Positions 1 to 57,061 of a stretch of 57,061 nucleotides of DNA are shown piece after piece. This stretch comes from an uncultured Pelagibacteraceae bacterium. Its GTDB lineage: Bacteria > Pseudomonadota > Alphaproteobacteria > Pelagibacterales > Pelagibacteraceae. The stretch is taken from positions 1-57,061 of the forward strand of contig CACJFJ010000008.1 of assembly GCA_902592675.1 (NCBI GenBank). Direction: 5' to 3'. The position numbers were made by a program, and so were the translations under genes. The notes below the pieces were generated by a model that saw nothing but the letters and a program-made list of their open reading frames with translations, searched no databases and was not told the origin of the DNA. Numbering within the stretch: position 1 is the stretch's first letter; every line of letters begins with the position of its first letter.

Positions 1-368
1 TATTTATCATGACTTGAATATCTGTTGGTATTTCTGTTTTATCAACTTCATACATGTTGTCATATTTTTTATCAATTTTCACTCCATCAGATTTAAGGGA
101 TTCAATCAATATTATGTCTTTTTTAGATAAAATATATTTTTTATTTTTTTTTTATTTTTTTTAAAAAATTATTTAAATCTTTTTCTATTTTTGACTTTGA
201 ATAATCTTGATTAAAATAATTTATTAATTTTGACTGATGTAAAATATCATTATTGAATTTTATCTTTTTGTCTTCTTTATTTTTAATTTGAAGATTGGTG
301 TAGTAGAAGCTTGTTAAATTATCAGGTATTTTTGTGGGATCAATTAGATAGAATGGATGATGATACAA
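1..368 (-). pseudogene. Unrecognised protein fragment, frameshifted and cut by the window edge
   Basis: No function is recognised. The minus strand reads as protein from about 368 (TTG, no ATG available) to a TAA at 143-141, giving 75 residues that end in a lysine-rich tail. Past the stop, the frame shifted by one base stays open to position 1 and reads naturally (it begins KYILSKKD and contains EVDKTEIPTDIQ). Dropping one A from the ten-A run (plus-strand T144-T153) joins the halves. The 5' side stops in frame at 375-377, so the gene also looks truncated at its start. It may be a remnant at the edge of a variable region, or a real gene with a homopolymer sequencing error. Confidence 0.35.
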
Positions 369-457
369 TGTATTTCATAATTAGTACATTGAATCAATTG
401 AATATAGACAAAATTAGAAACAAGATTTTATTAAAAGTTCTTCCTTTAAAAGTTTAA
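287..457 (+). pseudogene. Possible C-terminal remnant of an unrecognised protein upstream of def
   Basis: A 56-codon open stretch follows an in-frame stop at 284 and ends with TAA at 455-457, 23 bases before def. It reads as a plausible soluble protein tail (DRMDDDTMYFIISTLNQL, ending ILLKVLPLKV) and has no convincing start codon of its own: the only in-frame ATGs are at 353 and 368. It overlaps the minus-strand fragment over 287-368, so at most one of the two is likely functional there. It could be the 3' end of a gene that once ran into def. The function is unknown. Confidence 0.25.
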
Positions 458-480
458 AATTTAGTTTATCTATTTATCGA

Positions 481-1005
481 ATGAGCATTAAAGATATAAT
501 AACAGTCCCAAGTGAGACATTGAAAAAAATCTCTGAACCAGTGGAGAAGATTGGTATTAATGAAAAAAAATTAATAAATGATTTATTTGAAACTATGTAC
601 AGTTCAAAAGGAATTGGTTTAGCAGCAGTTCAGGTTGGAATTCTTAAGAGGATTTTGGTAGTTGATGTTTCAACAAAGCAAGAGAAGAAGAACCCAATGA
701 GTTTTATTAATCCAGTAATTAAAAATGTAAGCAAAGAAATGTCTGTATATGAAGAAGGATGTTTGTCTATACCTGATACGTTTATAGAAATTGAAAGACC
801 GAAAACGTGTGAAGTTGAATATGTCAATATTAATGGTAAAAAAGAAATTATAAAATGCGACGGCCTATTGTCAACTTGTCTACAGCATGAAATAAATCAT
901 TTGGATGGAAAATTAATAATTGATAATTTATCAAAATTAAAAAGAGATTTTATAATAAAAAAAATTTCTAAAATAAAAAAAAATCCTGATAGAATAATAG
1001 TTTAA
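481..1005 (+). CDS. def: Peptide deformylase
   Basis: Removes the formyl group from the N-terminal methionine of new proteins, a metal-dependent cytosolic reaction. All three family motifs are visible: GIGLAAVQ (residues 44-51), EGCLS (92-96, with the metal-binding Cys) and HEINH (136-140, two metal His and the catalytic Glu). At 174 residues it has the usual family length. It ends directly against fmt (stop at 1003-1005, next ATG at 1006), so the enzymes that add and remove the formyl group are translated together, followed by truA. The ATG at 481 is the first in frame. Confidence 0.95.
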   Translation: MSIKDIITVPSETLKKISEPVEKIGINEKKLINDLFETMYSSKGIGLAAVQVGILKRILVVDVSTKQEKKNPMSFINPVIKNVSKEMSVYEEGCLSIPDTFIEIERPKTCEVEYVNINGKKEIIKCDGLLSTCLQHEINHLDGKLIIDNLSKLKRDFIIKKISKIKKNPDRIIV

Positions 1006-1938
1006 ATGACAAAAAAGATTATTTTTATGGGTACACCTATGTTTGCAGTACCGATATTTAAATCTTTATATCAAAATGGATTTTCAATTGACTGTGTTTA
1101 TACTCAGCCACCACAAAAGTCACATAGAGGCCAGAAGATTAATAAGTCACCAGTTCAGGGTATATCCGAAACGTTAAATATAAATTTTAGATCTCCTAAT
1201 AGTTTAAAAGATAATAATGAGGAGTATGAATTCTTTAAGTCAATAAATGCAGATCTTGCAGTTGTAGTTGCTTATGGACAAATAATTCCTAAAAAATTTC
1301 TGAGTTTAACTAAAAAAGGTTTCATAAATATCCATGCTTCTATTTTACCAAAATGGAGGGGAGCAGCACCTATACAGAGATCTATAATTAATTTAGATCA
1401 AGAAACTGGAATAAGTATAATGAAAATTAATGAGGAATTAGATAGTGGACCCGTAAGCAATATATATAAAATAAAACTTGATCAAAATTTAAACGCTCAG
1501 GAAATTTCAGAAAAACTCTCACTTTTAGCTGCAGATAAAATTATAGAAAATGTAGAGGACATTCTTGGAGGTCAATCAAAATTTATTGATCAAGATCATT
1601 CGAAAGCAACTTATGCCAAAAAAATTCAAAAAAGTGAAGGGCAAATAAATTGGAATGATGATGCTTCAAAGATTATTGGAAAAATAAATGGTCTTTATCC
1701 CTCACCTGGAGCTTTCTTTAATTTTAGAGGTGAAAGATATAAAATTTTAAAAGCCGAAATCGGAAATGGCACTGGTAAAAATGGTGAAGTTATAGCTGAT
1801 AATCTTGAAATAGTTTGTGGTAATAATAAATCGATAAAAATTATTGAAATCCAAAGAGAGGGAAAAAAAGTACAAAAAGTGGGAGAGTTTGTGCTTGGGT
1901 CTCAAATTAAAAAAGGGTCTATAATATCTAATGTTTAG
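1006..1938 (+). CDS. fmt: Methionyl-tRNA formyltransferase
   Basis: Transfers a formyl group from 10-formyl-tetrahydrofolate to initiator Met-tRNA. The N-terminal formyltransferase domain shows MGTPMFAV (8-15) and the catalytic and folate-binding block with N108, H110 and SILPKWRGAAPIQ (112-124). A C-terminal tRNA-binding domain of about 100 residues follows (GQINWNDDASKIIGKINGLYPSPGA region). Its 310 residues match the family. It abuts def and overlaps truA by 8 bases, indicating one transcript. Confidence 0.95.
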   Translation: MTKKIIFMGTPMFAVPIFKSLYQNGFSIDCVYTQPPQKSHRGQKINKSPVQGISETLNINFRSPNSLKDNNEEYEFFKSINADLAVVVAYGQIIPKKFLSLTKKGFINIHASILPKWRGAAPIQRSIINLDQETGISIMKINEELDSGPVSNIYKIKLDQNLNAQEISEKLSLLAADKIIENVEDILGGQSKFIDQDHSKATYAKKIQKSEGQINWNDDASKIIGKINGLYPSPGAFFNFRGERYKILKAEIGNGTGKNGEVIADNLEIVCGNNKSIKIIEIQREGKKVQKVGEFVLGSQIKKGSIISNV

Positions 1939-2671
1939 GTATCAGATATTAATAGAATATGTTGGGACCAATTTTAGAGGTTGGCAAGTACAAAAAAAAG
2001 GCAAAACTATTCAAGGACTCATACAAGATAAAATTTCAAAACTTTTAAAAGAAAAAATTTATCTTTTAGGAGCAGGTAGACTCGATAAAGGTGTTCATGC
2101 TATTGAACAATCTGCTCATTTTGAATGCAAAGAGAAAATTACAAACTCAACTAAGTTTCTTAAATCATTAAACTATTTTTTGAATAAAGATATGGTTTCA
2201 ATATTAAAAATCAAAAAAAGAGGTAAAAATTTTCATGCAAGATTTTCCGCTAAAATGAGAATATATAGATATGTAATAATGAATCGTCTGAGTAAATCAG
2301 TGTTGGATCAAAATAGAAATTGGCATATTACTAATGAACTAGATTTAGAAATGATGAAAAAAGCGGCTAAAAAATTAGTTGGCACAAATGATTTTTCGAC
2401 TTTTAGAGCATCTAGCTGTAGAGCAAAAAGTCCTATTAAAACTATGAAGTCTGTTAAAATAAAATCAAAAAATGATAAAATAGAAATTGAGTTTCAATCT
2501 CAATCTTTTTTGCAACAACAAGTTCGCTCAATGGTTGGTTGTTTAAAATATGTGGGTGAAAAAAAATGGACATTAAAAAAATTTATTTTTGTGATGAATT
2601 CCAAAAAAAGAGTTTTGTGTGCACCTCCTGCACCTCCAGAGGGGCTTTATTTAGCCAGAGTTATTTATTAA
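1931..2671 (+). CDS. truA: tRNA pseudouridine(38-40) synthase
   Basis: Isomerises uridines 38-40 in the anticodon arm of many tRNAs. The catalytic motif reads GRLDKGVHA (49-57), retaining the nucleophilic Asp52. The family form is usually GRTDAGVHA, so Leu and Lys at two flanking positions are unusual. Further support comes from FHARFSAKMRIYRYV (family FHARFSA..R.Y.Y) and SFLQQQVRSMVG near the C-terminus. The ATG at 1931 overlaps the fmt end by 8 bases. The 3' end converges on, and overlaps by 21 bases, the SET-domain gene on the other strand. Confidence 0.92.
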   Translation: MFRYQILIEYVGTNFRGWQVQKKGKTIQGLIQDKISKLLKEKIYLLGAGRLDKGVHAIEQSAHFECKEKITNSTKFLKSLNYFLNKDMVSILKIKKRGKNFHARFSAKMRIYRYVIMNRLSKSVLDQNRNWHITNELDLEMMKKAAKKLVGTNDFSTFRASSCRAKSPIKTMKSVKIKSKNDKIEIEFQSQSFLQQQVRSMVGCLKYVGEKKWTLKKFIFVMNSKKRVLCAPPAPPEGLYLARVIY

Positions 2672-3142
2672 TTTTTTTTTGTTACTCATTGAAAATTTTT
2701 TATTTATACGCCATCTAGACTCTTCTCTTACAATGTAACCACAGCAGTTTTTTGAGTTACATTTACAAGGAAATTGTTTGTAATCTTTATCAAAGCCAAA
2801 TCCATAATCACAAGTAAACTCCTCTCCTTTTTTGATATCTCGTATTGCTGTAATCCAAACTTTAAGGCCTTTACCATTGTAATCACAGTTATTATCACAA
2901 CTATGATTTACAAGCCCAGCAGTATTCCAAGGAAAATCTCCGTCAAGTGTATATTTTTTATTTAATGTGAATAAGTAAATTGGTTTTTTATTATCAAACT
3001 TTTTTGACTCATCTACCTCTTTATTTGTGATTATCTTACCAACATAGTCAATTATTTTTGTTCCTTCTTTGATATTTTGAGTAGCGTAAAGTCCTCGTCC
3101 TTTATTATCAATTTTAGACTTCTTAATTTTATATAATTTCAT
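2651..3142 (-). CDS. SET-domain protein-lysine methyltransferase with post-SET cysteines
   Basis: A 163-residue SET-domain protein, a fold that transfers methyl groups from S-adenosylmethionine to lysine side chains of proteins. Visible are the N-terminal KGRGLYATQNIKEG, NHSC (79-82, cofactor-binding knot), FTCDYG (109-114, with the active-site Tyr) and a post-SET cluster C126-x-C128-x4-C133, which with the Cys of NHSC would bind zinc. The substrate is not evident; bacterial members have been linked to modification of ribosomal or DNA-binding proteins, but nothing here fixes it. It lies 29 bases downstream of the deacetylase-like gene on the same strand, so the two may share a transcript. Confidence 0.85.
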   Translation of the reverse strand: MKLYKIKKSKIDNKGRGLYATQNIKEGTKIIDYVGKIITNKEVDESKKFDNKKPIYLFTLNKKYTLDGDFPWNTAGLVNHSCDNNCDYNGKGLKVWITAIRDIKKGEEFTCDYGFGFDKDYKQFPCKCNSKNCCGYIVREESRWRINKKFSMSNKKKLINNSG

Positions 3143-3171
3143 GTTAATGATTTACTTTTAGATAGTTTTGA

Positions 3172-4095
3172 TCAATTAAATTCTACAAGAGCATTAATGT
3201 GTTCATTGGCACTTTCAGCTAAAGCATTCAAATCATACCCACCTTCAAGTATAGAAACAACTTTACCCTTAGTAAAATTGTTAGTAGCTTTTAAAGTTCT
3301 TTTGGTTATTTCATAGAAATCCTTTGAACTAAGTTGGAATTGAGCTAATGGATCATCTTTATGTGCATCAAAACCTGCTGAAAATAAAAGAAAATCTGGT
3401 TTATATTCAATCAATCTATCTAAAACTCTGTTGAATGCATTAAAGTATTGCTCTGAGTTTGTGCCAGCAGGCAAAGGTATATTCAAAGAATTGTTATGGT
3501 CACCTTTGTCCTTTTCTGTTCCTCCACCTGGATAAAAAGGATACTGATGAGTAGATATGTATAAGGAATTTTTGTTGTTACGCATTACATCATAATTACC
3601 ATTCCCCCAGTGCACGTCAAAATCCACACAAGCAATTCTCTTATATTTGTATTTACTAATTAAGTAATTAGTAGCTACTCCAGCATTTGATATACAGCAA
3701 AATCCCATTGCTTTATTTTTTTCTGCATGATGTCCAGGAGGTCTTGCGAGACAAAATGCATTTTTAAAACTATTATTCTCTATACCATCTATTGCTCTTA
3801 TAGTTGAGCCAGCAGCATCAAAAACTGCTTTTTGGCTTTGTGGCGATATAACAGTATCGCCGTCTAAAAACTTCAGACCTTTCTGTGGAAAAGAATTTTT
3901 CAAATTATCTATGTACTCTTTAGAATGTGTCATAGATAATATATCATCTGGTACATTATCTGGCTTATCCCATAGAAGATCATCTCTTTTTTCTAACTTT
4001 TCTTTAATAGCAATTACTCTTTTAGGCTGCTCAGGATGACCATCTCCTGTATAATGCTTTTCATATGATTTTGAATTGATAATTGCTGTTTTCAT
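3172..4095 (-). CDS. Histone-deacetylase-family amidohydrolase
   Basis: Zinc amidohydrolase of the arginase/deacetylase fold, which removes acetyl or other acyl groups from lysines or polyamines. The catalytic set looks complete: ARPPGHHAE with His122/His123, DFDVHWGNG with metal ligands Asp160 and His162, SAGFDAHKDDPL with metal ligand Asp243, and LEGGYD with Tyr287. Its 307 residues match the bacterial class. The start codon overlaps the dapE stop (ATGA), placing it at the end of the argB-dapD-dapE transcript. That context suggests a role on small acylated amines or protein acyl-lysine, but the substrate is not determined. A SET-domain gene follows. Confidence 0.9.
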   Translation of the reverse strand: MKTAIINSKSYEKHYTGDGHPEQPKRVIAIKEKLEKRDDLLWDKPDNVPDDILSMTHSKEYIDNLKNSFPQKGLKFLDGDTVISPQSQKAVFDAAGSTIRAIDGIENNSFKNAFCLARPPGHHAEKNKAMGFCCISNAGVATNYLISKYKYKRIACVDFDVHWGNGNYDVMRNNKNSLYISTHQYPFYPGGGTEKDKGDHNNSLNIPLPAGTNSEQYFNAFNRVLDRLIEYKPDFLLFSAGFDAHKDDPLAQFQLSSKDFYEITKRTLKATNNFTKGKVVSILEGGYDLNALAESANEHINALVEFN

Positions 4096-5249
4096 TTAAA
4101 GTAATTTTGTAAAATATTTTCATAAATTTTAGTCAATTTTTTTAAATCGTTTAAAGATACTGATTCATCAATTTTGTGCATATTTTTTCCAACTAGGCCA
4201 AATTCTAAACATGGAGATATTTTTTTTATAAACCTTGCATCAGAAGTTCCCCCAGTTGTTGATAGTTTAGGTTTAATGTTGGTAATTTTTTTTATAACTT
4301 TTTGGATCATTAAAGTTGTACTGTTTGTCCTAGTTAAAAAAGCCTCACCAGACACTTTATAATTAACTTCATAACTTGTTTTATTTTTCTTGCAGATCTT
4401 TTTAAAGATTTTATTAAGCTTTTTCTTTATGGAACTAGAAGAATGTTTATTATTAAATCTTATATTAAAACTAGCTTCTGCTGATTCTGGAATAACGTTA
4501 TCAGCAGTATTACTAATATTAATTTTGGTTACTTCTAAGTTAGTAGGTTGAAAATTTCTTGTACCTTTATCAAATTTGATTTTTTTAAGTTCACTCAGAA
4601 TATTAATAATAGTTGTTGAAGGATTATTTGCTCGATCCGGATAAGCCACATGACCTTGAATTCCTTTGATTACAAGACTTCCCGTTAAGCTACCTCTTCG
4701 TCCTATTTTTATCATTTGTCCAAGCCTGTTTGGATTAGTGGGTTCTCCAACTAAACAAAAATTAATTTTTTCTTTCTTTTTTTTTAAATAATCTACTAAT
4801 TTCTTTGTGCCATTTATTGCATCTCCTTCCTCATCACCAGTGATTAACATACTAATTGATCCATTAAATTTACTATTTTTAGATAAAAAAATACTCAATG
4901 CTGATACAAAAGATGCGATCGAGCCTTTCATATCATTAGCACCTCGTCCAATTAAATAACCTTTTTTTACTGATGGTCTAAAAGGATTTACTGACCAACT
5001 TTTTATGTTCCCAGGAGGAACAACATCTAAATGTCCCGCAAAACAAAAATTCGGTTTGCTGCTACCTAGCTTTGCATATAAGTTTTTGACGGGTTTAAAA
5101 TTTTTTTCTCTAAATTCAATAATCTTTGTTTTGAAACCTAATACTTTTAATTTTCCCTCTAAAAATTTAATTACCCCAGCATCTACTGGTGTTATAGATG
5201 GAAATTTGATTAGCTCTTTAGCTAATTTAACATCATTAAAAATTTTCAT
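4092..5249 (-). CDS. dapE: Succinyl-diaminopimelate desuccinylase
   Basis: Hydrolyses N-succinyl-LL-diaminopimelate to succinate and LL-diaminopimelate in lysine and peptidoglycan synthesis. It is a two-zinc M20 peptidase-type enzyme. Visible are FAGHLDVVPPG (His73, Asp75), GRGANDMKGS (bridging Asp106), the catalytic pair in ITGDEEGDA (about 136-143), and the family-specific GEPT...GRRGSL and TTGGTSDARF blocks. The length of 385 residues is normal. It follows dapD by 4 bases on the same strand and overlaps the next gene by 4. Confidence 0.95.
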   Translation of the reverse strand: MKIFNDVKLAKELIKFPSITPVDAGVIKFLEGKLKVLGFKTKIIEFREKNFKPVKNLYAKLGSSKPNFCFAGHLDVVPPGNIKSWSVNPFRPSVKKGYLIGRGANDMKGSIASFVSALSIFLSKNSKFNGSISMLITGDEEGDAINGTKKLVDYLKKKKEKINFCLVGEPTNPNRLGQMIKIGRRGSLTGSLVIKGIQGHVAYPDRANNPSTTIINILSELKKIKFDKGTRNFQPTNLEVTKINISNTADNVIPESAEASFNIRFNNKHSSSSIKKKLNKIFKKICKKNKTSYEVNYKVSGEAFLTRTNSTTLMIQKVIKKITNIKPKLSTTGGTSDARFIKKISPCLEFGLVGKNMHKIDESVSLNDLKKLTKIYENILQNYFK

Positions 5250-5253
5250 TAAT

Positions 5254-6081
5254 TTATTCTCTTAACAGATCGTTGATTGAAGTTTTTGATCTAGTTTTTT
5301 CATCAACTTGCTTAATAATTACTGCGCAATATAATGCTGCTGCTGAAGAATTATTTTTATCTGGAAGTGACCCAGGTACCACTACAGAGTATGGGGGAAT
5401 TTTACCATAAGTAACTTTGCCAGTTTTTCTATTTACTATTTTAGTTGATTGACCAATATACATTCCCATACTTAAAACCGAACCTTCACCTACAATTACA
5501 CCCTCGACTACTTCAGACATTGCTCCTAAAAATACATTATCTTCAATAATTGTAGGCTGAGCTTGTGCAGGTTCTAATACTCCTCCAACTCCAGATCCAG
5601 CAGAAATATGGCAATTCTTTCCAATCTGACAACAACTACCTGCTCTTGCAAAAGTGTCAATCATTGTTCCGTCATCAATATATGCTCCGATGTTAACATA
5701 ACATGGCATTAGAACAGCGTTCTTTCCAACAAAAGATCCTTTTCTCACAGGTGAGTTAGGAACCATTCGGAAGCCAGCCTTTTCATGATCCTCTTTCGAC
5801 CATCCTGCAGTTTTTCCCTTCAGCAAATGGGATTTATCATACCAACTACTATAAGGCCCATTTAGATTTTCCATAGGATAAATTCTAAAGCTTAACATGA
5901 TTGCTTTTTTTAAGTATTGGTGAGTTATCCATTCACCGTTAATTTTTTCAGCAACACGAGACGTGCCACTGTCCAAATCGTTGATAACTTGATTAATAGC
6001 ATCTTTTAAAGATTGATCTGAATTTTGGTTTACTTGATCTTTGATTTCCCACGCATCATTAATAATTTTTTCTAGAGACAT
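5254..6081 (-). CDS. dapD: Tetrahydrodipicolinate N-succinyltransferase
   Basis: Transfers succinyl from succinyl-CoA to tetrahydrodipicolinate, the step before DapC and DapE in the succinylase route to diaminopimelate. The 275-residue protein shows the left-handed beta-helix hexapeptide pattern (GKNAVLMPCYVNIGAYIDDG, then IDTFARAGSCCQIGKNCHIS and GVLEPAQAQPTIIEDNVFLG) and the N-terminal helical region ending in GRVAEK-type sequence (SRVAEKINGEW). It sits between the HAD gene (3-base gap) and dapE, giving consecutive pathway genes. Confidence 0.95.
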   Translation of the reverse strand: MSLEKIINDAWEIKDQVNQNSDQSLKDAINQVINDLDSGTSRVAEKINGEWITHQYLKKAIMLSFRIYPMENLNGPYSSWYDKSHLLKGKTAGWSKEDHEKAGFRMVPNSPVRKGSFVGKNAVLMPCYVNIGAYIDDGTMIDTFARAGSCCQIGKNCHISAGSGVGGVLEPAQAQPTIIEDNVFLGAMSEVVEGVIVGEGSVLSMGMYIGQSTKIVNRKTGKVTYGKIPPYSVVVPGSLPDKNNSSAAALYCAVIIKQVDEKTRSKTSINDLLRE

Positions 6082-6084
6082 AAT

Positions 6085-6777
6085 TTAATTACTTTTTAAT
6101 AGCCTTATTTCTTTTAGAAATAAAGATAGATTTTCAATTTTGTGGGAAATATATTCTTTATCAGAGTCGATTTTTCCAAAATGCTCATCATTAATTAACC
6201 AAACAGTTGTACATCCTCGTTCATACCCAATACTTAGATTTTTAGCTATATCCTCGATATAAATAGTTTTTTTAGGATTGATTCCAAATTTTTTGACCAT
6301 TAGGTCAAAAGTCTGGGCTTCAGGTTTAGGTATATATTGGGCGTCTTGAATGTCAAAAATTCTTTCTCTTCCAAAAAGGTCATAAATCCCCAGATGTGTT
6401 AAAATATTTTGTGCATGTTCAGCACTCCCATTTGTAAAAATAAATTTTTCCATTTCTAGTTTTTCAAGTTCATTTCTCATAATCTTGTCTTCTTTCATAA
6501 ATGAAAGGTCGATAGTATGTACATATTTTAAAAACTCTTGAGGCGGTATGTCGTGGTGAATCATGAGTCCATTTAAACTTGTATTGTATTTATAGAAATA
6601 ATTAGTTTGAAGTTTTTTAGCCTCCTCATGATTTATTTTTAGTCTGTCAGAAATAAACATGGTCATTCTTTTAGAAACTTGACCAAATACTTTTTCTAAT
6701 GAGTAGTTATTATGTTTCCCATAACAAACACCATCAAGATCTAATAGGAGATATTTCATTTTTTTAATATTTTTCAT
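6085..6777 (-). CDS. HAD-family phosphatase, pyrimidine 5'-nucleotidase-like
   Basis: A 230-residue haloacid-dehalogenase hydrolase. Motif I is LLLDLDGVCYG (nucleophile and acid/base Asp near 13 and 15), motif II is FTNGS, the motif III Lys is in PKPE and motif IV is IEDIAKN. A helical cap lies between motifs I and II, as in the pyrimidine 5'-nucleotidase branch (yeast SDT1-like), which dephosphorylates nucleoside monophosphates. The true substrate cannot be read from sequence. Its ATG overlaps the argB stop (ATGA), and dapD follows after 3 bases. This position between argB and dapD recurs in alphaproteobacteria. Confidence 0.8.
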   Translation of the reverse strand: MKNIKKMKYLLLDLDGVCYGKHNNYSLEKVFGQVSKRMTMFISDRLKINHEEAKKLQTNYFYKYNTSLNGLMIHHDIPPQEFLKYVHTIDLSFMKEDKIMRNELEKLEMEKFIFTNGSAEHAQNILTHLGIYDLFGRERIFDIQDAQYIPKPEAQTFDLMVKKFGINPKKTIYIEDIAKNLSIGYERGCTTVWLINDEHFGKIDSDKEYISHKIENLSLFLKEIRLLKSN

Positions 6778-7622
6778 TTTCTTATTAAAGTCCCAGAACC
6801 TTTATCAGAGAAAATTTCAAATAATATGGAGTGTTCTTTTCTCCCATCAATTATTCCAACTGCAGTAACTCCGTTATTAACAGCATCTAAACAAGTATTT
6901 ATTTTCGGTATCATACCCTCCGTAATGGTTTCATTCTTAACCATTTCTAAAATTTCTGATGAGGAAATTTCCTCTATCAGCTTTTTTTCTTTATCTAAAA
7001 CACCTTCAACATTGGTCATTAAAAGTAACCTTCTCGATTTTAAAGACTTTGCAACAGCCCCTGCAGCTGTATCTCCATTTATATTGTATGTTTGATTGTT
7101 TTTTCCAAGACCTAAAGGAGAAACAATTGGTATCTTTTTTTCATTAATTGTATCAATCAAAAAAGAACTATTTATCTTACTTGGTATTCCCACAAAACCA
7201 AGCTCCTCCGCTTCTGGAACCACTTCTATTACATTTTTATTTTTTGTGTGAATAGAAATAGCCTCAGATCCTTTTTTCAGCAAAGAATTAACAATGTCAT
7301 AATTAAAATCAATTAAAACATTTTCAACTATATTTATAATTTTTTCATCTGTTACCCTTAGACCTCTAATAAACTTAGACTCAATTTTGGATTTTTCTAA
7401 CTCTCTTTTTATTCTTGGACCACCACCATGAACTACCACTATAGATATACCTAGTTTATTCAATATACTGATATCTGATATAAAATTATTAAAAATATTA
7501 CGGTCAATAAATACATTGCCACCATATTTTATTACAATCAATTCGTTTCTATATTTTTCAATATATTTAGATACTTCTTTAATCGGAGGTCCATTCTCTG
7601 GTAATATACTTTTGATGTCCAT
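6774..7622 (-). CDS. argB: Acetylglutamate kinase
   Basis: Phosphorylates N-acetyl-L-glutamate, the second step of arginine synthesis. The amino-acid-kinase fold is shown by VIKYGGN (about 32-37), VVVHGGGPRI, INGDTAAGAVAKSL, LLLMTNVEGVL and GMIPK. Its 282 residues are normal. It is preceded by yidC after 28 bases; in many relatives engB lies between yidC and argB, and there is no room for it here. Three other arginine genes, argD, argF and argJ, are also in this window. Confidence 0.95.
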   Translation of the reverse strand: MDIKSILPENGPPIKEVSKYIEKYRNELIVIKYGGNVFIDRNIFNNFISDISILNKLGISIVVVHGGGPRIKRELEKSKIESKFIRGLRVTDEKIINIVENVLIDFNYDIVNSLLKKGSEAISIHTKNKNVIEVVPEAEELGFVGIPSKINSSFLIDTINEKKIPIVSPLGLGKNNQTYNINGDTAAGAVAKSLKSRRLLLMTNVEGVLDKEKKLIEEISSSEILEMVKNETITEGMIPKINTCLDAVNNGVTAVGIIDGRKEHSILFEIFSDKGSGTLIRK

Positions 7623-7650
7623 TTTTTTAATTCTGATTTAAAATTTGATA

Positions 7651-9327
7651 TTAAGTTACAGTTTTTACTGTTGTTCGTCTCATAATAAATACTTGCTGAG
7701 CCATGGTTAAGATATTATTTACAGTCCAATAAATAACCAGACCACTTGGGAATGGAGCAAGAATTACAGTTAAGAAAAGAGGAAAAAACATAAATATTTT
7801 TGCCTGTATTGCGTCAGTTGGTGCTGGATTTAGTTTTTGTTGGATCCACATAGAAACACCCATTGCCACAGGCCACGCTCCAATAACAAGGAATGAGGGC
7901 ACATCATAAGGCAATAATCCAAATAAATTAAATATACTGGTGGGATCTCTTTCGGATAAATCTTGTATCCATCCATAAAATGGCATTTGTCTCATTTCTA
8001 TAGTAACAAACAAAACCTTATATAATGCAAAAAAAACAGGTATTTGAACTAAAATTGGTAAACATCCTGACATAGGATTTACTTTTTCTTTCTTATAAAG
8101 TGCCATCATAGCTTGTTGTAATTTCATCTTGTCATCTTTATGTAATTCTTTCAGTCTTACCATTTCAGGCTGGAGTGCTTTCATTTTAGCCATACTTCTA
8201 AATGAAAAATTTGCTAAAGGAAAAAATGCTAATCTAATACATATTGTGATTGCTATAATCGCTAAACCATAATTTCCAAGCAGTTTAAAAAAATAATCAA
8301 TGCCATAAAAAAGTGGTTTAGTAATAAAGTAAAGGAATCCCCAATCTATTACCAAATCAAATTTTTCTATATTAAGTGTTTCAGCATAACCATCAATTAC
8401 ATCAACCCTTTTAGCTGCAACAATGATCTTTAACTCTTCTTCAATTGAGCTGTTTTCATTTAATTCTAGAGGACTCGTAGCTATAAAATTTGCTCTGAAT
8501 TTATTTTTATAGTCAAATGTTGTTTTAAACTCAGTGTTTTTTGGGGGTATTAATGATGTTATCCAATATTTATCACTTATTCCTAACCAGCCTTTTTTAG
8601 CTACTTTAGAAAACTTTTTTTCTTGAATATCGTCATAGTCTTCTTCTATTAATTCATCATCTAAGGTAGCGATTAAACCTTCATGTAGTATCAAGAAATC
8701 AATTATTTCTGGAATTTCATTTCTTATTATTTGACCATAAGAATAAAAGTCATATTTCTTATTACTTTCATTAATTACTTTTTGTTTAATTGTAAAAAGA
8801 TATTTATCATCTAATGATATTTCTTTCTCAAACTTTAAACCCTGTTTATTAGTCCAATTTAGTTTAATTGGAGACTTATAAGTAAGTTTATTATTACCTA
8901 CGACTGACCAAATTGTTTCTGAATTTGGAACATCAATATTTTTATCAGTGGTAACAAAACCACTATCAATTAGATAGCCTTCATCAATATTTCTTGGTCC
9001 TAGTAAAGTTACTTTTTCTTCATTTTCAAGATTTACTTTATATTTTTTGAAAGTTAAATCATCTATAGAAGCACCTTTTAAAGATATTGAACCTATAACG
9101 TTATCATTTTCAAATTCAATTCTTTTGCTTTGATTCAGAGCCTCATCTCTCGAAATAGTAACGATTGTTTCTTTTTGTTCTAGGCTTGGAGCATCAGAAT
9201 TTTGTTCTATTTTTTTTTTTTCAGAAGGATCTTGAGTTGAAGTTTGCTCTGGTATGAAAAAAAGAGAATATAACACTATGACAGCTGTAGATAGAGTAAT
9301 TGCGGCTATTACATTTTTAGAGTCCAT
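7651..9327 (-). CDS. yidC: Membrane protein insertase YidC
   Basis: Inserts and folds inner-membrane proteins, alone or with SecYEG. The 558-residue form is the Gram-negative type: an N-terminal membrane anchor (IAAITLSTAVIVLYSLFFIP, about 7-26), a large periplasmic domain to about residue 330, and five C-terminal membrane segments beginning FFKLLGNYGLAIIAITICIR. Conserved C-terminal features include FPLANFSFRSMAKMKALQPE and NPMSGCLPILVQIPVFFALY. The start codon overlaps the last base of yidD, in the classical rpmH-rnpA-yidD-yidC series. Confidence 0.96.
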   Translation of the reverse strand: MDSKNVIAAITLSTAVIVLYSLFFIPEQTSTQDPSEKKKIEQNSDAPSLEQKETIVTISRDEALNQSKRIEFENDNVIGSISLKGASIDDLTFKKYKVNLENEEKVTLLGPRNIDEGYLIDSGFVTTDKNIDVPNSETIWSVVGNNKLTYKSPIKLNWTNKQGLKFEKEISLDDKYLFTIKQKVINESNKKYDFYSYGQIIRNEIPEIIDFLILHEGLIATLDDELIEEDYDDIQEKKFSKVAKKGWLGISDKYWITSLIPPKNTEFKTTFDYKNKFRANFIATSPLELNENSSIEEELKIIVAAKRVDVIDGYAETLNIEKFDLVIDWGFLYFITKPLFYGIDYFFKLLGNYGLAIIAITICIRLAFFPLANFSFRSMAKMKALQPEMVRLKELHKDDKMKLQQAMMALYKKEKVNPMSGCLPILVQIPVFFALYKVLFVTIEMRQMPFYGWIQDLSERDPTSIFNLFGLLPYDVPSFLVIGAWPVAMGVSMWIQQKLNPAPTDAIQAKIFMFFPLFLTVILAPFPSGLVIYWTVNNILTMAQQVFIMRRTTVKTVT

Positions 9328-9578
9328 TATTTTTTTTCTCTCTTTTCTTTAATTATTGGATCAAAACCTTCACCTCCTCCTAAAAATTTAATCGGATGAC
9401 AAGACAAAATTCTTTTTAAACTAAGATACAATGCTTTAAATAAATTATAATTTTTAAGTGCTTCGATGCAATATTCTGAACATGTTGGTAGGTATCTGCA
9501 AGAATGGCCAAGTATAGGGCTAATCAAAAATTTATAACATTTTATAATTTTAATAAGTATATTTTTTATAATTTTCAT
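9327..9578 (-). CDS. yidD: Membrane protein insertion efficiency factor YidD
   Basis: A short 83-residue membrane-associated protein that aids YidC-dependent insertion. The family core is clear: YKFLISPILGHSCRYLPTCSEY, then a basic helix (LYLSLKRILSCHP) and the GGGEGFDP turn. It shares one base with rnpA upstream and one with yidC downstream, so the three are translationally coupled. Confidence 0.93.
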   Translation of the reverse strand: MKIIKNILIKIIKCYKFLISPILGHSCRYLPTCSEYCIEALKNYNLFKALYLSLKRILSCHPIKFLGGGEGFDPIIKEKREKK

Positions 9579-9919
9579 TATTTAATTTTTCTAAAACTTT
9601 GAAATATAATATCTTTAATATTTGTATACTCGTTATTCAACATAGTTGATTTAGCAATAATTAGATACGAATAATTAAATTTTATTGATATTTTTCTAAT
9701 TGCTTCATTCATGATATTTTTTAATCTTCTTTTTATTTTATTTCTTTTTACCGCATTTCCAATTTTTTTTTTTGTAACAAAACTGATATTCAATTTTTTA
9801 TTATTTTTATTTTCTAAAACTCCAAAAAAAATTGTTACATATTTATTTGATAACTTATTTTTATTTATTAAATCTTTAAATTCCTCATTTTTAGAAAGAG
9901 CAAGGATTTTGCTTTTCAT
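9578..9919 (-). CDS. rnpA: Ribonuclease P protein component
   Basis: Basic protein subunit of RNase P, which trims the 5' ends of tRNAs. The 113-residue protein has the family RNR-type helix as KIGNAVKRNKIKRRLKNIMN (about 71-90) and the usual 'VTKKKIGNAVKRN' entry. It is poorly conserved elsewhere, as is normal for the family. It starts 4 bases after the rpmH stop and abuts yidD, and this fixed gene order supports the call. Confidence 0.9.
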   Translation of the reverse strand: MKSKILALSKNEEFKDLINKNKLSNKYVTIFFGVLENKNNKKLNISFVTKKKIGNAVKRNKIKRRLKNIMNEAIRKISIKFNYSYLIIAKSTMLNNEYTNIKDIIFQSFRKIK

Positions 9920-9923
9920 TTGT

Positions 9924-10064
9924 TCAGCCAGATACTGTTAAAGATTTTCTTCCTCTTGCTCGTCTTCTAGCTAGAAGTTTTTTTCCACTCTTTGTTTTCA
10001 TTTTAGACCTAAAACCGTGTTTTCTGGCTCTTTTAATTTTAGAAGGTTGAAATGTTCTTTTCAT
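9924..10064 (-). CDS. rpmH: 50S ribosomal protein L34
   Basis: A 46-residue ribosomal protein encoded on the minus strand: ATG at 10064-10062, TGA at 9926-9924. It begins [18 protein letters not shown] and ends [11 protein letters not shown], matching the L34 family (MKRTFQPS...RRHGFR...RRRAKGRK). It heads the rpmH-rnpA-yidD-yidC series. The AT-rich stretch 10065-10156 between it and the divergent VTT gene presumably holds both promoters. I saw no DnaA boxes there. Confidence 0.95.
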
Positions 10065-10156
10065 AAAATGTGATTAAAATTTAACAAATTTCGCTCTTTA
10101 TAGTAATTAAATATATAAATAGCAAATAGAAGATTTTATAATAACAAAGACTATTA

Positions 10157-10879
10157 ATGCAAAAAGCTAGTAAAATTAAATTATTTATCGGGATTTTTTA
10201 CCTTACATTGGTTGGGTTATTCCTATATTTTTTTTTTTCAAAGTTCAGCATCCACGAAATAACAAGCTATGAATTTATTAAAAATAATAGAGATTATTTT
10301 TTTGATCTTAAAAAGACTAATATATTTTTATTAGCATTAATATTCATTTTTTTTACAATTATTTGGGTTTTAGCTGCTGGTTTTGGTTCACCAGTTGCGT
10401 TACTCTCTGGTTTCATTTTTGGAAAATGGCTTGGATCACTGATAGTGGTTATAGGTTTGTCAACGGGTGCAACTTTACTTTATCTTTTTGCCAATTATTT
10501 TTTAAAAGAACTAATAAAAGAAAAATTTTTAAATAAATTTCAAAATCTAGAGGAGAAATTTAAAAAGTCTGAATTTATTTATTTACTAATTTATAGATTT
10601 ATAGGAGGTATACCTTTCGCTATTTCAAATGTTTTACCTTGCATATTTAATGTAAAACCCATTAACTTTTTTTGTGCGACTTTTTTGGGAATTCTACCCC
10701 AATTATTTTTAATTTGTTCTATTGGTAGCGGTTTAGAGAGACTAATTGATCAAAACTTAGAGGCTCCAAGTATGATTGAATTAATTTCGTCAAAAGATAT
10801 TTATCTTCCTTTAATAATATTTGTTTTGTTAGTTATAATTACAATTTTTTTGAGAAAAATTTTTTATAAAAAAGGATAA
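10157..10879 (+). CDS. TVP38/TMEM64 (VTT-domain) membrane protein
   Basis: A 240-residue integral membrane protein with about five hydrophobic segments, starting at residues 9-29. The VTT/SNARE-associated domain signature is visible: GFGSPVALLSGFIFGKWLGS, then GATLLYLFANYFLKE, and the second re-entrant-like part with LLIYRFIGGIPFAISN. Relatives include TVP38 and the DedA family, which are linked to lipid scrambling or membrane homeostasis. The substrate here is unknown. It stands alone, divergent from rpmH. A TATAAT-like box at 10137-10142 precedes the start closely. Its stop codon is adjacent to the 3' end of the tRNA-Thr gene on the opposite strand. Confidence 0.8.
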   Translation: MQKASKIKLFIGIFYLTLVGLFLYFFFSKFSIHEITSYEFIKNNRDYFFDLKKTNIFLLALIFIFFTIIWVLAAGFGSPVALLSGFIFGKWLGSLIVVIGLSTGATLLYLFANYFLKELIKEKFLNKFQNLEEKFKKSEFIYLLIYRFIGGIPFAISNVLPCIFNVKPINFFCATFLGILPQLFLICSIGSGLERLIDQNLEAPSMIELISSKDIYLPLIIFVLLVIITIFLRKIFYKKG

Positions 10880-10953
10880 TGGTGCTCCCACCCTGTACTG
10901 ACCAGGGAATTAGTCCTTACCAAGGACTTGTTATGCCATTTAACTACAGGAGC
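10880..10953 (-). tRNA. tRNA-Thr (anticodon GGU)
   Basis: 74 nt including an encoded CCA. It folds as a cloverleaf: acceptor GCTCCTG/TGGGAGC with two G-U pairs, D-stem GTTA/TAAC with loop AATGGCA, anticodon stem AGTCC/GGACT with loop TTGGTAA (anticodon GGT), a 4-nt variable region AATT, T-stem CCCTG/CAGGG and discriminator A73. The T-loop reads GTCAGTA: T55 and C56 are kept, but position 54 is G and position 58 is G, so the usual T54-A58 pair is missing. It ends one base from the stop of the convergent VTT gene. The identity is secure from the anticodon arm, which is typical of Thr-GGU. Confidence 0.88.
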
Positions 10954-11052
10954 AAATATTAAAAATTGTATTTTATTGATAATAAAGCATTTTTTTCAAA
11001 TTATTGCCTTAATTTTTTCTACAATATGATTTATATCTTAGCTGAGGAATTT

Positions 11053-11253
11053 ATGGGTATTCATTACGATTATAAATCTACAAAAAGTGCCAAACTTATG
11101 GAAAAGCAAGCTAAAAGAGAGAGAAAACTTGCTGAAAAAAAAGCCAAGCGTTTAGCAAAAGAAGGTCCTAAAAATGAGGAAAAAAAAGAAGCTAATTTAG
11201 ATGTATCAAAACCAATCACTTTAGATTTTTTGACTAATCCAAATAAAGAATGA
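11053..11253 (+). CDS. Small conserved-type hypothetical protein, 66 residues
   Basis: No function recognised. An open frame extends upstream to 10966, but the start at 11053 is preferred because GAGG at 11044-11047 is well placed and the upstream extension would begin 13 bases from the tRNA-Thr gene. The protein begins MGIHYDYKSTKSAKLMEKQA, has a strongly charged helix rich in Lys, Arg and Glu (about residues 10-45, likely coiled), and ends in a hydrophobic tail, [12 protein letters not shown]. It overlaps the next small ORF by 4 bases (ATGA), at the head of the dcd-murA group. Confidence 0.65.
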   Translation: MGIHYDYKSTKSAKLMEKQAKRERKLAEKKAKRLAKEGPKNEEKKEANLDVSKPITLDFLTNPNKE

Positions 11254-11369
11254 AAAATAAAAGTAAAACTGAACGACTAAGTTTAGCACTTAAAAAAAAT
11301 TTAAAAAAAAGAAAGCTGTTCCAAAAAAAAATAAAAAAAAATATAAATAATGTCAGTTCAGTCAGATAA
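11250..11369 (+). CDS. Small basic protein, 39 residues, upstream of dcd
   Basis: ATG at 11250 overlaps the stop of the preceding small ORF, and TAA at 11367-11369 lies inside dcd, so both ends are coupled to neighbours. The sequence begins [20 protein letters not shown] and continues with a run of Lys/Arg. The '[15 protein letters not shown]' stretch resembles short alphaproteobacterial proteins with an 'RL..ALR.NL.RRK' pattern; I recognise the pattern but not a function. It could bind nucleic acid through its basic helix. It contains long A runs, so its real length depends on accurate homopolymers. Confidence 0.5.
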
Positions 11370-11904
11370 ATGGATTAGAAAAATGTCCAAAGAACAAGAG
11401 ATGATATCACCTTTTGAGGAAAAACAAATAAGAGGAAGCAATATTTCTTATGGGCTTTCATCTTATGGATATGATGCTAGGGTCTCTGATGAATTTAAGA
11501 TATTCACAAATGTGAATTCAGAAATAGTAGATCCTAAAAATTTTAAACCAACTAATTTTGTTACAAAAAATGTTTCAGAGTGCATTATTCCTCCAAACTC
11601 TTTTGTTTTGGCAAGAACAATCGAAAAATTTAAAATTCCAGATAATATTTTGGTTATTTGTTTGGGTAAATCTACTTATGCAAGGTGTGGTATTATAGTT
11701 AATGTAACACCACTAGAACCAGGATGGGAGGGATATGTTACTTTAGAATTTTCAAATACAACACCGCTCCCAGCAAAAATATACGCTAATGAAGGTGTTG
11801 CTCAATTTATTTTTTTAAAAGGAAACGAAAAGCCAGAGGTTACATATGCTGACAGAAAAGGGAAGTATATGGGCCAGACTGGAGTAACTCTTCCAAAAGT
11901 ATAA
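11350..11904 (+). CDS. dcd: dCTP deaminase
   Basis: Converts dCTP to dUTP, the main route towards dTTP in many bacteria. Family features in the 184 residues are [17 protein letters not shown] near the start, the active-site block [23 protein letters not shown] (about 113-135) and [23 protein letters not shown]. The C-terminal [14 protein letters not shown] segment is the nucleotide-closing tail. It ends 2 bases before murA. The length matches the Rickettsia/Pelagibacter-type enzyme. Confidence 0.92.
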
Positions 11905-11906
11905 TA

Positions 11907-13160
11907 ATGAAAAAACTTGAAGTCTTTGGAGCAAAAAAGCTCACGGGACAAATTAAAATTTCTGGCTCTAAAAATGCATCATTACCAATTTTGGCTTCAA
12001 CTTTGCTCTCAAACAAAAAAATTCGCCTCAAAAACTTACCTGATGTTAAAGATATAAAAACTATGATTAATTTACTTCAATCTTTAGGATCTAAAATAAA
12101 AAAAAGAAATAAAGATTTAATCATTGATAATTCAAAACTTAAAAGAAAATTTGCTCCTTACAATCTTGTAAAAACAATGCGAGCAGGAATATTAGTTTTA
12201 GGACCCTTGTTAGCGAGGTTTGGAATGGCCAAAGTTTCACTTCCAGGTGGTTGTGCAATAGGCACCAGACCAATTGATATTCACTTAAGTGCTTTATCAA
12301 AGTTGGGTGTTAAATATAAAATAGAGCAAGGTTATGTTAGTGCATCAGCGCCACGAGGATTGATTGGTTCTAACATTTATTTTCCAAAGATATCAGTAGG
12401 AGCTACAGAAAACTTAATTATTGCTTCATGTTTTGCCAAAGGTAGAACAATTTTAAGTAACTGTGCGATAGAGCCAGAAATTAATGATTTAATTAAATTT
12501 TTAGTAGACATGGGATGTGATATTAAATGGATAGGAAAACGCAAAGTCAAAATCATTGGTGTTAACTGCACAAATGAAATCTCTTATTCTGTAATGTTTG
12601 ATAGAATAGAAGCTGGCACATATCTTATTGCAGCAGCTATCACAGAGGGAAATCTTAAAATAACAAATGTAAGGCCTAAAATAATTAAAACAGAAATAAA
12701 TATTTTGAAAAAAGTTGGTGTTAAAATTTTTCAAAAAAAAAATGAAATTAGAATCATAGGAACAAAAAAAATTAAAAATTTGAACATTAAGACAGCTCCG
12801 TATCCAGGTTTCCCAACTGATTTGCAAGCCCAAATGATGGTTTTATTATGTAAAGCTAACAAAAGATCTTTCATTAAAGAGAATATTTTTGAAAATAGAT
12901 TTATGCACGTTGCAGAACTTAATCGTATGGGCGCTAATATTTCAATTAATGGTAATAAGGCTTTAATAAAAGGTAATACAAGGTTTGCACCTGCAGAGTT
13001 AATGGCTACAGATTTAAGGGCATCTGTCTCTCTAATTTTAGCAGCGTTATCTGCTGAGGGTAAATCTATAATAAATAGAATTTATCATTTAGATCGTGGA
13101 TATGAAAATTTAGAAAAAAAGTTAAAAAAAGTAGGTGCTAAGATAAGAAGGATAAATTGA
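11907..13160 (+). CDS. murA: UDP-N-acetylglucosamine 1-carboxyvinyltransferase
   Basis: First committed step of peptidoglycan synthesis: transfers enolpyruvate from PEP to UDP-GlcNAc. It is a two-domain EPT fold of 417 residues, with ISGSKNASLPILAS near the N-terminus (Lys and Asn of the active site), MRAGILVLGPLLARFG, the catalytic loop GGCAIGTRPIDIHL (Cys at about 115, the fosfomycin target) and the C-terminal DLRASVSLILAAL. It overlaps the DUF2948 gene by 4 bases, part of a dcd-murA-DUF2948-hisD-infA series. Confidence 0.96.
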   Translation: MKKLEVFGAKKLTGQIKISGSKNASLPILASTLLSNKKIRLKNLPDVKDIKTMINLLQSLGSKIKKRNKDLIIDNSKLKRKFAPYNLVKTMRAGILVLGPLLARFGMAKVSLPGGCAIGTRPIDIHLSALSKLGVKYKIEQGYVSASAPRGLIGSNIYFPKISVGATENLIIASCFAKGRTILSNCAIEPEINDLIKFLVDMGCDIKWIGKRKVKIIGVNCTNEISYSVMFDRIEAGTYLIAAAITEGNLKITNVRPKIIKTEINILKKVGVKIFQKKNEIRIIGTKKIKNLNIKTAPYPGFPTDLQAQMMVLLCKANKRSFIKENIFENRFMHVAELNRMGANISINGNKALIKGNTRFAPAELMATDLRASVSLILAALSAEGKSIINRIYHLDRGYENLEKKLKKVGAKIRRIN

Positions 13161-13546
13161 TGAAAAAAAAATATTTAGCAAAAATTATAGCTACTGATTA
13201 TGATGGATTACAAATGATCTCAGCTTGCAGCGCTGGCTCAAAAGTCAAAGTTGGAGACATAAAATATTTATCTAATAATAAAGTTTTTCTCCTTTCAATT
13301 GAGCGTGTAAAAGTAGAGTCTGAGGAGAAAAATATAAAAATTAATAGTGTTTGCAGATTTGATTTTGTTGATAAGGTAAAATCAAAAAATATTGACCAGA
13401 AAAATGTTGAACAAATTCTAGAATTAGTAGCCATAGATTATATGAAGAATAAAGAGGATTATGAGATAAATTTAATTTTCAATAATAATGCTTACATTTC
13501 TTTGACTACAGAAACGATTGAAGTAAGACTAGAGGATCAAGATTAA
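13157..13546 (+). CDS. DUF2948 family protein
   Basis: A 129-residue protein of unknown function, of a family found in alphaproteobacteria between murA and hisD, exactly as here. Recognisable parts are KIIATDYDGLQMISACSAGSKVKVGDIKYL (given here as two adjoining pieces: 'DYDGLQMISACS' and 'VKVGDIKYL'), the strand 'FLLSIERVKVE' and 'CRFDFVDKVKSKNID'. It is soluble with no catalytic motif visible. It overlaps murA by 4 bases (ATGA), and hisD starts 10 bases later. Confidence 0.8.
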   Translation: MMKKKYLAKIIATDYDGLQMISACSAGSKVKVGDIKYLSNNKVFLLSIERVKVESEEKNIKINSVCRFDFVDKVKSKNIDQKNVEQILELVAIDYMKNKEDYEINLIFNNNAYISLTTETIEVRLEDQD

Positions 13547-13556
13547 ATAAAAGTAT

Positions 13557-14840
13557 ATGAAGATATTAGATAGTAGAAAAAAAAATTTTGATAGAGAATT
13601 AGATAATTTACTTATGAAAAGAAAAAATAAAGTAAATTTATCTAAAGTATCAGTTTTGAGAATTATTAAAGATGTTAAGAATAATGGAGATAAAGCCTTA
13701 ATAAAATATGAAAAAAAATTTAATGATAATAAGGTTATTGCACCAACATCAAAAAAAATTTCCAAAACAATAGCAACTCTTGACAAAGTAGTAAAAAGAG
13801 CAATAGATCTTGCTTACAAAAGAATTTATAAATTTCACTCTCTTCAAAAATTTAAAAACATTTCATACGTGGATAACCTAAGAAATAAACTTGAATATAG
13901 GTATTTACCGATTGAGTCAGTTGCAATTTATGTTCCTGGATCTTCAGCGTCTTATCCATCAAGTGTTTTAATGAATGCCATTCCAGCACTAGTTGCTGGT
14001 GTAAAAAGAATCATTATGATTAATCCAAGTCATAAAGGCAAACAAAATCCTGCAGTTTTATATGCGGCCCGAAAATGTAAAATTAAAGAAATTTATTCTA
14101 TTGGTGGGCCATCAGCAATCGCTGCGGTTACTTATGGAACTAAAAAAATTAAGAGGGTAGACAAAATTGTTGGTCCAGGCAATGCCTATGTTGCTGCTGC
14201 TAAAAAAGAAGTTTTCGGCGATGTTGGAATTGAGGGAATGACAGCGGGACCTTCTGAGGTAACTGTTGTTTGTGACAAATCTTCTAACGCTGAATGGATA
14301 GCAAGTGATTTAATAGCTCAAGCTGAACATGATGTGTTGGCCCAATGCATACTTATCTCTAAGGATAAAGAGATTATCAAAAAAGTTAATATTGAAATTT
14401 TGAAACAATTAAAAGAAATTCCAAGAGTTTCTGTTGCAAAAAAGAGCTTAATAAAAAATGGAATTCTAATTTATATAAAGTCTGAAAAAAAAATTGCAGA
14501 AGTTGTCAATAAAATTGCTCCCGAGCATTTAGAGTTGAATATAAAGAATTATAAGTCTCTACTTAGTAAGATTAAAAATACAGGATCTATTTGTTTAGGG
14601 AAGTTTGCTGTTATGGCAATGACAGATTATAATGCTGGTTCAAATCATATTTTGCCTACAAACGGTTCAGCTAAATACTCAAGTGGAATTAGCGTTAATG
14701 AATTTTATAAAAGAATTTCATACATAAACCTATCAAAAAAGGGTATTGAAAGTCTTGGACCATCAGTTATAACTCTTGCAAATTATGAGGGTTTAGCAGG
14801 ACATGCTCAATCTGTAAAAAAAAGAATTAGGAGAAAATAA
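13557..14840 (+). CDS. hisD: Histidinol dehydrogenase
   Basis: Zinc enzyme that oxidises histidinol twice, to histidine, the last step of the pathway. In 427 residues it shows [20 protein letters not shown], the cofactor region [17 protein letters not shown], the family block [19 protein letters not shown] with the catalytic AEHD in [12 protein letters not shown], the glutamate and histidine in APEHLE, and [10 protein letters not shown] with a zinc-binding His. Its 3' end carries the ribosome-binding site of infA, 2 bases away. hisS-hisZ-hisG lie about 1 kb downstream. Confidence 0.95.
14829..14833 (+). promoter_or_regulatory. Ribosome-binding site that fixes a TTG start for infA
   Basis: AGGAG lies inside the last codons of hisD, 9 bases before a TTG at 14843. 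No ATG occurs in frame near the conserved IF-1 N-terminus, and translation from TTG gives the expected [11 protein letters not shown] start, so the TTG is very likely the real initiation codon. Confidence 0.75.
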
Positions 14841-14842
14841 AT

Positions 14843-15058
14843 TTGTCAAAACAAGATCTACTTGAATTTAAGGGTAAAGTTACCGATTTACTACCTAACG
14901 CAATGTTTAGAGTTCAACTAGAGAATGGTCATATAGTCACTGCTCATACTGCGGGTAAGTTAAGAAAAAATAGAATAAGGGTATTACAAGGTGATAACGT
15001 AACAGTAGAGATGACACCATATGACCTTACAAAAGGCAGAATAATCTTTAGGGGTTAA
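14843..15058 (+). CDS. infA: Translation initiation factor IF-1
   Basis: A 71-residue OB-fold factor that occupies the ribosomal A site during initiation. The family sequence is nearly complete: [37 protein letters not shown] and [18 protein letters not shown]. It starts with TTG, preceded by AGGAG at 14829-14833. It is 2 bases downstream of hisD and 5 bases upstream of the tRNA-Phe gene, so it probably shares a transcript with both. Confidence 0.95.
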
Positions 15059-15063
15059 AATTT

Positions 15064-15138
15064 GCCTCGGTAGCTCAGGAGTAGAGCAGAGCCCTGAAAA
15101 GGCTTGTGTCGGAGGTGCGAATCCTTCCCGAGGCACCA
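15064..15138 (+). tRNA. tRNA-Phe (anticodon GAA)
   Basis: 75 nt with encoded CCA. Acceptor GCCTCGG/CCGAGGC, D-stem GCTC/GAGC, anticodon stem GAGCC/GGCTT with loop CTGAAAA (anticodon GAA), variable GTGTC, T-stem GGAGG/CCTTC and discriminator A73. The D-loop AGGAGTA carries A18-G19 rather than G18-G19, and the T-loop TGCGAAT carries G55 instead of T55. The two changes fall on positions that normally pair with each other in the tRNA elbow. All other identity features look normal. Confidence 0.95.
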
Positions 15139-15213
15139 TCAAAACATCTTGAAATTAATCTAAAAGAAATTAACTTCTATTAATAATAAATAACTAAAGG
15201 ACAAAGAAATAAG

Positions 15214-15426
15214 ATGAGTACATTAAAAGGAACCGTTAAATGGTTTAACGGAAAAAAAGGCTTTGGATTTATCGAAAGAGAAGACAAAGAAAAGGATGCG
15301 TTTGTACACGCTAGTGCAGTAAAAGCTGCAGGCATGAGGTATCTAAATGAAGGAGATAAACTAGAATTTACACTTGAGGATGGTCCAAAGGGTCCATCAG
15401 CGGTAAATTTGAAAAAAGTTGACTAA
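15214..15426 (+). CDS. Cold-shock domain protein
   Basis: A 70-residue single OB-fold RNA/ssDNA-binding protein of the CspA type. RNP1 is visible as KGFGFIE (about 15-21), RNP2 as DAFVH (28-32), and the start MSTLKGTVKWFNGKKG is the family signature. AAAGGAC at 15194-15200 is the likely ribosome-binding site. It has its own 75-base AT-rich leader after tRNA-Phe and a strong terminator after its stop, so it is probably a short independent transcript. Csp proteins in this group act as RNA chaperones. Confidence 0.93.
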   Translation: MSTLKGTVKWFNGKKGFGFIEREDKEKDAFVHASAVKAAGMRYLNEGDKLEFTLEDGPKGPSAVNLKKVD

Positions 15427-15437
15427 TTTCAAATTTT

Positions 15438-15477
15438 AAAGGACGTTTTTCTTCAAATTAGAATTACGTCCTTTTTT
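15438..15477 (+). terminator. Intrinsic terminator of the cold-shock gene
   Basis: AAAGGACG (15438-15445) pairs perfectly with CGTCCTTT (15467-15474) and runs into a T tract ending at 15477. The loop is 21 bases and AT-rich. It begins 11 bases after the csp stop codon and is the clearest Rho-independent terminator in the window. Confidence 0.8.
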
Positions 15478-15517
15478 AACACTTGAATAATCAAATTTTT
15501 TGTCTAAAAGACTTTTT

Positions 15518-15619
15518 ATGAGTAAATATGAGACAAGAAAAACGTACGCGCTAAGTACTCTAGAAGCAATCTTTAGAGGAGCTGCTAAAGGTGTGCATTC
15601 TCATTTCCATGCTGGCTAA
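15518..15619 (+). CDS. Putative 33-residue protein with a His-rich tail
   Basis: No function recognised. ATG at 15518 and TAA at 15617-15619 enclose 33 codons beginning MSKYETRKTYALSTLEAI and ending in GVHSHFHAG. The composition looks like protein: a charged N-terminus, an amphipathic helix, then His-Ser-His-Phe-His that could bind a metal. The start is preceded by a small inverted repeat, GTCT-AAA-AGAC (15502-15512), and lacks a clear Shine-Dalgarno. It stands alone between the csp terminator and tRNA-His. Codon use resembles neighbouring genes. It may be a small conserved protein missed by length cut-offs. Confidence 0.5.
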   Translation: MSKYETRKTYALSTLEAIFRGAAKGVHSHFHAG

Positions 15620-15688
15620 AGCTAGCGAATAATCATTTATAATATAATTTTAAATCAATAAAAAATAAGATAAAACTAAAAAGGACAT

Positions 15689-15762
15689 GCCTTGATGGTG
15701 AAATAGCATCACGTCGGTTTGTGGATCCGAAGTCGTAGGAGCGTAACCTACTCAAGGTACCA
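15689..15762 (+). tRNA. tRNA-His (anticodon GUG), atypical
   Basis: 74 nt with encoded CCA. Acceptor GCCTTGA/TCAAGGT (first pair G-U), D-stem GTGA/TCAC, anticodon stem TCGGT/TCCGA with a T31-T39 mismatch, loop TTGTGGA (anticodon GTG), variable AGTC, T-stem GTAGG/CCTAC and discriminator A73. No G-1 is encoded (the preceding base, 15688, is T), and A73 replaces the usual C73, as known for one alphaproteobacterial group. The D-loop AATAGCA has A18, and the T-loop AGCGTAA has G55 and an A54/T58 swap. The hisS start codon is 4 bases past the CCA. Confidence 0.9.
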
Positions 15763-15766
15763 AAAA

Positions 15767-17164
15767 ATGAGTGAAAAAAATAAATTAATTCCTGGATTAC
15801 CCTCAGGTTTTGAAGATAGATGGAACAAGAAATTACTTCTCAAAAAAAGACTAATAGAGGTCATTGAGAGAAATTTCTCTAAGTATGGATTTGATCCATT
15901 AGAAACTCCATCATTTGAAATAAGTGAAAATATAGGATCTTTTCTTGCAGAAGATGATAGTAATCCTATGTCTGATGTTTTTACATTTAAGGATGGAGAA
16001 AAAAATATTACTCTCCGATATGATTTATCTAGTCCATTAGCAAGATTTGTTGCACAGAATAATCAAGAACTCCCTTCAATTTATAAACGTTATGCGATTC
16101 AAAATGTGTTTCGGAACGAAAAAGCTGGGAATGCTAGATACAGAGAATTTACTCAAGCAGATTGTGATATAGTAGGTAATGTCGACCCAGCACAAGCAAA
16201 CGCTGAATTATGTAATTTAATTGCAAGCACATTAATTGAATGTGGTTTAAAAAAAGATCAATTTACTATTAACGTAAGTAACAGAAAAATCGTTCAAGGT
16301 TTAATCGAAGATTTAAAAATTGAAAAAGAGAAACAAATTAAGGTAATGAGAGCTATAGATAAACTCGATAAACCTGGATTTGGTTTAAAGGGTGTCGAAG
16401 AACTATTAAAAAAGGAGAGAAAAGATAAAAGTGGAGCTATAACCAAAGGAGCAAACTTAAGTGATGATCAAGTTTTAAAAATCTTAAACTTTTTAAGAAT
16501 TAAAGATTTGAATGAACTTAAAGAAAATTTTAAAAATCCTATTACCCAAGAGGGCATTAAAGAATTAGAAGAATTATTTGAGGTTTTAAACTTTGGAAAT
16601 TACTCTGATCAAGTAAAAACCAATTTTACGATAGTTAGAGGCCTAGATTATTATGATGGGTTTTGTGTTGAAACTAATCTCAATTTTAAAGCAAAAAATA
16701 TTAAGGGCAAAGAAATTGATATTGGAAGTATTTGCTCAGGCGGACAGTATAATAAATTAATTTCGAGATTTAAGGGTGTAGACATACCTGGAACAGGTGT
16801 AAGTATTGGTGTTGATAGATTGTTGTTTGCAATGGTGCAATCAAATCAATTAGAAATTGATGTACAAAATCCAGTTATCATTTGTGTAATGGATGAAAAA
16901 TATTTAAAAAATTATTACGAAATCTTAAACAATTTGAGAAAGAATAATATTAATTCTGAAATATTTTTGGCTAGTAAAAAAAATCTAGGTAAGCAACTTA
17001 CTTATGCTAATAAAAGAGAATGTCCAGTTGCAATTATATGTGGCGAAAATGAATTTAAAGATAATAAAATAACATTGAAAAATCTTCTTGGTGCCAAAGG
17101 GGAGAATAACCAAATTACATTTCCAAAAGAAAATTTAATAAATGAAATCAAAAAATTCATCTGA
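15767..17164 (+). CDS. hisS: Histidyl-tRNA synthetase, divergent alphaproteobacterial type
   Basis: Charges tRNA-His with histidine. I start the 465-residue protein at the ATG at 15767 because the open frame's earlier start lies inside the tRNA-His gene. The N-terminus LIPGLPSGFEDRW resembles the divergent alphaproteobacterial HisRS rather than the common IRGMNDY type. Visible class II features are motif 2 in NVFRNEKAGNARYREFTQAD, the histidine-A-like VRGLDYYDGFCVE and SGGQYNKL, motif 3 in GTGVSIGVDRLL, and a C-terminal anticodon-binding domain. No Shine-Dalgarno is visible. hisZ overlaps its end by 23 bases. Confidence 0.93.
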   Translation: MSEKNKLIPGLPSGFEDRWNKKLLLKKRLIEVIERNFSKYGFDPLETPSFEISENIGSFLAEDDSNPMSDVFTFKDGEKNITLRYDLSSPLARFVAQNNQELPSIYKRYAIQNVFRNEKAGNARYREFTQADCDIVGNVDPAQANAELCNLIASTLIECGLKKDQFTINVSNRKIVQGLIEDLKIEKEKQIKVMRAIDKLDKPGFGLKGVEELLKKERKDKSGAITKGANLSDDQVLKILNFLRIKDLNELKENFKNPITQEGIKELEELFEVLNFGNYSDQVKTNFTIVRGLDYYDGFCVETNLNFKAKNIKGKEIDIGSICSGGQYNKLISRFKGVDIPGTGVSIGVDRLLFAMVQSNQLEIDVQNPVIICVMDEKYLKNYYEILNNLRKNNINSEIFLASKKNLGKQLTYANKRECPVAIICGENEFKDNKITLKNLLGAKGENNQITFPKENLINEIKKFI

Positions 17165-18200
17165 CAAAATCCTTAGATCAGTTCAGTCTAAAGGATTTAA
17201 ATATATTGAATTACCTTCAGTTATTGAGACGAGTCATATAGTTCAAAGGTCTGGTGAGAGTTTTAGAAAATTTATTTTTTCATTTATAGATCAGATGGGT
17301 AATGAATTATGTTTAAGACCTGACCTTACAATTGCGTCTTGTCTAAGATATTTAGAAAAAAATTTAAAGAGTAAAGAAAAAATATTTTATAGTGGACAGG
17401 CTTATAGGAAATCTCAAAATAAAAATGATTCTATAATCAGAAATCAAGTTGGTTTTGAGATTATAGGATCAAAAGACGAAAAAAATGATGATAAAGAAAT
17501 AATAAGCACATCCCTTAAATCACTAAAAAATTTTAAATATTCTTATGGCACTCTAACAATTGGCAATGTGGAAATTTTTAATCTTCTAATATCAAAATTA
17601 GATATACCAAAAAGATGGAAATTAAGACTTACAAGACATTTTTGGCGAGAGAACTATTTCAGTGATTTATTAAAAAGATTAGAGACTAATTCTGATGTAG
17701 ACCCAACTATTGTTGAAGTTGATAAAAGACGATATTTAAAAATGTTAAAAGATGATCAATCATCTATTGTTGCAGGTAGAACATTGAAAGAGATTTTAGA
17801 AAGGTTTGATAAAAAGATTAAGGATCCAAGGAGAGCAAGTAAAGGAGGCAATACATCAAAAATTATTAAAGAGTTTTTGAAAATTAAATGTCCAATAAAT
17901 AAAGCTGCAAAAGAGTTAAATAAATTTTTTAAAAAACATAAAATAAACCTTTTTGTTGATCAGAAATATTTTCCTATCTCAAAAAACAAAATATTCAAAT
18001 TAAATGTAATCTTCTCAACTGCCTTTGGTAGACAATTAGAATATTATACTGGCATGGTTTTTAAGATAGACATCAAATCAAAATCGAAAATTATCAATTG
18101 TTGTAATGGTGGTCGATATGACAAATTAATTGCCGATCTTGGTTCAAAAAAACAGGTACCAGCAGTTGGTGCTGCTCTTAACTTAAATTCTCAATTATGA
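17142..18200 (+). CDS. hisZ: ATP phosphoribosyltransferase regulatory subunit
   Basis: HisRS-like paralogue that lacks tRNA charging and forms a complex with short-form HisG to catalyse and regulate the first step of histidine synthesis. In 352 residues it has IELPSVIETSHIVQRSGESF, the motif-2-like LRPDLTIASCLRYLE, YSGQAYRKSQ and the C-terminal EYYTGMVFKI...CCNGGRYDKLIADLG, with no anticodon-binding domain. It overlaps hisS by 23 bases and hisG by 4. The short HisG next door requires this subunit, which supports the call over a second hisS. Confidence 0.92.
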   Translation: MKSKNSSDKILRSVQSKGFKYIELPSVIETSHIVQRSGESFRKFIFSFIDQMGNELCLRPDLTIASCLRYLEKNLKSKEKIFYSGQAYRKSQNKNDSIIRNQVGFEIIGSKDEKNDDKEIISTSLKSLKNFKYSYGTLTIGNVEIFNLLISKLDIPKRWKLRLTRHFWRENYFSDLLKRLETNSDVDPTIVEVDKRRYLKMLKDDQSSIVAGRTLKEILERFDKKIKDPRRASKGGNTSKIIKEFLKIKCPINKAAKELNKFFKKHKINLFVDQKYFPISKNKIFKLNVIFSTAFGRQLEYYTGMVFKIDIKSKSKIINCCNGGRYDKLIADLGSKKQVPAVGAALNLNSQL

Positions 18201-18883
18201 AAAATTTAATAAATATAGGAATACCTAGTAAGGGAAGGTTAAGAAAAGACGTTTTAAAAATTTTTACTAAAAAAAAGTTAAAACTTATTTCTGAACGAGG
18301 GGAAAGAGATTTGATAGGTTCAATAAAAAATAAATCAAACATAAAAATTTTATATTTGCATGCTAGAGAAATTATTGAGAGATTGGGTGATGGCTCTTTA
18401 GATATTGGCTTCTCTGGTTTTGATTTATTGAAAGAAAGTGAAATAAATACTCAAAACAAAATAAACGTTGTCAGAAAACTTAATTTTGGAAAAGCTAATC
18501 TAGTTGTAGCTATACCGGATCCCTGGATCGATGTTCAAACAATAGCTGACTTAGAAGAAATTGCATTTGAATTTAGAGATAAAAAGAAAAAAAGATTAAG
18601 AGTTGCAACTAAGTATCCAAATTTAACAAGGGATTTTTTATTTTCTAAAGGTGTTACCCAATTTAAATTGATTGAGAGTTTGGGAGCAACCGAGGCGTAC
18701 CCTTTTACTGGTTCAGCTGAATTAATTACAGACATAACATCTACAGGTGAAACTCTTAGGGCGAATAACTTACGTGTATTGAAAGATGGAGAAATCTTAA
18801 AATCTGAAGCTTGTATTTTTACATCAAAAAAAAATAGTAAAAAAAAAGGTTTAAAAAACTTTGTTAAATTACTTTCCAAGTAA
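18197..18883 (+). CDS. hisG: ATP phosphoribosyltransferase catalytic subunit, short form
   Basis: Condenses ATP with PRPP, the first step of histidine synthesis. At 228 residues it is the short form without the C-terminal regulatory domain, consistent with the adjacent hisZ. Motifs are IGIPSKGRLRKDVL at the start, DIGFSGFDLLKE, the VATKYPNLTRDFL segment and the PRPP-binding DITSTGETLRANNLRV region (about 178-193). Its 3' end overlaps a small ORF on the opposite strand by 15 bases. Confidence 0.95.
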   Translation: MKNLINIGIPSKGRLRKDVLKIFTKKKLKLISERGERDLIGSIKNKSNIKILYLHAREIIERLGDGSLDIGFSGFDLLKESEINTQNKINVVRKLNFGKANLVVAIPDPWIDVQTIADLEEIAFEFRDKKKKRLRVATKYPNLTRDFLFSKGVTQFKLIESLGATEAYPFTGSAELITDITSTGETLRANNLRVLKDGEILKSEACIFTSKKNSKKKGLKNFVKLLSK

Positions 18884-19000
18884 TTTATCTTTAAAGTATA
18901 TGAGAATAATTTTGATAATATCTAAATTTCGCATTACTGCATAAGTAGCTACTAGAAACCCTATTCCAAAAATAATTTTTAAAATAAGATATAATTCCAT
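18869..19000 (-). CDS. Putative 43-residue single-span membrane protein
   Basis: No family recognised. Minus-strand ATG at 19000-18998 and TAA at 18871-18869 enclose 43 codons starting MELYLILKIIFGIGFLVAT, a hydrophobic stretch of about 18 residues, followed by MRNLDIIKIILIYFKDK and a basic end. This could be one or two membrane helices. It fills almost exactly the gap between hisG and rmuC and overlaps the hisG end by 15 bases. No strong ribosome-binding site is seen. The clean length and membrane-protein composition favour a real gene, but AT-rich DNA can produce hydrophobic frames by chance. Confidence 0.4.
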   Translation of the reverse strand: MELYLILKIIFGIGFLVATYAVMRNLDIIKIILIYFKDKLLGK

Positions 19001-19030
19001 AAAAATCACTTATAATACAAGTTACGAATC

Positions 19031-20122
19031 ATGGACACAATTTTATTAATAATTTTGATTTTAATGTTTGGAGCAATCCTGGCTATTTTATATCTAAATA
19101 TAAAGTTCAAGAAAGCGAACAGAGCTGATGAGACTAATGAAATAGCAAATTTGAACGCGGAAATTGTTAGATTAAAAGATAGCTTAAACTCTACAATCAA
19201 TACTTCTCTAAATTCGATGTCTACCTCATTTAACTCTTTATCAACTGGGGTAACAAAAGATATGACTGAGGCCTTAACCAAAGTAGATGAAAAGGTTGGA
19301 AACTTCAATGAGCAAGTAAAATTGTTAAATCAAAGCCAAGAGGGGATTACTAAAATTTTAGCAGGGGTTAAAAAGTATGGAACTTTGGCTGAATATTCTC
19401 TAGATGCTTTGATAAAGGATTTGTTACCAGCATCTCAATTTATGACTAATGTTAAAATGAAAGAGGATACCAGCGAGAATGTAGAATTCGCAATCAAGCT
19501 TCAAGGAGATGTTTTGGTTCCAGTAGATTCTCATTTTCCAGTAGAAAAATTTAAAGCAATTACTGATGCATATGATTCAGATGATAAAAAAGCTGTTGCT
19601 GATGCTAGAACAAAATTAGCAAGTGCATTTAAGGCCAAGGCTAAAAGTGTTATGGAAAAATATATTGTTCCACCTAAAACAACAGATTTTGCAATCGTAT
19701 ACGCACCAACAGAGAGTCTTTATAAAGAATTAACAGAGTATCAAGATCCAAGCACTAAAGAGTTATTAACCCAAGAATTAATGAAGAAATATAAGGTAGT
19801 TATTTCTGGCCCTAATACTCTTTCAGCTTATTTACAATCCTTACATATGGGTTTTCAATCACTGAAAGTTCAAAAGGGAGCTACAGAAATATATAATCAC
19901 CTTAAAACTATCACTACAAGATTTGGTAAACATTTTGATAATATAATTACGCTTAGAAAAAAATTAGAAGAGGCCATGAGTGTAGTAGATAAGTTTGGTA
20001 CTGATGCAAGATCAATTAGTAGAACTTTAGAAAACATAAAAGATCCCGAGCAAGTTGAAAAAGCTGTACTGACAGAAAACGTTGAGAAATTTGTTGAAAG
20101 AAATAAACATCTTAAAAAATAA
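19031..20122 (+). CDS. rmuC: RmuC-family DNA recombination protein
   Basis: A nuclease-like protein thought to limit inverted-repeat recombination; its biochemistry is poorly defined. It has an N-terminal membrane segment (ILLIILILMFGAILAILYL, about 4-22), a coiled-coil region to about 115 (repeated 'SLNS', 'TSFNSLST'), and the RmuC domain with LIKDLLPASQF, VEFAIKLQGDVLVPVDSHFP and PPKTTDFAIVYAPTESLY. The 363-residue length is typical. It is followed on the same strand by two further DNA exonucleases, suggesting a DNA-processing cluster. Confidence 0.9.
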   Translation: MDTILLIILILMFGAILAILYLNIKFKKANRADETNEIANLNAEIVRLKDSLNSTINTSLNSMSTSFNSLSTGVTKDMTEALTKVDEKVGNFNEQVKLLNQSQEGITKILAGVKKYGTLAEYSLDALIKDLLPASQFMTNVKMKEDTSENVEFAIKLQGDVLVPVDSHFPVEKFKAITDAYDSDDKKAVADARTKLASAFKAKAKSVMEKYIVPPKTTDFAIVYAPTESLYKELTEYQDPSTKELLTQELMKKYKVVISGPNTLSAYLQSLHMGFQSLKVQKGATEIYNHLKTITTRFGKHFDNIITLRKKLEEAMSVVDKFGTDARSISRTLENIKDPEQVEKAVLTENVEKFVERNKHLKK

Positions 20123-20159
20123 TTTCTTTTTTCAGATAATACCGACTATAAGAAATCAC

Positions 20160-20846
20160 ATGCGCTGGAATAAGAAATACAATTATCCTACATCATCAAG
20201 AGCAACAGAAGATGGAATAAGAAGATACTTGTTAGGAGAAACAAAATTACCAAGTGTTACTTCAATACTTGATGCAACAAAGTCTGAGGAAGATAAAGCT
20301 GCTTTAGCAAATTGGCGAGAAAGAACTGGTTTTAAAGAAGCTGAAGCAATTACAAAAGCCGCAAGTAGCAGAGGTTCCCGGATGCATGGCTATTTAGAAT
20401 CTTTTCTTTTGGGCAGAGAAAATTTAAGTTTCTTCGAGGACAATGAACAATACAAAAAGATGGCAAAAGAAATCATTGATAAGGGATTAACAAATAGATT
20501 AGACGAAATATATGGTGTGGAATGCACAATGTATTATCCAGAAAAGTATGCAGGTACAGCAGATTGTGTAGGAGTATTTGAAGGAAAAGAAACAATAATT
20601 GATTTCAAACAATCCAATAAACCGAAAAAAGCTGAGTACATAGACTCATGGTTTTTACAAACTGCAGCTTATTCTTTAGCACATAATGTTGTTTACAATT
20701 CAAATATCACAGCGTGTGTTATTCTTGTTTGTACAGTAGACAATTTATTTCAAGAATTTAAAATCCAAGGCTCTGAATTAATTACATATCAAAATTTATT
20801 TTTAGGTAGATTAAAAAAATTTAATGAAATGAATAACTTGGGTTAA
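20160..20846 (+). CDS. PD-(D/E)XK exonuclease, phage/MGME1-like
   Basis: A 228-residue nuclease of the PD-(D/E)XK superfamily. I start at the ATG at 20160; an upstream start at 20082 would lie inside rmuC. The N-terminal LPSVTSILDAT...LANWRERTGFKEAEAI with RGSRMHGYLE resembles exonucleases of marine myoviruses and mitochondrial MGME1. The active-site residues are in AGTADCVGVF (Asp) and TIIDFKQS (Asp-x-Lys), followed by the helix SWFLQTAAY (family Q-x-x-x-Y type motif). It has no helicase part. It lies between rmuC and sbcB, 5 bases before the latter. Confidence 0.82.
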   Translation: MRWNKKYNYPTSSRATEDGIRRYLLGETKLPSVTSILDATKSEEDKAALANWRERTGFKEAEAITKAASSRGSRMHGYLESFLLGRENLSFFEDNEQYKKMAKEIIDKGLTNRLDEIYGVECTMYYPEKYAGTADCVGVFEGKETIIDFKQSNKPKKAEYIDSWFLQTAAYSLAHNVVYNSNITACVILVCTVDNLFQEFKIQGSELITYQNLFLGRLKKFNEMNNLG

Positions 20847-20851
20847 CAAAA

Positions 20852-22288
20852 ATGGATAAAATTGTAATTTACGACACCGAAACAACCAATAGTACTATTT
20901 GGGGTTCTATAATTGAGGTTGGAGCAGTTGTTGTTGATAAAAATTTAAAAGAAATTGGAAAGTTAAATATTCGAGGGCGAATGCCTGAAGGGGAAGTTCC
21001 TTCAGCGAAAGCATTACTTGTTAACTCTACAAGCATAGATTTATTAACAAAGGGTAATTATTCACATTATGATTTTTTAGGTGCTGTTGAGAATTTTTTC
21101 TCTAAATGTGCTCCTGCTATGTTCATGGGTTGGTCAAATTTGAATTTTGATAGAAGAATGTTTCATTTTAATTTTTTTAAAGGAAATAGATACCCATATG
21201 CTACCCATTCATCACCCAATCAAGAACATGATGGTTTACATATTGCAAGAGCAGCTCAAACTTTAAATCCAGAAACTTTAAAAACTGAGTTAACCGAGGC
21301 TGGAAATCCAAGTTTGGCTTTAGAGGGCTTGGCTAGAATGCAAGGATTTGATACCTCTCAACAACATACAGCCTACCATGATGCTTATACTGCTTTAAAG
21401 GTTCTAAGAATAATTAAAAATAAACATAAAGAAAATTGGGAAGAATTTTTAAAAACATCAACAAAATCTAGCGTTGAAACGCTTTTAACAAATAATGGAA
21501 TTTACTCTATTTTTGAAAATGTAAAGGGAAGAAACATGATGTATCTTGGTTGTTCATTACATCCTAAGCATTCTTTTCATCCGTCATATGCTTCATGGGG
21601 ATATTTATGGGACTGTCGTAGAGATCCAGAACCATTATTAAATCTACCTATCGATCAACTTAGGGATGTTTTAAAAAAAATGAGTCCTAAAGCCCTAAGA
21701 GTTTTAAAAACAAATAAAGCTCCAGTAGTTTTGGATAAAAAATTTGCTTTAAGTCAAAAGCCATATTTAGATTTAGATTTAGATACAATAAAAAAGAGAG
21801 CGCATTTAGTTAGAAATAGTGAAAATTTTTGTAAAAATATTCAAATTATTCATAGAGAAGCAGCTGAAGAAAAAGAACAAACTAAAACTCAAGAAGATTT
21901 ATTGCCAGAGGAAACCTTATATGAAAAATTTATACCTAATAAAGATACTTCTTTATTTAAAACATGGCACAGTTCGTCATGGGAAGATAAATTAAGATTA
22001 TTAGACAAATTTCAAGATAAAAGATGCAGTTGGTTTGGTCAAAAAATAATTTATCAAGAAGCACCTCAAATTTTACCCCCTGATTTATATAAAAATATCA
22101 AAAGTGAAATAGCTAGAAGAATATTGAGCAAAAATAAAGAGAAATGGCAAACTGTACATATGGCTTATACAGAGATTGATTATTTAAGGGATCAAGCTTC
22201 AAATAGAGATGATGAGGTAGAATTAAAAAAATTAGATGAAATTAATGAATTTGTTATGTCAATTGAAAAAAAATATGAAATTACTTAG
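20852..22288 (+). CDS. sbcB: Exodeoxyribonuclease I
   Basis: Degrades single-stranded DNA 3' to 5', acting in mismatch repair and recombination. Its DEDD exonuclease domain shows Exo I (IYDTETTNSTIWGSIIEVGA, Asp and Glu), Exo II (GWSNLNFDRRMFH) and Exo III (HTAYHDAYTALKV). The C-terminal half carries the ExoI-specific SH3-like and helical domains (for example YASWGYLWDCRRDPEPL). Its 478 residues match E. coli SbcB. It follows the PD-(D/E)XK nuclease by 5 bases. Confidence 0.93.
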   Translation: MDKIVIYDTETTNSTIWGSIIEVGAVVVDKNLKEIGKLNIRGRMPEGEVPSAKALLVNSTSIDLLTKGNYSHYDFLGAVENFFSKCAPAMFMGWSNLNFDRRMFHFNFFKGNRYPYATHSSPNQEHDGLHIARAAQTLNPETLKTELTEAGNPSLALEGLARMQGFDTSQQHTAYHDAYTALKVLRIIKNKHKENWEEFLKTSTKSSVETLLTNNGIYSIFENVKGRNMMYLGCSLHPKHSFHPSYASWGYLWDCRRDPEPLLNLPIDQLRDVLKKMSPKALRVLKTNKAPVVLDKKFALSQKPYLDLDLDTIKKRAHLVRNSENFCKNIQIIHREAAEEKEQTKTQEDLLPEETLYEKFIPNKDTSLFKTWHSSSWEDKLRLLDKFQDKRCSWFGQKIIYQEAPQILPPDLYKNIKSEIARRILSKNKEKWQTVHMAYTEIDYLRDQASNRDDEVELKKLDEINEFVMSIEKKYEIT

Positions 22289-22322
22289 TTGACTTTAATG
22301 ATAATGATTATAAATAACTTTT

Positions 22323-22640
22323 ATGCTTATAGATTTTAAAGATGAAGATTTTGATAGCAAAATCAAAAATGAGGACGTTTCAGTAATTCAATTTAGTGCA
22401 GCATGGTGTGGTCCCTGTAAAGCTTTAAAACCAGTTATGGATAAATTAGCGGATGAGTACAAAGGAAAAGCTGGCTTTTATTATGCAGATATTGAAGATG
22501 GTGGAATTAACACAGGTAGTGCAGCAGGTATAAGAGGTGTGCCGACTGTTATAATCTATAAAAAAGGCGTTGAGGTAGATAGAAAAGTTGGTGGAGTTCC
22601 TGAAAGCAATATGAAAGAATTTTTAGAGAAAAATATTTAG
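22323..22640 (+). CDS. trxA: Thioredoxin
   Basis: A 105-residue thioredoxin with the active site FSAAWCGPCKALKPV (WCGPC near residues 29-33), the buried Asp region and the cis-proline in GIRGVPTVIIYKKG. It reduces disulfides in the cytosol using thioredoxin reductase. It lies downstream of sbcB and converges on folC, overlapping it by 4 bases. In other alphaproteobacteria trxA usually lies next to folC with addAB on its other side. Confidence 0.93.
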   Translation: MLIDFKDEDFDSKIKNEDVSVIQFSAAWCGPCKALKPVMDKLADEYKGKAGFYYADIEDGGINTGSAAGIRGVPTVIIYKKGVEVDRKVGGVPESNMKEFLEKNI

Positions 22641-23902
22641 TTTAAATTTAACATTTCGCCTGCTAAATATAAAGACCCTGTAATAATCAATAAGTCATTT
22701 TCTTTTATAGGAACAGATTCGATTGCTTGTTCAATACTTTCTTTATATTGAACATTTGAAATATTTTTAAATTTTTCTTTCAAATCTTTTCCACTTATTG
22801 AGTTTGGTTGTCCAGGAATATCTATAGTTGTTAAAGAAGAAATGTCTTTAAAATAACTTATATATTTTTCATGATCTTTATTTGCCATCATTCCTATAAT
22901 AACATGTTTGTTACAATCTAAAGTTTGTAGATACTCATTCAAAACTCTTGCACCATCCTCATTATGACTTCCATCAATTATTAATCGATTATTTTTTAAT
23001 AATTCTTTTAATTTTCCAGATTTTATTTCTTGCAATCTACCAATACTCTCAATTTTTGTTATTCCATTTTTTATATCATCGTCTTTGATATTAAAATCCA
23101 ATAATCTTAGCGTTGCTATTGCAGTTGATATATTTTCAAGTTGGAAATGTCCCAAAATATTTGGCATTGGGAGTTTTAAGCCCCCAAATTTATCCTCATA
23201 ATAAAAGAAATCATTCTCACCACTGGAAAAGCTAAAATCTTCGTTAAAAAATAATTTTTTGGATGAGTTTTTTAAAATTGTTTTCTTGATATATTTAGTT
23301 GTGTTTATTGAGTTTTGCTTAGATACAATTATGTTTGAATTTAAAAGTGATGATGTTTTTTCAAAAACAATTTTTTCAATTGTTTGTTGATTTTTTGGTA
23401 ACCAATCAAGATGATCTTTGCTAATTGAACATACTATACTAGCTAAATTACTTTTAAGTATATTTGTTGCATCAAATCTGTGAAATAAACCTGCTTCAAT
23501 CAAATTGATATTGTTAGTGTATTGTGCTGCTTTATAGAAATAACAAGCTGATAATATTTCAAAAAATGTAATTTGTTGATTATCATTAATTTTTTCAACT
23601 TCTTCAAAAATATTTGCTAATTTTTCATCCTCTAATTCTCGATTATCAAAAATGAATCTTTCATTTATTTTTTGAATATGTGGACTTGAAAAAATATTAC
23701 ATTTAATGTTCGCTTCTTTTAATATTGAAAAAATTGCATTTATAGTTGATTGTTTACCGTTAGTGCCAACCACAGATATTGCTTTAATTTTATCTTGAGG
23801 GTTGCCCAATTTCTCACATAGAATTTTAATACGATCTAAGCTAAGGTCAATTTCCTTAGGATGCAACTTTAGAAAGCGACTGAGTATTTTCTGTAGTTTC
23901 AT
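22637..23902 (-). CDS. folC: Folylpolyglutamate synthase / dihydrofolate synthase
   Basis: Adds glutamate to dihydropteroate and to folates, ATP-dependent, in the Mur-ligase family. The P-loop reads VVGTNGKQST (about 45-54; many homologues have GKGS, but the Lys and Ser are kept). Further support comes from SSPHIQKINERF, EAGLFHRFDATN, SISKDHLDWL and the C-terminal IDGSHNEDGARVL. At 421 residues it is normal. Its start lies 47 bases inside the 3' end of accD. Confidence 0.92.
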   Translation of the reverse strand: MKLQKILSRFLKLHPKEIDLSLDRIKILCEKLGNPQDKIKAISVVGTNGKQSTINAIFSILKEANIKCNIFSSPHIQKINERFIFDNRELEDEKLANIFEEVEKINDNQQITFFEILSACYFYKAAQYTNNINLIEAGLFHRFDATNILKSNLASIVCSISKDHLDWLPKNQQTIEKIVFEKTSSLLNSNIIVSKQNSINTTKYIKKTILKNSSKKLFFNEDFSFSSGENDFFYYEDKFGGLKLPMPNILGHFQLENISTAIATLRLLDFNIKDDDIKNGITKIESIGRLQEIKSGKLKELLKNNRLIIDGSHNEDGARVLNEYLQTLDCNKHVIIGMMANKDHEKYISYFKDISSLTTIDIPGQPNSISGKDLKEKFKNISNVQYKESIEQAIESVPIKENDLLIITGSLYLAGEMLNLN

Positions 23903-24785
23903 TTTCTTCAGTGCTTATAACAGAGTTTTTCTTTAACAATATTGATAATAAAGCTCCAATTTTTTCAGCTAAGTCTTTTCGTTGAACAATGATGTCAACA
24001 AATCCTGTCTTTTCAAGATATTCGCTTTTTTGAAAACCTTCAGGTAGCTCCTCTTTAACCGTGCCTTGAATCACTCTTGCACCAGCAAATGCAATTAAAG
24101 CACCTGGTTCAGCTATATGGATATCACCTAGCATTGCATAAGAGGCAGTAATACCACCTGCTGTAGGATCAGTAATACAGACCAAATAAGGAAGATTATT
24201 TTTTTTTAATTCGTTAATTGCAAGAGTTGTTCTGGTCATCTGAGATAAAGAAATTAAACTTTCCATCATTCTCATCCCACCACCAGCACTGATACATAAA
24301 AAAGGTGTTTTGTTTTCTATAGCATATTGCACACCATATAAAAAAGCCTCCCCTTCAGCAGCTGCCATTGATGCACCTAGAAAATCAAAGTCGGACGCAA
24401 CTGCGGTTATTTTTATATTATTAATATTTCCACATACGACCATCATACCACAATCTAAACCAGTTTTTTTTCTAGCACTCTTTAATCTATCTTTATATGA
24501 CTTAGAGTCAGTCCATTTAAGAGGGTCATCATTTGGAATTGGTGTTTTAAATATTTCATAATTATTTTTTCCAAATAATATATCAAATCTTTGTTTTGGC
24601 TTAATTCTGTGATGTTTTATGCAGTCAGGACAAACCCATAAGTTTTTCTCAAGATCTTTTTTTAATATTGGACCCTTACAACATGAGGTCCAGTCACTGT
24701 TAGCTATATCTTCTTTTGAAGCTCTTTTATGTAAAGCTGTCTTTATTTTTTCACCTGCTTTAATAATTTTTGTTATCCAATTCAT
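23856..24785 (-). CDS. accD: Acetyl-CoA carboxylase carboxyltransferase subunit beta
   Basis: With AccA it transfers carboxyl from biotin to acetyl-CoA, making malonyl-CoA for fatty-acid synthesis. The 309-residue protein has the crotonase-like core with GGGMRMMESLISLSQMTRT and PTAGGITASYAMLGD. Near the N-terminus the zinc ribbon reads WTSCCKG...WVCPDC: the second CxxC is intact, but the first pair has collapsed to CC, two residues shorter than the usual CxxC. It overlaps trpA by 4 bases and folC by 47, the trp-accD-folC order of alphaproteobacteria. The partner accA is at 45530. Confidence 0.94.
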   Translation of the reverse strand: MNWITKIIKAGEKIKTALHKRASKEDIANSDWTSCCKGPILKKDLEKNLWVCPDCIKHHRIKPKQRFDILFGKNNYEIFKTPIPNDDPLKWTDSKSYKDRLKSARKKTGLDCGMMVVCGNINNIKITAVASDFDFLGASMAAAEGEAFLYGVQYAIENKTPFLCISAGGGMRMMESLISLSQMTRTTLAINELKKNNLPYLVCITDPTAGGITASYAMLGDIHIAEPGALIAFAGARVIQGTVKEELPEGFQKSEYLEKTGFVDIIVQRKDLAEKIGALLSILLKKNSVISTEENETTENTQSLSKVAS

Positions 24786-25585
24786 TTTATTTTATTTTTA
24801 AGTCTTTTAACAATATTAGCAACATTTGTGACTGCATTTTGTCTTTTTTTAATTGAATTTGTTATTTCTTTACAAATAGCACTTCCAACTACTAATCCAT
24901 CAGCTTTTTTAAGAGATTTAATGGTTTTTTCAGTGATACCAAACCCAATTACTACATTTTTCGATCTATTTTGAGCTTTAATTTTAAAATATTCTTTTAA
25001 AATTACTCTTGGATGTACTTTTAATTTTCCACCTGTAGTGGATAACATGCTGATATAGTAAATCATATCATGAGAGTCTTTAATAATATTTTTTAATCTT
25101 TTTTTAGACGTGGTGGGTGAAATCAATTGTATAAAATTAATTTTTTCTTTTTTACATTTTGAGGCAAATTTTTTATTTTCTGGATATGGCAAATCTACGA
25201 CAATAATACCATCGACCTTGCTTTGTTTACACTTATCAATGAATTTATTTTCATTGTATTGGTATATCATATTGTAATAACCCATTAATATAATGGGCTT
25301 ATCAGTTATTAATTTTTTAAATTTACTAACAATAGAAAAAACGTCATTTATTTTGATACCATTTTTTAATGCTCTATATGAACTTGTTTGAATTTGTCCA
25401 CCATCAGCAATAGGAGTATTATGTGGAAATCCTAATTCACATATATCACTGTATTTTGAAATTGATTTTAAAATTTCAAATGATTTTTTTTTTGTATTAT
25501 CGCCCGCCACAGTATAAGTAAGAAGTGCTGGTCTATTTTCTTTTTTTGCTTTTTTAAATGAATTAGTTAATAATTTATTTATCAT
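24782..25585 (-). CDS. trpA: Tryptophan synthase alpha chain
   Basis: Cleaves indole-3-glycerol phosphate to indole, which is channelled to TrpB. The TIM barrel of 267 residues shows the catalytic Glu in DICELGFPHNTPIADGG (about 48-64, normally ELGVPFSDP), the catalytic Asp in VDGIIVVDLPYPE, ISPTTSKKRL, YYISMLSTTGG (usually S..G.TG) and VVIGFGITE. It overlaps trpB by 11 bases and accD by 4. Confidence 0.94.
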   Translation of the reverse strand: MINKLLTNSFKKAKKENRPALLTYTVAGDNTKKKSFEILKSISKYSDICELGFPHNTPIADGGQIQTSSYRALKNGIKINDVFSIVSKFKKLITDKPIILMGYYNMIYQYNENKFIDKCKQSKVDGIIVVDLPYPENKKFASKCKKEKINFIQLISPTTSKKRLKNIIKDSHDMIYYISMLSTTGGKLKVHPRVILKEYFKIKAQNRSKNVVIGFGITEKTIKSLKKADGLVVGSAICKEITNSIKKRQNAVTNVANIVKRLKNKIK

Positions 25586-26813
25586 AGATACTGCCCAATC
25601 TTTTTTTTAAAATATTTTTATCTTTATTCGCATCACCACATGAATTTACAACAATGATGGTTTCTTTTGATAACCTTGGTGCAATTTTAATTGCTTCTGC
25701 AAAAGCATGACAAGGTTCCAAACTTGGATTAAGATTTTCAAATTTTCTTATTATTTTGTAGGCATTTAAAGCCTCTTCATCAGTTGCATAAGTGTATCTT
25801 GCTCTTTTGGTGTCTTTCAGAAAACAATGAAGAGGACTCACACCTGGATAATCTAGGCCAGCACTAATAGACTCAGTTTCCTTAATTTGTCCTTCATTGT
25901 TTTGACAAACATATGAAGCAGCACCGTGCAAAATGCCAATTTTTGCATTTCTACTTAGTGGTGCTGCATGAAGTAAAGATTTTTTTGGACCACCAGCCTC
26001 TACTCCAATAAGTTCGATTTGTTTTTTATTGTAATCGATAAATTCACTCCAAAATCCATAGGCAGAACTTCCCCCTCCAACGCAATTTATAAGTTTAATT
26101 TTTTTTGGTATTTTTTTAAATTCAAAAATAATTTGTTTTTTTAACTCTTTAGAGATTTGGGAAGTGCTCCATCCACAAATTTTTACGAATATGTTCGGGC
26201 CCACAGTTGATCCAACACACATATGTGTATTATCACAATTTGAAACCCAATATCTCATACACTCACTCACTGCATCTACCAATGTTTGGCTTCCAGAGTA
26301 AACTGGTACAATTTCAGCACCATTTTTTCGAATAGCATCACAATTTGGTTTCTGTCTTTTAATATCTTTTGCTCCCATGAAAATTTTGCATTTAAGACCA
26401 AATTTTTTAGCTGCCATACTCAACATTTTTCCAGCGTATCCAGCACCAGTATCTCCAACAATATATTTTTTACCCATAGCTTTACAAATTAAAGCATGAA
26501 CTGTGGCATTATATATTTTATGAGCACCTCCGTTTGCCTCAGAAACTATTTTTGCCCAAATTTGTGCACCACCAAAATGATTAGTTAGATTGTTCAATTT
26601 TACAAACGAAGTAGGCTGTCCAATAAAATTTTTAAAATAAAAATTTTTTTTAGAAAGAAACTTTTGATCATTCCTCAATTTTTTAAATTCTTTAGTCAAA
26701 TCCTCTATAGGTTTTTTTAATGTCTCAGGGATAAAACTTCCTCCAAATTTTTCACCCCAAAAACCAAATTCATCATGTTGATCAATTAAAGGAATTTTTT
26801 TTTTAATTTTCAT
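25575..26813 (-). CDS. trpB: Tryptophan synthase beta chain
   Basis: PLP enzyme that joins indole and serine to form tryptophan. In 412 residues it has FGGSFIPETL near the start, the PLP-lysine motif NGGAHKIYNA (Lys at about 98, normally GAHKIN), DTGAGYAGKM (usually ETGAGQHG), and the phosphate-binding CVGGGSSAYG. The ETGAGQHG to DTGAGYAG change is notable but conservative in function. It overlaps trpF by 11 bases and trpA by 11. Confidence 0.92.
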   Translation of the reverse strand: MKIKKKIPLIDQHDEFGFWGEKFGGSFIPETLKKPIEDLTKEFKKLRNDQKFLSKKNFYFKNFIGQPTSFVKLNNLTNHFGGAQIWAKIVSEANGGAHKIYNATVHALICKAMGKKYIVGDTGAGYAGKMLSMAAKKFGLKCKIFMGAKDIKRQKPNCDAIRKNGAEIVPVYSGSQTLVDAVSECMRYWVSNCDNTHMCVGSTVGPNIFVKICGWSTSQISKELKKQIIFEFKKIPKKIKLINCVGGGSSAYGFWSEFIDYNKKQIELIGVEAGGPKKSLLHAAPLSRNAKIGILHGAASYVCQNNEGQIKETESISAGLDYPGVSPLHCFLKDTKRARYTYATDEEALNAYKIIRKFENLNPSLEPCHAFAEAIKIAPRLSKETIIVVNSCGDANKDKNILKKRLGSIYDK

Positions 26814-27432
26814 TTTTTAGATCTTCTACATTTTTTAAAAAAATTTCAATTTTGGATATATCTTTCTGTCCTGAAGTCTCTAAACCGCCAGATATATCAA
26901 TAATATCTGCTATTTTCTTAAAATTATCAAGATTATCATTAAATTGAATATTTCCAGCCACCATAACATTTTTTTTTATATTTAAATTTTCGATTAAATT
27001 ATGATTAAAAGAAATACTTTTTTCATAACCTTTACTATCAAATAAGTAAATATCAGTCACATCTTTGAATGAACTGAATTTTTTTAAATCTTCCGCGGTC
27101 TCAACAGTAAAAGCAGTGATAATTTTTTTTCTATATTTATCTTTGATTAATTTTATTTCATCTGGCTTGCAATCATATAGTTGATAATAGTCAAATTCGA
27201 GATCTTTGATTTTTTCCAATATATCCATATCTGGTTTAACTAATACTGCAACAAACTTTATACCGTTCTTATCAACTTTTAGTAAGTTTTTAAGTTTTTC
27301 AAATTCCACATATCTTGGGCTTTTTTTATAATTACAAATAAATCCAATAAATTCTGGTGCGAATGGATGTTTGATTATAAAATTTAGAGTTTTAGAATCT
27401 GATACACCACAAATTTTGCAACTTTTAATCAT
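26803..27432 (-). CDS. trpF: Phosphoribosylanthranilate isomerase
   Basis: Isomerises N-(5'-phosphoribosyl)anthranilate in tryptophan synthesis. The 209-residue barrel keeps the catalytic Cys in KICGVSD (about 7), the catalytic Asp in YLFDSKG (about 130), VMVAGNIQ in place of the usual LAGGL, and the phosphate-binding DISGGLETSGQKD (family DVSSGVE..G.KD). It shares one base with the pyrF stop and overlaps trpB by 11. Confidence 0.9.
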   Translation of the reverse strand: MIKSCKICGVSDSKTLNFIIKHPFAPEFIGFICNYKKSPRYVEFEKLKNLLKVDKNGIKFVAVLVKPDMDILEKIKDLEFDYYQLYDCKPDEIKLIKDKYRKKIITAFTVETAEDLKKFSSFKDVTDIYLFDSKGYEKSISFNHNLIENLNIKKNVMVAGNIQFNDNLDNFKKIADIIDISGGLETSGQKDISKIEIFLKNVEDLKNEN

Positions 27433-28103
27433 TAATTTAAATGATCAATTAATTTTGAGATATTTTTTTTTATATTTCCTTTAGTAATTGGTCTTCCGAT
27501 TACCAACCAATCACTTCCATTTTTTAAGGCCTGTTTTGGAGTTAAAACTCTTTTTTGATCATTTCTTTTTGAGTTAAATCTTATACCTGGGGTAATTATT
27601 TCCTTTTTAAAAACTTTTTTTACGATGTTTACTTCTTTTGGACTACAAACAATCCCATCTAATTTTGCTTTTTTTGCAAGGGTGGCCTGTTGAAAAACTA
27701 ATTTTTCGACATTTTTTTCAAATCCAATATTTTTAAGTGCCTTATTATCCAGGGATGTTAAAATTGTTACACCAATCAATTTAATTTTACCGCAAACTTT
27801 TTTACAAGCCTTTAAGGCTTCTAATCCAGAGCTGATATGAATTGTCATATAATTTATTTTTAAATCCTTAAGAGCTTTAATTGTTGATACACAAGTATTA
27901 GGAATATCATGAAGTTTAAGGTCTACAAAAATTATTTTCTTATTAAGTTTGGAAATAAAACTTCGACCATTTTTAGAATTTATAAATTCTAATCCAAATT
28001 TATAACCAATTTTAAGTTTTGAATTATTTGTATTTTTTATAATATTATTAACTTGGGCAATATTAGTGCTATCACACGCAACAAATATTTTTTTCTTATT
28101 CAT
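27432..28103 (-). CDS. pyrF: Orotidine 5'-phosphate decarboxylase
   Basis: Last step of UMP synthesis. The 223-residue barrel has the catalytic Lys/Asp array in FVDLKLHDIPNT (about 59-70), the substrate-binding SSGLEALKACK region, and the phosphate loop LVIGRPITKG near the C-terminus. It overlaps the IHF gene by 8 bases and trpF by 1. A pyrF upstream of trpF is common in alphaproteobacteria. Confidence 0.93.
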   Translation of the reverse strand: MNKKKIFVACDSTNIAQVNNIIKNTNNSKLKIGYKFGLEFINSKNGRSFISKLNKKIIFVDLKLHDIPNTCVSTIKALKDLKINYMTIHISSGLEALKACKKVCGKIKLIGVTILTSLDNKALKNIGFEKNVEKLVFQQATLAKKAKLDGIVCSPKEVNIVKKVFKKEIITPGIRFNSKRNDQKRVLTPKQALKNGSDWLVIGRPITKGNIKKNISKLIDHLN

Positions 28104-28383
28104 TATTTAATTTTTTAAACAAATCTTTAGCTATTTTGAAGTGAATTGTTCTTTTTTTTGGAGTATTCACTTTTTCGCCTGTTTTGGGATTTCTTGAAAT
28201 TCTTGCCTTTTGAACATTTGTATAAAATACTCCAAAACCTCTTAATTCAACACGTTCTCCTCTTTTTAAAGTTTTTTTTATTTCACTTAAAATTATGTCA
28301 GTAAATTTTTCGAGATCTTTCTTTAAAAAGTTTGGATAATTTGAACTAAGTTGTTTTAGTAGCTTTGATTTTACAATAGCCAA
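28096..28383 (-). CDS. ihfB: Integration host factor subunit beta (HU family)
   Basis: A 95-residue DNA-bending protein. The HU/IHF fold is clear: GERVELRGFGVFYTNVQKAR, then the minor-groove arm with RNPKTGEKVNTPKKRTIHFK, including the conserved RNP. The position immediately after rpsA and the longer C-terminus favour IHF beta over HU, as in other proteobacteria. It overlaps pyrF by 8 bases. Confidence 0.9.
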   Translation of the reverse strand: MAIVKSKLLKQLSSNYPNFLKKDLEKFTDIILSEIKKTLKRGERVELRGFGVFYTNVQKARISRNPKTGEKVNTPKKRTIHFKIAKDLFKKLNNE

Positions 28384-28401
28384 GTTAATTCACTTTTTTA
28401 T

Positions 28402-30132
28402 CTATTTGTCTTTTTTTTTATCTTTTTTTTTTAAATCCTCAGATAAGGATGAAAATGGTAGATTTTTACCAGATCCCTCTGCACCATATTTTGCTAAAGC
28501 TTCTTTTTTTTGAATTTCCTCCAAAAGTTTTATACTTAGAGTTACTTTTCTTTTTTCAAGGTCTAATTCTGCAATCGCACAATCTATTCTTTCGCCTCCA
28601 GTAAATCTAGAGGGTCTGGCATCAGCAGAATTAATTGCAATTTGTGATTTCTTAATTACAAAATCCATATCACAGCCTTCAGGTCTCACTGTTAAGCCCT
28701 TGTTATCTGTTGAGGAGATTTTGACCGTAATAGTTTGATTAATCCTTTTATCTTTAAACCAATCAAAAGGGTCTGGCTGTGTTTGTCTTAATCCAACCCT
28801 TATTTTTTGATCAGAAACTTTAATTTCAAGAACTTTAACATTTAAAATGTCATTCTTTTTGTATTTGGCTAGCTCTTCTTCACCATTATTAAGATAAGTT
28901 AAGTCATTGCAATGTAGAAAAGTGTCTATTTCTGTATTTTTAATTCTTAGAAAAAGAGAATATTCATTTTTATTTACAACCTCTCCTTCCACAATTGATC
29001 CAACTGGATAATCTTTCTCAAATAATTCAAAAGGATTTGGTTTTGTCAATCTGTGCGAGATTGCTACTCTTCTTTTATCTTTATCAATCTCAGTGATAAC
29101 ACAATCTATTTCATCTCCAACCTTAAACATTTTTTTTGCGGAAATATTTTTTTTTGTCCAGCTCAGTTCACTTGAATGTAATAGTGTTGTTAAACCAGGT
29201 TCCAATTCACAGAAAGCACCAAAGTCCATAATCTTAACTACTTTAGCTTTATAATTTTTATTAAGTTGATAATTTTCGATGTGTTCGAATGGATCCGGAG
29301 ACAATTGTTTTACTGAACAACCAACTTGGAGTTTGTCTTTATCAACTGATATAACTTTTAGATTGTGTTTTTCTCCAATATTAAAAACTTCATCTGGATG
29401 ATTTACCCTTGAATAAGAAATTTCTTGTAAATGCACTAAAACATCTAACTCATTATTTACATGGAAAAAACAACCAAAAGTACTATAGCCTTTTACTTCA
29501 GCATTTTTGATAATATCTCCAACTTTATATTTTTCAATTATTTTAGCTTTGTCCTCTTTTTTAAAAGAAGAAATTATTTCTCTTCTAGATACACAAGCAT
29601 TCCCTCTTATTTTGTCTAATTTTATCAGTGCAAATTTTTGAGGTTCATTCATAAGATGACTTATGTCTTTCAATGGTTTATCGCTAATTTGTGATCCAGG
29701 TAAGAACATGAGAGAACCTGTTTCTATATGCTCAACAATACAACCTCCTTTACATTTTGAGGTGATTTTACCCATGATTGGCTCATTTTTTTCATAAGCT
29801 TCTACAAGAATATCCCATCCTTTAATCTTTTGTGCTTTACTCGCTGATACTAAAACTTCACCATTTTTATCTTCTATTTTTTCTAAAAGAACTTGAATTT
29901 TTTCACCAATTTTAATTTTGTCTGTCAAACCCATGCTCTTCAATTCATTAATATCTATTACAGGTTCACTTTTTAAACCATCAACGAATAAAAAAACAAA
30001 CTTTTCAGTGATCTTGTTAATTTTTCCCTCAATGATCTTCCCTTCTTCTATATTTACTTTAGAAAGCTGACTGTTTAATAATTTTTCAAATTCTTTGCTA
30101 GCAGGACTATTAAGATCTTTATAAATTTCCAT
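28402..30132 (-). CDS. rpsA: 30S ribosomal protein S1
   Basis: Binds mRNA on the small subunit and promotes initiation, which matters here since few genes have strong Shine-Dalgarno sites. The 576 residues contain about six S1 (OB-fold) repeats, for example EGKINKITEKFVFLFVDGLK, VKGYSTFGCFFHVNNELDVL and KVVKIMDFGAFCELEPGLTT, and a lysine-rich C-terminal tail. The gene is followed by ihfB after 18 bases. Upstream, 30133-30277 (145 bases, AT-rich) holds no gene; cmk, normally between aroA and rpsA, is absent there. Confidence 0.95.
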   Translation of the reverse strand: MEIYKDLNSPASKEFEKLLNSQLSKVNIEEGKIIEGKINKITEKFVFLFVDGLKSEPVIDINELKSMGLTDKIKIGEKIQVLLEKIEDKNGEVLVSASKAQKIKGWDILVEAYEKNEPIMGKITSKCKGGCIVEHIETGSLMFLPGSQISDKPLKDISHLMNEPQKFALIKLDKIRGNACVSRREIISSFKKEDKAKIIEKYKVGDIIKNAEVKGYSTFGCFFHVNNELDVLVHLQEISYSRVNHPDEVFNIGEKHNLKVISVDKDKLQVGCSVKQLSPDPFEHIENYQLNKNYKAKVVKIMDFGAFCELEPGLTTLLHSSELSWTKKNISAKKMFKVGDEIDCVITEIDKDKRRVAISHRLTKPNPFELFEKDYPVGSIVEGEVVNKNEYSLFLRIKNTEIDTFLHCNDLTYLNNGEEELAKYKKNDILNVKVLEIKVSDQKIRVGLRQTQPDPFDWFKDKRINQTITVKISSTDNKGLTVRPEGCDMDFVIKKSQIAINSADARPSRFTGGERIDCAIAELDLEKRKVTLSIKLLEEIQKKEALAKYGAEGSGKNLPFSSLSEDLKKKDKKKDK

Positions 30133-30277
30133 TAATAATATTTTTTCAACTAATTTTTGTTTATTTAAATTTCACGAACTTTTAGTTAAAAAAAACATTA
30201 TAATCAATACAGAAATTCATTAAAATTTGAAGGAATCCTCTGATCTTTGTAGATTTTGCTAAATTATATATTAAAAA

Positions 30278-31645
30278 TTAACTTAATTTGGCTCCCAAAC
30301 TCCTAATTTTTTTTAGAAATGAGGGAAAAGAGGTTTTTATAGAGTCTTTATCATAAATATGCCATCTACCTCCAAATACAAGTGCAGCAATTGTAGAAGT
30401 CATAAAAATTCTATGATCTTTAAGAAAATTATTAATTTTAATTTTTTTTCTTATTTTTAAATCAGGATTTCCAAATATTTTGATACTATTATTTGTGAGT
30501 ATAGTTTTGATTCCCATTTTATTCAGAATCATGGATCCTAATTTTAATCTTGGGCTTTCTTTTTTATTGAGCTCAGAAAGATCTCTAAATGATGATACTC
30601 CATTCGCTTTCGCAGCAACTAGAAAAATTAACAAAAACTCATCAATTGCTGAACTATTCAGTTTTGGCGGACAATTAATCGGTTTTAATTCTTTTGAACT
30701 CTCTATGAATAAATCTGCAATTTTTTCCCCTTTATGAAATTTTATATTACTTAATTTTATCTTCACACCCATCATTCTTAATATTTTAATTATCCCTGTT
30801 CTGGAAGGATTAATATTAATGTTTTTAATTTTGAGTTTAGATTTTTTTGATAATGATGTTAGCACAATAAAAAAAGCGCTTGAGCTAATATCAGAAGGAA
30901 TATTGTAGTTTAAAGGTTTAATTTTTCTTTTGCCAAAAAATTTAATTATATCGTAATTTTTGTTCTGTTTAACATTTATAGGTAGATTCAAATATTTTAA
31001 TAATACCTCAGTATGGTTTCTAGATTTCTTTGCTCTAATCTTAGTTTCACCATTAGTATTTAATGCTGCAAGCAAAACGCTACTTTTACATTGAGCCGAG
31101 CCTCTTTTCTCATGATAAAAAATGGGAGCTGGTTTTTTTGTACCTAATACGTCCACTGGCAATTTTCCAGAATTTGTTTTAAAATTTGCACCAAATTTAC
31201 TTAAAGGGACTGTAACTCTCGTAAAATCTCTTTTTGACAAACTTTTATCGCCCACAATTTTAATTTTATTATTTGAGTGAATTAAGAGACCCATTAATAA
31301 TCTTCCAAGTGTTCCTGAATTTCCACAATCTAAAATTAGATTTTTCTTGTATTTAAAGCTGTTTAATCCCTTTCCATAAATCTCACATGATTTTTTACTG
31401 TATCTTATTTTTACGCCAAGTTTTTTTAAACATTTAATAGTATTTAAAACATCTTCAGACATTAAAAGATTTGATGCTTTGGATTTTCCCTGAGCTTGAG
31501 AAGCAAGTAACGCCCATCTAATAGATAAGCTTTTATCTCCCTCTATTCTTAACACTTTGTTAAATGGATTAATTTGATCAGATATTTTTAGAGTATTATT
31601 CACTGGTAAATTAAACAATTTTAAAAGACTCTCCAAAATAAGCAT
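30278..31645 (-). CDS. aroA: 3-phosphoshikimate 1-carboxyvinyltransferase (EPSP synthase)
   Basis: Joins shikimate-3-phosphate with PEP in the chorismate pathway, feeding the trp and pheA genes in this window. In 455 residues it shows EGDKSLSIRWALLAS (Lys, Ser and Arg of the active site kept; H of the usual SISHR replaced by Ile), DCGNSGTLGRLLMGLL, GSAQCKSSVLLAAL, and NPSRTGIIKILRMMG. The start at 31645 lies 35 bases inside lptB. I saw no better internal start before the conserved EGDKS. Confidence 0.93.
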   Translation of the reverse strand: MLILESLLKLFNLPVNNTLKISDQINPFNKVLRIEGDKSLSIRWALLASQAQGKSKASNLLMSEDVLNTIKCLKKLGVKIRYSKKSCEIYGKGLNSFKYKKNLILDCGNSGTLGRLLMGLLIHSNNKIKIVGDKSLSKRDFTRVTVPLSKFGANFKTNSGKLPVDVLGTKKPAPIFYHEKRGSAQCKSSVLLAALNTNGETKIRAKKSRNHTEVLLKYLNLPINVKQNKNYDIIKFFGKRKIKPLNYNIPSDISSSAFFIVLTSLSKKSKLKIKNININPSRTGIIKILRMMGVKIKLSNIKFHKGEKIADLFIESSKELKPINCPPKLNSSAIDEFLLIFLVAAKANGVSSFRDLSELNKKESPRLKLGSMILNKMGIKTILTNNSIKIFGNPDLKIRKKIKINNFLKDHRIFMTSTIAALVFGGRWHIYDKDSIKTSFPSFLKKIRSLGAKLS

Positions 31646-32387
31646 TTCTTGCGTCTATATTTTGAATCAAAGTGGATGGTGTACCTTGTGCAATCACTTT
31701 TCCATTATGAATTATTGCTGCAGAATCAACACACGCCAATAGGTCTCTAGCTTGATGATCACATAAAATTACAGATATATTACTATTACTTTGTAAGTTA
31801 ACAATAATTTCTTGGAGAGTCTTAATTGTCATTACATCAAGTGCAGCAAAAGGTTCATCAAGTAATAATATTTTTGGATCTGATAAAAGCGACAGAGCAA
31901 TGACTAACTTCTTTTTTTGTCCACCTGATAAAAAATCAGCTTTAATATCTCTAACAGGATCTAGTTCAAATTTTGAGATAAGTAGATTGATTTTTTCATT
32001 CCTATAACTTAAATTATTGATTGTAATTTCAGCTATGGCTTTAAGATTTTCAAAGACTGTCATATCATGAAAATATCCACCGTGCTGTGGAACAAAACCA
32101 ATTTTAAATTTCAGTGTTCTTTGATAAATTGGATATTTGTTAACAATTTCAGAATTAATTGAGATTGATCCAAAGTCTGGAGAAATTAAACCAGTAATTA
32201 GATTAAATATTGTAGTCTTACCGACACCATTAGGACCTAATAAACCTAAAATTTGACCACTATTTAGCTTCAGGTTTAAATTATCTAATATATTTTTTCT
32301 TCCAAATTTTAATGAGATCTTTTCTAATGTTAAAATTGATTTCTTTTGCTTAAAAGATTTAATTCGAAATTTTTTTATATTAGACAT
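31611..32387 (-). CDS. lptB: LPS export ABC transporter ATP-binding protein
   Basis: ATPase that drives lipopolysaccharide extraction from the inner membrane with LptFG. The 258 residues show Walker A GPNGVGKTT (about 53-61), the Q-loop in GFVPQHGGYFHDMTVFENL, the signature LSGGQKKKL, Walker B ILLLDEPFAALD and the switch His in CDHQARD. The order kdsD-lptC-lptB is conserved, but lptA, normally between lptC and lptB, is missing: lptC ends at the base next to the lptB start. Confidence 0.92.
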   Translation of the reverse strand: MSNIKKFRIKSFKQKKSILTLEKISLKFGRKNILDNLNLKLNSGQILGLLGPNGVGKTTIFNLITGLISPDFGSISINSEIVNKYPIYQRTLKFKIGFVPQHGGYFHDMTVFENLKAIAEITINNLSYRNEKINLLISKFELDPVRDIKADFLSGGQKKKLVIALSLLSDPKILLLDEPFAALDVMTIKTLQEIIVNLQSNSNISVILCDHQARDLLACVDSAAIIHNGKVIAQGTPSTLIQNIDARNAYFGESFKIV

Positions 32388-32963
32388 TTATTTAGATATT
32401 AATTTGACCTTATTTTTTTTATTATTCATAAAGATTTCAACATATTTTGTTATCAAATTGATGTTTATATTATCTGTTTTACCAGAACCAGTTATACCTT
32501 CATATACAACATTATTGTAAATTTTTACAATATTTAAGTTGAAATCTAAATCTAAATTTTCCGAAGTTATAATGTTATCCAAATATATAATTTTAACATT
32601 GTTGCTAAATTTAGTATTATAATTTGAGTTGTTATATACAGCATTATCAGCTGTAATCGTAAATTCAGATAGGCTTTTATCTCTAAATTTTGCAACAACA
32701 TTGGACATATTTACTAACTCGAACCCATCTTTATATTTTAATTCACTTAGCTCAGAAGTAATAAAATACTCAGTATTATTATCAAGTTTTACATTATAAT
32801 TTAAATTCTTAATTAAATTATTCTGGTTTTTTTGAATAACTTCACTTCCTTTTTTTTCCTGAAGCTCGTTAATCAATGGTTCAGAAACTAAGTAATATTT
32901 ATAAAAAAAAATTCCTAATAAAATTGTAAAAATAATGAGAAATAATTGAATTTTTGCTTTCAT
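32388..32963 (-). CDS. lptC: LPS export bridge protein LptC
   Basis: Membrane-anchored periplasmic protein that passes LPS from the ABC transporter to LptA. The 191 residues begin with one membrane segment (QLFLIIFTILLGIFFYKYYL, about 6-25) and continue with an OstA/LptC-like beta-jellyroll containing repeats such as NVVAKFRDKSLSEFTITADN and NNVKIIYLDNIITSENLDLD. The last third resembles LptA-type repeats ('NNVVYEGITGSGKTDNININ'), so a combined role is possible. The call rests on position and fold-like pattern more than on residues. Confidence 0.78.
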   Translation of the reverse strand: MKAKIQLFLIIFTILLGIFFYKYYLVSEPLINELQEKKGSEVIQKNQNNLIKNLNYNVKLDNNTEYFITSELSELKYKDGFELVNMSNVVAKFRDKSLSEFTITADNAVYNNSNYNTKFSNNVKIIYLDNIITSENLDLDFNLNIVKIYNNVVYEGITGSGKTDNININLITKYVEIFMNNKKNKVKLISK

Positions 32964-32969
32964 TAACCT

Positions 32970-33950
32970 CTAGGTCAATTCTTTTAGTAGTGTATGAATA
33001 TGAATAACACCAATTGTTTTTTTCACATTTCCTTTCTTATAAACACAAACATTAGTAATTTTCTTTTTGTTCATCTGGTGTAAAATATCTGATGCAAGAA
33101 AATTTTCTTCAACTGAATAAGGATTCTTTGTCATTAAAGATTTTATCTTAATATTTTCAAACTTCCTTTTCTTTTGTATCAACCTTTTTAAATCACCATC
33201 TGTAAAAACTCCAGTTGTCAGCCCATTGTTATTCACAACGACTAAGAAACCTAAACGTTTTTGATTAATTATTTTTAATGCTTTTCTCATTAATTGGTTT
33301 TCATTAACAAAAGGAATTCTGTTTTTAGTAAACATTAAATCCCCAGCAGTCTTGAGTTTATTTCCTAAATTTCCAGAAGGATGAAATTTTTTAAAATCTA
33401 ATTTACCAAATCCTCTTTTTTCCATTAAAGCTATAGATAGTGCATCACCAATGGAAAGTTGGATAGTTGTGCTTGATGTCGGCACAATACCAAAACCTGA
33501 CTCCATCACTTCAGGTACGTACAATTTGATATTAGAAGATTTGTATAAAATAGAGTCTTTATTTGAGACAATACCTATCAAAATAATTTTATTTAATTTT
33601 GCATATTTAATAATATTTTTTAATTCAGTAGTATTTCCAGAATAACTTATTAACACCAAAACATCTTTTTTTGATATTCTTCCTAAGTCTCCATGAGAAC
33701 AGTCGCTTGCTGAAATTGTAAATGAAGGTGTGCCAACTGAGGAAAGTGTGGCTGATATTTTAGATGCTATAATTCCACTTTTTCCAACACCACACAAAAT
33801 AACTTTTGATTTACACTTGAGCATTGCCTTAACTGTTTCTGTGAAAGATTCGTTAATAGAGTTTTTTAACTTTTTTAATGCTCTTATTTGAAGATCAATA
33901 ACATTTTTACCTATTTCATTAATTTCGTAGCTCATTTTTAATGGGACCAA
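32970..33950 (-). CDS. kdsD: Arabinose-5-phosphate isomerase
   Basis: Interconverts ribulose-5-phosphate and arabinose-5-phosphate, the first step of Kdo synthesis. The 326 residues hold an N-terminal SIS sugar-isomerase domain (VILCGVGKSGIIASKISATL, SASDCSHGDLGRI, SYSGNTTELKNI, VPTSSTTIQLSIGDAL) and two C-terminal CBS domains. It sits before lptC/lptB, and kdsB is at 38988, so a Kdo-containing LPS is supported. The start overlaps rnd by 13 bases. Confidence 0.92.
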   Translation of the reverse strand: MVPLKMSYEINEIGKNVIDLQIRALKKLKNSINESFTETVKAMLKCKSKVILCGVGKSGIIASKISATLSSVGTPSFTISASDCSHGDLGRISKKDVLVLISYSGNTTELKNIIKYAKLNKIILIGIVSNKDSILYKSSNIKLYVPEVMESGFGIVPTSSTTIQLSIGDALSIALMEKRGFGKLDFKKFHPSGNLGNKLKTAGDLMFTKNRIPFVNENQLMRKALKIINQKRLGFLVVVNNNGLTTGVFTDGDLKRLIQKKRKFENIKIKSLMTKNPYSVEENFLASDILHQMNKKKITNVCVYKKGNVKKTIGVIHIHTLLKELT

Positions 33951-34549
33951 ATATCTTCTTTAAATAGAGCAAGATCAAGGTCTACTCTAGTTCTTAAAAA
34001 TTTTAAACAATCCTTATACAAAGATAGCCTTTTTTCTCTTTCTAGAATTTTTATTAACTCAGAATGGATTTTGTGTAAATATATTACATCATTTGCACAA
34101 TACTTTAATTGGGCTGGTGTAAGCTCACCACCAAAATCAGAATTTTGAAATTGCTTACTTATGTCAATATTTAAAAACTCTTTTATTAGAGTTTTTAAGG
34201 AGTGATTATCAGAATAAGATCTAGCTAATTTTGACGCAATTTTTGTATCCATAATATTATTTGTATCAGTTTTTAAATAATATTTAATATGAGCTATATC
34301 TGCTCTACCATAATGAAATATTTTTGTTATTTTTTCATTATTTAAAATTTTCACTAAATTAGGTGATTTATAATTAGATCTATCAAATTGAATTATGTGT
34401 GCATCATTATTTCCTGTTGAAATTTGAATTAAACATAAAGGGTCTCTTTTTACATTAAGTCCCATAAATTCACCATCCACAGCTAATACATTGCCTAATT
34501 CCAAATCATCTGGTAAATCATTTTTGTGAAGTTTAATATCAATACTCAT
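33938..34549 (-). CDS. rnd: Ribonuclease D-type 3'-5' exonuclease, catalytic domain only
   Basis: A 203-residue DEDD exonuclease without the HRDC domains of E. coli RNase D, as usual for the short alphaproteobacterial form. Motif I is AVDGEFMGLNVKRDPLCLIQ (Asp and Glu), motif II FHYGRADIAHIKY, and motif III YCANDVIYLHKI (Tyr and Asp). It likely trims tRNA 3' ends or other stable RNA. It heads the kdsD-lptC-lptB-aroA transcript and is divergent from the NDUFA9-like gene 16 bases away. Confidence 0.88.
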   Translation of the reverse strand: MSIDIKLHKNDLPDDLELGNVLAVDGEFMGLNVKRDPLCLIQISTGNNDAHIIQFDRSNYKSPNLVKILNNEKITKIFHYGRADIAHIKYYLKTDTNNIMDTKIASKLARSYSDNHSLKTLIKEFLNIDISKQFQNSDFGGELTPAQLKYCANDVIYLHKIHSELIKILEREKRLSLYKDCLKFLRTRVDLDLALFKEDIWSH

Positions 34550-34565
34550 TTCTAAACATATATAT

Positions 34566-35534
34566 ATGAAAGAAAAAAATTGTCTAATTTTTGGCGGAAG
34601 CGGTCAAATTGGGAGGCATCTAATAAGAAAGTTGACTAAAAATAACTATAGGGTGACTGTAATTACAAGAAATATCCATCAGAAAAGTTATATAATAAAG
34701 ACCCAAGCTAATGCAGGATATATAAGTATTGTAGAAGCAAGTATATTTGATGAGCAAAAAATAAGAAGACTTTTTGAAAACGCGGATATTTGTATTAATC
34801 TTGTTGGTATTTTATATGAAAAAAGAAAAGGTAATACTTTCAAAAATATACATTCATTGTTTCCTTCGGTATTATCTAAACTTTGCAAAGAATATAAGTT
34901 AAAACATTTTATACATATTTCAGCTTTGGGAATTGATGAAGCAACTGACTCAAATTATGCTAATTCTAAAAGAGAAGGTGAAAAAAATATTTTAAAAAAC
35001 TTTCCGTCAGCTACGATTTTAAGACCATCGTTAGTATACTCTGTTGATGATAATTTTACTACAAACTTTATGACTTTATTGAATAGATTACCAATTTTTC
35101 CACTTTATTATAATGGTAAAACGAAGTTTATGCCTATTCACTGTTCAGATTTAGTTGACACAATTTTTCACATAATAGACAAAAAAATCAATTCTCAAAT
35201 TATTGAGTGTGTAGGACCAGAAACAATCACTTTTAAAGAAATAATTTTAAAACTATTACGATTAATAGAAAAAAAAAGGATCTTAATACCTTTACCATTT
35301 TTCATTGCAAATTATTCAGCAAAATTTTTTGGCTTATTTCCTAAGCCAATTTTGACTCAAGACCAGTTAAGACTTTTAAAATATGATAATGTAGCTTCAA
35401 AAAAATATAAAACTAATAATGATATCAATGTGCCTAGTAAAAAATTCTTTGACGAAGAAGTTAAGAAATATTGCTATATGTGGAAAGATGGAGGGCAGTA
35501 TTCAACAGAAAAATATAAATCAGATAAAAATTAG
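34566..35534 (+). CDS. NAD(P)-binding NDUFA9-like protein
   Basis: A 322-residue atypical short-chain dehydrogenase/reductase. A Rossmann motif starts the protein (CLIFGGSGQIGRHLIRKL, GxxGxxG), followed by NADICINLVGILYEKRKGNT, HFIHISALGIDEATDSNYANSKREGE (Tyr-x-x-x-Lys replaced by N-Y-A-N-S-K) and LRPSLVYSVDDNF. This pattern matches the complex I NDUFA9 subunit family in alphaproteobacteria, which binds NADPH and may assist complex I stability. It is monocistronic, converging on gcrA with 7 bases between stops. Confidence 0.85.
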   Translation: MKEKNCLIFGGSGQIGRHLIRKLTKNNYRVTVITRNIHQKSYIIKTQANAGYISIVEASIFDEQKIRRLFENADICINLVGILYEKRKGNTFKNIHSLFPSVLSKLCKEYKLKHFIHISALGIDEATDSNYANSKREGEKNILKNFPSATILRPSLVYSVDDNFTTNFMTLLNRLPIFPLYYNGKTKFMPIHCSDLVDTIFHIIDKKINSQIIECVGPETITFKEIILKLLRLIEKKRILIPLPFFIANYSAKFFGLFPKPILTQDQLRLLKYDNVASKKYKTNNDINVPSKKFFDEEVKKYCYMWKDGGQYSTEKYKSDKN

Positions 35535-35541
35535 CTTTAAT

Positions 35542-36083
35542 TTAAACTGTTTGAGTTTTCTTCTCTATATATTCTGAAACTTCCTCTTTTTCATTATTAT
35601 CTTCTTTTTTACCTTTTGGCTGATAAGCGTAAAGGAGGTGAAGTTTGCAATATGAAAAATCTTTGAGTGATGACCTTCCACAAAAATAGAATGTTTTTTC
35701 ATTAGGATGACCGATAGGCCATTTACAAGAATTTTCATCTAGCTCTTCAAGCTGCTTTGGATTCTCTGGCTCAAAATCTTTTTCTATTATTAGAGACTTA
35801 AATTTACTTCTTCTCCCTCTTTTAATTTTGTTATTTTTATGCTCTATCGAATTTTCAAAACTAGCATTTGAAGTTGCAGTTCTGGTCTTGATTTTGGCTG
35901 AAAGGTTTAACCTATGAGCTTTTCCTTTTAAGACCTGTGCCCCTCTAATAAAATTAGAGGGGCCAGGCGCCCTATAACGGCATTCCTGCTTATACCGCCA
36001 ATAATTTCCGCTATTTGACTTGCAGTGTTACCTTTTCCCCAAAGTTCTTTTAATTTTGCTACTTTTTCTTCAGTCCAACTCAT
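35542..36083 (-). pseudogene. gcrA: GcrA cell-cycle regulator, interrupted by a 47-nt hairpin insert
   Basis: GcrA binds sigma-70 RNA polymerase at methylated GANTC sites and controls division genes in alphaproteobacteria. Translation from ATG at 36083 gives MSWTEEKVAKLKELWGKGNT and ISRNAVIG, the standard N-terminus, then 13 foreign codons and TAA at 35930-35928, a 51-residue product. From 35922 another frame resumes precisely with KAHRLNLS, runs 126 residues and ends with the C-terminal domain (CKWPIGHP, FYFCGRSS, YCKLHLLYAYQP). Deleting 35926-35972 (47 nt) restores a 164-residue GcrA. The undamaged downstream part implies a very recent insertion, some recoding or RNA-level removal, or an artefact. 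It is divergent from argD. Confidence 0.88.
35926..35972 (-). repeat. 47-nt palindromic insert inside gcrA
   Basis: Relative to the GcrA family this segment is extra. On the plus strand GCCCCTCTAAT (35939-35949) and ATTAGAGGGGC (35953-35963) form a perfect 11-bp stem with a 3-base loop; CCTG (35934-35937) and CAGG (35964-35967) extend it by 4 bp around one bulged T. About half of the insert is G+C, far above the surroundings. GG occurs at both junctions (codons GGG and GGA on the coding strand), like a 2-base target duplication. The arms do not copy nearby gcrA sequence. No second copy was noticed in this window. Confidence 0.75.
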
Positions 36084-36097
36084 TAAATCTATATAAT

Positions 36098-36120
36098 GTG
36101 TTAATAATTTTTTTTAACAC
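36098..36120. promoter_or_regulatory. Inverted repeat between gcrA and argD
   Basis: GTGTTAA (36098-36104) and TTAACAC (36114-36120) form a 7-base inverted repeat with a 9-base AT spacer, 15 bases upstream of the gcrA start. It could be an operator for gcrA or a short hairpin. The spacing (TTAA-N9-TTAA) does not match the CtrA box (N7). The remaining bases to argD (36121-36256) are AT-rich with no other clear element. Confidence 0.3.
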
Positions 36121-36256
36121 AATATAATGATATTAAAAATAAATAAACAAGGATATTTTAGTAGTTATGCACAATTTTCATCAAAATAAAGTTGAGTTTT
36201 ATTATTCAATCCTAACTTGTATTTAATTTTTTAATTTATAAAAAGAAAAAATTAAA

Positions 36257-37420
36257 ATGAGTTTTTTAGCAAAAAATTATAACCGAAAAAAAATATCTTT
36301 TGTCAGAGGTAAAGGAAGCTATCTTTACACAGCAAATGGAACAAAATATTTAGATTTTGTTCAAGGAATTGCAGTAAATTCTTTAGGACATGCTCATCCA
36401 GAATTAGTTAAAACAATCAACAAACAATCTAAAAAACTTTGGCATGTATCAAATGCATTTTTAATTCCCGAGGGTGAGAAGTTAGCAAAAAAACTTGCAA
36501 AAAAAACATTTGCAGAATATGTAATATTTCAAAACAGTGGCACTGAAGCAACTGAGGCAGCAATTAAAGTTGCCAGAAGATATTTTTACTCGATTGGTAA
36601 ACCAAATAAAAATCGAATTCTTTGTATAAAAAATTCTTTTCATGGTAGAACTTTGGCCGCAATATTTGCTAGTGGTTCAAAAAAGATGACCGAAGGATTT
36701 GGACCGAAAGTTGGAGGTTTTGACCATTTTAAATTTGGAGACCATAAATCTCTTAAAAATAAAATTACAAAAGATACAGCTGCAATCATGATTGAAACTA
36801 TTATGGGGGAGGGCGGCATTAAAGAAGTCCCAGATTGGTGCATTAAAGGGCTCAGAAAAATATGCGATAAGAAAAAAATATTGCTTATATTGGATGAGGT
36901 GCAGTGTGGAATAGGAAGATCTGGCGATTTTTTTGCATTTGATAAATCAAAAGTTAAGCCAGATATAGTACCTATTGCAAAGGGAATAGGGGGCGGCTTC
37001 CCATTAGGTGCCGTATTAATGAATAAAAAGGTTGCCTCAGGAATGACAGCCGGGACACATGGATCAACTTTTGGCGGCAATCCTTTAGCAATGCAAATCG
37101 GTAATAAAGTAATGGATATAGTTGCTAATAAAAATTTTTTAAGAAATGTAAAAAAAAATTCTGAATATTTTCATAATGAACTAAAAAAAATAAAGAAAAA
37201 TTTCCCTAAAGTTATAAAAGAAATTAGAGGTAGAGGTTTTTTAATAGGAATTCAACTTTACCAAGATCAGACAAATTTTATTAAAGCTTTGATGAAAAAC
37301 AAATTACTTACAATTAAAGCAGCTGAAAATGTGATTAGAATTTTACCGCCCTTGAATGTAAAAAAAGAGGATTTAGACAAAGCAATCAAAATTATTAATA
37401 AGGTTTGTGAAAAATTTTAA
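36257..37420 (+). CDS. argD: Acetylornithine aminotransferase
   Basis: PLP aminotransferase of arginine synthesis, often also acting in the lysine pathway at the DapC step, relevant because no dapC is in this window. In 387 residues it shows FQNSGTEATEAAIKVARRY, FHGRTLAAIFASGS, LDEVQCGIGRSGDFFA, the PLP lysine in PIAKGIGGGFPLGA (about 240) and HGSTFGGNPLAM. It is followed by argF after 4 bases. Confidence 0.94.
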   Translation: MSFLAKNYNRKKISFVRGKGSYLYTANGTKYLDFVQGIAVNSLGHAHPELVKTINKQSKKLWHVSNAFLIPEGEKLAKKLAKKTFAEYVIFQNSGTEATEAAIKVARRYFYSIGKPNKNRILCIKNSFHGRTLAAIFASGSKKMTEGFGPKVGGFDHFKFGDHKSLKNKITKDTAAIMIETIMGEGGIKEVPDWCIKGLRKICDKKKILLILDEVQCGIGRSGDFFAFDKSKVKPDIVPIAKGIGGGFPLGAVLMNKKVASGMTAGTHGSTFGGNPLAMQIGNKVMDIVANKNFLRNVKKNSEYFHNELKKIKKNFPKVIKEIRGRGFLIGIQLYQDQTNFIKALMKNKLLTIKAAENVIRILPPLNVKKEDLDKAIKIINKVCEKF

Positions 37421-37424
37421 GTAA

Positions 37425-38354
37425 ATGAAACATTTTTTAAATATTAAAGATATATCTACTAGAGATTTAAGAAAAATTTTGATTGATGCAAAAAAAAGAA
37501 AAAAAAAAAGAAAAAATTTAAATCTTTTAGAAGTTGATAACGGATCTCCACTAAAAGGAAAGCTCTTAATTCAAATGTTTGAAAAATCTAGTTTGAGAAC
37601 TAGGTTAAGTTTTTATTTAGCTATCAAACAGTTAGGGGGAAGTGCTCTAACACTTAGACCTGATGAACTTCATTTGTCAAAAGGGGCTGAAAGTATAGAG
37701 GATACGGCAAAAATATTATCCAATTATGGAGATGCTTTCATGCTTAGAACAGATAGCGACAATAAATTAGAGGAATTTAAAAAATATTTATCAATTCCCG
37801 TTATTAATGGTCTTAGCCCATCTGCTCATCCAACTCAAATTTTATCAGATATTTTTACTATCGAGGAAATAAAAAAAAAAAAAATTTCTAAGCTCAATAT
37901 TACATGGATAGGAGACTCCAATAATGTTTTAAACAGTTTAATTGCTGCTTCTATAAAATTTGGATTTAAATTAAATATTGGATGTCCTAAAAACTATCTA
38001 CCAGAAAAAAAAATCATGAGTTATGTTAAGAAAAATAAAAGTAAAATTCTCTTTTTTAATGATCCAAAAAAAGCATCAAAAAACTCAGATGTTATCTTTT
38101 CTGATAAAGTGATCTCTCTTAATGATAAAGTAAACAAAAAAAAAAAATTAAATGATTTTAAAAAATTCAAGATAACTAAAAAATTATTTAATTACACAAA
38201 AAAAGATTGTATTTTTCTTCATTGTTTACCTAGAGGAAATGAAGTCGAGGATTATGTTTTTAAAAGTAAAAATTCAAAAGTTTGGCAACAAGCTTTTAAT
38301 AGAGTCCATGTCCAAAAAAGTATATTATTATATTGTTTGGGTAAATTAAGGTAG
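37425..38354 (+). CDS. argF: Ornithine carbamoyltransferase
   Basis: Makes citrulline from ornithine and carbamoyl phosphate. The carbamoyl-phosphate site reads FEKSSLRTRLSFYLA (family FEKPSTRTR; the Thr of STRT is Leu here), with LRPDELHLSKGAESIEDTAKIL, the SAHPTQILSDIFTI block and the ornithine-loop HCLPRGNEV. Lysine-rich insertions make it 309 residues. It ends in a 9-base overlap with the convergent cytochrome gene. Confidence 0.92.
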   Translation: MKHFLNIKDISTRDLRKILIDAKKRKKKRKNLNLLEVDNGSPLKGKLLIQMFEKSSLRTRLSFYLAIKQLGGSALTLRPDELHLSKGAESIEDTAKILSNYGDAFMLRTDSDNKLEEFKKYLSIPVINGLSPSAHPTQILSDIFTIEEIKKKKISKLNITWIGDSNNVLNSLIAASIKFGFKLNIGCPKNYLPEKKIMSYVKKNKSKILFFNDPKKASKNSDVIFSDKVISLNDKVNKKKKLNDFKKFKITKKLFNYTKKDCIFLHCLPRGNEVEDYVFKSKNSKVWQQAFNRVHVQKSILLYCLGKLR

Positions 38355-38885
38355 AGGAAGAGGGTTATCTGAATTTTGGTTGAGATATTTTATAACGGAT
38401 GCCCTATCTTTTTCTTTTCTTAACCCTGCGAAAGCCATTTTAGTACCTTTAATCCATTTTGCAGGTTTTATTAAATATCCATTTAGCTCCTCAAAAGTCC
38501 ACTCTTTATCGTAAGCAGCTAAAGCTTTTGAGTATTTATAATCACTAACAGAACCTACTTTTCTACCAACAACATTGTACAACGCTGGTCCAATATTATT
38601 TTTTCCACCTTTTACTATTGAGTGGCATGCTGCGCATTTTTTAAAAACTTTTTCTCCTGAAGCTACATCTCCTAATGCCATTAGTACATTTATGTCAATT
38701 TTTTCTTCAGTGCTGGTTTTAGTTGAGACAGAGGTTGTTGTCGCCTCCTCTAATTTGACCACATAACCTGGTTTTTTTGGTTTTTCCACATAAAAAATTA
38801 TGTCTGTCAATTTACCTATACCAATTACAAGAAGAGCAACCATTAGTACTGCAGCAATTATTTTATTTATTTCGAAAGAATCCAT
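38346..38885 (-). CDS. Membrane-anchored c-type cytochrome
   Basis: A 179-residue class I cytochrome c of the CycM/cytochrome c552 type, carrying electrons to a terminal oxidase. An uncleaved N-terminal anchor is visible (IIAAVLMVALLVIGIGKLTD, about 8-27), then a Thr/Lys-rich linker, the haem motif KKCAACHSIVKGG (CxxCH near 83-87), GPALYNVVGRKVG and the axial Met in GTKMAFAG. It is monocistronic, divergent from kdsB and convergent with argF. Confidence 0.9.
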   Translation of the reverse strand: MDSFEINKIIAAVLMVALLVIGIGKLTDIIFYVEKPKKPGYVVKLEEATTTSVSTKTSTEEKIDINVLMALGDVASGEKVFKKCAACHSIVKGGKNNIGPALYNVVGRKVGSVSDYKYSKALAAYDKEWTFEELNGYLIKPAKWIKGTKMAFAGLRKEKDRASVIKYLNQNSDNPLPLP

Positions 38886-38987
38886 TTTATTTCAATTTAT
38901 TTTGAACGTATAACACTATAAACAAAAAATTTCTTATTTTTTAATGTACAATATTGCCTCCCTTAATCGAATAATTAGCAAAAAAGA

Positions 38988-39722
38988 ATGAAAACACTAA
39001 TAATAATTCCATCTAGATTATCGGCAACTAGGTTACCTGGTAAACCTTTATTAAAAATAAATGGTTTGTCAATCATTTCTCATGTTTATAATAAAGCAGT
39101 TGAGGCAAAAATTGGAGAGGTATTCGTTGCAACTGAAGATCAAGAAATCATAAATGACGTTCGTCACAATGGCGGACAAGCAATTTTAACAAGTAATACC
39201 CATAAAACTGGGACTGATAGAATTTTTGAAGCACTCCAAAAGATTGCGAAATCAGACATTGAATTAGTCATAAATATCCAGGGAGATGAACCCATGATTA
39301 ACATAAATGATATAAGAAATTTACATAATCAAATGATTAGAACTAAGTTTGACTTAGGTACTTTGGCATCCAAGATAAAAGATAAGAATTTATATGTAAA
39401 TCAAAATGTAGTAAAAGTTACAACAAAAGAAAGCTTAGAAACTTCGACGTTTCCTCAAGCAAAAAACTTTATGAGAAGATCAACAGATCTTTATGAGAAT
39501 ATATATCATCATTTAGGTGTTTATTGTTATAGGTCTGAGGTGTTAAAAAGATTTGTTTCTCTAGATCAGTCAAAAAATGAAATAAATTCTAAACTTGAAC
39601 AAATGAGAGCACTAGATAATAATATTGAAATTAATGTTGCGTTTGCAACCTCATCACCAATTGGTGTTGATACAGAAGAGGATTATATGGCTATAAAAAA
39701 AATAATGGAATATAAGTCTTAA
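38988..39722 (+). CDS. kdsB: 3-deoxy-manno-octulosonate cytidylyltransferase
   Basis: Activates Kdo as CMP-Kdo for LPS inner core. In 244 residues it shows IIPSRLSATRLPGKPLLKI at the start, VATEDQEI, the NIQGDEPMI motif and HLGVYCYRSEVLKRF. Pairs functionally with kdsD in this window. Its stop and the pheA start share a base (TAATG). Confidence 0.94.
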   Translation: MKTLIIIPSRLSATRLPGKPLLKINGLSIISHVYNKAVEAKIGEVFVATEDQEIINDVRHNGGQAILTSNTHKTGTDRIFEALQKIAKSDIELVINIQGDEPMININDIRNLHNQMIRTKFDLGTLASKIKDKNLYVNQNVVKVTTKESLETSTFPQAKNFMRRSTDLYENIYHHLGVYCYRSEVLKRFVSLDQSKNEINSKLEQMRALDNNIEINVAFATSSPIGVDTEEDYMAIKKIMEYKS

Positions 39723-40552
39723 TGAGCAAAATATATTTTCAAGGAACCTTTGGTGCATATTCTCATTTAGCAGCCTTATCAATAGAACCAAATGCAGAAA
39801 TTATACCATGTAAAACTTTTGATGAATGTTTTTTAAGAGCCTCTAAAGACTCTAGCTCTAAAATTATAATACCTGAGTCTAATAGAATTACGGGTAATAT
39901 TGGAATAGAATATTTAATTTTTGAATATAGGTTAAATATTTATTCTGAATACTTTCAAAAAATAGAACACAATCTATTAGGTATTAAAGGAGCAAGAATT
40001 TCAGATATCAAAGAGGTTTATTCTCATGGTCAAGCTCTTTCTCAATGTTCTAAATTTATAAAATTAAATAAATTAGTTGAGCACGTTAGAGCAGATACCG
40101 CTGGATCAGCTGAAATGATTTCAAAAAGTAAGGATAAAAAAAAAGCAGCAATTGCATCTTCACTTAGCGCAAAAACATATAATTTAGAAATAATTAGAAC
40201 AAATATTGAAAATGAAAAAGGAAATCTAACGAGATTTTTGGTTATGGGTAAAAATGTTTCTCAACCAGAGTTTAAAAATAAAAAATATATCACTTCTTTC
40301 TTGTTTAAATTAAAAAGTAAACCTGCAGCCCTATATCAATCTCTGGGAGGGTTTGCAATAAATGGTGTAAATTTAACTAAATTACAAAGTTATCCAGAAA
40401 AAAATTCTTTTGATTCATATTTTTTTCTTTGTGATTTGGATGGACACATAGAAGATCCTAAAGTCCAAAAGTCATTAGAGGAACTGGGATTACATTGTCA
40501 AGATTTTCACGTCCTAGGTGTTTTTGAGGCAGACAAACTAAGAGAAAATTAA
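39722..40552 (+). CDS. pheA: Prephenate dehydratase
   Basis: Converts prephenate to phenylpyruvate for phenylalanine. It is a stand-alone enzyme without chorismate mutase (276 residues): YFQGTFGAYSHLAAL at the start, PESNRITGNIG (family PIENS..G), the catalytic DTAGSAEMIS (family DTA.A), and a C-terminal ACT domain with SKPAALYQSLGGFAINGVNL and the phenylalanine-binding LTKLQSYP (family ESRP replaced by QSYP). Feedback by phenylalanine is therefore plausible but the site is altered. It is coupled to kdsB by one shared base. Confidence 0.92.
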   Translation: MSKIYFQGTFGAYSHLAALSIEPNAEIIPCKTFDECFLRASKDSSSKIIIPESNRITGNIGIEYLIFEYRLNIYSEYFQKIEHNLLGIKGARISDIKEVYSHGQALSQCSKFIKLNKLVEHVRADTAGSAEMISKSKDKKKAAIASSLSAKTYNLEIIRTNIENEKGNLTRFLVMGKNVSQPEFKNKKYITSFLFKLKSKPAALYQSLGGFAINGVNLTKLQSYPEKNSFDSYFFLCDLDGHIEDPKVQKSLEELGLHCQDFHVLGVFEADKLREN

Positions 40553-40566
40553 AATTTAATCTTTTA

Positions 40567-40596
40567 TTGTAGATTGGAAATCATTACTGCTATAAT
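40567..40596 (+). promoter_or_regulatory. Sigma-70-type promoter of the SRP RNA gene
   Basis: TTGTAG (40567-40572) and a perfect TATAAT (40591-40596), separated by 18 bases, lie just upstream of the SRP RNA, whose 5' end at about 40603 is the right distance from the -10 box. It may also serve dnaX. Confidence 0.65.
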
Positions 40597-40602
40597 AGTT
40601 TT

Positions 40603-40686
40603 GGAGGCTAGAGGTGGATGCTGCTTGAACCCGACCAGATCTTAACGGAAGCAGTCGTAGAGACAGTTATTCAGGTTCTAGTCTCC
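40603..40686 (+). ncRNA. ffs: Signal recognition particle RNA (4.5S type)
   Basis: About 84 nt folding into one long hairpin. The ends GGAGGCTAGA (40603-40612) and TCTAGTCTCC (40677-40686) pair with one G-U. The apical SRP54-binding region has the conserved asymmetric loop sequences TGAACCCGACCAGATC on one side and GGAAGCAGTC on the other. It binds Ffh to target membrane proteins. It is placed directly before dnaX, as in many proteobacteria. Confidence 0.88.
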
Positions 40687-40700
40687 TTAAGGAAATTTAT

Positions 40701-42338
40701 ATGAGCAAGAATTCAAAAGTATTGGCTTTAAAATATAGGCCACAAAGATTTGAGGATTTGATAGGTCAGGGAGTTGTGGTTGAGTCAATTATAAACTCCA
40801 TTAAATTTAATAAAATTCCAAATGCTTTCCTTTTTACAGGGATAAGAGGTATAGGTAAAACAACTATAGCCAGAATAGTTGCAAAATCTCTAAATTGTCA
40901 AAAAGGATTAGAAAATCTTTGCGAAGATAAATTATGTGAAAATTGTGATGCGATAACAAACTCAAGCCACTTAGATGTGTTAGAAATTGATGCAGCGAGT
41001 AAAACGGGAGTTGATGATGTTAGGGACTTAATAGAATTTTCACGATACGGACCATCATCATCTAATTATAAAATTTTTATTATAGATGAAGTCCATATGC
41101 TCAGCAAACAAGCCTTTAATGCTTTATTAAAAACTCTAGAGGAACCACCAGAGTATTTGAAATTTATTTTTGCAACGACTGAGATTAAAAAAATTCCAAT
41201 AACAGTAGTATCTAGATGTCAGAGATATGACTTGTCTAGGGTTAAATCTACAGAGTTATTTCAGTTTATTAAAAAAATAAAAGATAAAGAAAATGGTAAA
41301 GTCTCCGATGAAGCACTCAGACTTATTGTTAAAATATCTGAAGGGTCAGTTAGAGATGCACTTTCTCTACTTGATAGAGGGTTGCTTACTTTAGAAAAAA
41401 ACAAAGAATTAGACCTAGACAAAGCACAAAAAATTTTTGGATATTTTGATAAGTCCCAGTTGATAGATATTATAGAATTTATACTTGAGGGAGACGAAAA
41501 AAAAGTCATAGAAATGTATAGAAAAATTTATGATCAAGGAGTTGAACCAAAAGTTTTTATAAATGATTTTCTGGAACTAATTTATTATTTTAAAAATGTC
41601 AATTCTTTGACCCTAGAGAGCACTAACTTTTCTCTCAATGATCAAGAATTTGATAGAATTAAAAAAATATCAAAAAATGTTGATAATGAGGTTTTTATAT
41701 TATTTTGGCAATTCACAATTAAAATTTTAGAGGAGTTAGAGATGGTATCTAATCAAAATTTATCAATAGAAATGTTTTTGACAAGATTGATATATTTAAG
41801 CATGCCAGAATTTCAAGATAATACAAAAAAAAATAAGGATTTACTATCAACATTGGAAAAAAAAAATGACATAGCAGATCTTAAAACAGACCCTGTTAGT
41901 CAGATTAAAAATATTTCACAAGAAAAAAAGGTTAGTGTTAAAACTCAACCTGATATTAAGGCATTGAAAAATATTTCGATAAATTCATTTGATCAACTTT
42001 TAGAAGTATGCACAATTAATAAAGAAATCAAATTAAAATATGAATTAGAAAAAAATGTAAACCTAGTTAATTTTGAAAAAAATAGAGTGGAAATTTCTTT
42101 TAATGAAAATCTTGATAAAAATTTTGTTAAAGATTTGTCTTTAAAGCTTTATGAATGGACTGGTCAAAGATGGATCATAACTTTCAGCAAATTAAAGGGA
42201 GATATTTCTGTGAAAGAAAAAGAGGAAAATAAAAAAAAACAGTCTCTTATAAAAGCAAAAAAAACTGAAATATATAATAATGTTATAGAAAAATTTTCTG
42301 ATGCGTTATTAATTGAGGTAAATCCTAAAAAAGATTAA
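40701..42338 (+). CDS. dnaX: DNA polymerase III subunits gamma/tau
   Basis: Clamp-loader ATPase of the replisome. In 545 residues it has LALKYRPQRFEDLIGQ, Walker A in FTGIRGIGKTTIARI (about 49-57), the zinc Cys set CEDKLCENCDAI, Walker B IIDEVHMLS, sensor FATTEIKKIP and SRCQRYDLSR. A linker rich in Lys and Ser precedes a tau-like C-terminal domain. AAGGA at 40689-40693 is the ribosome-binding site, immediately after the SRP RNA. No obvious gamma-generating frameshift was recognised. ybaB follows after 8 bases. Confidence 0.95.
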   Translation: MSKNSKVLALKYRPQRFEDLIGQGVVVESIINSIKFNKIPNAFLFTGIRGIGKTTIARIVAKSLNCQKGLENLCEDKLCENCDAITNSSHLDVLEIDAASKTGVDDVRDLIEFSRYGPSSSNYKIFIIDEVHMLSKQAFNALLKTLEEPPEYLKFIFATTEIKKIPITVVSRCQRYDLSRVKSTELFQFIKKIKDKENGKVSDEALRLIVKISEGSVRDALSLLDRGLLTLEKNKELDLDKAQKIFGYFDKSQLIDIIEFILEGDEKKVIEMYRKIYDQGVEPKVFINDFLELIYYFKNVNSLTLESTNFSLNDQEFDRIKKISKNVDNEVFILFWQFTIKILEELEMVSNQNLSIEMFLTRLIYLSMPEFQDNTKKNKDLLSTLEKKNDIADLKTDPVSQIKNISQEKKVSVKTQPDIKALKNISINSFDQLLEVCTINKEIKLKYELEKNVNLVNFEKNRVEISFNENLDKNFVKDLSLKLYEWTGQRWIITFSKLKGDISVKEKEENKKKQSLIKAKKTEIYNNVIEKFSDALLIEVNPKKD

Positions 42339-42346
42339 ATATTACA

Positions 42347-42664
42347 ATGACAGATTTTAATAAAATTTTAAGTAAAGCAAAGGAACTTGAAGCCAAAATG
42401 AAAGAAAGTCAAGAGAATATAAAAAAAATAAGAGTTGAGGGTATTTCTGGAACAAACTCTGTAAAAGTAATTTTAGATGGCGAAGGGGAAATACAAAAAA
42501 TTGAAATTTCTGACGAAACAATGAAAGAAGATAAATCAATTATTGAGGATTTAATTGTTGCGGCTCACAATAATGCAAAAGTTAAACTAAAATCTAAAAC
42601 TAATGAGGAAATCTCGAAAGCTGCGGGTGGTTTTAATATTCCAGGATTTAAGTGGCCACTTTGA
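42347..42664 (+). CDS. YbaB/EbfC nucleoid-associated protein
   Basis: A 105-residue dimeric DNA-binding protein. Family features are the N-terminal helix (ILSKAKELEAKMKESQENIK), VEGISGTNSVKVILDGEGEI and the C-terminal GGFNIPGFKWPL (family G...PG...PF). The gene order dnaX-ybaB-recR is widely conserved and supports a link to replication or repair. It is separated from both neighbours by fewer than 10 bases. Confidence 0.93.
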   Translation: MTDFNKILSKAKELEAKMKESQENIKKIRVEGISGTNSVKVILDGEGEIQKIEISDETMKEDKSIIEDLIVAAHNNAKVKLKSKTNEEISKAAGGFNIPGFKWPL

Positions 42665-42670
42665 TAGATA

Positions 42671-43282
42671 ATGCAAAATATTAATGAAATTGAAAATTTA
42701 ATTAAACTGATCTCAAAACTTCCTGGATTAGGTCCAAAGTCAGCAAGAAGAATTGTTTTGAAGTTAATAAACAATCGAGATGAATTAGTTAAACCAATGG
42801 CAAATACTTTAGCTCAAGTATATAAAAATGTATCAAGATGTAATTCTTGTGGTTCTTTAAAGTCTAATTTAAATGGTTGTATAAATTGTGAAAATATTTC
42901 AGAAAAATTCAGTAAAATATGTGTAGTTGAAGACATCGCTGATCAATGGTCCATCGAAAATTCTAATATTTTCAGAGGCTATTTTCATATACTTGGAGGC
43001 ACACTTGCATCTGTCGGACAAAAAAAGGAGAGTTTATTAATCAATTCTTTGATTGAAAGGGTTCAAAAAGAAGAAATCGAAGAGGTTATTTTAGCTACAA
43101 GTGCTACAGTCGAAGGACAAACTACAGCTTATTATATTCAAGATAGTCTCAAGAATTTAAACGTAAAAATCACAAAACTAGCACAAGGATTACCTGTAGG
43201 GGGAGAGATAGAAAATTTAGACGATGGTACATTGTTTTCAGCTTTTAAAAATAGGTCCAAGCTTAATATAAACTCTAAATAG
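42671..43282 (+). CDS. recR: Recombination mediator RecR
   Basis: Forms a ring that with RecO loads RecA on gapped DNA. The 203 residues show the helix-hairpin-helix LPGLGPKSARRIVL, a zinc finger built from CNSCGSLKSNLNGCINC (about 57-73), and the Toprim domain with ICVVEDIADQWSIEN and TSATVEGQTTAYYI (family T...EGE.T; Glu-Gly-Gln here). It ends in an 8-base overlap with the convergent glcB. Confidence 0.93.
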   Translation: MQNINEIENLIKLISKLPGLGPKSARRIVLKLINNRDELVKPMANTLAQVYKNVSRCNSCGSLKSNLNGCINCENISEKFSKICVVEDIADQWSIENSNIFRGYFHILGGTLASVGQKKESLLINSLIERVQKEEIEEVILATSATVEGQTTAYYIQDSLKNLNVKITKLAQGLPVGGEIENLDDGTLFSAFKNRSKLNINSK

Positions 43283-45428
43283 ATTTTTTTTTTATTCTAT
43301 TTAAATGTAATAGCGGTTCAGTATAACCAGAAGGTTGCTCAATCCCTTTAAAAATAAGATCACAAGCAGTTTTGAAGGATAAAGAATTATCGAAATTATC
43401 ACTCATTTTAATATAATTTTTATCTTTCTCATTTTGCTTATCAACAACTTTTGCCATTTCCTTCATTATCTCAATCACTTGTATCTTAGTTGTAATTCCA
43501 TGATGTATCCAATTTGCAATATGTTGAGATGAAATTCTCAAAGTAGCTCTATCTTCCATCAAGCCTATATTATTTATATCTGGAACTTTTGAACAACCTA
43601 TTCCCTGGTCAATCCATCTCACAACATAACCTAAAAGAGTTTGTGCTGAGTTAGATATCTCAGAATTAATTTCATCAACTGACCAGTTTGGTCTGTCGGC
43701 TATAGGTATTGTCAATAAATCGTTTAGTTTAGACTTTTCTCTATTTAAAATTTTTTGTTGTTCATTAAATATATCTATTTCATGATAATGTAGAGCGTGC
43801 AACGACGCAGCAGTGGGAGATGGCACCCAAGCACAATTAGCACCTGCTTGTAAATGACTAATCTTCTCGCTCATCATTTGTTTCATTTTATCAGGAGCAG
43901 CCCACATTCCTTTTCCAATTTGAGCCTTGCCGGAGAAACCACAACTTAGTCCAATATCTACATTATTGTTTTCATATGCAGCTATCCATTTGGATGACTT
44001 CATATCTCCTTTTTTTATCATGGGACCAGCTTCCATTGATGTGTGCATCTCATCTCCTGTTCGGTCTAGAAAACCAGTATTTATAAAAAAAACTCTGCTT
44101 TTAAGAGACCTTATACACTCTTTCAAGTTTGCAGAAGTTCTTCTTTCTTCGTCCATTATTCCAATTTTACAAGTATTTTTATTTAAACCCAGCAATTCCT
44201 CGACTTTAGAAAATATTATGTCTGTAAAAGCAGTTTCATCAGGACCGTGCATTTTAGGTTTTACAATATATATAGAACCCGCTCTAGAATTTCTTTTCTT
44301 TTTGAAGTCGTGCAGTGCAGCTGTAGTTGTTATGAATGCATCCATAATACCCTCCGGCACTTCACTTCCATCTTTTAAAATTATTGATGAGTTAGTCATT
44401 AAATGTCCAACATTTCTGATTAGCAATAAACTCCTTCCATGTAATTTAAGTCCCTTACCCTCTCGAGAAATAAAACTTCTGTCAGGATTTAATTTTCTCT
44501 CTAATTTTTTACCATTTTTTTCAAACTGAACTTTTAAATCTCCCCTCATTAAACCCAGCCAGTTTCGATAACAAACAACCTTATCTTCTGCATCTACAGC
44601 TGCTACACTATCTTCGTTGTCACATATTGTTGAAATAGCAGACTCTGCAATTACGTCACTTATTCCAGCAATATCATGAGCAGCACTAAATGCTCTAGGG
44701 TTTATTATAATTTCAAAATGTAGTTTATTATTTCTGATTATTACAGCAGTTGGTTTGTTAGACTCACCTCTATGTCCAATAAATTTATCTTTATCTTTTA
44801 ATTTATATTCACGATCATTCTTAAGAATAGTAAGATCTTTATCAACTACCTTTAATCCAGAGATATCTTTCCAACTAGTGCCATCGATTGGAATATATTT
44901 ATCAAAAAACTCTCTTACATATTTTATTACTTCCCGGCCTCTATTAGGATCATATCTCTCACTACCACCCTCTTCAGACTCTATTATGTCTGTTCCATAC
45001 AAACTATCATATAAACTTACCCATCGAGCATTTGCAGCATTTAACGTGTATCTAGCGTTCATAATTGGAACAACTAATTGAGGACCAGCAATTTTAGCGA
45101 TTTCATTATCTACATTTTTAGTATCGATTACAAAGTCTGATCCTTGTTTTTTTAGGTATCCAATTTTGCTTAAAAATTTTTTATATTCATCAATATCAAT
45201 TTTTTTTCCTTTATTATTTATATGCCACTCATTAATCTTTTTTTGCAAATCTTCTCGAATTTGAATTAATTCTTTATTTCTTGGTGCAAGCTCATGCACC
45301 GCTTTATCAAATCCTGACCAAAATTTTTCTGGCGATATGTCTAAATCTTTTAATAATTCATTATTTACAAAAGTGTATAATATTTGAGAAACTTTAAGAT
45401 TATTAATGTTTTGATAATTTGATGTCAT
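43275..45428 (-). CDS. glcB: Malate synthase G
   Basis: Condenses glyoxylate with acetyl-CoA to malate, in the glyoxylate bypass and for glyoxylate from glycolate or glycine. At 717 residues it is isoform G. Visible parts are ARYTLNAANARWVSLYDSLY, AVDAEDKVVCYRNWLGLMRG, SIYIVKPKMHGPDE, GIMDEERRTSANL (family DEERRT, catalytic Glu), FINTGFLDRTGDEMHTSMEAGP and the nearby catalytic MEDRATLRISSQHIANW. In described SAR11 genomes a glycine riboswitch precedes this gene, but the 101-base upstream spacer here does not contain one that I can recognise. Confidence 0.95.
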   Translation of the reverse strand: MTSNYQNINNLKVSQILYTFVNNELLKDLDISPEKFWSGFDKAVHELAPRNKELIQIREDLQKKINEWHINNKGKKIDIDEYKKFLSKIGYLKKQGSDFVIDTKNVDNEIAKIAGPQLVVPIMNARYTLNAANARWVSLYDSLYGTDIIESEEGGSERYDPNRGREVIKYVREFFDKYIPIDGTSWKDISGLKVVDKDLTILKNDREYKLKDKDKFIGHRGESNKPTAVIIRNNKLHFEIIINPRAFSAAHDIAGISDVIAESAISTICDNEDSVAAVDAEDKVVCYRNWLGLMRGDLKVQFEKNGKKLERKLNPDRSFISREGKGLKLHGRSLLLIRNVGHLMTNSSIILKDGSEVPEGIMDAFITTTAALHDFKKKRNSRAGSIYIVKPKMHGPDETAFTDIIFSKVEELLGLNKNTCKIGIMDEERRTSANLKECIRSLKSRVFFINTGFLDRTGDEMHTSMEAGPMIKKGDMKSSKWIAAYENNNVDIGLSCGFSGKAQIGKGMWAAPDKMKQMMSEKISHLQAGANCAWVPSPTAASLHALHYHEIDIFNEQQKILNREKSKLNDLLTIPIADRPNWSVDEINSEISNSAQTLLGYVVRWIDQGIGCSKVPDINNIGLMEDRATLRISSQHIANWIHHGITTKIQVIEIMKEMAKVVDKQNEKDKNYIKMSDNFDNSLSFKTACDLIFKGIEQPSGYTEPLLHLNRIKKKSI

Positions 45429-45482
45429 TTACAATATTCTTAAAACTCCAATAAAATTAAGTCAAATAGTTTATAGAAGCAC

Positions 45483-45498
45483 TGACATTTTGTTGTCA
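45483..45498. promoter_or_regulatory. Inverted repeat in the glcB/accA divergent spacer
   Basis: TGACA (45483-45487) and TGTCA (45494-45498) form a short inverted repeat followed by six T residues on the plus strand. It lies 55 bases upstream of glcB and 32 bases upstream of accA. It may be an operator shared by the divergent promoters or a weak terminator-like hairpin. Confidence 0.25.
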
Positions 45499-45529
45499 TT
45501 TTTTGCTATTATGAAATAATAAAAATTAC

Positions 45530-46627
45530 ATGAAAAATTACCTTAATTTTGAAAACGAAATAAAAAATCTAGAAAATGAGATTGAAAAATTAAAAGATCC
45601 TTACAACCAAAGTGGACTTTCTGAAGTTGATACCGAAAAAATTTCAAAAACACAAGAGCAACTAGACGATAAGCTAAAAACAATATACTCAAACTTGGAT
45701 CCATGGCAAACTACTATGGTTGCAAGACATGAAGATAGACCTAAGTCAAAATTTTTCATTGAAAATTTATTTGAGGAGTTTATTTCACTTTCAGGAGATA
45801 GGTTTTATGGAGAAGATAAATCTGTTTTAGCTGGTTTTGCAAAATTTAAAGGTAAATCAATACTAGTGATTGGACAAGAAAAGGGAGAAGATTTAGATAG
45901 CAGAATTGAAAGAAACTTTGGAATGATGAGACCCGAGGGATATAGAAAAACAATTCGGTTAATGGAGCTGGCAAATAAATTTGATATTCCAATAATTTCT
46001 TTTATTGATACACCTGGAGCTTACCCAGGAGTTGGAGCTGAAGAAAGAGGTCAGGCTGAAGCTATAGCAAGATCTATCGAATGTAGTATGAAGCTTACAG
46101 TGCCTACAATATCAATTATAATTGGTGAGGGCGGCTCTGGAGGTGCAATTGCATTAGCGTCATCTAGTAAAGTTATAATGTTAGAAAATGCGATTTATTC
46201 AGTTATATCCCCTGAGGGGTGTGCAACAATATTATGGCGGGATCCAAAAAAGATGCTTGATGCAGCTAAAGCAATGAAGCTTTCTGCTAAGGATTTACTG
46301 GATCTAGAAATTGTAGATGAGATTGTTGAAGAGCCACTAGGAGGTGCTCATCGAGATAGAAATCTAATATTAAAAAACGTGGAAAGATCAATATCGAATA
46401 ATTTAGATTTTTTTAGTAATATGACACCCGATGGTATTTTTAATGAAAGAAAAAATAAATTTTTAAAGATTGGAAGAAGCAAAGGATTTATAAGTAACTT
46501 AGAGGAGCTAAGTTCATTGAGTGATCAAAATGAAAATTTTGGAAAAATTTTTCAATATAAAAAATATATCATTGGTGGAATTTTGATAGTAGCTCTTGGG
46601 TTTATACTTATCTCGACTTTACTATAG
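45530..46627 (+). CDS. accA: Acetyl-CoA carboxylase carboxyltransferase subunit alpha, with C-terminal membrane helix
   Basis: Partner of AccD in making malonyl-CoA. The core is standard: an N-terminal coiled-coil, VARHEDRPKSKFFIENLFEEF, FGMMRPEGYRKTIRLMELA, FIDTPGAYPGVGAEERGQAEAIA and the oxyanion-hole IIGEGGSGGAIALA. After the usual end (FLKIGRSKG, about residue 320) there are about 45 more residues ending in a 20-residue hydrophobic helix, YIIGGILIVALGFILISTLL, right at the C-terminus. This would tail-anchor the enzyme to the membrane, which is not part of the classical subunit. It ends in a 6-base overlap with convergent secA. Confidence 0.94.
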   Translation: MKNYLNFENEIKNLENEIEKLKDPYNQSGLSEVDTEKISKTQEQLDDKLKTIYSNLDPWQTTMVARHEDRPKSKFFIENLFEEFISLSGDRFYGEDKSVLAGFAKFKGKSILVIGQEKGEDLDSRIERNFGMMRPEGYRKTIRLMELANKFDIPIISFIDTPGAYPGVGAEERGQAEAIARSIECSMKLTVPTISIIIGEGGSGGAIALASSSKVIMLENAIYSVISPEGCATILWRDPKKMLDAAKAMKLSAKDLLDLEIVDEIVEEPLGGAHRDRNLILKNVERSISNNLDFFSNMTPDGIFNERKNKFLKIGRSKGFISNLEELSSLSDQNENFGKIFQYKKYIIGGILIVALGFILISTLL

Positions 46628-49156
46628 TGCACCACAACAATGTTTGTATTTTTTGCCAGAACCACAAAAACATGGCTCATTTCTTCCTATTTTTTTTCCA
46701 ATATATTTAGGATCAATAGTTTTATTCTCAAAACTTTCTTTTTTCTCTATAACCCTCAAATTGATTAAAATAGTAACAAAATCTAATTTTAATTTGTTTA
46801 ATAAATTTTCAAATAACTCAAAAGCTTCTTTTTTATATTCAATCAATGGATCTCTTTGACCGTATGATCTCAATCCGATTACTTGTCTAAGCTGTTCAAG
46901 GTATTGGATATGAGACCTCCAATTTAAGTCTATTGACTGTAAAAAAATTCTTTTTTCTACCTCTTTTGACTGATCTTCCCCTAATAATGAAATTCTACTT
47001 TTTCTTTGATTTAAAAATTTTTCTTTAAAGCTTTCCTTAAATTTATTATTATTAGAAGAGACTAGCTCTTTTAATTCATCATTAGTGTAACTCTTACCTA
47101 GAATCATTTTAAGTCTATTTTCAAACTCTTTATTCTTGATGTCCTCTAGATTTTTTGATTTTAATTTTAGTAAATCGGATATAACTTCCTCTAAAAATTC
47201 ATCAGAATATACGAATATATCATCGCTATTCATTACATTTTTCCTTTGAGAAAATATTACATGTCTTTGATCATTTAAAACATTATCAAATTTTATTAAT
47301 GTTTTTCTAATATCAAAGTTTCTAGCCTCAACTTTTTGTTGAGCTCTCTCTAGTGCCTTGTTTATCCAAGGATGATCAATGCTCTCTCCATCCTTTAGGC
47401 CTAATTTTTCCAGCATGTTATTCATAGACTCTGATCCAAAAATTCGCATTAAATCATCTTCTAGACTTACATAAAAAATTGAACTTCCTTCATCACCTTG
47501 TCGACCTGATCTTCCTCTAGCTTGATTATCAACTCTTCTTGACTCCATTCTCTCAGTTCCAACTACAAACAAGCCTCCTAAAGACTTTACTTTTTCTTTA
47601 TTTAATTTTAACTGATCAAGAGTAATCGAACCTTTTTTACCACCTAACTGAATATCTACACCTCTTCCAGAAATGCTAGTGGTAATTATTACTGAATTTT
47701 CTTTACCAGCATTAGCTATTATCTCAGCCTCATTTTCGTGATTTTTAGCATTAAGAACTGAATGTTTGATATTTTCTTTTGATAAAAGTTTTGAGTATAT
47801 TTCTGACTTATTAATACTAGATGTGAAAATTAAAAGAGGCTGTCCAATTTTATAACATTCTTTTATCTTCTCAACTATCGCTATATTTTTCTCATTTTCT
47901 GTCCTAAATATTTGATCATTAAAATCTTTTCTAATCATTTCCTTATTTGTTGGAATTACGACAACTGACAAATTATAAATTTCAAAAAATTCTTCTGCCT
48001 CAGTTGCTGCAGTTCCAGTACAACCACAAATTTTTTGATATAATTTAAAAAAATTTTGATAAGTGATAGAGGCTAAAGTTTGATTTTCAGCTTGAATTTC
48101 AATTCTTTCTTTTGCTTCTAGGGCTTGATGAAGACCATCCCCAAATCTTCTTCCTTCAAGAATTCTTCCAGTAAGCTCATCAATTATCTTTAATTCATTA
48201 TTTTTTACAATATAGTCTTTACCTTTTTCAAACATATGATTAGCTCTTAAAGCTTGATTTACATGATGAACCAAACTTAAATTTTCAGGATCATAAAAAT
48301 TATTATTTTTTAAAATTCCAGCATTGGATAATATTTTTTCTAAATTGTTCACTCCATCATTTGTCAAAAGAATGTTTTTGTCTTTTTCGTCTATTTCAAA
48401 ATCTTTTTCATTTAATTTTTTTATCAACCGATCTACAGCAAGGTATTGATTTGTTTTATCTTCTGCAGCACCTGAAATCACTAAAGGAGTCCTTGCTTCA
48501 TCTATTAAACAAGAATCTATCTCATCAACAATTGAAAAAAAATGTTCTCTTTGAACCATCTCTTCACTAGAATATTTCATATTATCCCTTAAATAATCAA
48601 AACCAAGTTCGCTATTAGTTGCATAAGTAACATCACAATTATAATTTTTTTTTCTTTCAAAATCATTTTGAGAATTATTTATAAATCCAGAACTAAGTCC
48701 TAAAAAATTATAGATCAATCCCATTTCTTGTGAATCTCTTTTAGCTAAGTAGTCATTAACTGTGACTATATGTACTCCCTTTTCGGTAAGTGAATTAAGA
48801 TAAGCCGCCAAAACAATTGTTAGAGTTTTGCCTTCTCCGGTTTTCATTTCAGCAATTTTAGCCTCATGTAAAACTATACCGCCAATTAATTGTGCATCGA
48901 AATGACGTTCATTCCTAACTCTTCGAGAAGCCTCTCTAACTAATGCAAATGCCTCAGGCAGAATTTCATCTAATTTTTTTCCTTTTTTAATCAATTCCTT
49001 AAATTCTTTAGTTTTCTTTGGAAAATCAATATCCTCTAGTTTCCTAGTTTCTTCTTCTAGATGATTTATTTTTTCTACAATTAAATTTATTCTATCCAGC
49101 TCTTTTTGATTGCCTGACTTGAATAGTTTTGAGAGTAGGTTTATGGGATTTAGCAT
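46622..49156 (-). CDS. secA: Protein translocase ATPase SecA
   Basis: Drives preproteins through SecYEG. At 844 residues it has Walker A as MKTGEGKTL (about 106-114), Walker B region VDEIDSCLIDEARTPL, the preprotein-binding domain, SGRGVDIQLGG and ARGRSGRQGDEGSS of the second ATPase lobe, and a C-terminal zinc tail CFCGSGKKYKHCC that binds SecB or ribosomes. Divergent from argJ over a 65-base AT-rich spacer. In related alphaproteobacteria a parvulin gene often lies between secA and argJ; there is none here. Confidence 0.96.
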   Translation of the reverse strand: MLNPINLLSKLFKSGNQKELDRINLIVEKINHLEEETRKLEDIDFPKKTKEFKELIKKGKKLDEILPEAFALVREASRRVRNERHFDAQLIGGIVLHEAKIAEMKTGEGKTLTIVLAAYLNSLTEKGVHIVTVNDYLAKRDSQEMGLIYNFLGLSSGFINNSQNDFERKKNYNCDVTYATNSELGFDYLRDNMKYSSEEMVQREHFFSIVDEIDSCLIDEARTPLVISGAAEDKTNQYLAVDRLIKKLNEKDFEIDEKDKNILLTNDGVNNLEKILSNAGILKNNNFYDPENLSLVHHVNQALRANHMFEKGKDYIVKNNELKIIDELTGRILEGRRFGDGLHQALEAKERIEIQAENQTLASITYQNFFKLYQKICGCTGTAATEAEEFFEIYNLSVVVIPTNKEMIRKDFNDQIFRTENEKNIAIVEKIKECYKIGQPLLIFTSSINKSEIYSKLLSKENIKHSVLNAKNHENEAEIIANAGKENSVIITTSISGRGVDIQLGGKKGSITLDQLKLNKEKVKSLGGLFVVGTERMESRRVDNQARGRSGRQGDEGSSIFYVSLEDDLMRIFGSESMNNMLEKLGLKDGESIDHPWINKALERAQQKVEARNFDIRKTLIKFDNVLNDQRHVIFSQRKNVMNSDDIFVYSDEFLEEVISDLLKLKSKNLEDIKNKEFENRLKMILGKSYTNDELKELVSSNNNKFKESFKEKFLNQRKSRISLLGEDQSKEVEKRIFLQSIDLNWRSHIQYLEQLRQVIGLRSYGQRDPLIEYKKEAFELFENLLNKLKLDFVTILINLRVIEKKESFENKTIDPKYIGKKIGRNEPCFCGSGKKYKHCCGAL

Positions 49157-49221
49157 TAGTTTTTGATTTATTATTTACTTATATCCTTTAATATAATTAT
49201 AAAACAAATATTTTAAATAGC

Positions 49222-50523
49222 ATGGGAATCAATTTAACAAATTTTTTGATATCAAAAACAAAAAATAAGAAAATGAATGATTTTCAGGATCTAGATCATA
49301 TTGATGGATTATCGATTTCTGCAGTATGTGCAAATTTATATAAAGACAATAGGGACGACCTAGTAATGTTTTATTTTAGAGATGGTGCAAATTATGCATC
49401 AGTTTACACTCAGTCAAAAATAATTTCCGAAAATATTAAATGGAATTTAAAGCAAAACTCTAAGAAAGTCTTTTCTCTCTTAGTAAATGCTAGAAATGCT
49501 AATTGTTTCACAGGTAAGCAGGGTTTTAAAAGTCTAGAGAAAATAGCAGAGTCACTTTCCCAGAAATTATCAGAAAAACAAAAAGTAGATGAAGAGAGTC
49601 CAAAAAAGATAAAACCGAAAGAGATTATTTTTGGATGTACAGGGACCATTGGAGAAACTTTTCCAGAGGAAAAAATTAAAGATAAGATTGATGATCTTGT
49701 TAAGAAGATTAGCTACACACAAAATAAATACATTTGGACCAAAGCTGCTCTTGGTATGATGACAACTGATACACAACCCAAAATGGCTATGGAAGAGTGT
49801 GAGATTGGAAATACTAAAGTAAAAATTTATGGAATTGCAAAAGGCTCTGGAATGATTCAACCAAACATGGCAACCACTTTGGCGTATATTTTTACTGATG
49901 CAGATATATCTAATAATCTATTAAAAAAACTTTTAAAAAAGAATATGTCTTCAACTTTTAACGCAATTACATGTGATGGCGATACAAGTACAAATGATAT
50001 GGTGTCTTTTTTTTCGACAGGAAAAATTAGACATTCAAAAATAGAAAATATTAACGATAAGAAAATCGTTGAATTTGATAATGCTCTTAACAAGGTTTTG
50101 TTAAATTTAGCTAAAAGAGTCGTAGCTGATGGTGAGGGCGCTTCAAAATTTATTACTGTAAATGTTCATAACTGTAAGACAGAAAAAGACGCAAACAGAA
50201 TTGCATTTTCGGTAGCTAACTCACCCTTAGTGAAGACAGCTATAGCAGGTGAGGATCCTAATTGGGGAAGAATAATTATGGCTGTTGGTAAAGCAGGAAT
50301 ACCAATCGACCTTGATAAATTGTCAATCAAGTTTGGTGATTTAATTATTATTCAGAATGGTAAGATCAGCACAAATTATAATGAGGATGAGGTAAAAAAT
50401 TATATGCGAGAAGAAAATATTGAGATTAAAATTGACATTTCTTGCGGATCAAAAAATTTCACATGTTACACAATGGACTTAACAAAAAAATATATTGAAA
50501 TTAATGCAGACTATAGAAGTTGA
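49222..50523 (+). CDS. argJ: Bifunctional ornithine acetyltransferase / N-acetylglutamate synthase
   Basis: Recycles the acetyl group in arginine synthesis and can supply N-acetylglutamate. The precursor cleaves itself before a Thr, here in GSGMIQPNMATTLAYIFTD (family PNMAT-ML), producing alpha and beta chains. Other features are VNARNANCFTG (usually VNSGNANA.TG), CTGTIGETFP (family TGVIG), CDGDTSTND, and AGEDPNWGRIIMAVGKAG. The 433-residue length includes small Lys-rich insertions. No argA was seen in the window. Confidence 0.93.
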   Translation: MGINLTNFLISKTKNKKMNDFQDLDHIDGLSISAVCANLYKDNRDDLVMFYFRDGANYASVYTQSKIISENIKWNLKQNSKKVFSLLVNARNANCFTGKQGFKSLEKIAESLSQKLSEKQKVDEESPKKIKPKEIIFGCTGTIGETFPEEKIKDKIDDLVKKISYTQNKYIWTKAALGMMTTDTQPKMAMEECEIGNTKVKIYGIAKGSGMIQPNMATTLAYIFTDADISNNLLKKLLKKNMSSTFNAITCDGDTSTNDMVSFFSTGKIRHSKIENINDKKIVEFDNALNKVLLNLAKRVVADGEGASKFITVNVHNCKTEKDANRIAFSVANSPLVKTAIAGEDPNWGRIIMAVGKAGIPIDLDKLSIKFGDLIIIQNGKISTNYNEDEVKNYMREENIEIKIDISCGSKNFTCYTMDLTKKYIEINADYRS

Positions 50524-50553
50524 AATTTTTGTAAATATAATTAAATATTATAC

Positions 50554-50970
50554 ATGATCAAATATAACCTAATTTGTGTAGATTGTAGTGAGACTTTTGA
50601 TAGTTGGTTTAGTTCTTCAAAAGAATATGAAAGATTAAAAAAAAAAAATTTTATAAATTGTCATTATTGTGGAGAGAAAAATGTTAAAAAAAATTTAATG
50701 GCTCCTAGCTTAAAAAATAAAAGTAATCGAGCTGAAATTTTAAAAAATAAAAAATTTAAAAATACTATTAAAGAATATCAAAAATTTATAAAAGATAACT
50801 TTAAATATGTAGGTGAAAATTTTGCATATGAAGCAAGATCTATACATTATGATGAAAAAAAAAACTCCAAAGCAATTTATGGAAAAGCCTCTTATAAAGA
50901 AATTAAGGAACTAAATGAAGAAGGAATTGAAACAAGCACAATCCCATGGATTGAAGACAAGAATAATTAA
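50554..50970 (+). CDS. DUF1178 family protein
   Basis: A 138-residue protein of unknown function, from a family widespread in alphaproteobacteria. It starts MIKYNLICVDCSETFDSWFS with CxxC, then CHYCGEKNVKKNLMAPSL with a second CxxC, forming a probable zinc ribbon. The C-terminal half is helical with NFKYVGENFAYEARSIHYDE and ends IPWIED. It is 31 bases after argJ, converging on ubiG with a 4-base overlap. Confidence 0.85.
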   Translation: MIKYNLICVDCSETFDSWFSSSKEYERLKKKNFINCHYCGEKNVKKNLMAPSLKNKSNRAEILKNKKFKNTIKEYQKFIKDNFKYVGENFAYEARSIHYDEKKNSKAIYGKASYKEIKELNEEGIETSTIPWIEDKNN

Positions 50971-51695
50971 TTTTTTACAAACTTAGCAATATAATTTATA
51001 GATTTGTCTCGACTTAAACTCCATTCATCTTTTAATAGATTAAATTTCATTCCATCCAATTGTTCCAATTGAAAGTTATTTTTTTCTAAAATTTTTTGTA
51101 AATCATCTGGTTTAACAAATTTTTCCCAGTCGTGAGTGCCTATTGGAAGCCACTTGAGAAGATATTCAGCTCCTACAATTGCAAATAAATAGGATTTCAA
51201 GGTTTTGTTAAGTGTAGCAACAAACATGATACCTTTATTTTTTAAAAGTTTAGAACACGATTTTAAAAAAAACTCGACATCCTCTACATGTTCAATTATT
51301 TCCATGTTCAATATTACGTCGAATTCTGTAAATTCTTTAAAATTTTCAGGTGAGGCACAAAAATATTTAATATCAAGATTATTTTTTTCTGCATGTAATT
51401 TTGCGACCTTTATGTTTTTTTCAGATGCATCTATTCCTACCACTTTTGCACCTAGCCTACTCATGGGTTCAGACAATAATCCTCCACCACATCCAATATC
51501 CAAGATTTTAATGTTTTCCAAAGGACTATTTTTATTCTTTAAATTTAAGTTTTTAATTATATTGTTTTTAATATACGAGATCCTTATAGGATTAAATTTG
51601 TGAAGTGGTTTGAATTTACCCACTGGATTCCACCATTCTTCGGCAATTTGAGAAAATTTATCTATTTCTTTTTTATTAATTGTGCTAATTTTCAT
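50967..51695 (-). CDS. ubiG: Ubiquinone biosynthesis O-methyltransferase
   Basis: SAM-dependent methyltransferase that performs both O-methylations of ubiquinone. The 242 residues show EEWWNPVGKFKPLHKFNPIR (a UbiG-specific start), motif I LDIGCGGGLLSEPMSRLGA, GIDASEKNI, the catalytic-site region DVILNMEIIEHVED and the membrane-association segment 'YLLKWLPIGTHDWEKFVKP'. It is divergent from lysC over 66 bases, a conserved arrangement in alphaproteobacteria. Confidence 0.93.
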   Translation of the reverse strand: MKISTINKKEIDKFSQIAEEWWNPVGKFKPLHKFNPIRISYIKNNIIKNLNLKNKNSPLENIKILDIGCGGGLLSEPMSRLGAKVVGIDASEKNIKVAKLHAEKNNLDIKYFCASPENFKEFTEFDVILNMEIIEHVEDVEFFLKSCSKLLKNKGIMFVATLNKTLKSYLFAIVGAEYLLKWLPIGTHDWEKFVKPDDLQKILEKNNFQLEQLDGMKFNLLKDEWSLSRDKSINYIAKFVKN

Positions 51696-51761
51696 TTGTC
51701 TGTTAACATTATATCGAACATGTATTTTATCAATTTATTTTAATTATAAAAATATTTTATC

Positions 51762-52976
51762 ATGAAAATTGTAGTTTTAAAGTTTGGGGGTACATCAGTT
51801 GGTAGTATAAATAAAATAAAAAAAGTAGCCAAAATAATTAGTAATTATAGAGATAAAAAATATAAGGTTATTGTTGTATCCTCTGCGATGAGTGGTGTAA
51901 CTAATGAATTAATAAGAAAATCAAAAAAAATAAGTAATAATTTTTCTGATGAGGAGTACGATGTCTTGGTCTCTTCAGGTGAACAGGCGGCATGTGCTTT
52001 AATTGCAGGGTGTTTGGTTAATAATGGAATTAAAGCTAGATCTTGGCTAGCTTGGCAGATACCAATATTAACAACTAATATTCATAAACACTCAAGAATT
52101 CATACTGTTAACACTAAAAGTATTTTAAAATATTTAAAAGAAGGTGGCATCCCAATAATTACTGGTTTTCAAGGAATTAACAATAAAAGTAGAATGACCA
52201 CAATAGGAAGAGGTGGATCTGACTCTAGTGCAATTTTGATAGCAAAGTTTTTTAAAGCTGAGAGATGTATAATTTATACTGATGTTGAGGGAGTGTTTAC
52301 AACAGATCCCAATAAATTAAATAAAGCAAAAAAAATAAAAGTTATTTCGTATGAAGAAATGCTTGAAATGGCATCCCTAGGTGCCAAAGTCATGCAGCCT
52401 GTATCAATTCAAGACGCAAGACTCAATAGAATAAATATTGAGGTGAAGTCCTCATTTATAAAAAAATCTGGAACGCTCATTACAAAACGATCTAATATTA
52501 TAGATCAAAAAATAATAACTGGGATATCTTGTACACAGAATGATGCAAAAGTTTCATTAATAGGCGTTAAAGATAGACCAGGAGTAGCAGCGTCTATTTT
52601 TCAACCATTATCCAGAAGTTTAATTAACGTTGACATGGTTGTTCAAAATATTTCATCAAATGGTAAAGAGACAGATTTGACTTTTACAATTAAAAGTGAG
52701 GATTTAAATAAAACAAGAAAAGCGATTTTAGAGAATAAAAATATAAAATTTAGAAATTTACTGTTTAAAAAAGGAGTTTCAAAAATTTCTGTTATTGGAG
52801 TTGGAATGATAACTACGCCTGGCGTAACTTTTAGAATGTTTAAAGCTTTAGCCTCTAAAAAGATAAATATCCAAGTTATTTCAACATCTGAAATTAAAAT
52901 TTCTGTTTTAATAGACAAAAAAGATCTTAAAAAAGCTTTAAATGTACTTCATAATGAATTTAAATTAGAAAAATAA
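51762..52976 (+). CDS. lysC: Aspartate kinase
   Basis: First step of the aspartate family (lysine, threonine, methionine, diaminopimelate). The kinase domain has [11 protein letters not shown] (about 4-14), [29 protein letters not shown] and [13 protein letters not shown]. Two C-terminal ACT domains (from about 260) have [20 protein letters not shown] and [13 protein letters not shown], the usual site for lysine/threonine feedback inhibition. It is followed by ispG after one base. Confidence 0.94.
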
Positions 52977-52977
52977 A

Positions 52978-54075
52978 ATGAACATAAGGCCGTTTAGAAA
53001 TATTAATAGAAGAAAAACTAAAGTAATAAGTGTTGGTAATCTAAAAATTGGTGGTGAAAATCCTATTTCAGTTCAATCTATGACAAATACTTTAACTACA
53101 GATATTCAAGCAACTATAAAACAAATTAATGAAATAACTGATGCAGGTGCAGACTTAGTGAGAGTTTCTTGTCCAGATAAAGAGTCTACTGATGCTCTCA
53201 AGAAGATAGCCAGCTCTGTCAATATTCCCATAGTGGCAGATATTCATTTTCACTACAAAAGAGCTATCGAAGCAGCCCTAAACGGAGCTGATTGTTTGAG
53301 AATTAATCCTGGTAATATTGGGGAGAAAAAAAAAATAAAAGAGGTAATAAAAGCAGCCAAAGATAATAATTGTTCTATTAGGGTTGGAGTTAACGCTGGC
53401 TCTTTAGAAAAAGATATTTTAGAGAAATTTAAAGAACCATGTCCTGAGGCACTGGTTGAAAGTGCTATTAGAAATGTAAATATTTTAGAGAATGAAGATT
53501 TTGTGAATTTAAAAGTAAGTGTAAAATCATCAGATGTTTTCCTCTCAATAGGTGCTTATAAACAATTATCAGAGAAAATAGATTATCCTCTTCATATCGG
53601 TATTACCGAGGCAGGAAGTTTTTTGCCTGGAACTATTAAATCATCTGTCGGTTTTGGTGCTTTATTATTAGATGGGATTGGAGATACGATAAGAGTCTCT
53701 TTATCTGACGATCCAGTTCAAGAAGTCAAGGTTGGGAATGAGATACTGAAATCTTTAAACCTTCGTCATAGAGGTGTTAAAATTATCTCATGCCCTTCGT
53801 GTGCTAGACAAGGATTCCAAGTAATAGATACAGTCAAAATTCTAGAACAAAAGCTTTCCCATATTAAAACTCCAATTACGCTATCAATAATTGGATGCGT
53901 AGTTAATGGCCCAGGTGAAGCTGCTCTAACTGATATTGGTATAACAGGCGGTGGAAAAGGAAATAATATGCTTTACTTATCTGGTATTCAAACTGAGAAG
54001 GTTCTTACAAATAATATTATTGATAAAGTCGTAGAGGAAGTTCAGAGAAAAGCTGCTGAAATAGAAAACAATTAA
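52978..54075 (+). CDS. ispG: 4-hydroxy-3-methylbut-2-enyl diphosphate synthase (flavodoxin)
   Basis: Iron-sulfur enzyme of the MEP isoprenoid route. The 365 residues show [20 protein letters not shown] near the start, the TIM-barrel part with [15 protein letters not shown] and [13 protein letters not shown], and the cluster ligands in [13 protein letters not shown] (family CPSCGR) and [11 protein letters not shown] (Cys and Glu). It lies between lysC and prfA where some relatives have ptsP. It is coupled to lysC by one base and to prfA by two. Confidence 0.94.
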
Positions 54076-54077
54076 AA

Positions 54078-55148
54078 ATGATCCCACAAAAAACTATAGA
54101 GGAACTAATTAACAAACACTCTATTCTTGAAAAAGATTTGTCCTCAGGAAAGATAGATAAGAAATTTTTTGCAGAAAAATCTAAAGAGTATTCAGATTTA
54201 AACGAAATAGTAAAAGATGCAAAAAAATATATTTCTTTTGAAAAGGAAAAATTAGAATTAGAAAAAATTCTTAATGACAAAACCATAGATGATGAATTAA
54301 AAAAAATGGCGGAAATTGAATTAAATGATTTGAAAGAACAATTTAAAAAAAATGAAAAAAAATTAAAATTATTTCTTCTTCCAAAAGATGAAGCTGATAA
54401 AAAAAATGCAATAATTGAAATTAGGGCTGGGACTGGAGGTCTTGAAGCAAGTTTATTTGCTGGAGATCTTTTTAAAATGTATGAGAAAGTGAGTAATAAA
54501 AAAAAGTGGTCTCTTGAGATGATTTCTATTTCAAAAAGTGAGGCCGGAGGTTTAAAAGAGGTTATAGCATCTATTAAGGGTACAAATATTTACTCTACTC
54601 TGAAATACGAAAGTGGTGTTCATAGAGTTCAAAGAGTTCCAGATACTGAAACTCAAGGAAGAGTTCACACTTCTGCAGCAACAGTTGCAGTTTTGCCTGA
54701 AGCTGAGGAAATAGATCTCAAAATAAATGAGGCAGATTTAAGAATTGATGTTTTTAGAGCAGGAGGTCCTGGCGGTCAATCTGTGAATACTACTGACAGC
54801 GCAGTAAGAATAACTCATATACCAACTGGCTTATCAGTTTCACAACAGGATGAAAAATCTCAGCATAAAAATAAATCTAAAGGTATGAAGATTTTAAGAT
54901 CACGTTTATACGAATTAGAAAGATCTAGAATTGAAAAGGAAAGATCAAAAGATAGAAAAAGTAAAATTGGAACAGGCGATAGATCTGAGAGAATTAGGAC
55001 TTATAATTTTCCCCAAGGAAGAGTAACAGACCATAGAATTAATTTAACTTTACATAAATTAGAAGAATTCCTTGAAGGAGAAGCCTTTGACGAAATGATA
55101 GAGTCTTTAACACTTCAAGCACAAGAAGAAAGTTTAAGTAATCTTTAA
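54078..55148 (+). CDS. prfA: Peptide chain release factor 1
   Basis: Recognises UAA and UAG and triggers peptide release. The 356 residues contain the GGQ motif in [24 protein letters not shown] (given as '[17 protein letters not shown]', about 227-243), the codon-reading loop with [20 protein letters not shown] (P-D-T at the PxT position), and an N-terminal coiled domain. prmC, which methylates the GGQ glutamine, follows after 4 bases. Confidence 0.95.
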
Positions 55149-55152
55149 TATT

Positions 55153-55998
55153 ATGAATATATGTAATGCATTAATTGAAGGTGCAGAAATTCTTAAAAAA
55201 AATTCAATCTCATCTGCACAATTAGACAGTGAAATTTTAATGTCTAAGGCAATAGACAAAAGTAGAGAGTATGTTCTTACAAATAGTTTGGAAAAGCTTG
55301 ATCAAAAAAGTTTGTCTTTATTTAGTGATCTGATAAAGTCTAGATCATTTGGAAAGCCAATAGCTTATTTGACAAAAAAAAAATTTTTTTGGAAATATGA
55401 GTTTGATATAACTGAAGATGTCTTGATACCAAGACCTGATACAGAAGTTTTAGTTGAAAGTATTCTAAAATTGACGAAAAATAGAACTAAACTTTCTGTT
55501 TTAGATATTGGAGTGGGTTCAGGCTGCCTGCTTCTCTCTATTATTAAAGAAAAAAAAAGTTTTAGAGGTGTTGGAATAGATGTTAGTAAAAAATGCATTC
55601 ATACCAGTTCTTTCAATGCTTTTAAGCTCGGAGTTAAGAATAAAGTAAAGTTTTTTAATTCTAATATTGACAATTTTAAATTTGGCAAATATGATTTAAT
55701 CATATCTAATCCTCCATATATAAAAAGTTTTGAATTAAAATATTTGGAAAAAGATATTGTTGATTTTGAGCCTATAGTAGCACTTGATGGTGGATTAGAC
55801 GGATTATCAGAAATCAGAAAAGTTATAAAAAATTCATCTGAACTGATAAAGAAAAATGGGAAATTAGTTTTGGAAATAGCTTTTAACCAAAAACAGAAAG
55901 TGAAATCAATTTTGTTTAATAACGGGTTTTATGCTAACAAAATTATAAAAGATCTTGCAGGAAAAGATAGATGCATAATAAGTACAAAAATTAAATAA
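55153..55998 (+). CDS. prmC: Release factor glutamine methyltransferase
   Basis: Methylates the GGQ glutamine of release factors. The 281 residues contain DVLIPRPDTEVLVES, SAM motif I in VLDIGVGSGCLLLSI, and the substrate-glutamine NPPY motif in DLIISNPPYIKS (about 190). The N-terminal helical domain that contacts the release factor is present. Ordering prfA-prmC-DUF4167 is typical of alphaproteobacteria. The next gene starts 9 bases downstream. Confidence 0.93.
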   Translation: MNICNALIEGAEILKKNSISSAQLDSEILMSKAIDKSREYVLTNSLEKLDQKSLSLFSDLIKSRSFGKPIAYLTKKKFFWKYEFDITEDVLIPRPDTEVLVESILKLTKNRTKLSVLDIGVGSGCLLLSIIKEKKSFRGVGIDVSKKCIHTSSFNAFKLGVKNKVKFFNSNIDNFKFGKYDLIISNPPYIKSFELKYLEKDIVDFEPIVALDGGLDGLSEIRKVIKNSSELIKKNGKLVLEIAFNQKQKVKSILFNNGFYANKIIKDLAGKDRCIISTKIK

Positions 55999-56007
55999 TG
56001 AAGATTT

Positions 56008-56394
56008 ATGGTAACTTTTAGAAATAATAATCGTAGAAATAACTTTAGAAGATCAGATAGAAATTTTAAGTCAGGGGGAGATCGAACTAAATTCAACTCA
56101 AATTTTTCAAATAATGAAAATTTCCAAAGGAAGACTCCAGGTAGAAACAATCATAATGCACCAAAACTGATAGAAAAATATAATAATTTAGCAAGAGAGG
56201 CTTTATCTGTAGGTGATAAAATATTATCTGAAAATTATTTCCAACATGCTGATCACTTTACAAGAATTTTAAGCGAACAAGAAATGCATAAAAAATCTAA
56301 ATTGAATGAGAATAATTCTGTTACGCCTGATCCATCCTCAAATAATGAAAAAAAAGAGATTTCAAAATCAGATACAATTACTTCAAACCAATAA
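56008..56394 (+). CDS. DUF4167 domain protein
   Basis: A 128-residue basic protein of unknown function. The N-terminal 45 residues are rich in Asn, Arg and Phe (FRNNNRRNNFRRSDRNF), resembling RNA-binding low-complexity segments. The DUF4167 core follows: LIEKYNNLAREALSVGDKIL and ENYFQHADHFTRIL, which is highly characteristic. The C-terminal tail is hydrophilic. It follows prmC as in other alphaproteobacteria, and its 3' end overlaps the convergent peptidase gene by 17 bases. Confidence 0.85.
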   Translation: MVTFRNNNRRNNFRRSDRNFKSGGDRTKFNSNFSNNENFQRKTPGRNNHNAPKLIEKYNNLAREALSVGDKILSENYFQHADHFTRILSEQEMHKKSKLNENNSVTPDPSSNNEKKEISKSDTITSNQ

Positions 56395-57061
56395 TTTTTT
56401 CTGATCTTAATACATCTAATTTAATTTTCTTGGTTTCAAAAATTTCTCTATCTAGTCCTTTAAGAATTTTTCCAGATGGAAGTTTTAAAGTTTGTGAATT
56501 AATTTTTTTTCCGTTGACGATAACTTCGTAATGTAAATGCGGACCTGTTGATTTACCTGTTGAACCTACATAGCCAATAATTTGAGCCTGCTTAACCCTT
56601 ACTCCACTTCTTATTCCTTTTGCAAATTTTGACATGTGCGCATAAACAGTTTTGTAAGTTGAATTATGTTTTATTACTACACAATTTCCTCCACCCCCAC
56701 ACCATCCAGCTTTTTTTATCACGCCGTCTCCAGAAGCCATTATAGGAGTACCCATTGGTGCAGCAAAATCTGTTCCTTTGTGCATTTTGTTGAAACCATC
56801 AATAGGATGTTTTCTCATGCCAAAAGGTGATGATAGTCTTGCTCCATTAATAGGAGTTTTCATCAATGCTTTTTTTACACTTTTTCCATTTTTATCATAA
56901 TGACCTTCGCTTCCTTTTTTATCAAAGTAATAAAATGCATTGTCTTGACCACTTAGATTCAAATTTGCGAAAATTATATTACCAGTTTGAATAGTTTTTC
57001 CCCTTTTCATCTTTGAAGACTTCATACATAATCTGAAAACTATCTTTTTTTTGAATGTCTC
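56378..57061 (-). CDS. M23-family murein endopeptidase, C-terminal part, apparent frameshift
   Basis: Lysostaphin-type zinc peptidase acting on cell-wall cross-links. The catalytic domain is complete: GARLSSPFGMRKHPIDGFNKMHKGTDFAAP (family SxFGxRxxP...HxGxD, zinc His and Asp), VVIKHNSTYKTVYAHM, and the zinc-binding GPHLHYEV. Upstream, the frame's natural-looking protein (DIQKKDSFQIMYEVFKDEKG) is in another frame and joins at the A4-G4-A5 run at 56995-57007: removing one base gives DEKGKTIQTG. So the ATG at 57025 is not the true start and the gene continues past the window. A real frameshift or a sequencing error is possible. Confidence 0.85.
   Translation of the reverse strand, partial: ETFKKKIVFRLCMKSSKMKRGKTIQTGNIIFANLNLSGQDNAFYYFDKKGSEGHYDKNGKSVKKALMKTPINGARLSSPFGMRKHPIDGFNKMHKGTDFAAPMGTPIMASGDGVIKKAGWCGGGGNCVVIKHNSTYKTVYAHMSKFAKGIRSGVRVKQAQIIGYVGSTGKSTGPHLHYEVIVNGKKINSQTLKLPSGKILKGLDREIFETKKIKLDVLRSEKIIGLK

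What the first reader, a model, noticed from the sequence alone, without database searches (positions are those of the whole stretch)
35926..35972. gcrA is split by a 47-nt GC-rich hairpin insert
The GcrA N-terminus (to NAVIG) and the rest (from KAHRLNLS to the Cys-rich C-terminus) are both intact, but 47 nt lie between them and shift the frame by two. The insert forms an 11-bp perfect stem with a 3-base loop (arms GCCCCTCTAAT and ATTAGAGGGGC), extended by CCTG/CAGG. Its GC content contrasts with the local DNA, and the arms do not copy flanking gcrA sequence, so it is not a local inverted amplification artefact. A cell-cycle master regulator is an unexpected place for decay in a streamlined genome, and no other damage has accumulated downstream.
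Basis: partly seen in the sequence, partly recalled or inferred. Interest (0 to 1): 0.9.

Follow-up and report, generated by a model that had tools for sequence, protein, structure and literature searches.

The report
Ribosome-skipped hairpin inserts in SAR11 genes
A small hairpin-shaped piece of DNA sits inside a cell-cycle control gene of an ocean bacterium, yet the gene has stayed intact around it, and related inserts occur in other species and in a second gene, which suggests that ribosomes jump over it while making the protein.

Summary
The 47-nt hairpin insert in gcrA is real and is most likely neither decay nor artefact. Ten further SAR11 genomes carry a hairpin insert at the same place in gcrA (after codon 38; after codon 37 in two). 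Three more carry the window's hairpin type in a different gene, a phage-type exonuclease. Insert lengths (42-49 nt) fall in all three frames and 13 of 14 contain an in-frame stop, so read-through cannot join the halves. Yet both halves are open in all 14, and comparisons between carriers show purifying selection (dN/dS 0.03-0.04 in the two closest gcrA pairs). In 12 of 12 Gly-type inserts the codon before the insert is GGG and the insert's last triplet is GGA; in the two Ile-type inserts both are ATC. The next codon is CGC, the rarest sense codon in the window's ORFs, in 13 of 14. These are signatures of ribosomal bypassing, as in phage T4 gene 60 and Magnusiomyces mitochondria. Best explanation: a small mobile element that ribosomes hop over (0.72); mRNA excision is the main rival. 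Bypassing itself is inferred: no RNA or protein data were available. If true, these would be the first bypass elements shared between bacterial core genes that I know of.

The parts
35970..36083 (-). gcrA 5' part, codons 1-38 (MSWTEE...NAVIG)
   Evidence: Pfam GcrA 50.2 bits over positions 1-38
35976..35999 (-). candidate 5' stem-loop upstream of the take-off codon (arms 35999-35992 and 35983-35976; 8 pairs, 3 of them G.U)
   Evidence: -8.0 kcal/mol in the window against -7.9 for the best of 30 unsplit gcrA, so the window's own margin is slight; absent from the two Ile-type inserts and weak in the exonuclease
35970..35972 (-). take-off codon GGG (Gly38), inferred
   Evidence: GGG in 12 of 12 Gly-type inserts against 1 of 30 unsplit gcrA
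35967..35969 (-). CGC, rarest sense codon of the window's ORFs, first codon of the insert
   Evidence: 13 of 14 inserts; 5 of 16,844 codons
35923..35969 (-). 47-nt insert (inferred bypassed region, landing codon included)
35934..35967 (-). hairpin: CCTG + GCCCCTCTAAT, loop TTT, ATTAGAGGGGC + A bulge + CAGG
35928..35930 (-). in-frame TAA stop inside the insert
35923..35925 (-). landing codon GGA, inferred; coding resumes at AAA (Lys39)
   Evidence: GGA in 12 of 12 Gly-type inserts
35542..35922 (-). gcrA 3' part, KAHRLNLS... to stop (126 aa)
   Evidence: Pfam GcrA 65.7 bits over positions 39-152; purifying selection among carriers
20082..20846 (+). window's own copy of the phage-type exonuclease gene, open and without insert (its site reads LQTAAY, not LQLGAY)
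   Evidence: the second host gene of the element in three other genomes

Best explanation
The insert is a small mobile hairpin element that translating ribosomes hop over. Inferred mechanism: the ribosome reaches Gly38 GGG. The next codon, CGC, is extremely rare and stands at the foot of a very stable hairpin. The ribosome stalls, the peptidyl-tRNA-Gly (anticodon UCC, held to GGG by a U.G wobble) lets go, the ribosome slides over the hairpin, and the same tRNA re-pairs with the GGA just past it, a full match. Coding resumes at Lys39, giving a normal 164-aa GcrA. In gcrA of the Gly-type carriers an upstream stem-loop may refold behind the ribosome and help to push it forward, as proposed for T4 gene 60. 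The element spreads between SAR11 species and has reached at least two genes. Shown here: recurrence, lengths in all frames, in-frame stops, open and selected halves, codon identities, a second gene. Inferred: that the joining happens on the ribosome, every step of the hop, and how the element moves.
For: (1) Recurrence: ten named SAR11 genomes beside the window have a hairpin insert at this gcrA site; three others have the same element type in an exonuclease at QLG|AYTL. (2) Insert lengths: gcrA 47, 42, 48, 45, 48, 44, 44, 45, 49, 45, 43; exonuclease 43, 43, 43. Six leave the frame unchanged, eight shift it; 13 of 14 hold an in-frame stop. (3) Both halves open in 14 of 14; dN/dS in the gcrA 3' part is 0.031 for L062-L071 (25 synonymous, 4 nonsynonymous changes) and 0.040 for L064-L068 (37.5 and 9.5); exonuclease pN/pS 0.19-0.28 in both halves. 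(4) Take-off GGG with last triplet GGA in 12 of 12, ATC with ATC in 2 of 2; the search patterns did not ask for either. In the 30 unsplit gcrA that could be parsed, codon 38 is GGT 15, GGA 10, GGC 4, GGG 1. Only UCC and GCC glycine tRNAs were seen among those read in the window's genome and in a complete relative. (5) CGC next in 13 of 14; it is the rarest sense codon, 5 of 16,844. (6) In the nine outer stem pairs of the 12 Gly-type stems, the two substitutions seen (L074, L112, same pair) make U.G pairs in the mRNA strand but mismatches in the other strand. (7) All inserts are shorter than the 56 nt up to which T4 gene 60 bypassing stays processive (PMC11194080, passages). (8) 5' stem-loop: -8.0 to -12.7 kcal/mol in 8 of 10 split gcrA measured; 30 unsplit have mean -2.4, minimum -7.9. 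(9) Among six type II carriers (L076 left out) codons 19-36, just 5' of the site, are identical in 0.84 of comparisons, the 14 codons 3' of it in 0.59; unsplit 0.51 and 0.55.
Against: No RNA, ribosome-profiling or protein data. No stop codon directly follows the take-off codon as in gene 60. No KKYK signal precedes either insert. The strong 5' stem-loop is missing in the two Ile-type gcrA, weak in the exonuclease, and in the window only just above the best unsplit gene. Flanking GG...GG or ATC...ATC repeats could also be target-site duplications. Carriers are related, so codon counts are not independent events. The stem was found in 0 of 57 genomes at least 90% complete against 6 of 399 in all; at that rate about one would be expected. 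Carrier completeness, where told, is 52-85%. The complete relative G012 has a tRNA-Arg ACG that should read CGC.
Confidence: 0.72

Rival explanations
1. The insert is removed from the mRNA (a tiny hairpin intron cut out and ligated by enzymes or by itself) before translation.
For: Would equally explain free length, in-frame stops, open halves and the short flanking repeats.
Against: Far shorter than group I or II introns (recalled); the only Rfam match in 35500-36300 at E<=1 is to a human lncRNA family, far below its gathering score and outside the insert; it does not call for GGG/GGA or a rare CGC next to the junction; the small bulge-helix-bulge introns are archaeal (recalled).
Confidence: 0.13
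2. The gene is expressed as two polypeptides: in the window a 51-aa HTH-only protein, and a C-terminal protein started by re-initiation.
For: 13 of 14 inserts hold an in-frame stop.
Against: I saw no common start codon at the head of the 3' part. KAHRLNLS follows the insert in 11 of 11, though the scan pattern itself asked for K[A/V]HRL, so only the window and the residues after it are free evidence. The exonuclease is cut inside its family: its 5' part covers phrog_298 positions 41-204 of 293.
Confidence: 0.07
3. Inactivating insertion, possibly reversible, with the genes being lost.
For: Patchy distribution; carriers are a small minority.
Against: Purifying selection on both sides between species that share an insert type; no second lesion in 14 of 14; different hairpin types at neighbouring codon boundaries.
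Confidence: 0.05
4. Assembly or amplification artefact of single-cell genomes.
For: The ten named carriers bear AG-/AH- isolate names, which I recall as single-cell plates; amplified DNA can form hairpin chimeras. None of 57 genomes at least 90% complete has the stem.
Against: Same site, different hairpins, 14 separately assembled genomes, the same element in a second gene, and divergence within the insert that keeps pairing and the landing codon.
Confidence: 0.02

Closest known systems
Programmed translational bypassing in phage T4 gene 60
   Same: Non-coding gap of about 50 nt that breaks the frame; [quoted passage not shown] stable structure at the take-off site; a 5' stem-loop in the gcrA Gly-type carriers; gap length inside the processive range (PMC5009743 and PMC11194080, passages).
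   Different: T4 has a UAG right after take-off, a KKYK nascent-peptide signal, and is a single phage gene; here the next codon is a rare CGC, no KKYK is found, and the elements lie in two chromosomal genes of many species.
Inserts of Magnusiomyces capitatus mitochondria (81 positions)
   Same: Frame-breaking block inserts in several needed genes, corrected in translation; an unused codon in the A site (here the rarest codon); take-off and landing codons not always identical (PMC5009743, passages).
   Different: Mitochondrial ribosomes with relaxed decoding and many inserts per genome; here a bacterium, with one Gly-type stem per genome where counted.
Candidates in Streptomyces phage Hau3 and Prevotella loescheii
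   Same: Possible bypassing on bacterial ribosomes (PMC5009743, passages).
   Different: Single reported instances; the passages say the Prevotella report (29 nt) was not followed up; they describe no recurrence between species or genes.
Palindromic elements inside genes, such as those of Rickettsia (recalled)
   Same: Small palindromic inserts within coding genes.
   Different: Those are, as I recall, in frame and translated; these break the frame or bring a stop.

Membership tests
[quoted passage not shown]
   GGG/GGA 12 of 12 (synonymous; one tRNA, UCC, can read both), ATC/ATC 2 of 2
T4 gene 60-type programmed bypassing | gap of about 50 nt, not bound to multiples of three | tested here: met
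   42-49 nt, all three frames; the gcrA scan looked only for 30-60 extra bases
T4 gene 60-type programmed bypassing | stop codon directly 3' of the take-off codon | tested here: not met
   CGC in 13 of 14, TGC in L061; stops come later
T4 gene 60-type programmed bypassing | take-off stem-loop that includes the take-off codon | tested here: inconclusive
   in most type II folds the outer stem uses the third base of GGG; in the window the main hairpin starts 2 nt after GGG
T4 gene 60-type programmed bypassing | 5' stem-loop upstream of take-off | tested here: inconclusive
   present in gcrA types I and II (8 of 8 measured; L076 not measured), absent in type III (2 of 2), weak in the exonuclease
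T4 gene 60-type programmed bypassing | nascent-peptide signal (KKYK) | tested here: not met
   no KKYK in 11 of 11 GcrA 5' parts or in the last 100 codons before the insert of 3 of 3 exonucleases; other signals not searched for
T4 gene 60-type programmed bypassing | full-length fusion product made | not testable with these tools
   needs protein data
Magnusiomyces-type bypassed inserts | block inserts in different genes, frame broken, genes functional | tested here: inconclusive
   two genes in 14 genomes and purifying selection, but function is inferred from selection and only one stem per genome was seen
Magnusiomyces-type bypassed inserts | unused codon in the A site | tested here: not met
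   CGC is the rarest codon but is used (5 of 16,844), and a tRNA-Arg ACG exists in the complete relative G012
Self-splicing introns and other Rfam families | match to a known RNA family | tested here: not met
   one sub-threshold match at E 0.26, outside the insert
Intrinsic terminator | stem followed by a T-run on the sense strand | tested here: not met
   the stem is followed by A-CAGG-TCTTAAAA

The most novel reading that the evidence does not exclude
SAR11 bacteria carry a family of mobile bypass elements: 42-49-nt hairpins that insert after a codon whose tRNA can re-pair with a triplet at the element's own end, and that ribosomes skip, so they can spread through core genes at little cost. 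In gcrA the skipping step would put a tunable translational gate on a cell-cycle master regulator, a bypassing case with a possible regulatory role.
Probability: 0.55. Interest if true: 0.96.

Novelty: new variant of a known kind. Interest (0 to 1): 0.93.

Why it matters
As of the 2016 review whose passages I read, efficient bypassing was known from phage T4 gene 60 and from yeast mitochondria of the Magnusiomyces kind; it says that counterparts had long been presumed and that a regulatory use would broaden interest (PMC5009743). A natural series of 14 elements with different hairpins, spacers and two host genes, in a group of abundant ocean bacteria, would show which features are essential and make the question of how bypassing evolves and spreads testable by simple reporters. 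It also warns that some apparent pseudogenes may be working genes.

Tried and rejected
Terminator: rejected, no T-run follows; but 18 of the 24 weak covariance-model matches that I read have a T-run on one strand or the other, a possible origin of the stem. Known RNA family: none. Multicopy repeat: the Gly-type stem occurs at one place per genome in 9 of the 11 gcrA carriers and not in the two Ile-type ones. Phage reservoir: scans of viral contigs for the split gcrA and for four hairpin patterns gave no true hit: two chance hits do not encode GcrA, and the one hit lies in a long ORF of a GC-rich contig. Of 65 viral exonuclease relatives, 64 run on at least 35 residues past the end of the matched part and the other ends with its contig. 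No match to the gcrA region in the phage records. Simple descent: on an argD tree of 42 rows (11 split) the label needs 7 changes, at least 4 forced by well supported branches, and 9 of 500 shuffles were as low, so it is somewhat clustered yet patchy; argD itself may recombine. A two-sided co-conversion tract: in gcrA the excess identity is on the 5' side, so recent transfer and selection on a 5' signal are not separated. A second suspected exonuclease split (G036) is a single-base frameshift without insert. A first fixed-loop stem pattern with 3 mismatches found only the window among 397 genomes, since loop lengths vary. Some gcrA pairs give dN/dS up to 0.64 (L054-L061); many of the high ones compare different C-terminal alleles. 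The 17 non-SAR11 hits do not encode GcrA.

Full report
Observation. gcrA (minus strand, 36083-35542) is interrupted after codon 38 by 47 nt (35969-35923) that form a very stable hairpin. The two halves each match Pfam GcrA, and joined they score like an unsplit gene (130.8 bits). The window is a whole contig of a 1.0-Mb, 28-contig genome of about 80% completeness. Relatives with the same arrangement are titled Pelagibacteraceae, so I take it for SAR11.

Related genomes. In a sample of 201 genomes of the genus, 176 have GcrA. Sixteen rows, mostly the low-scoring ones, were looked at again: three are split by an insert at this site (the window's G000, G059, G098), three are cut by contig ends (G184, G087, G196), and the others are open. 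The match list was cut, and about 12 low-scoring rows were not inspected. A pattern for gcrA with 30-60 extra bases at this site was then tested: at normal spacing it recovers 34 of the 43 unsplit loci held, one of which lacks the 5' part. In the collection of 84,980 species genomes it gave 27 hits: ten are SAR11 gcrA genes split here, the other 17 do not encode GcrA. Types: I (window, L061) CCTGGCCCCTCTAA.../CAGG; II (L054, L055, L064, L065, L068, L074, L076) GCGC-ATT..-GCCCCTCTAA...; III (L062, L071), a different stem of 16-17 bp, after Ile37 instead of Gly38.

A second gene. None of the 57 genomes at least 90% complete was among them. That gene matches phage exonuclease family phrog_298, has a match in 166 of 201 genomes and is open in the window at 20082-20846. 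In the three carriers a 43-nt type I element follows the Gly codon of YIQDYFLQLG and coding resumes at AYTLAHN. Of the 30 best-scoring loci fetched, 28 read LQLGAY without interruption, one is the split G158 and one ends with its contig (L205); the window's own, less similar copy reads LQTAAY. The gcrA genes of the three carriers are open. The type I elements of the two genes are more alike (mean column identity 88%) than types I and II together (71%). A covariance model of the 12 Gly-type elements found the same six carriers in 399 genomes; of 24 weak matches read, 18 have a T-run beside the stem as terminators do.

The genes still seem to work. Insert lengths are 47, 42, 48, 45, 48, 44, 44, 45, 49, 45, 43 in gcrA and 43, 43, 43 in the exonuclease: six keep the frame, eight do not, and 13 of 14 contain an in-frame stop; in L115 none lies inside the insert. 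Both halves are open in all 14. Between L062 and L071, which share a type III insert, the 3' part has 25 synonymous and 4 nonsynonymous changes (dN/dS 0.031); between L064 and L068, 37.5 and 9.5 (0.040). Other pairs range up to 0.64, many of them between different C-terminal alleles. For the exonuclease pN/pS is 0.19-0.28 in both halves. Selection on the 3' part while the insert is shared means that the halves are joined somewhere between DNA and protein.

Why the ribosome. In the 12 Gly-type cases the codon before the insert is GGG and its last triplet GGA; in both type III cases they are ATC and ATC. In the 30 unsplit gcrA that my parser could read, codon 38 is GGG once and GGA ten times, and codon 37 is ATC once. 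tRNA-Gly UCC can read GGG and GGA. Only UCC and GCC glycine tRNAs were seen in G000 (17 of 23 tRNA loci scanned) and in the complete genome G012 (24 of 32 scanned, others lying on the same loci, two matches not fetched). The next codon is CGC in 13 of 14 (TGC in L061); CGC is the rarest sense codon of 50 mechanically chosen window ORFs, 5 of 16,844, though G012 has a tRNA-Arg ACG. [quoted passage not shown] PMC11194080 passages). In the nine outer pairs of the 12 Gly-type stems the two substitutions (L074, L112) keep pairing only in the mRNA strand. The upstream stem-loop is -8.0 to -12.7 kcal/mol in the eight type I and II gcrA measured (window -8.0, L061 -8.1; L076 not measured), -1.9 in the two type III; 30 unsplit average -2.4 with a minimum of -7.9. 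In the exonuclease it is weak (-1.5 to -2.8; 14 of 28 unsplit are at least as stable as the weakest split one).

Spread. Carriers are scattered on an argD tree (7 changes for 11 carriers among 42 rows). Among six type II carriers codons 19-36 are far more alike than background (0.84 against 0.51), the 14 codons 3' of the insert hardly (0.59 against 0.55). In the exonuclease the 21 codons upstream are 0.90 identical against 0.65, but the 20 downstream are also above background, 0.74 against 0.56, mainly through one pair. This may be recent transfer, selection on a 5' signal, or both. No copy was seen in viral contigs.

Literature. Listings for GcrA with SAR11 (5 of 5 papers seen), bypassing with ribosomes and Pelagibacter (8 of 22), translational bypassing with bacterial genomes (4 of 4) and with mitochondria (12 of 26), and gene 60 terms (14 of 14) showed no title or abstract start that describes this; the library lacks most subscription papers. 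I read passages of two papers, no whole text.

Noticed in passing
L248 1501-1522, and L249-L271: Terminator-like SAR11 stems such as CCCCTCTAATTTTTTAGAGGGG followed by a T-run nearly repeat the stem of the insert; the element may derive from a terminator stem.
   Followed up: partly
L054, L076 and L074 against the other gcrA carriers: gcrA C-terminal regions come in clearly different alleles behind a more constant N-terminal region, as if the 3' half recombines between SAR11 lineages.
   Followed up: partly
L283 / G036:C12:3975-4474: Exonuclease gene with a single-base frameshift near a T-run and no insert; sequencing error or real lesion.
   Followed up: partly
window 20082-20846; L112, L115, L111: A phage-type exonuclease (phrog_298) is a common gene of this genus (166 of 201 genomes), beside RmuC-like or HisG-like genes.
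   Followed up: partly
L097, L225, L227 (tRNA loci of G000 and G012): tRNA-Arg UCG is present in both genomes; tRNA-Arg ACG was seen in the complete G012 but not among the loci read of the incomplete G000, so how carriers decode CGC is uncertain.
   Followed up: partly
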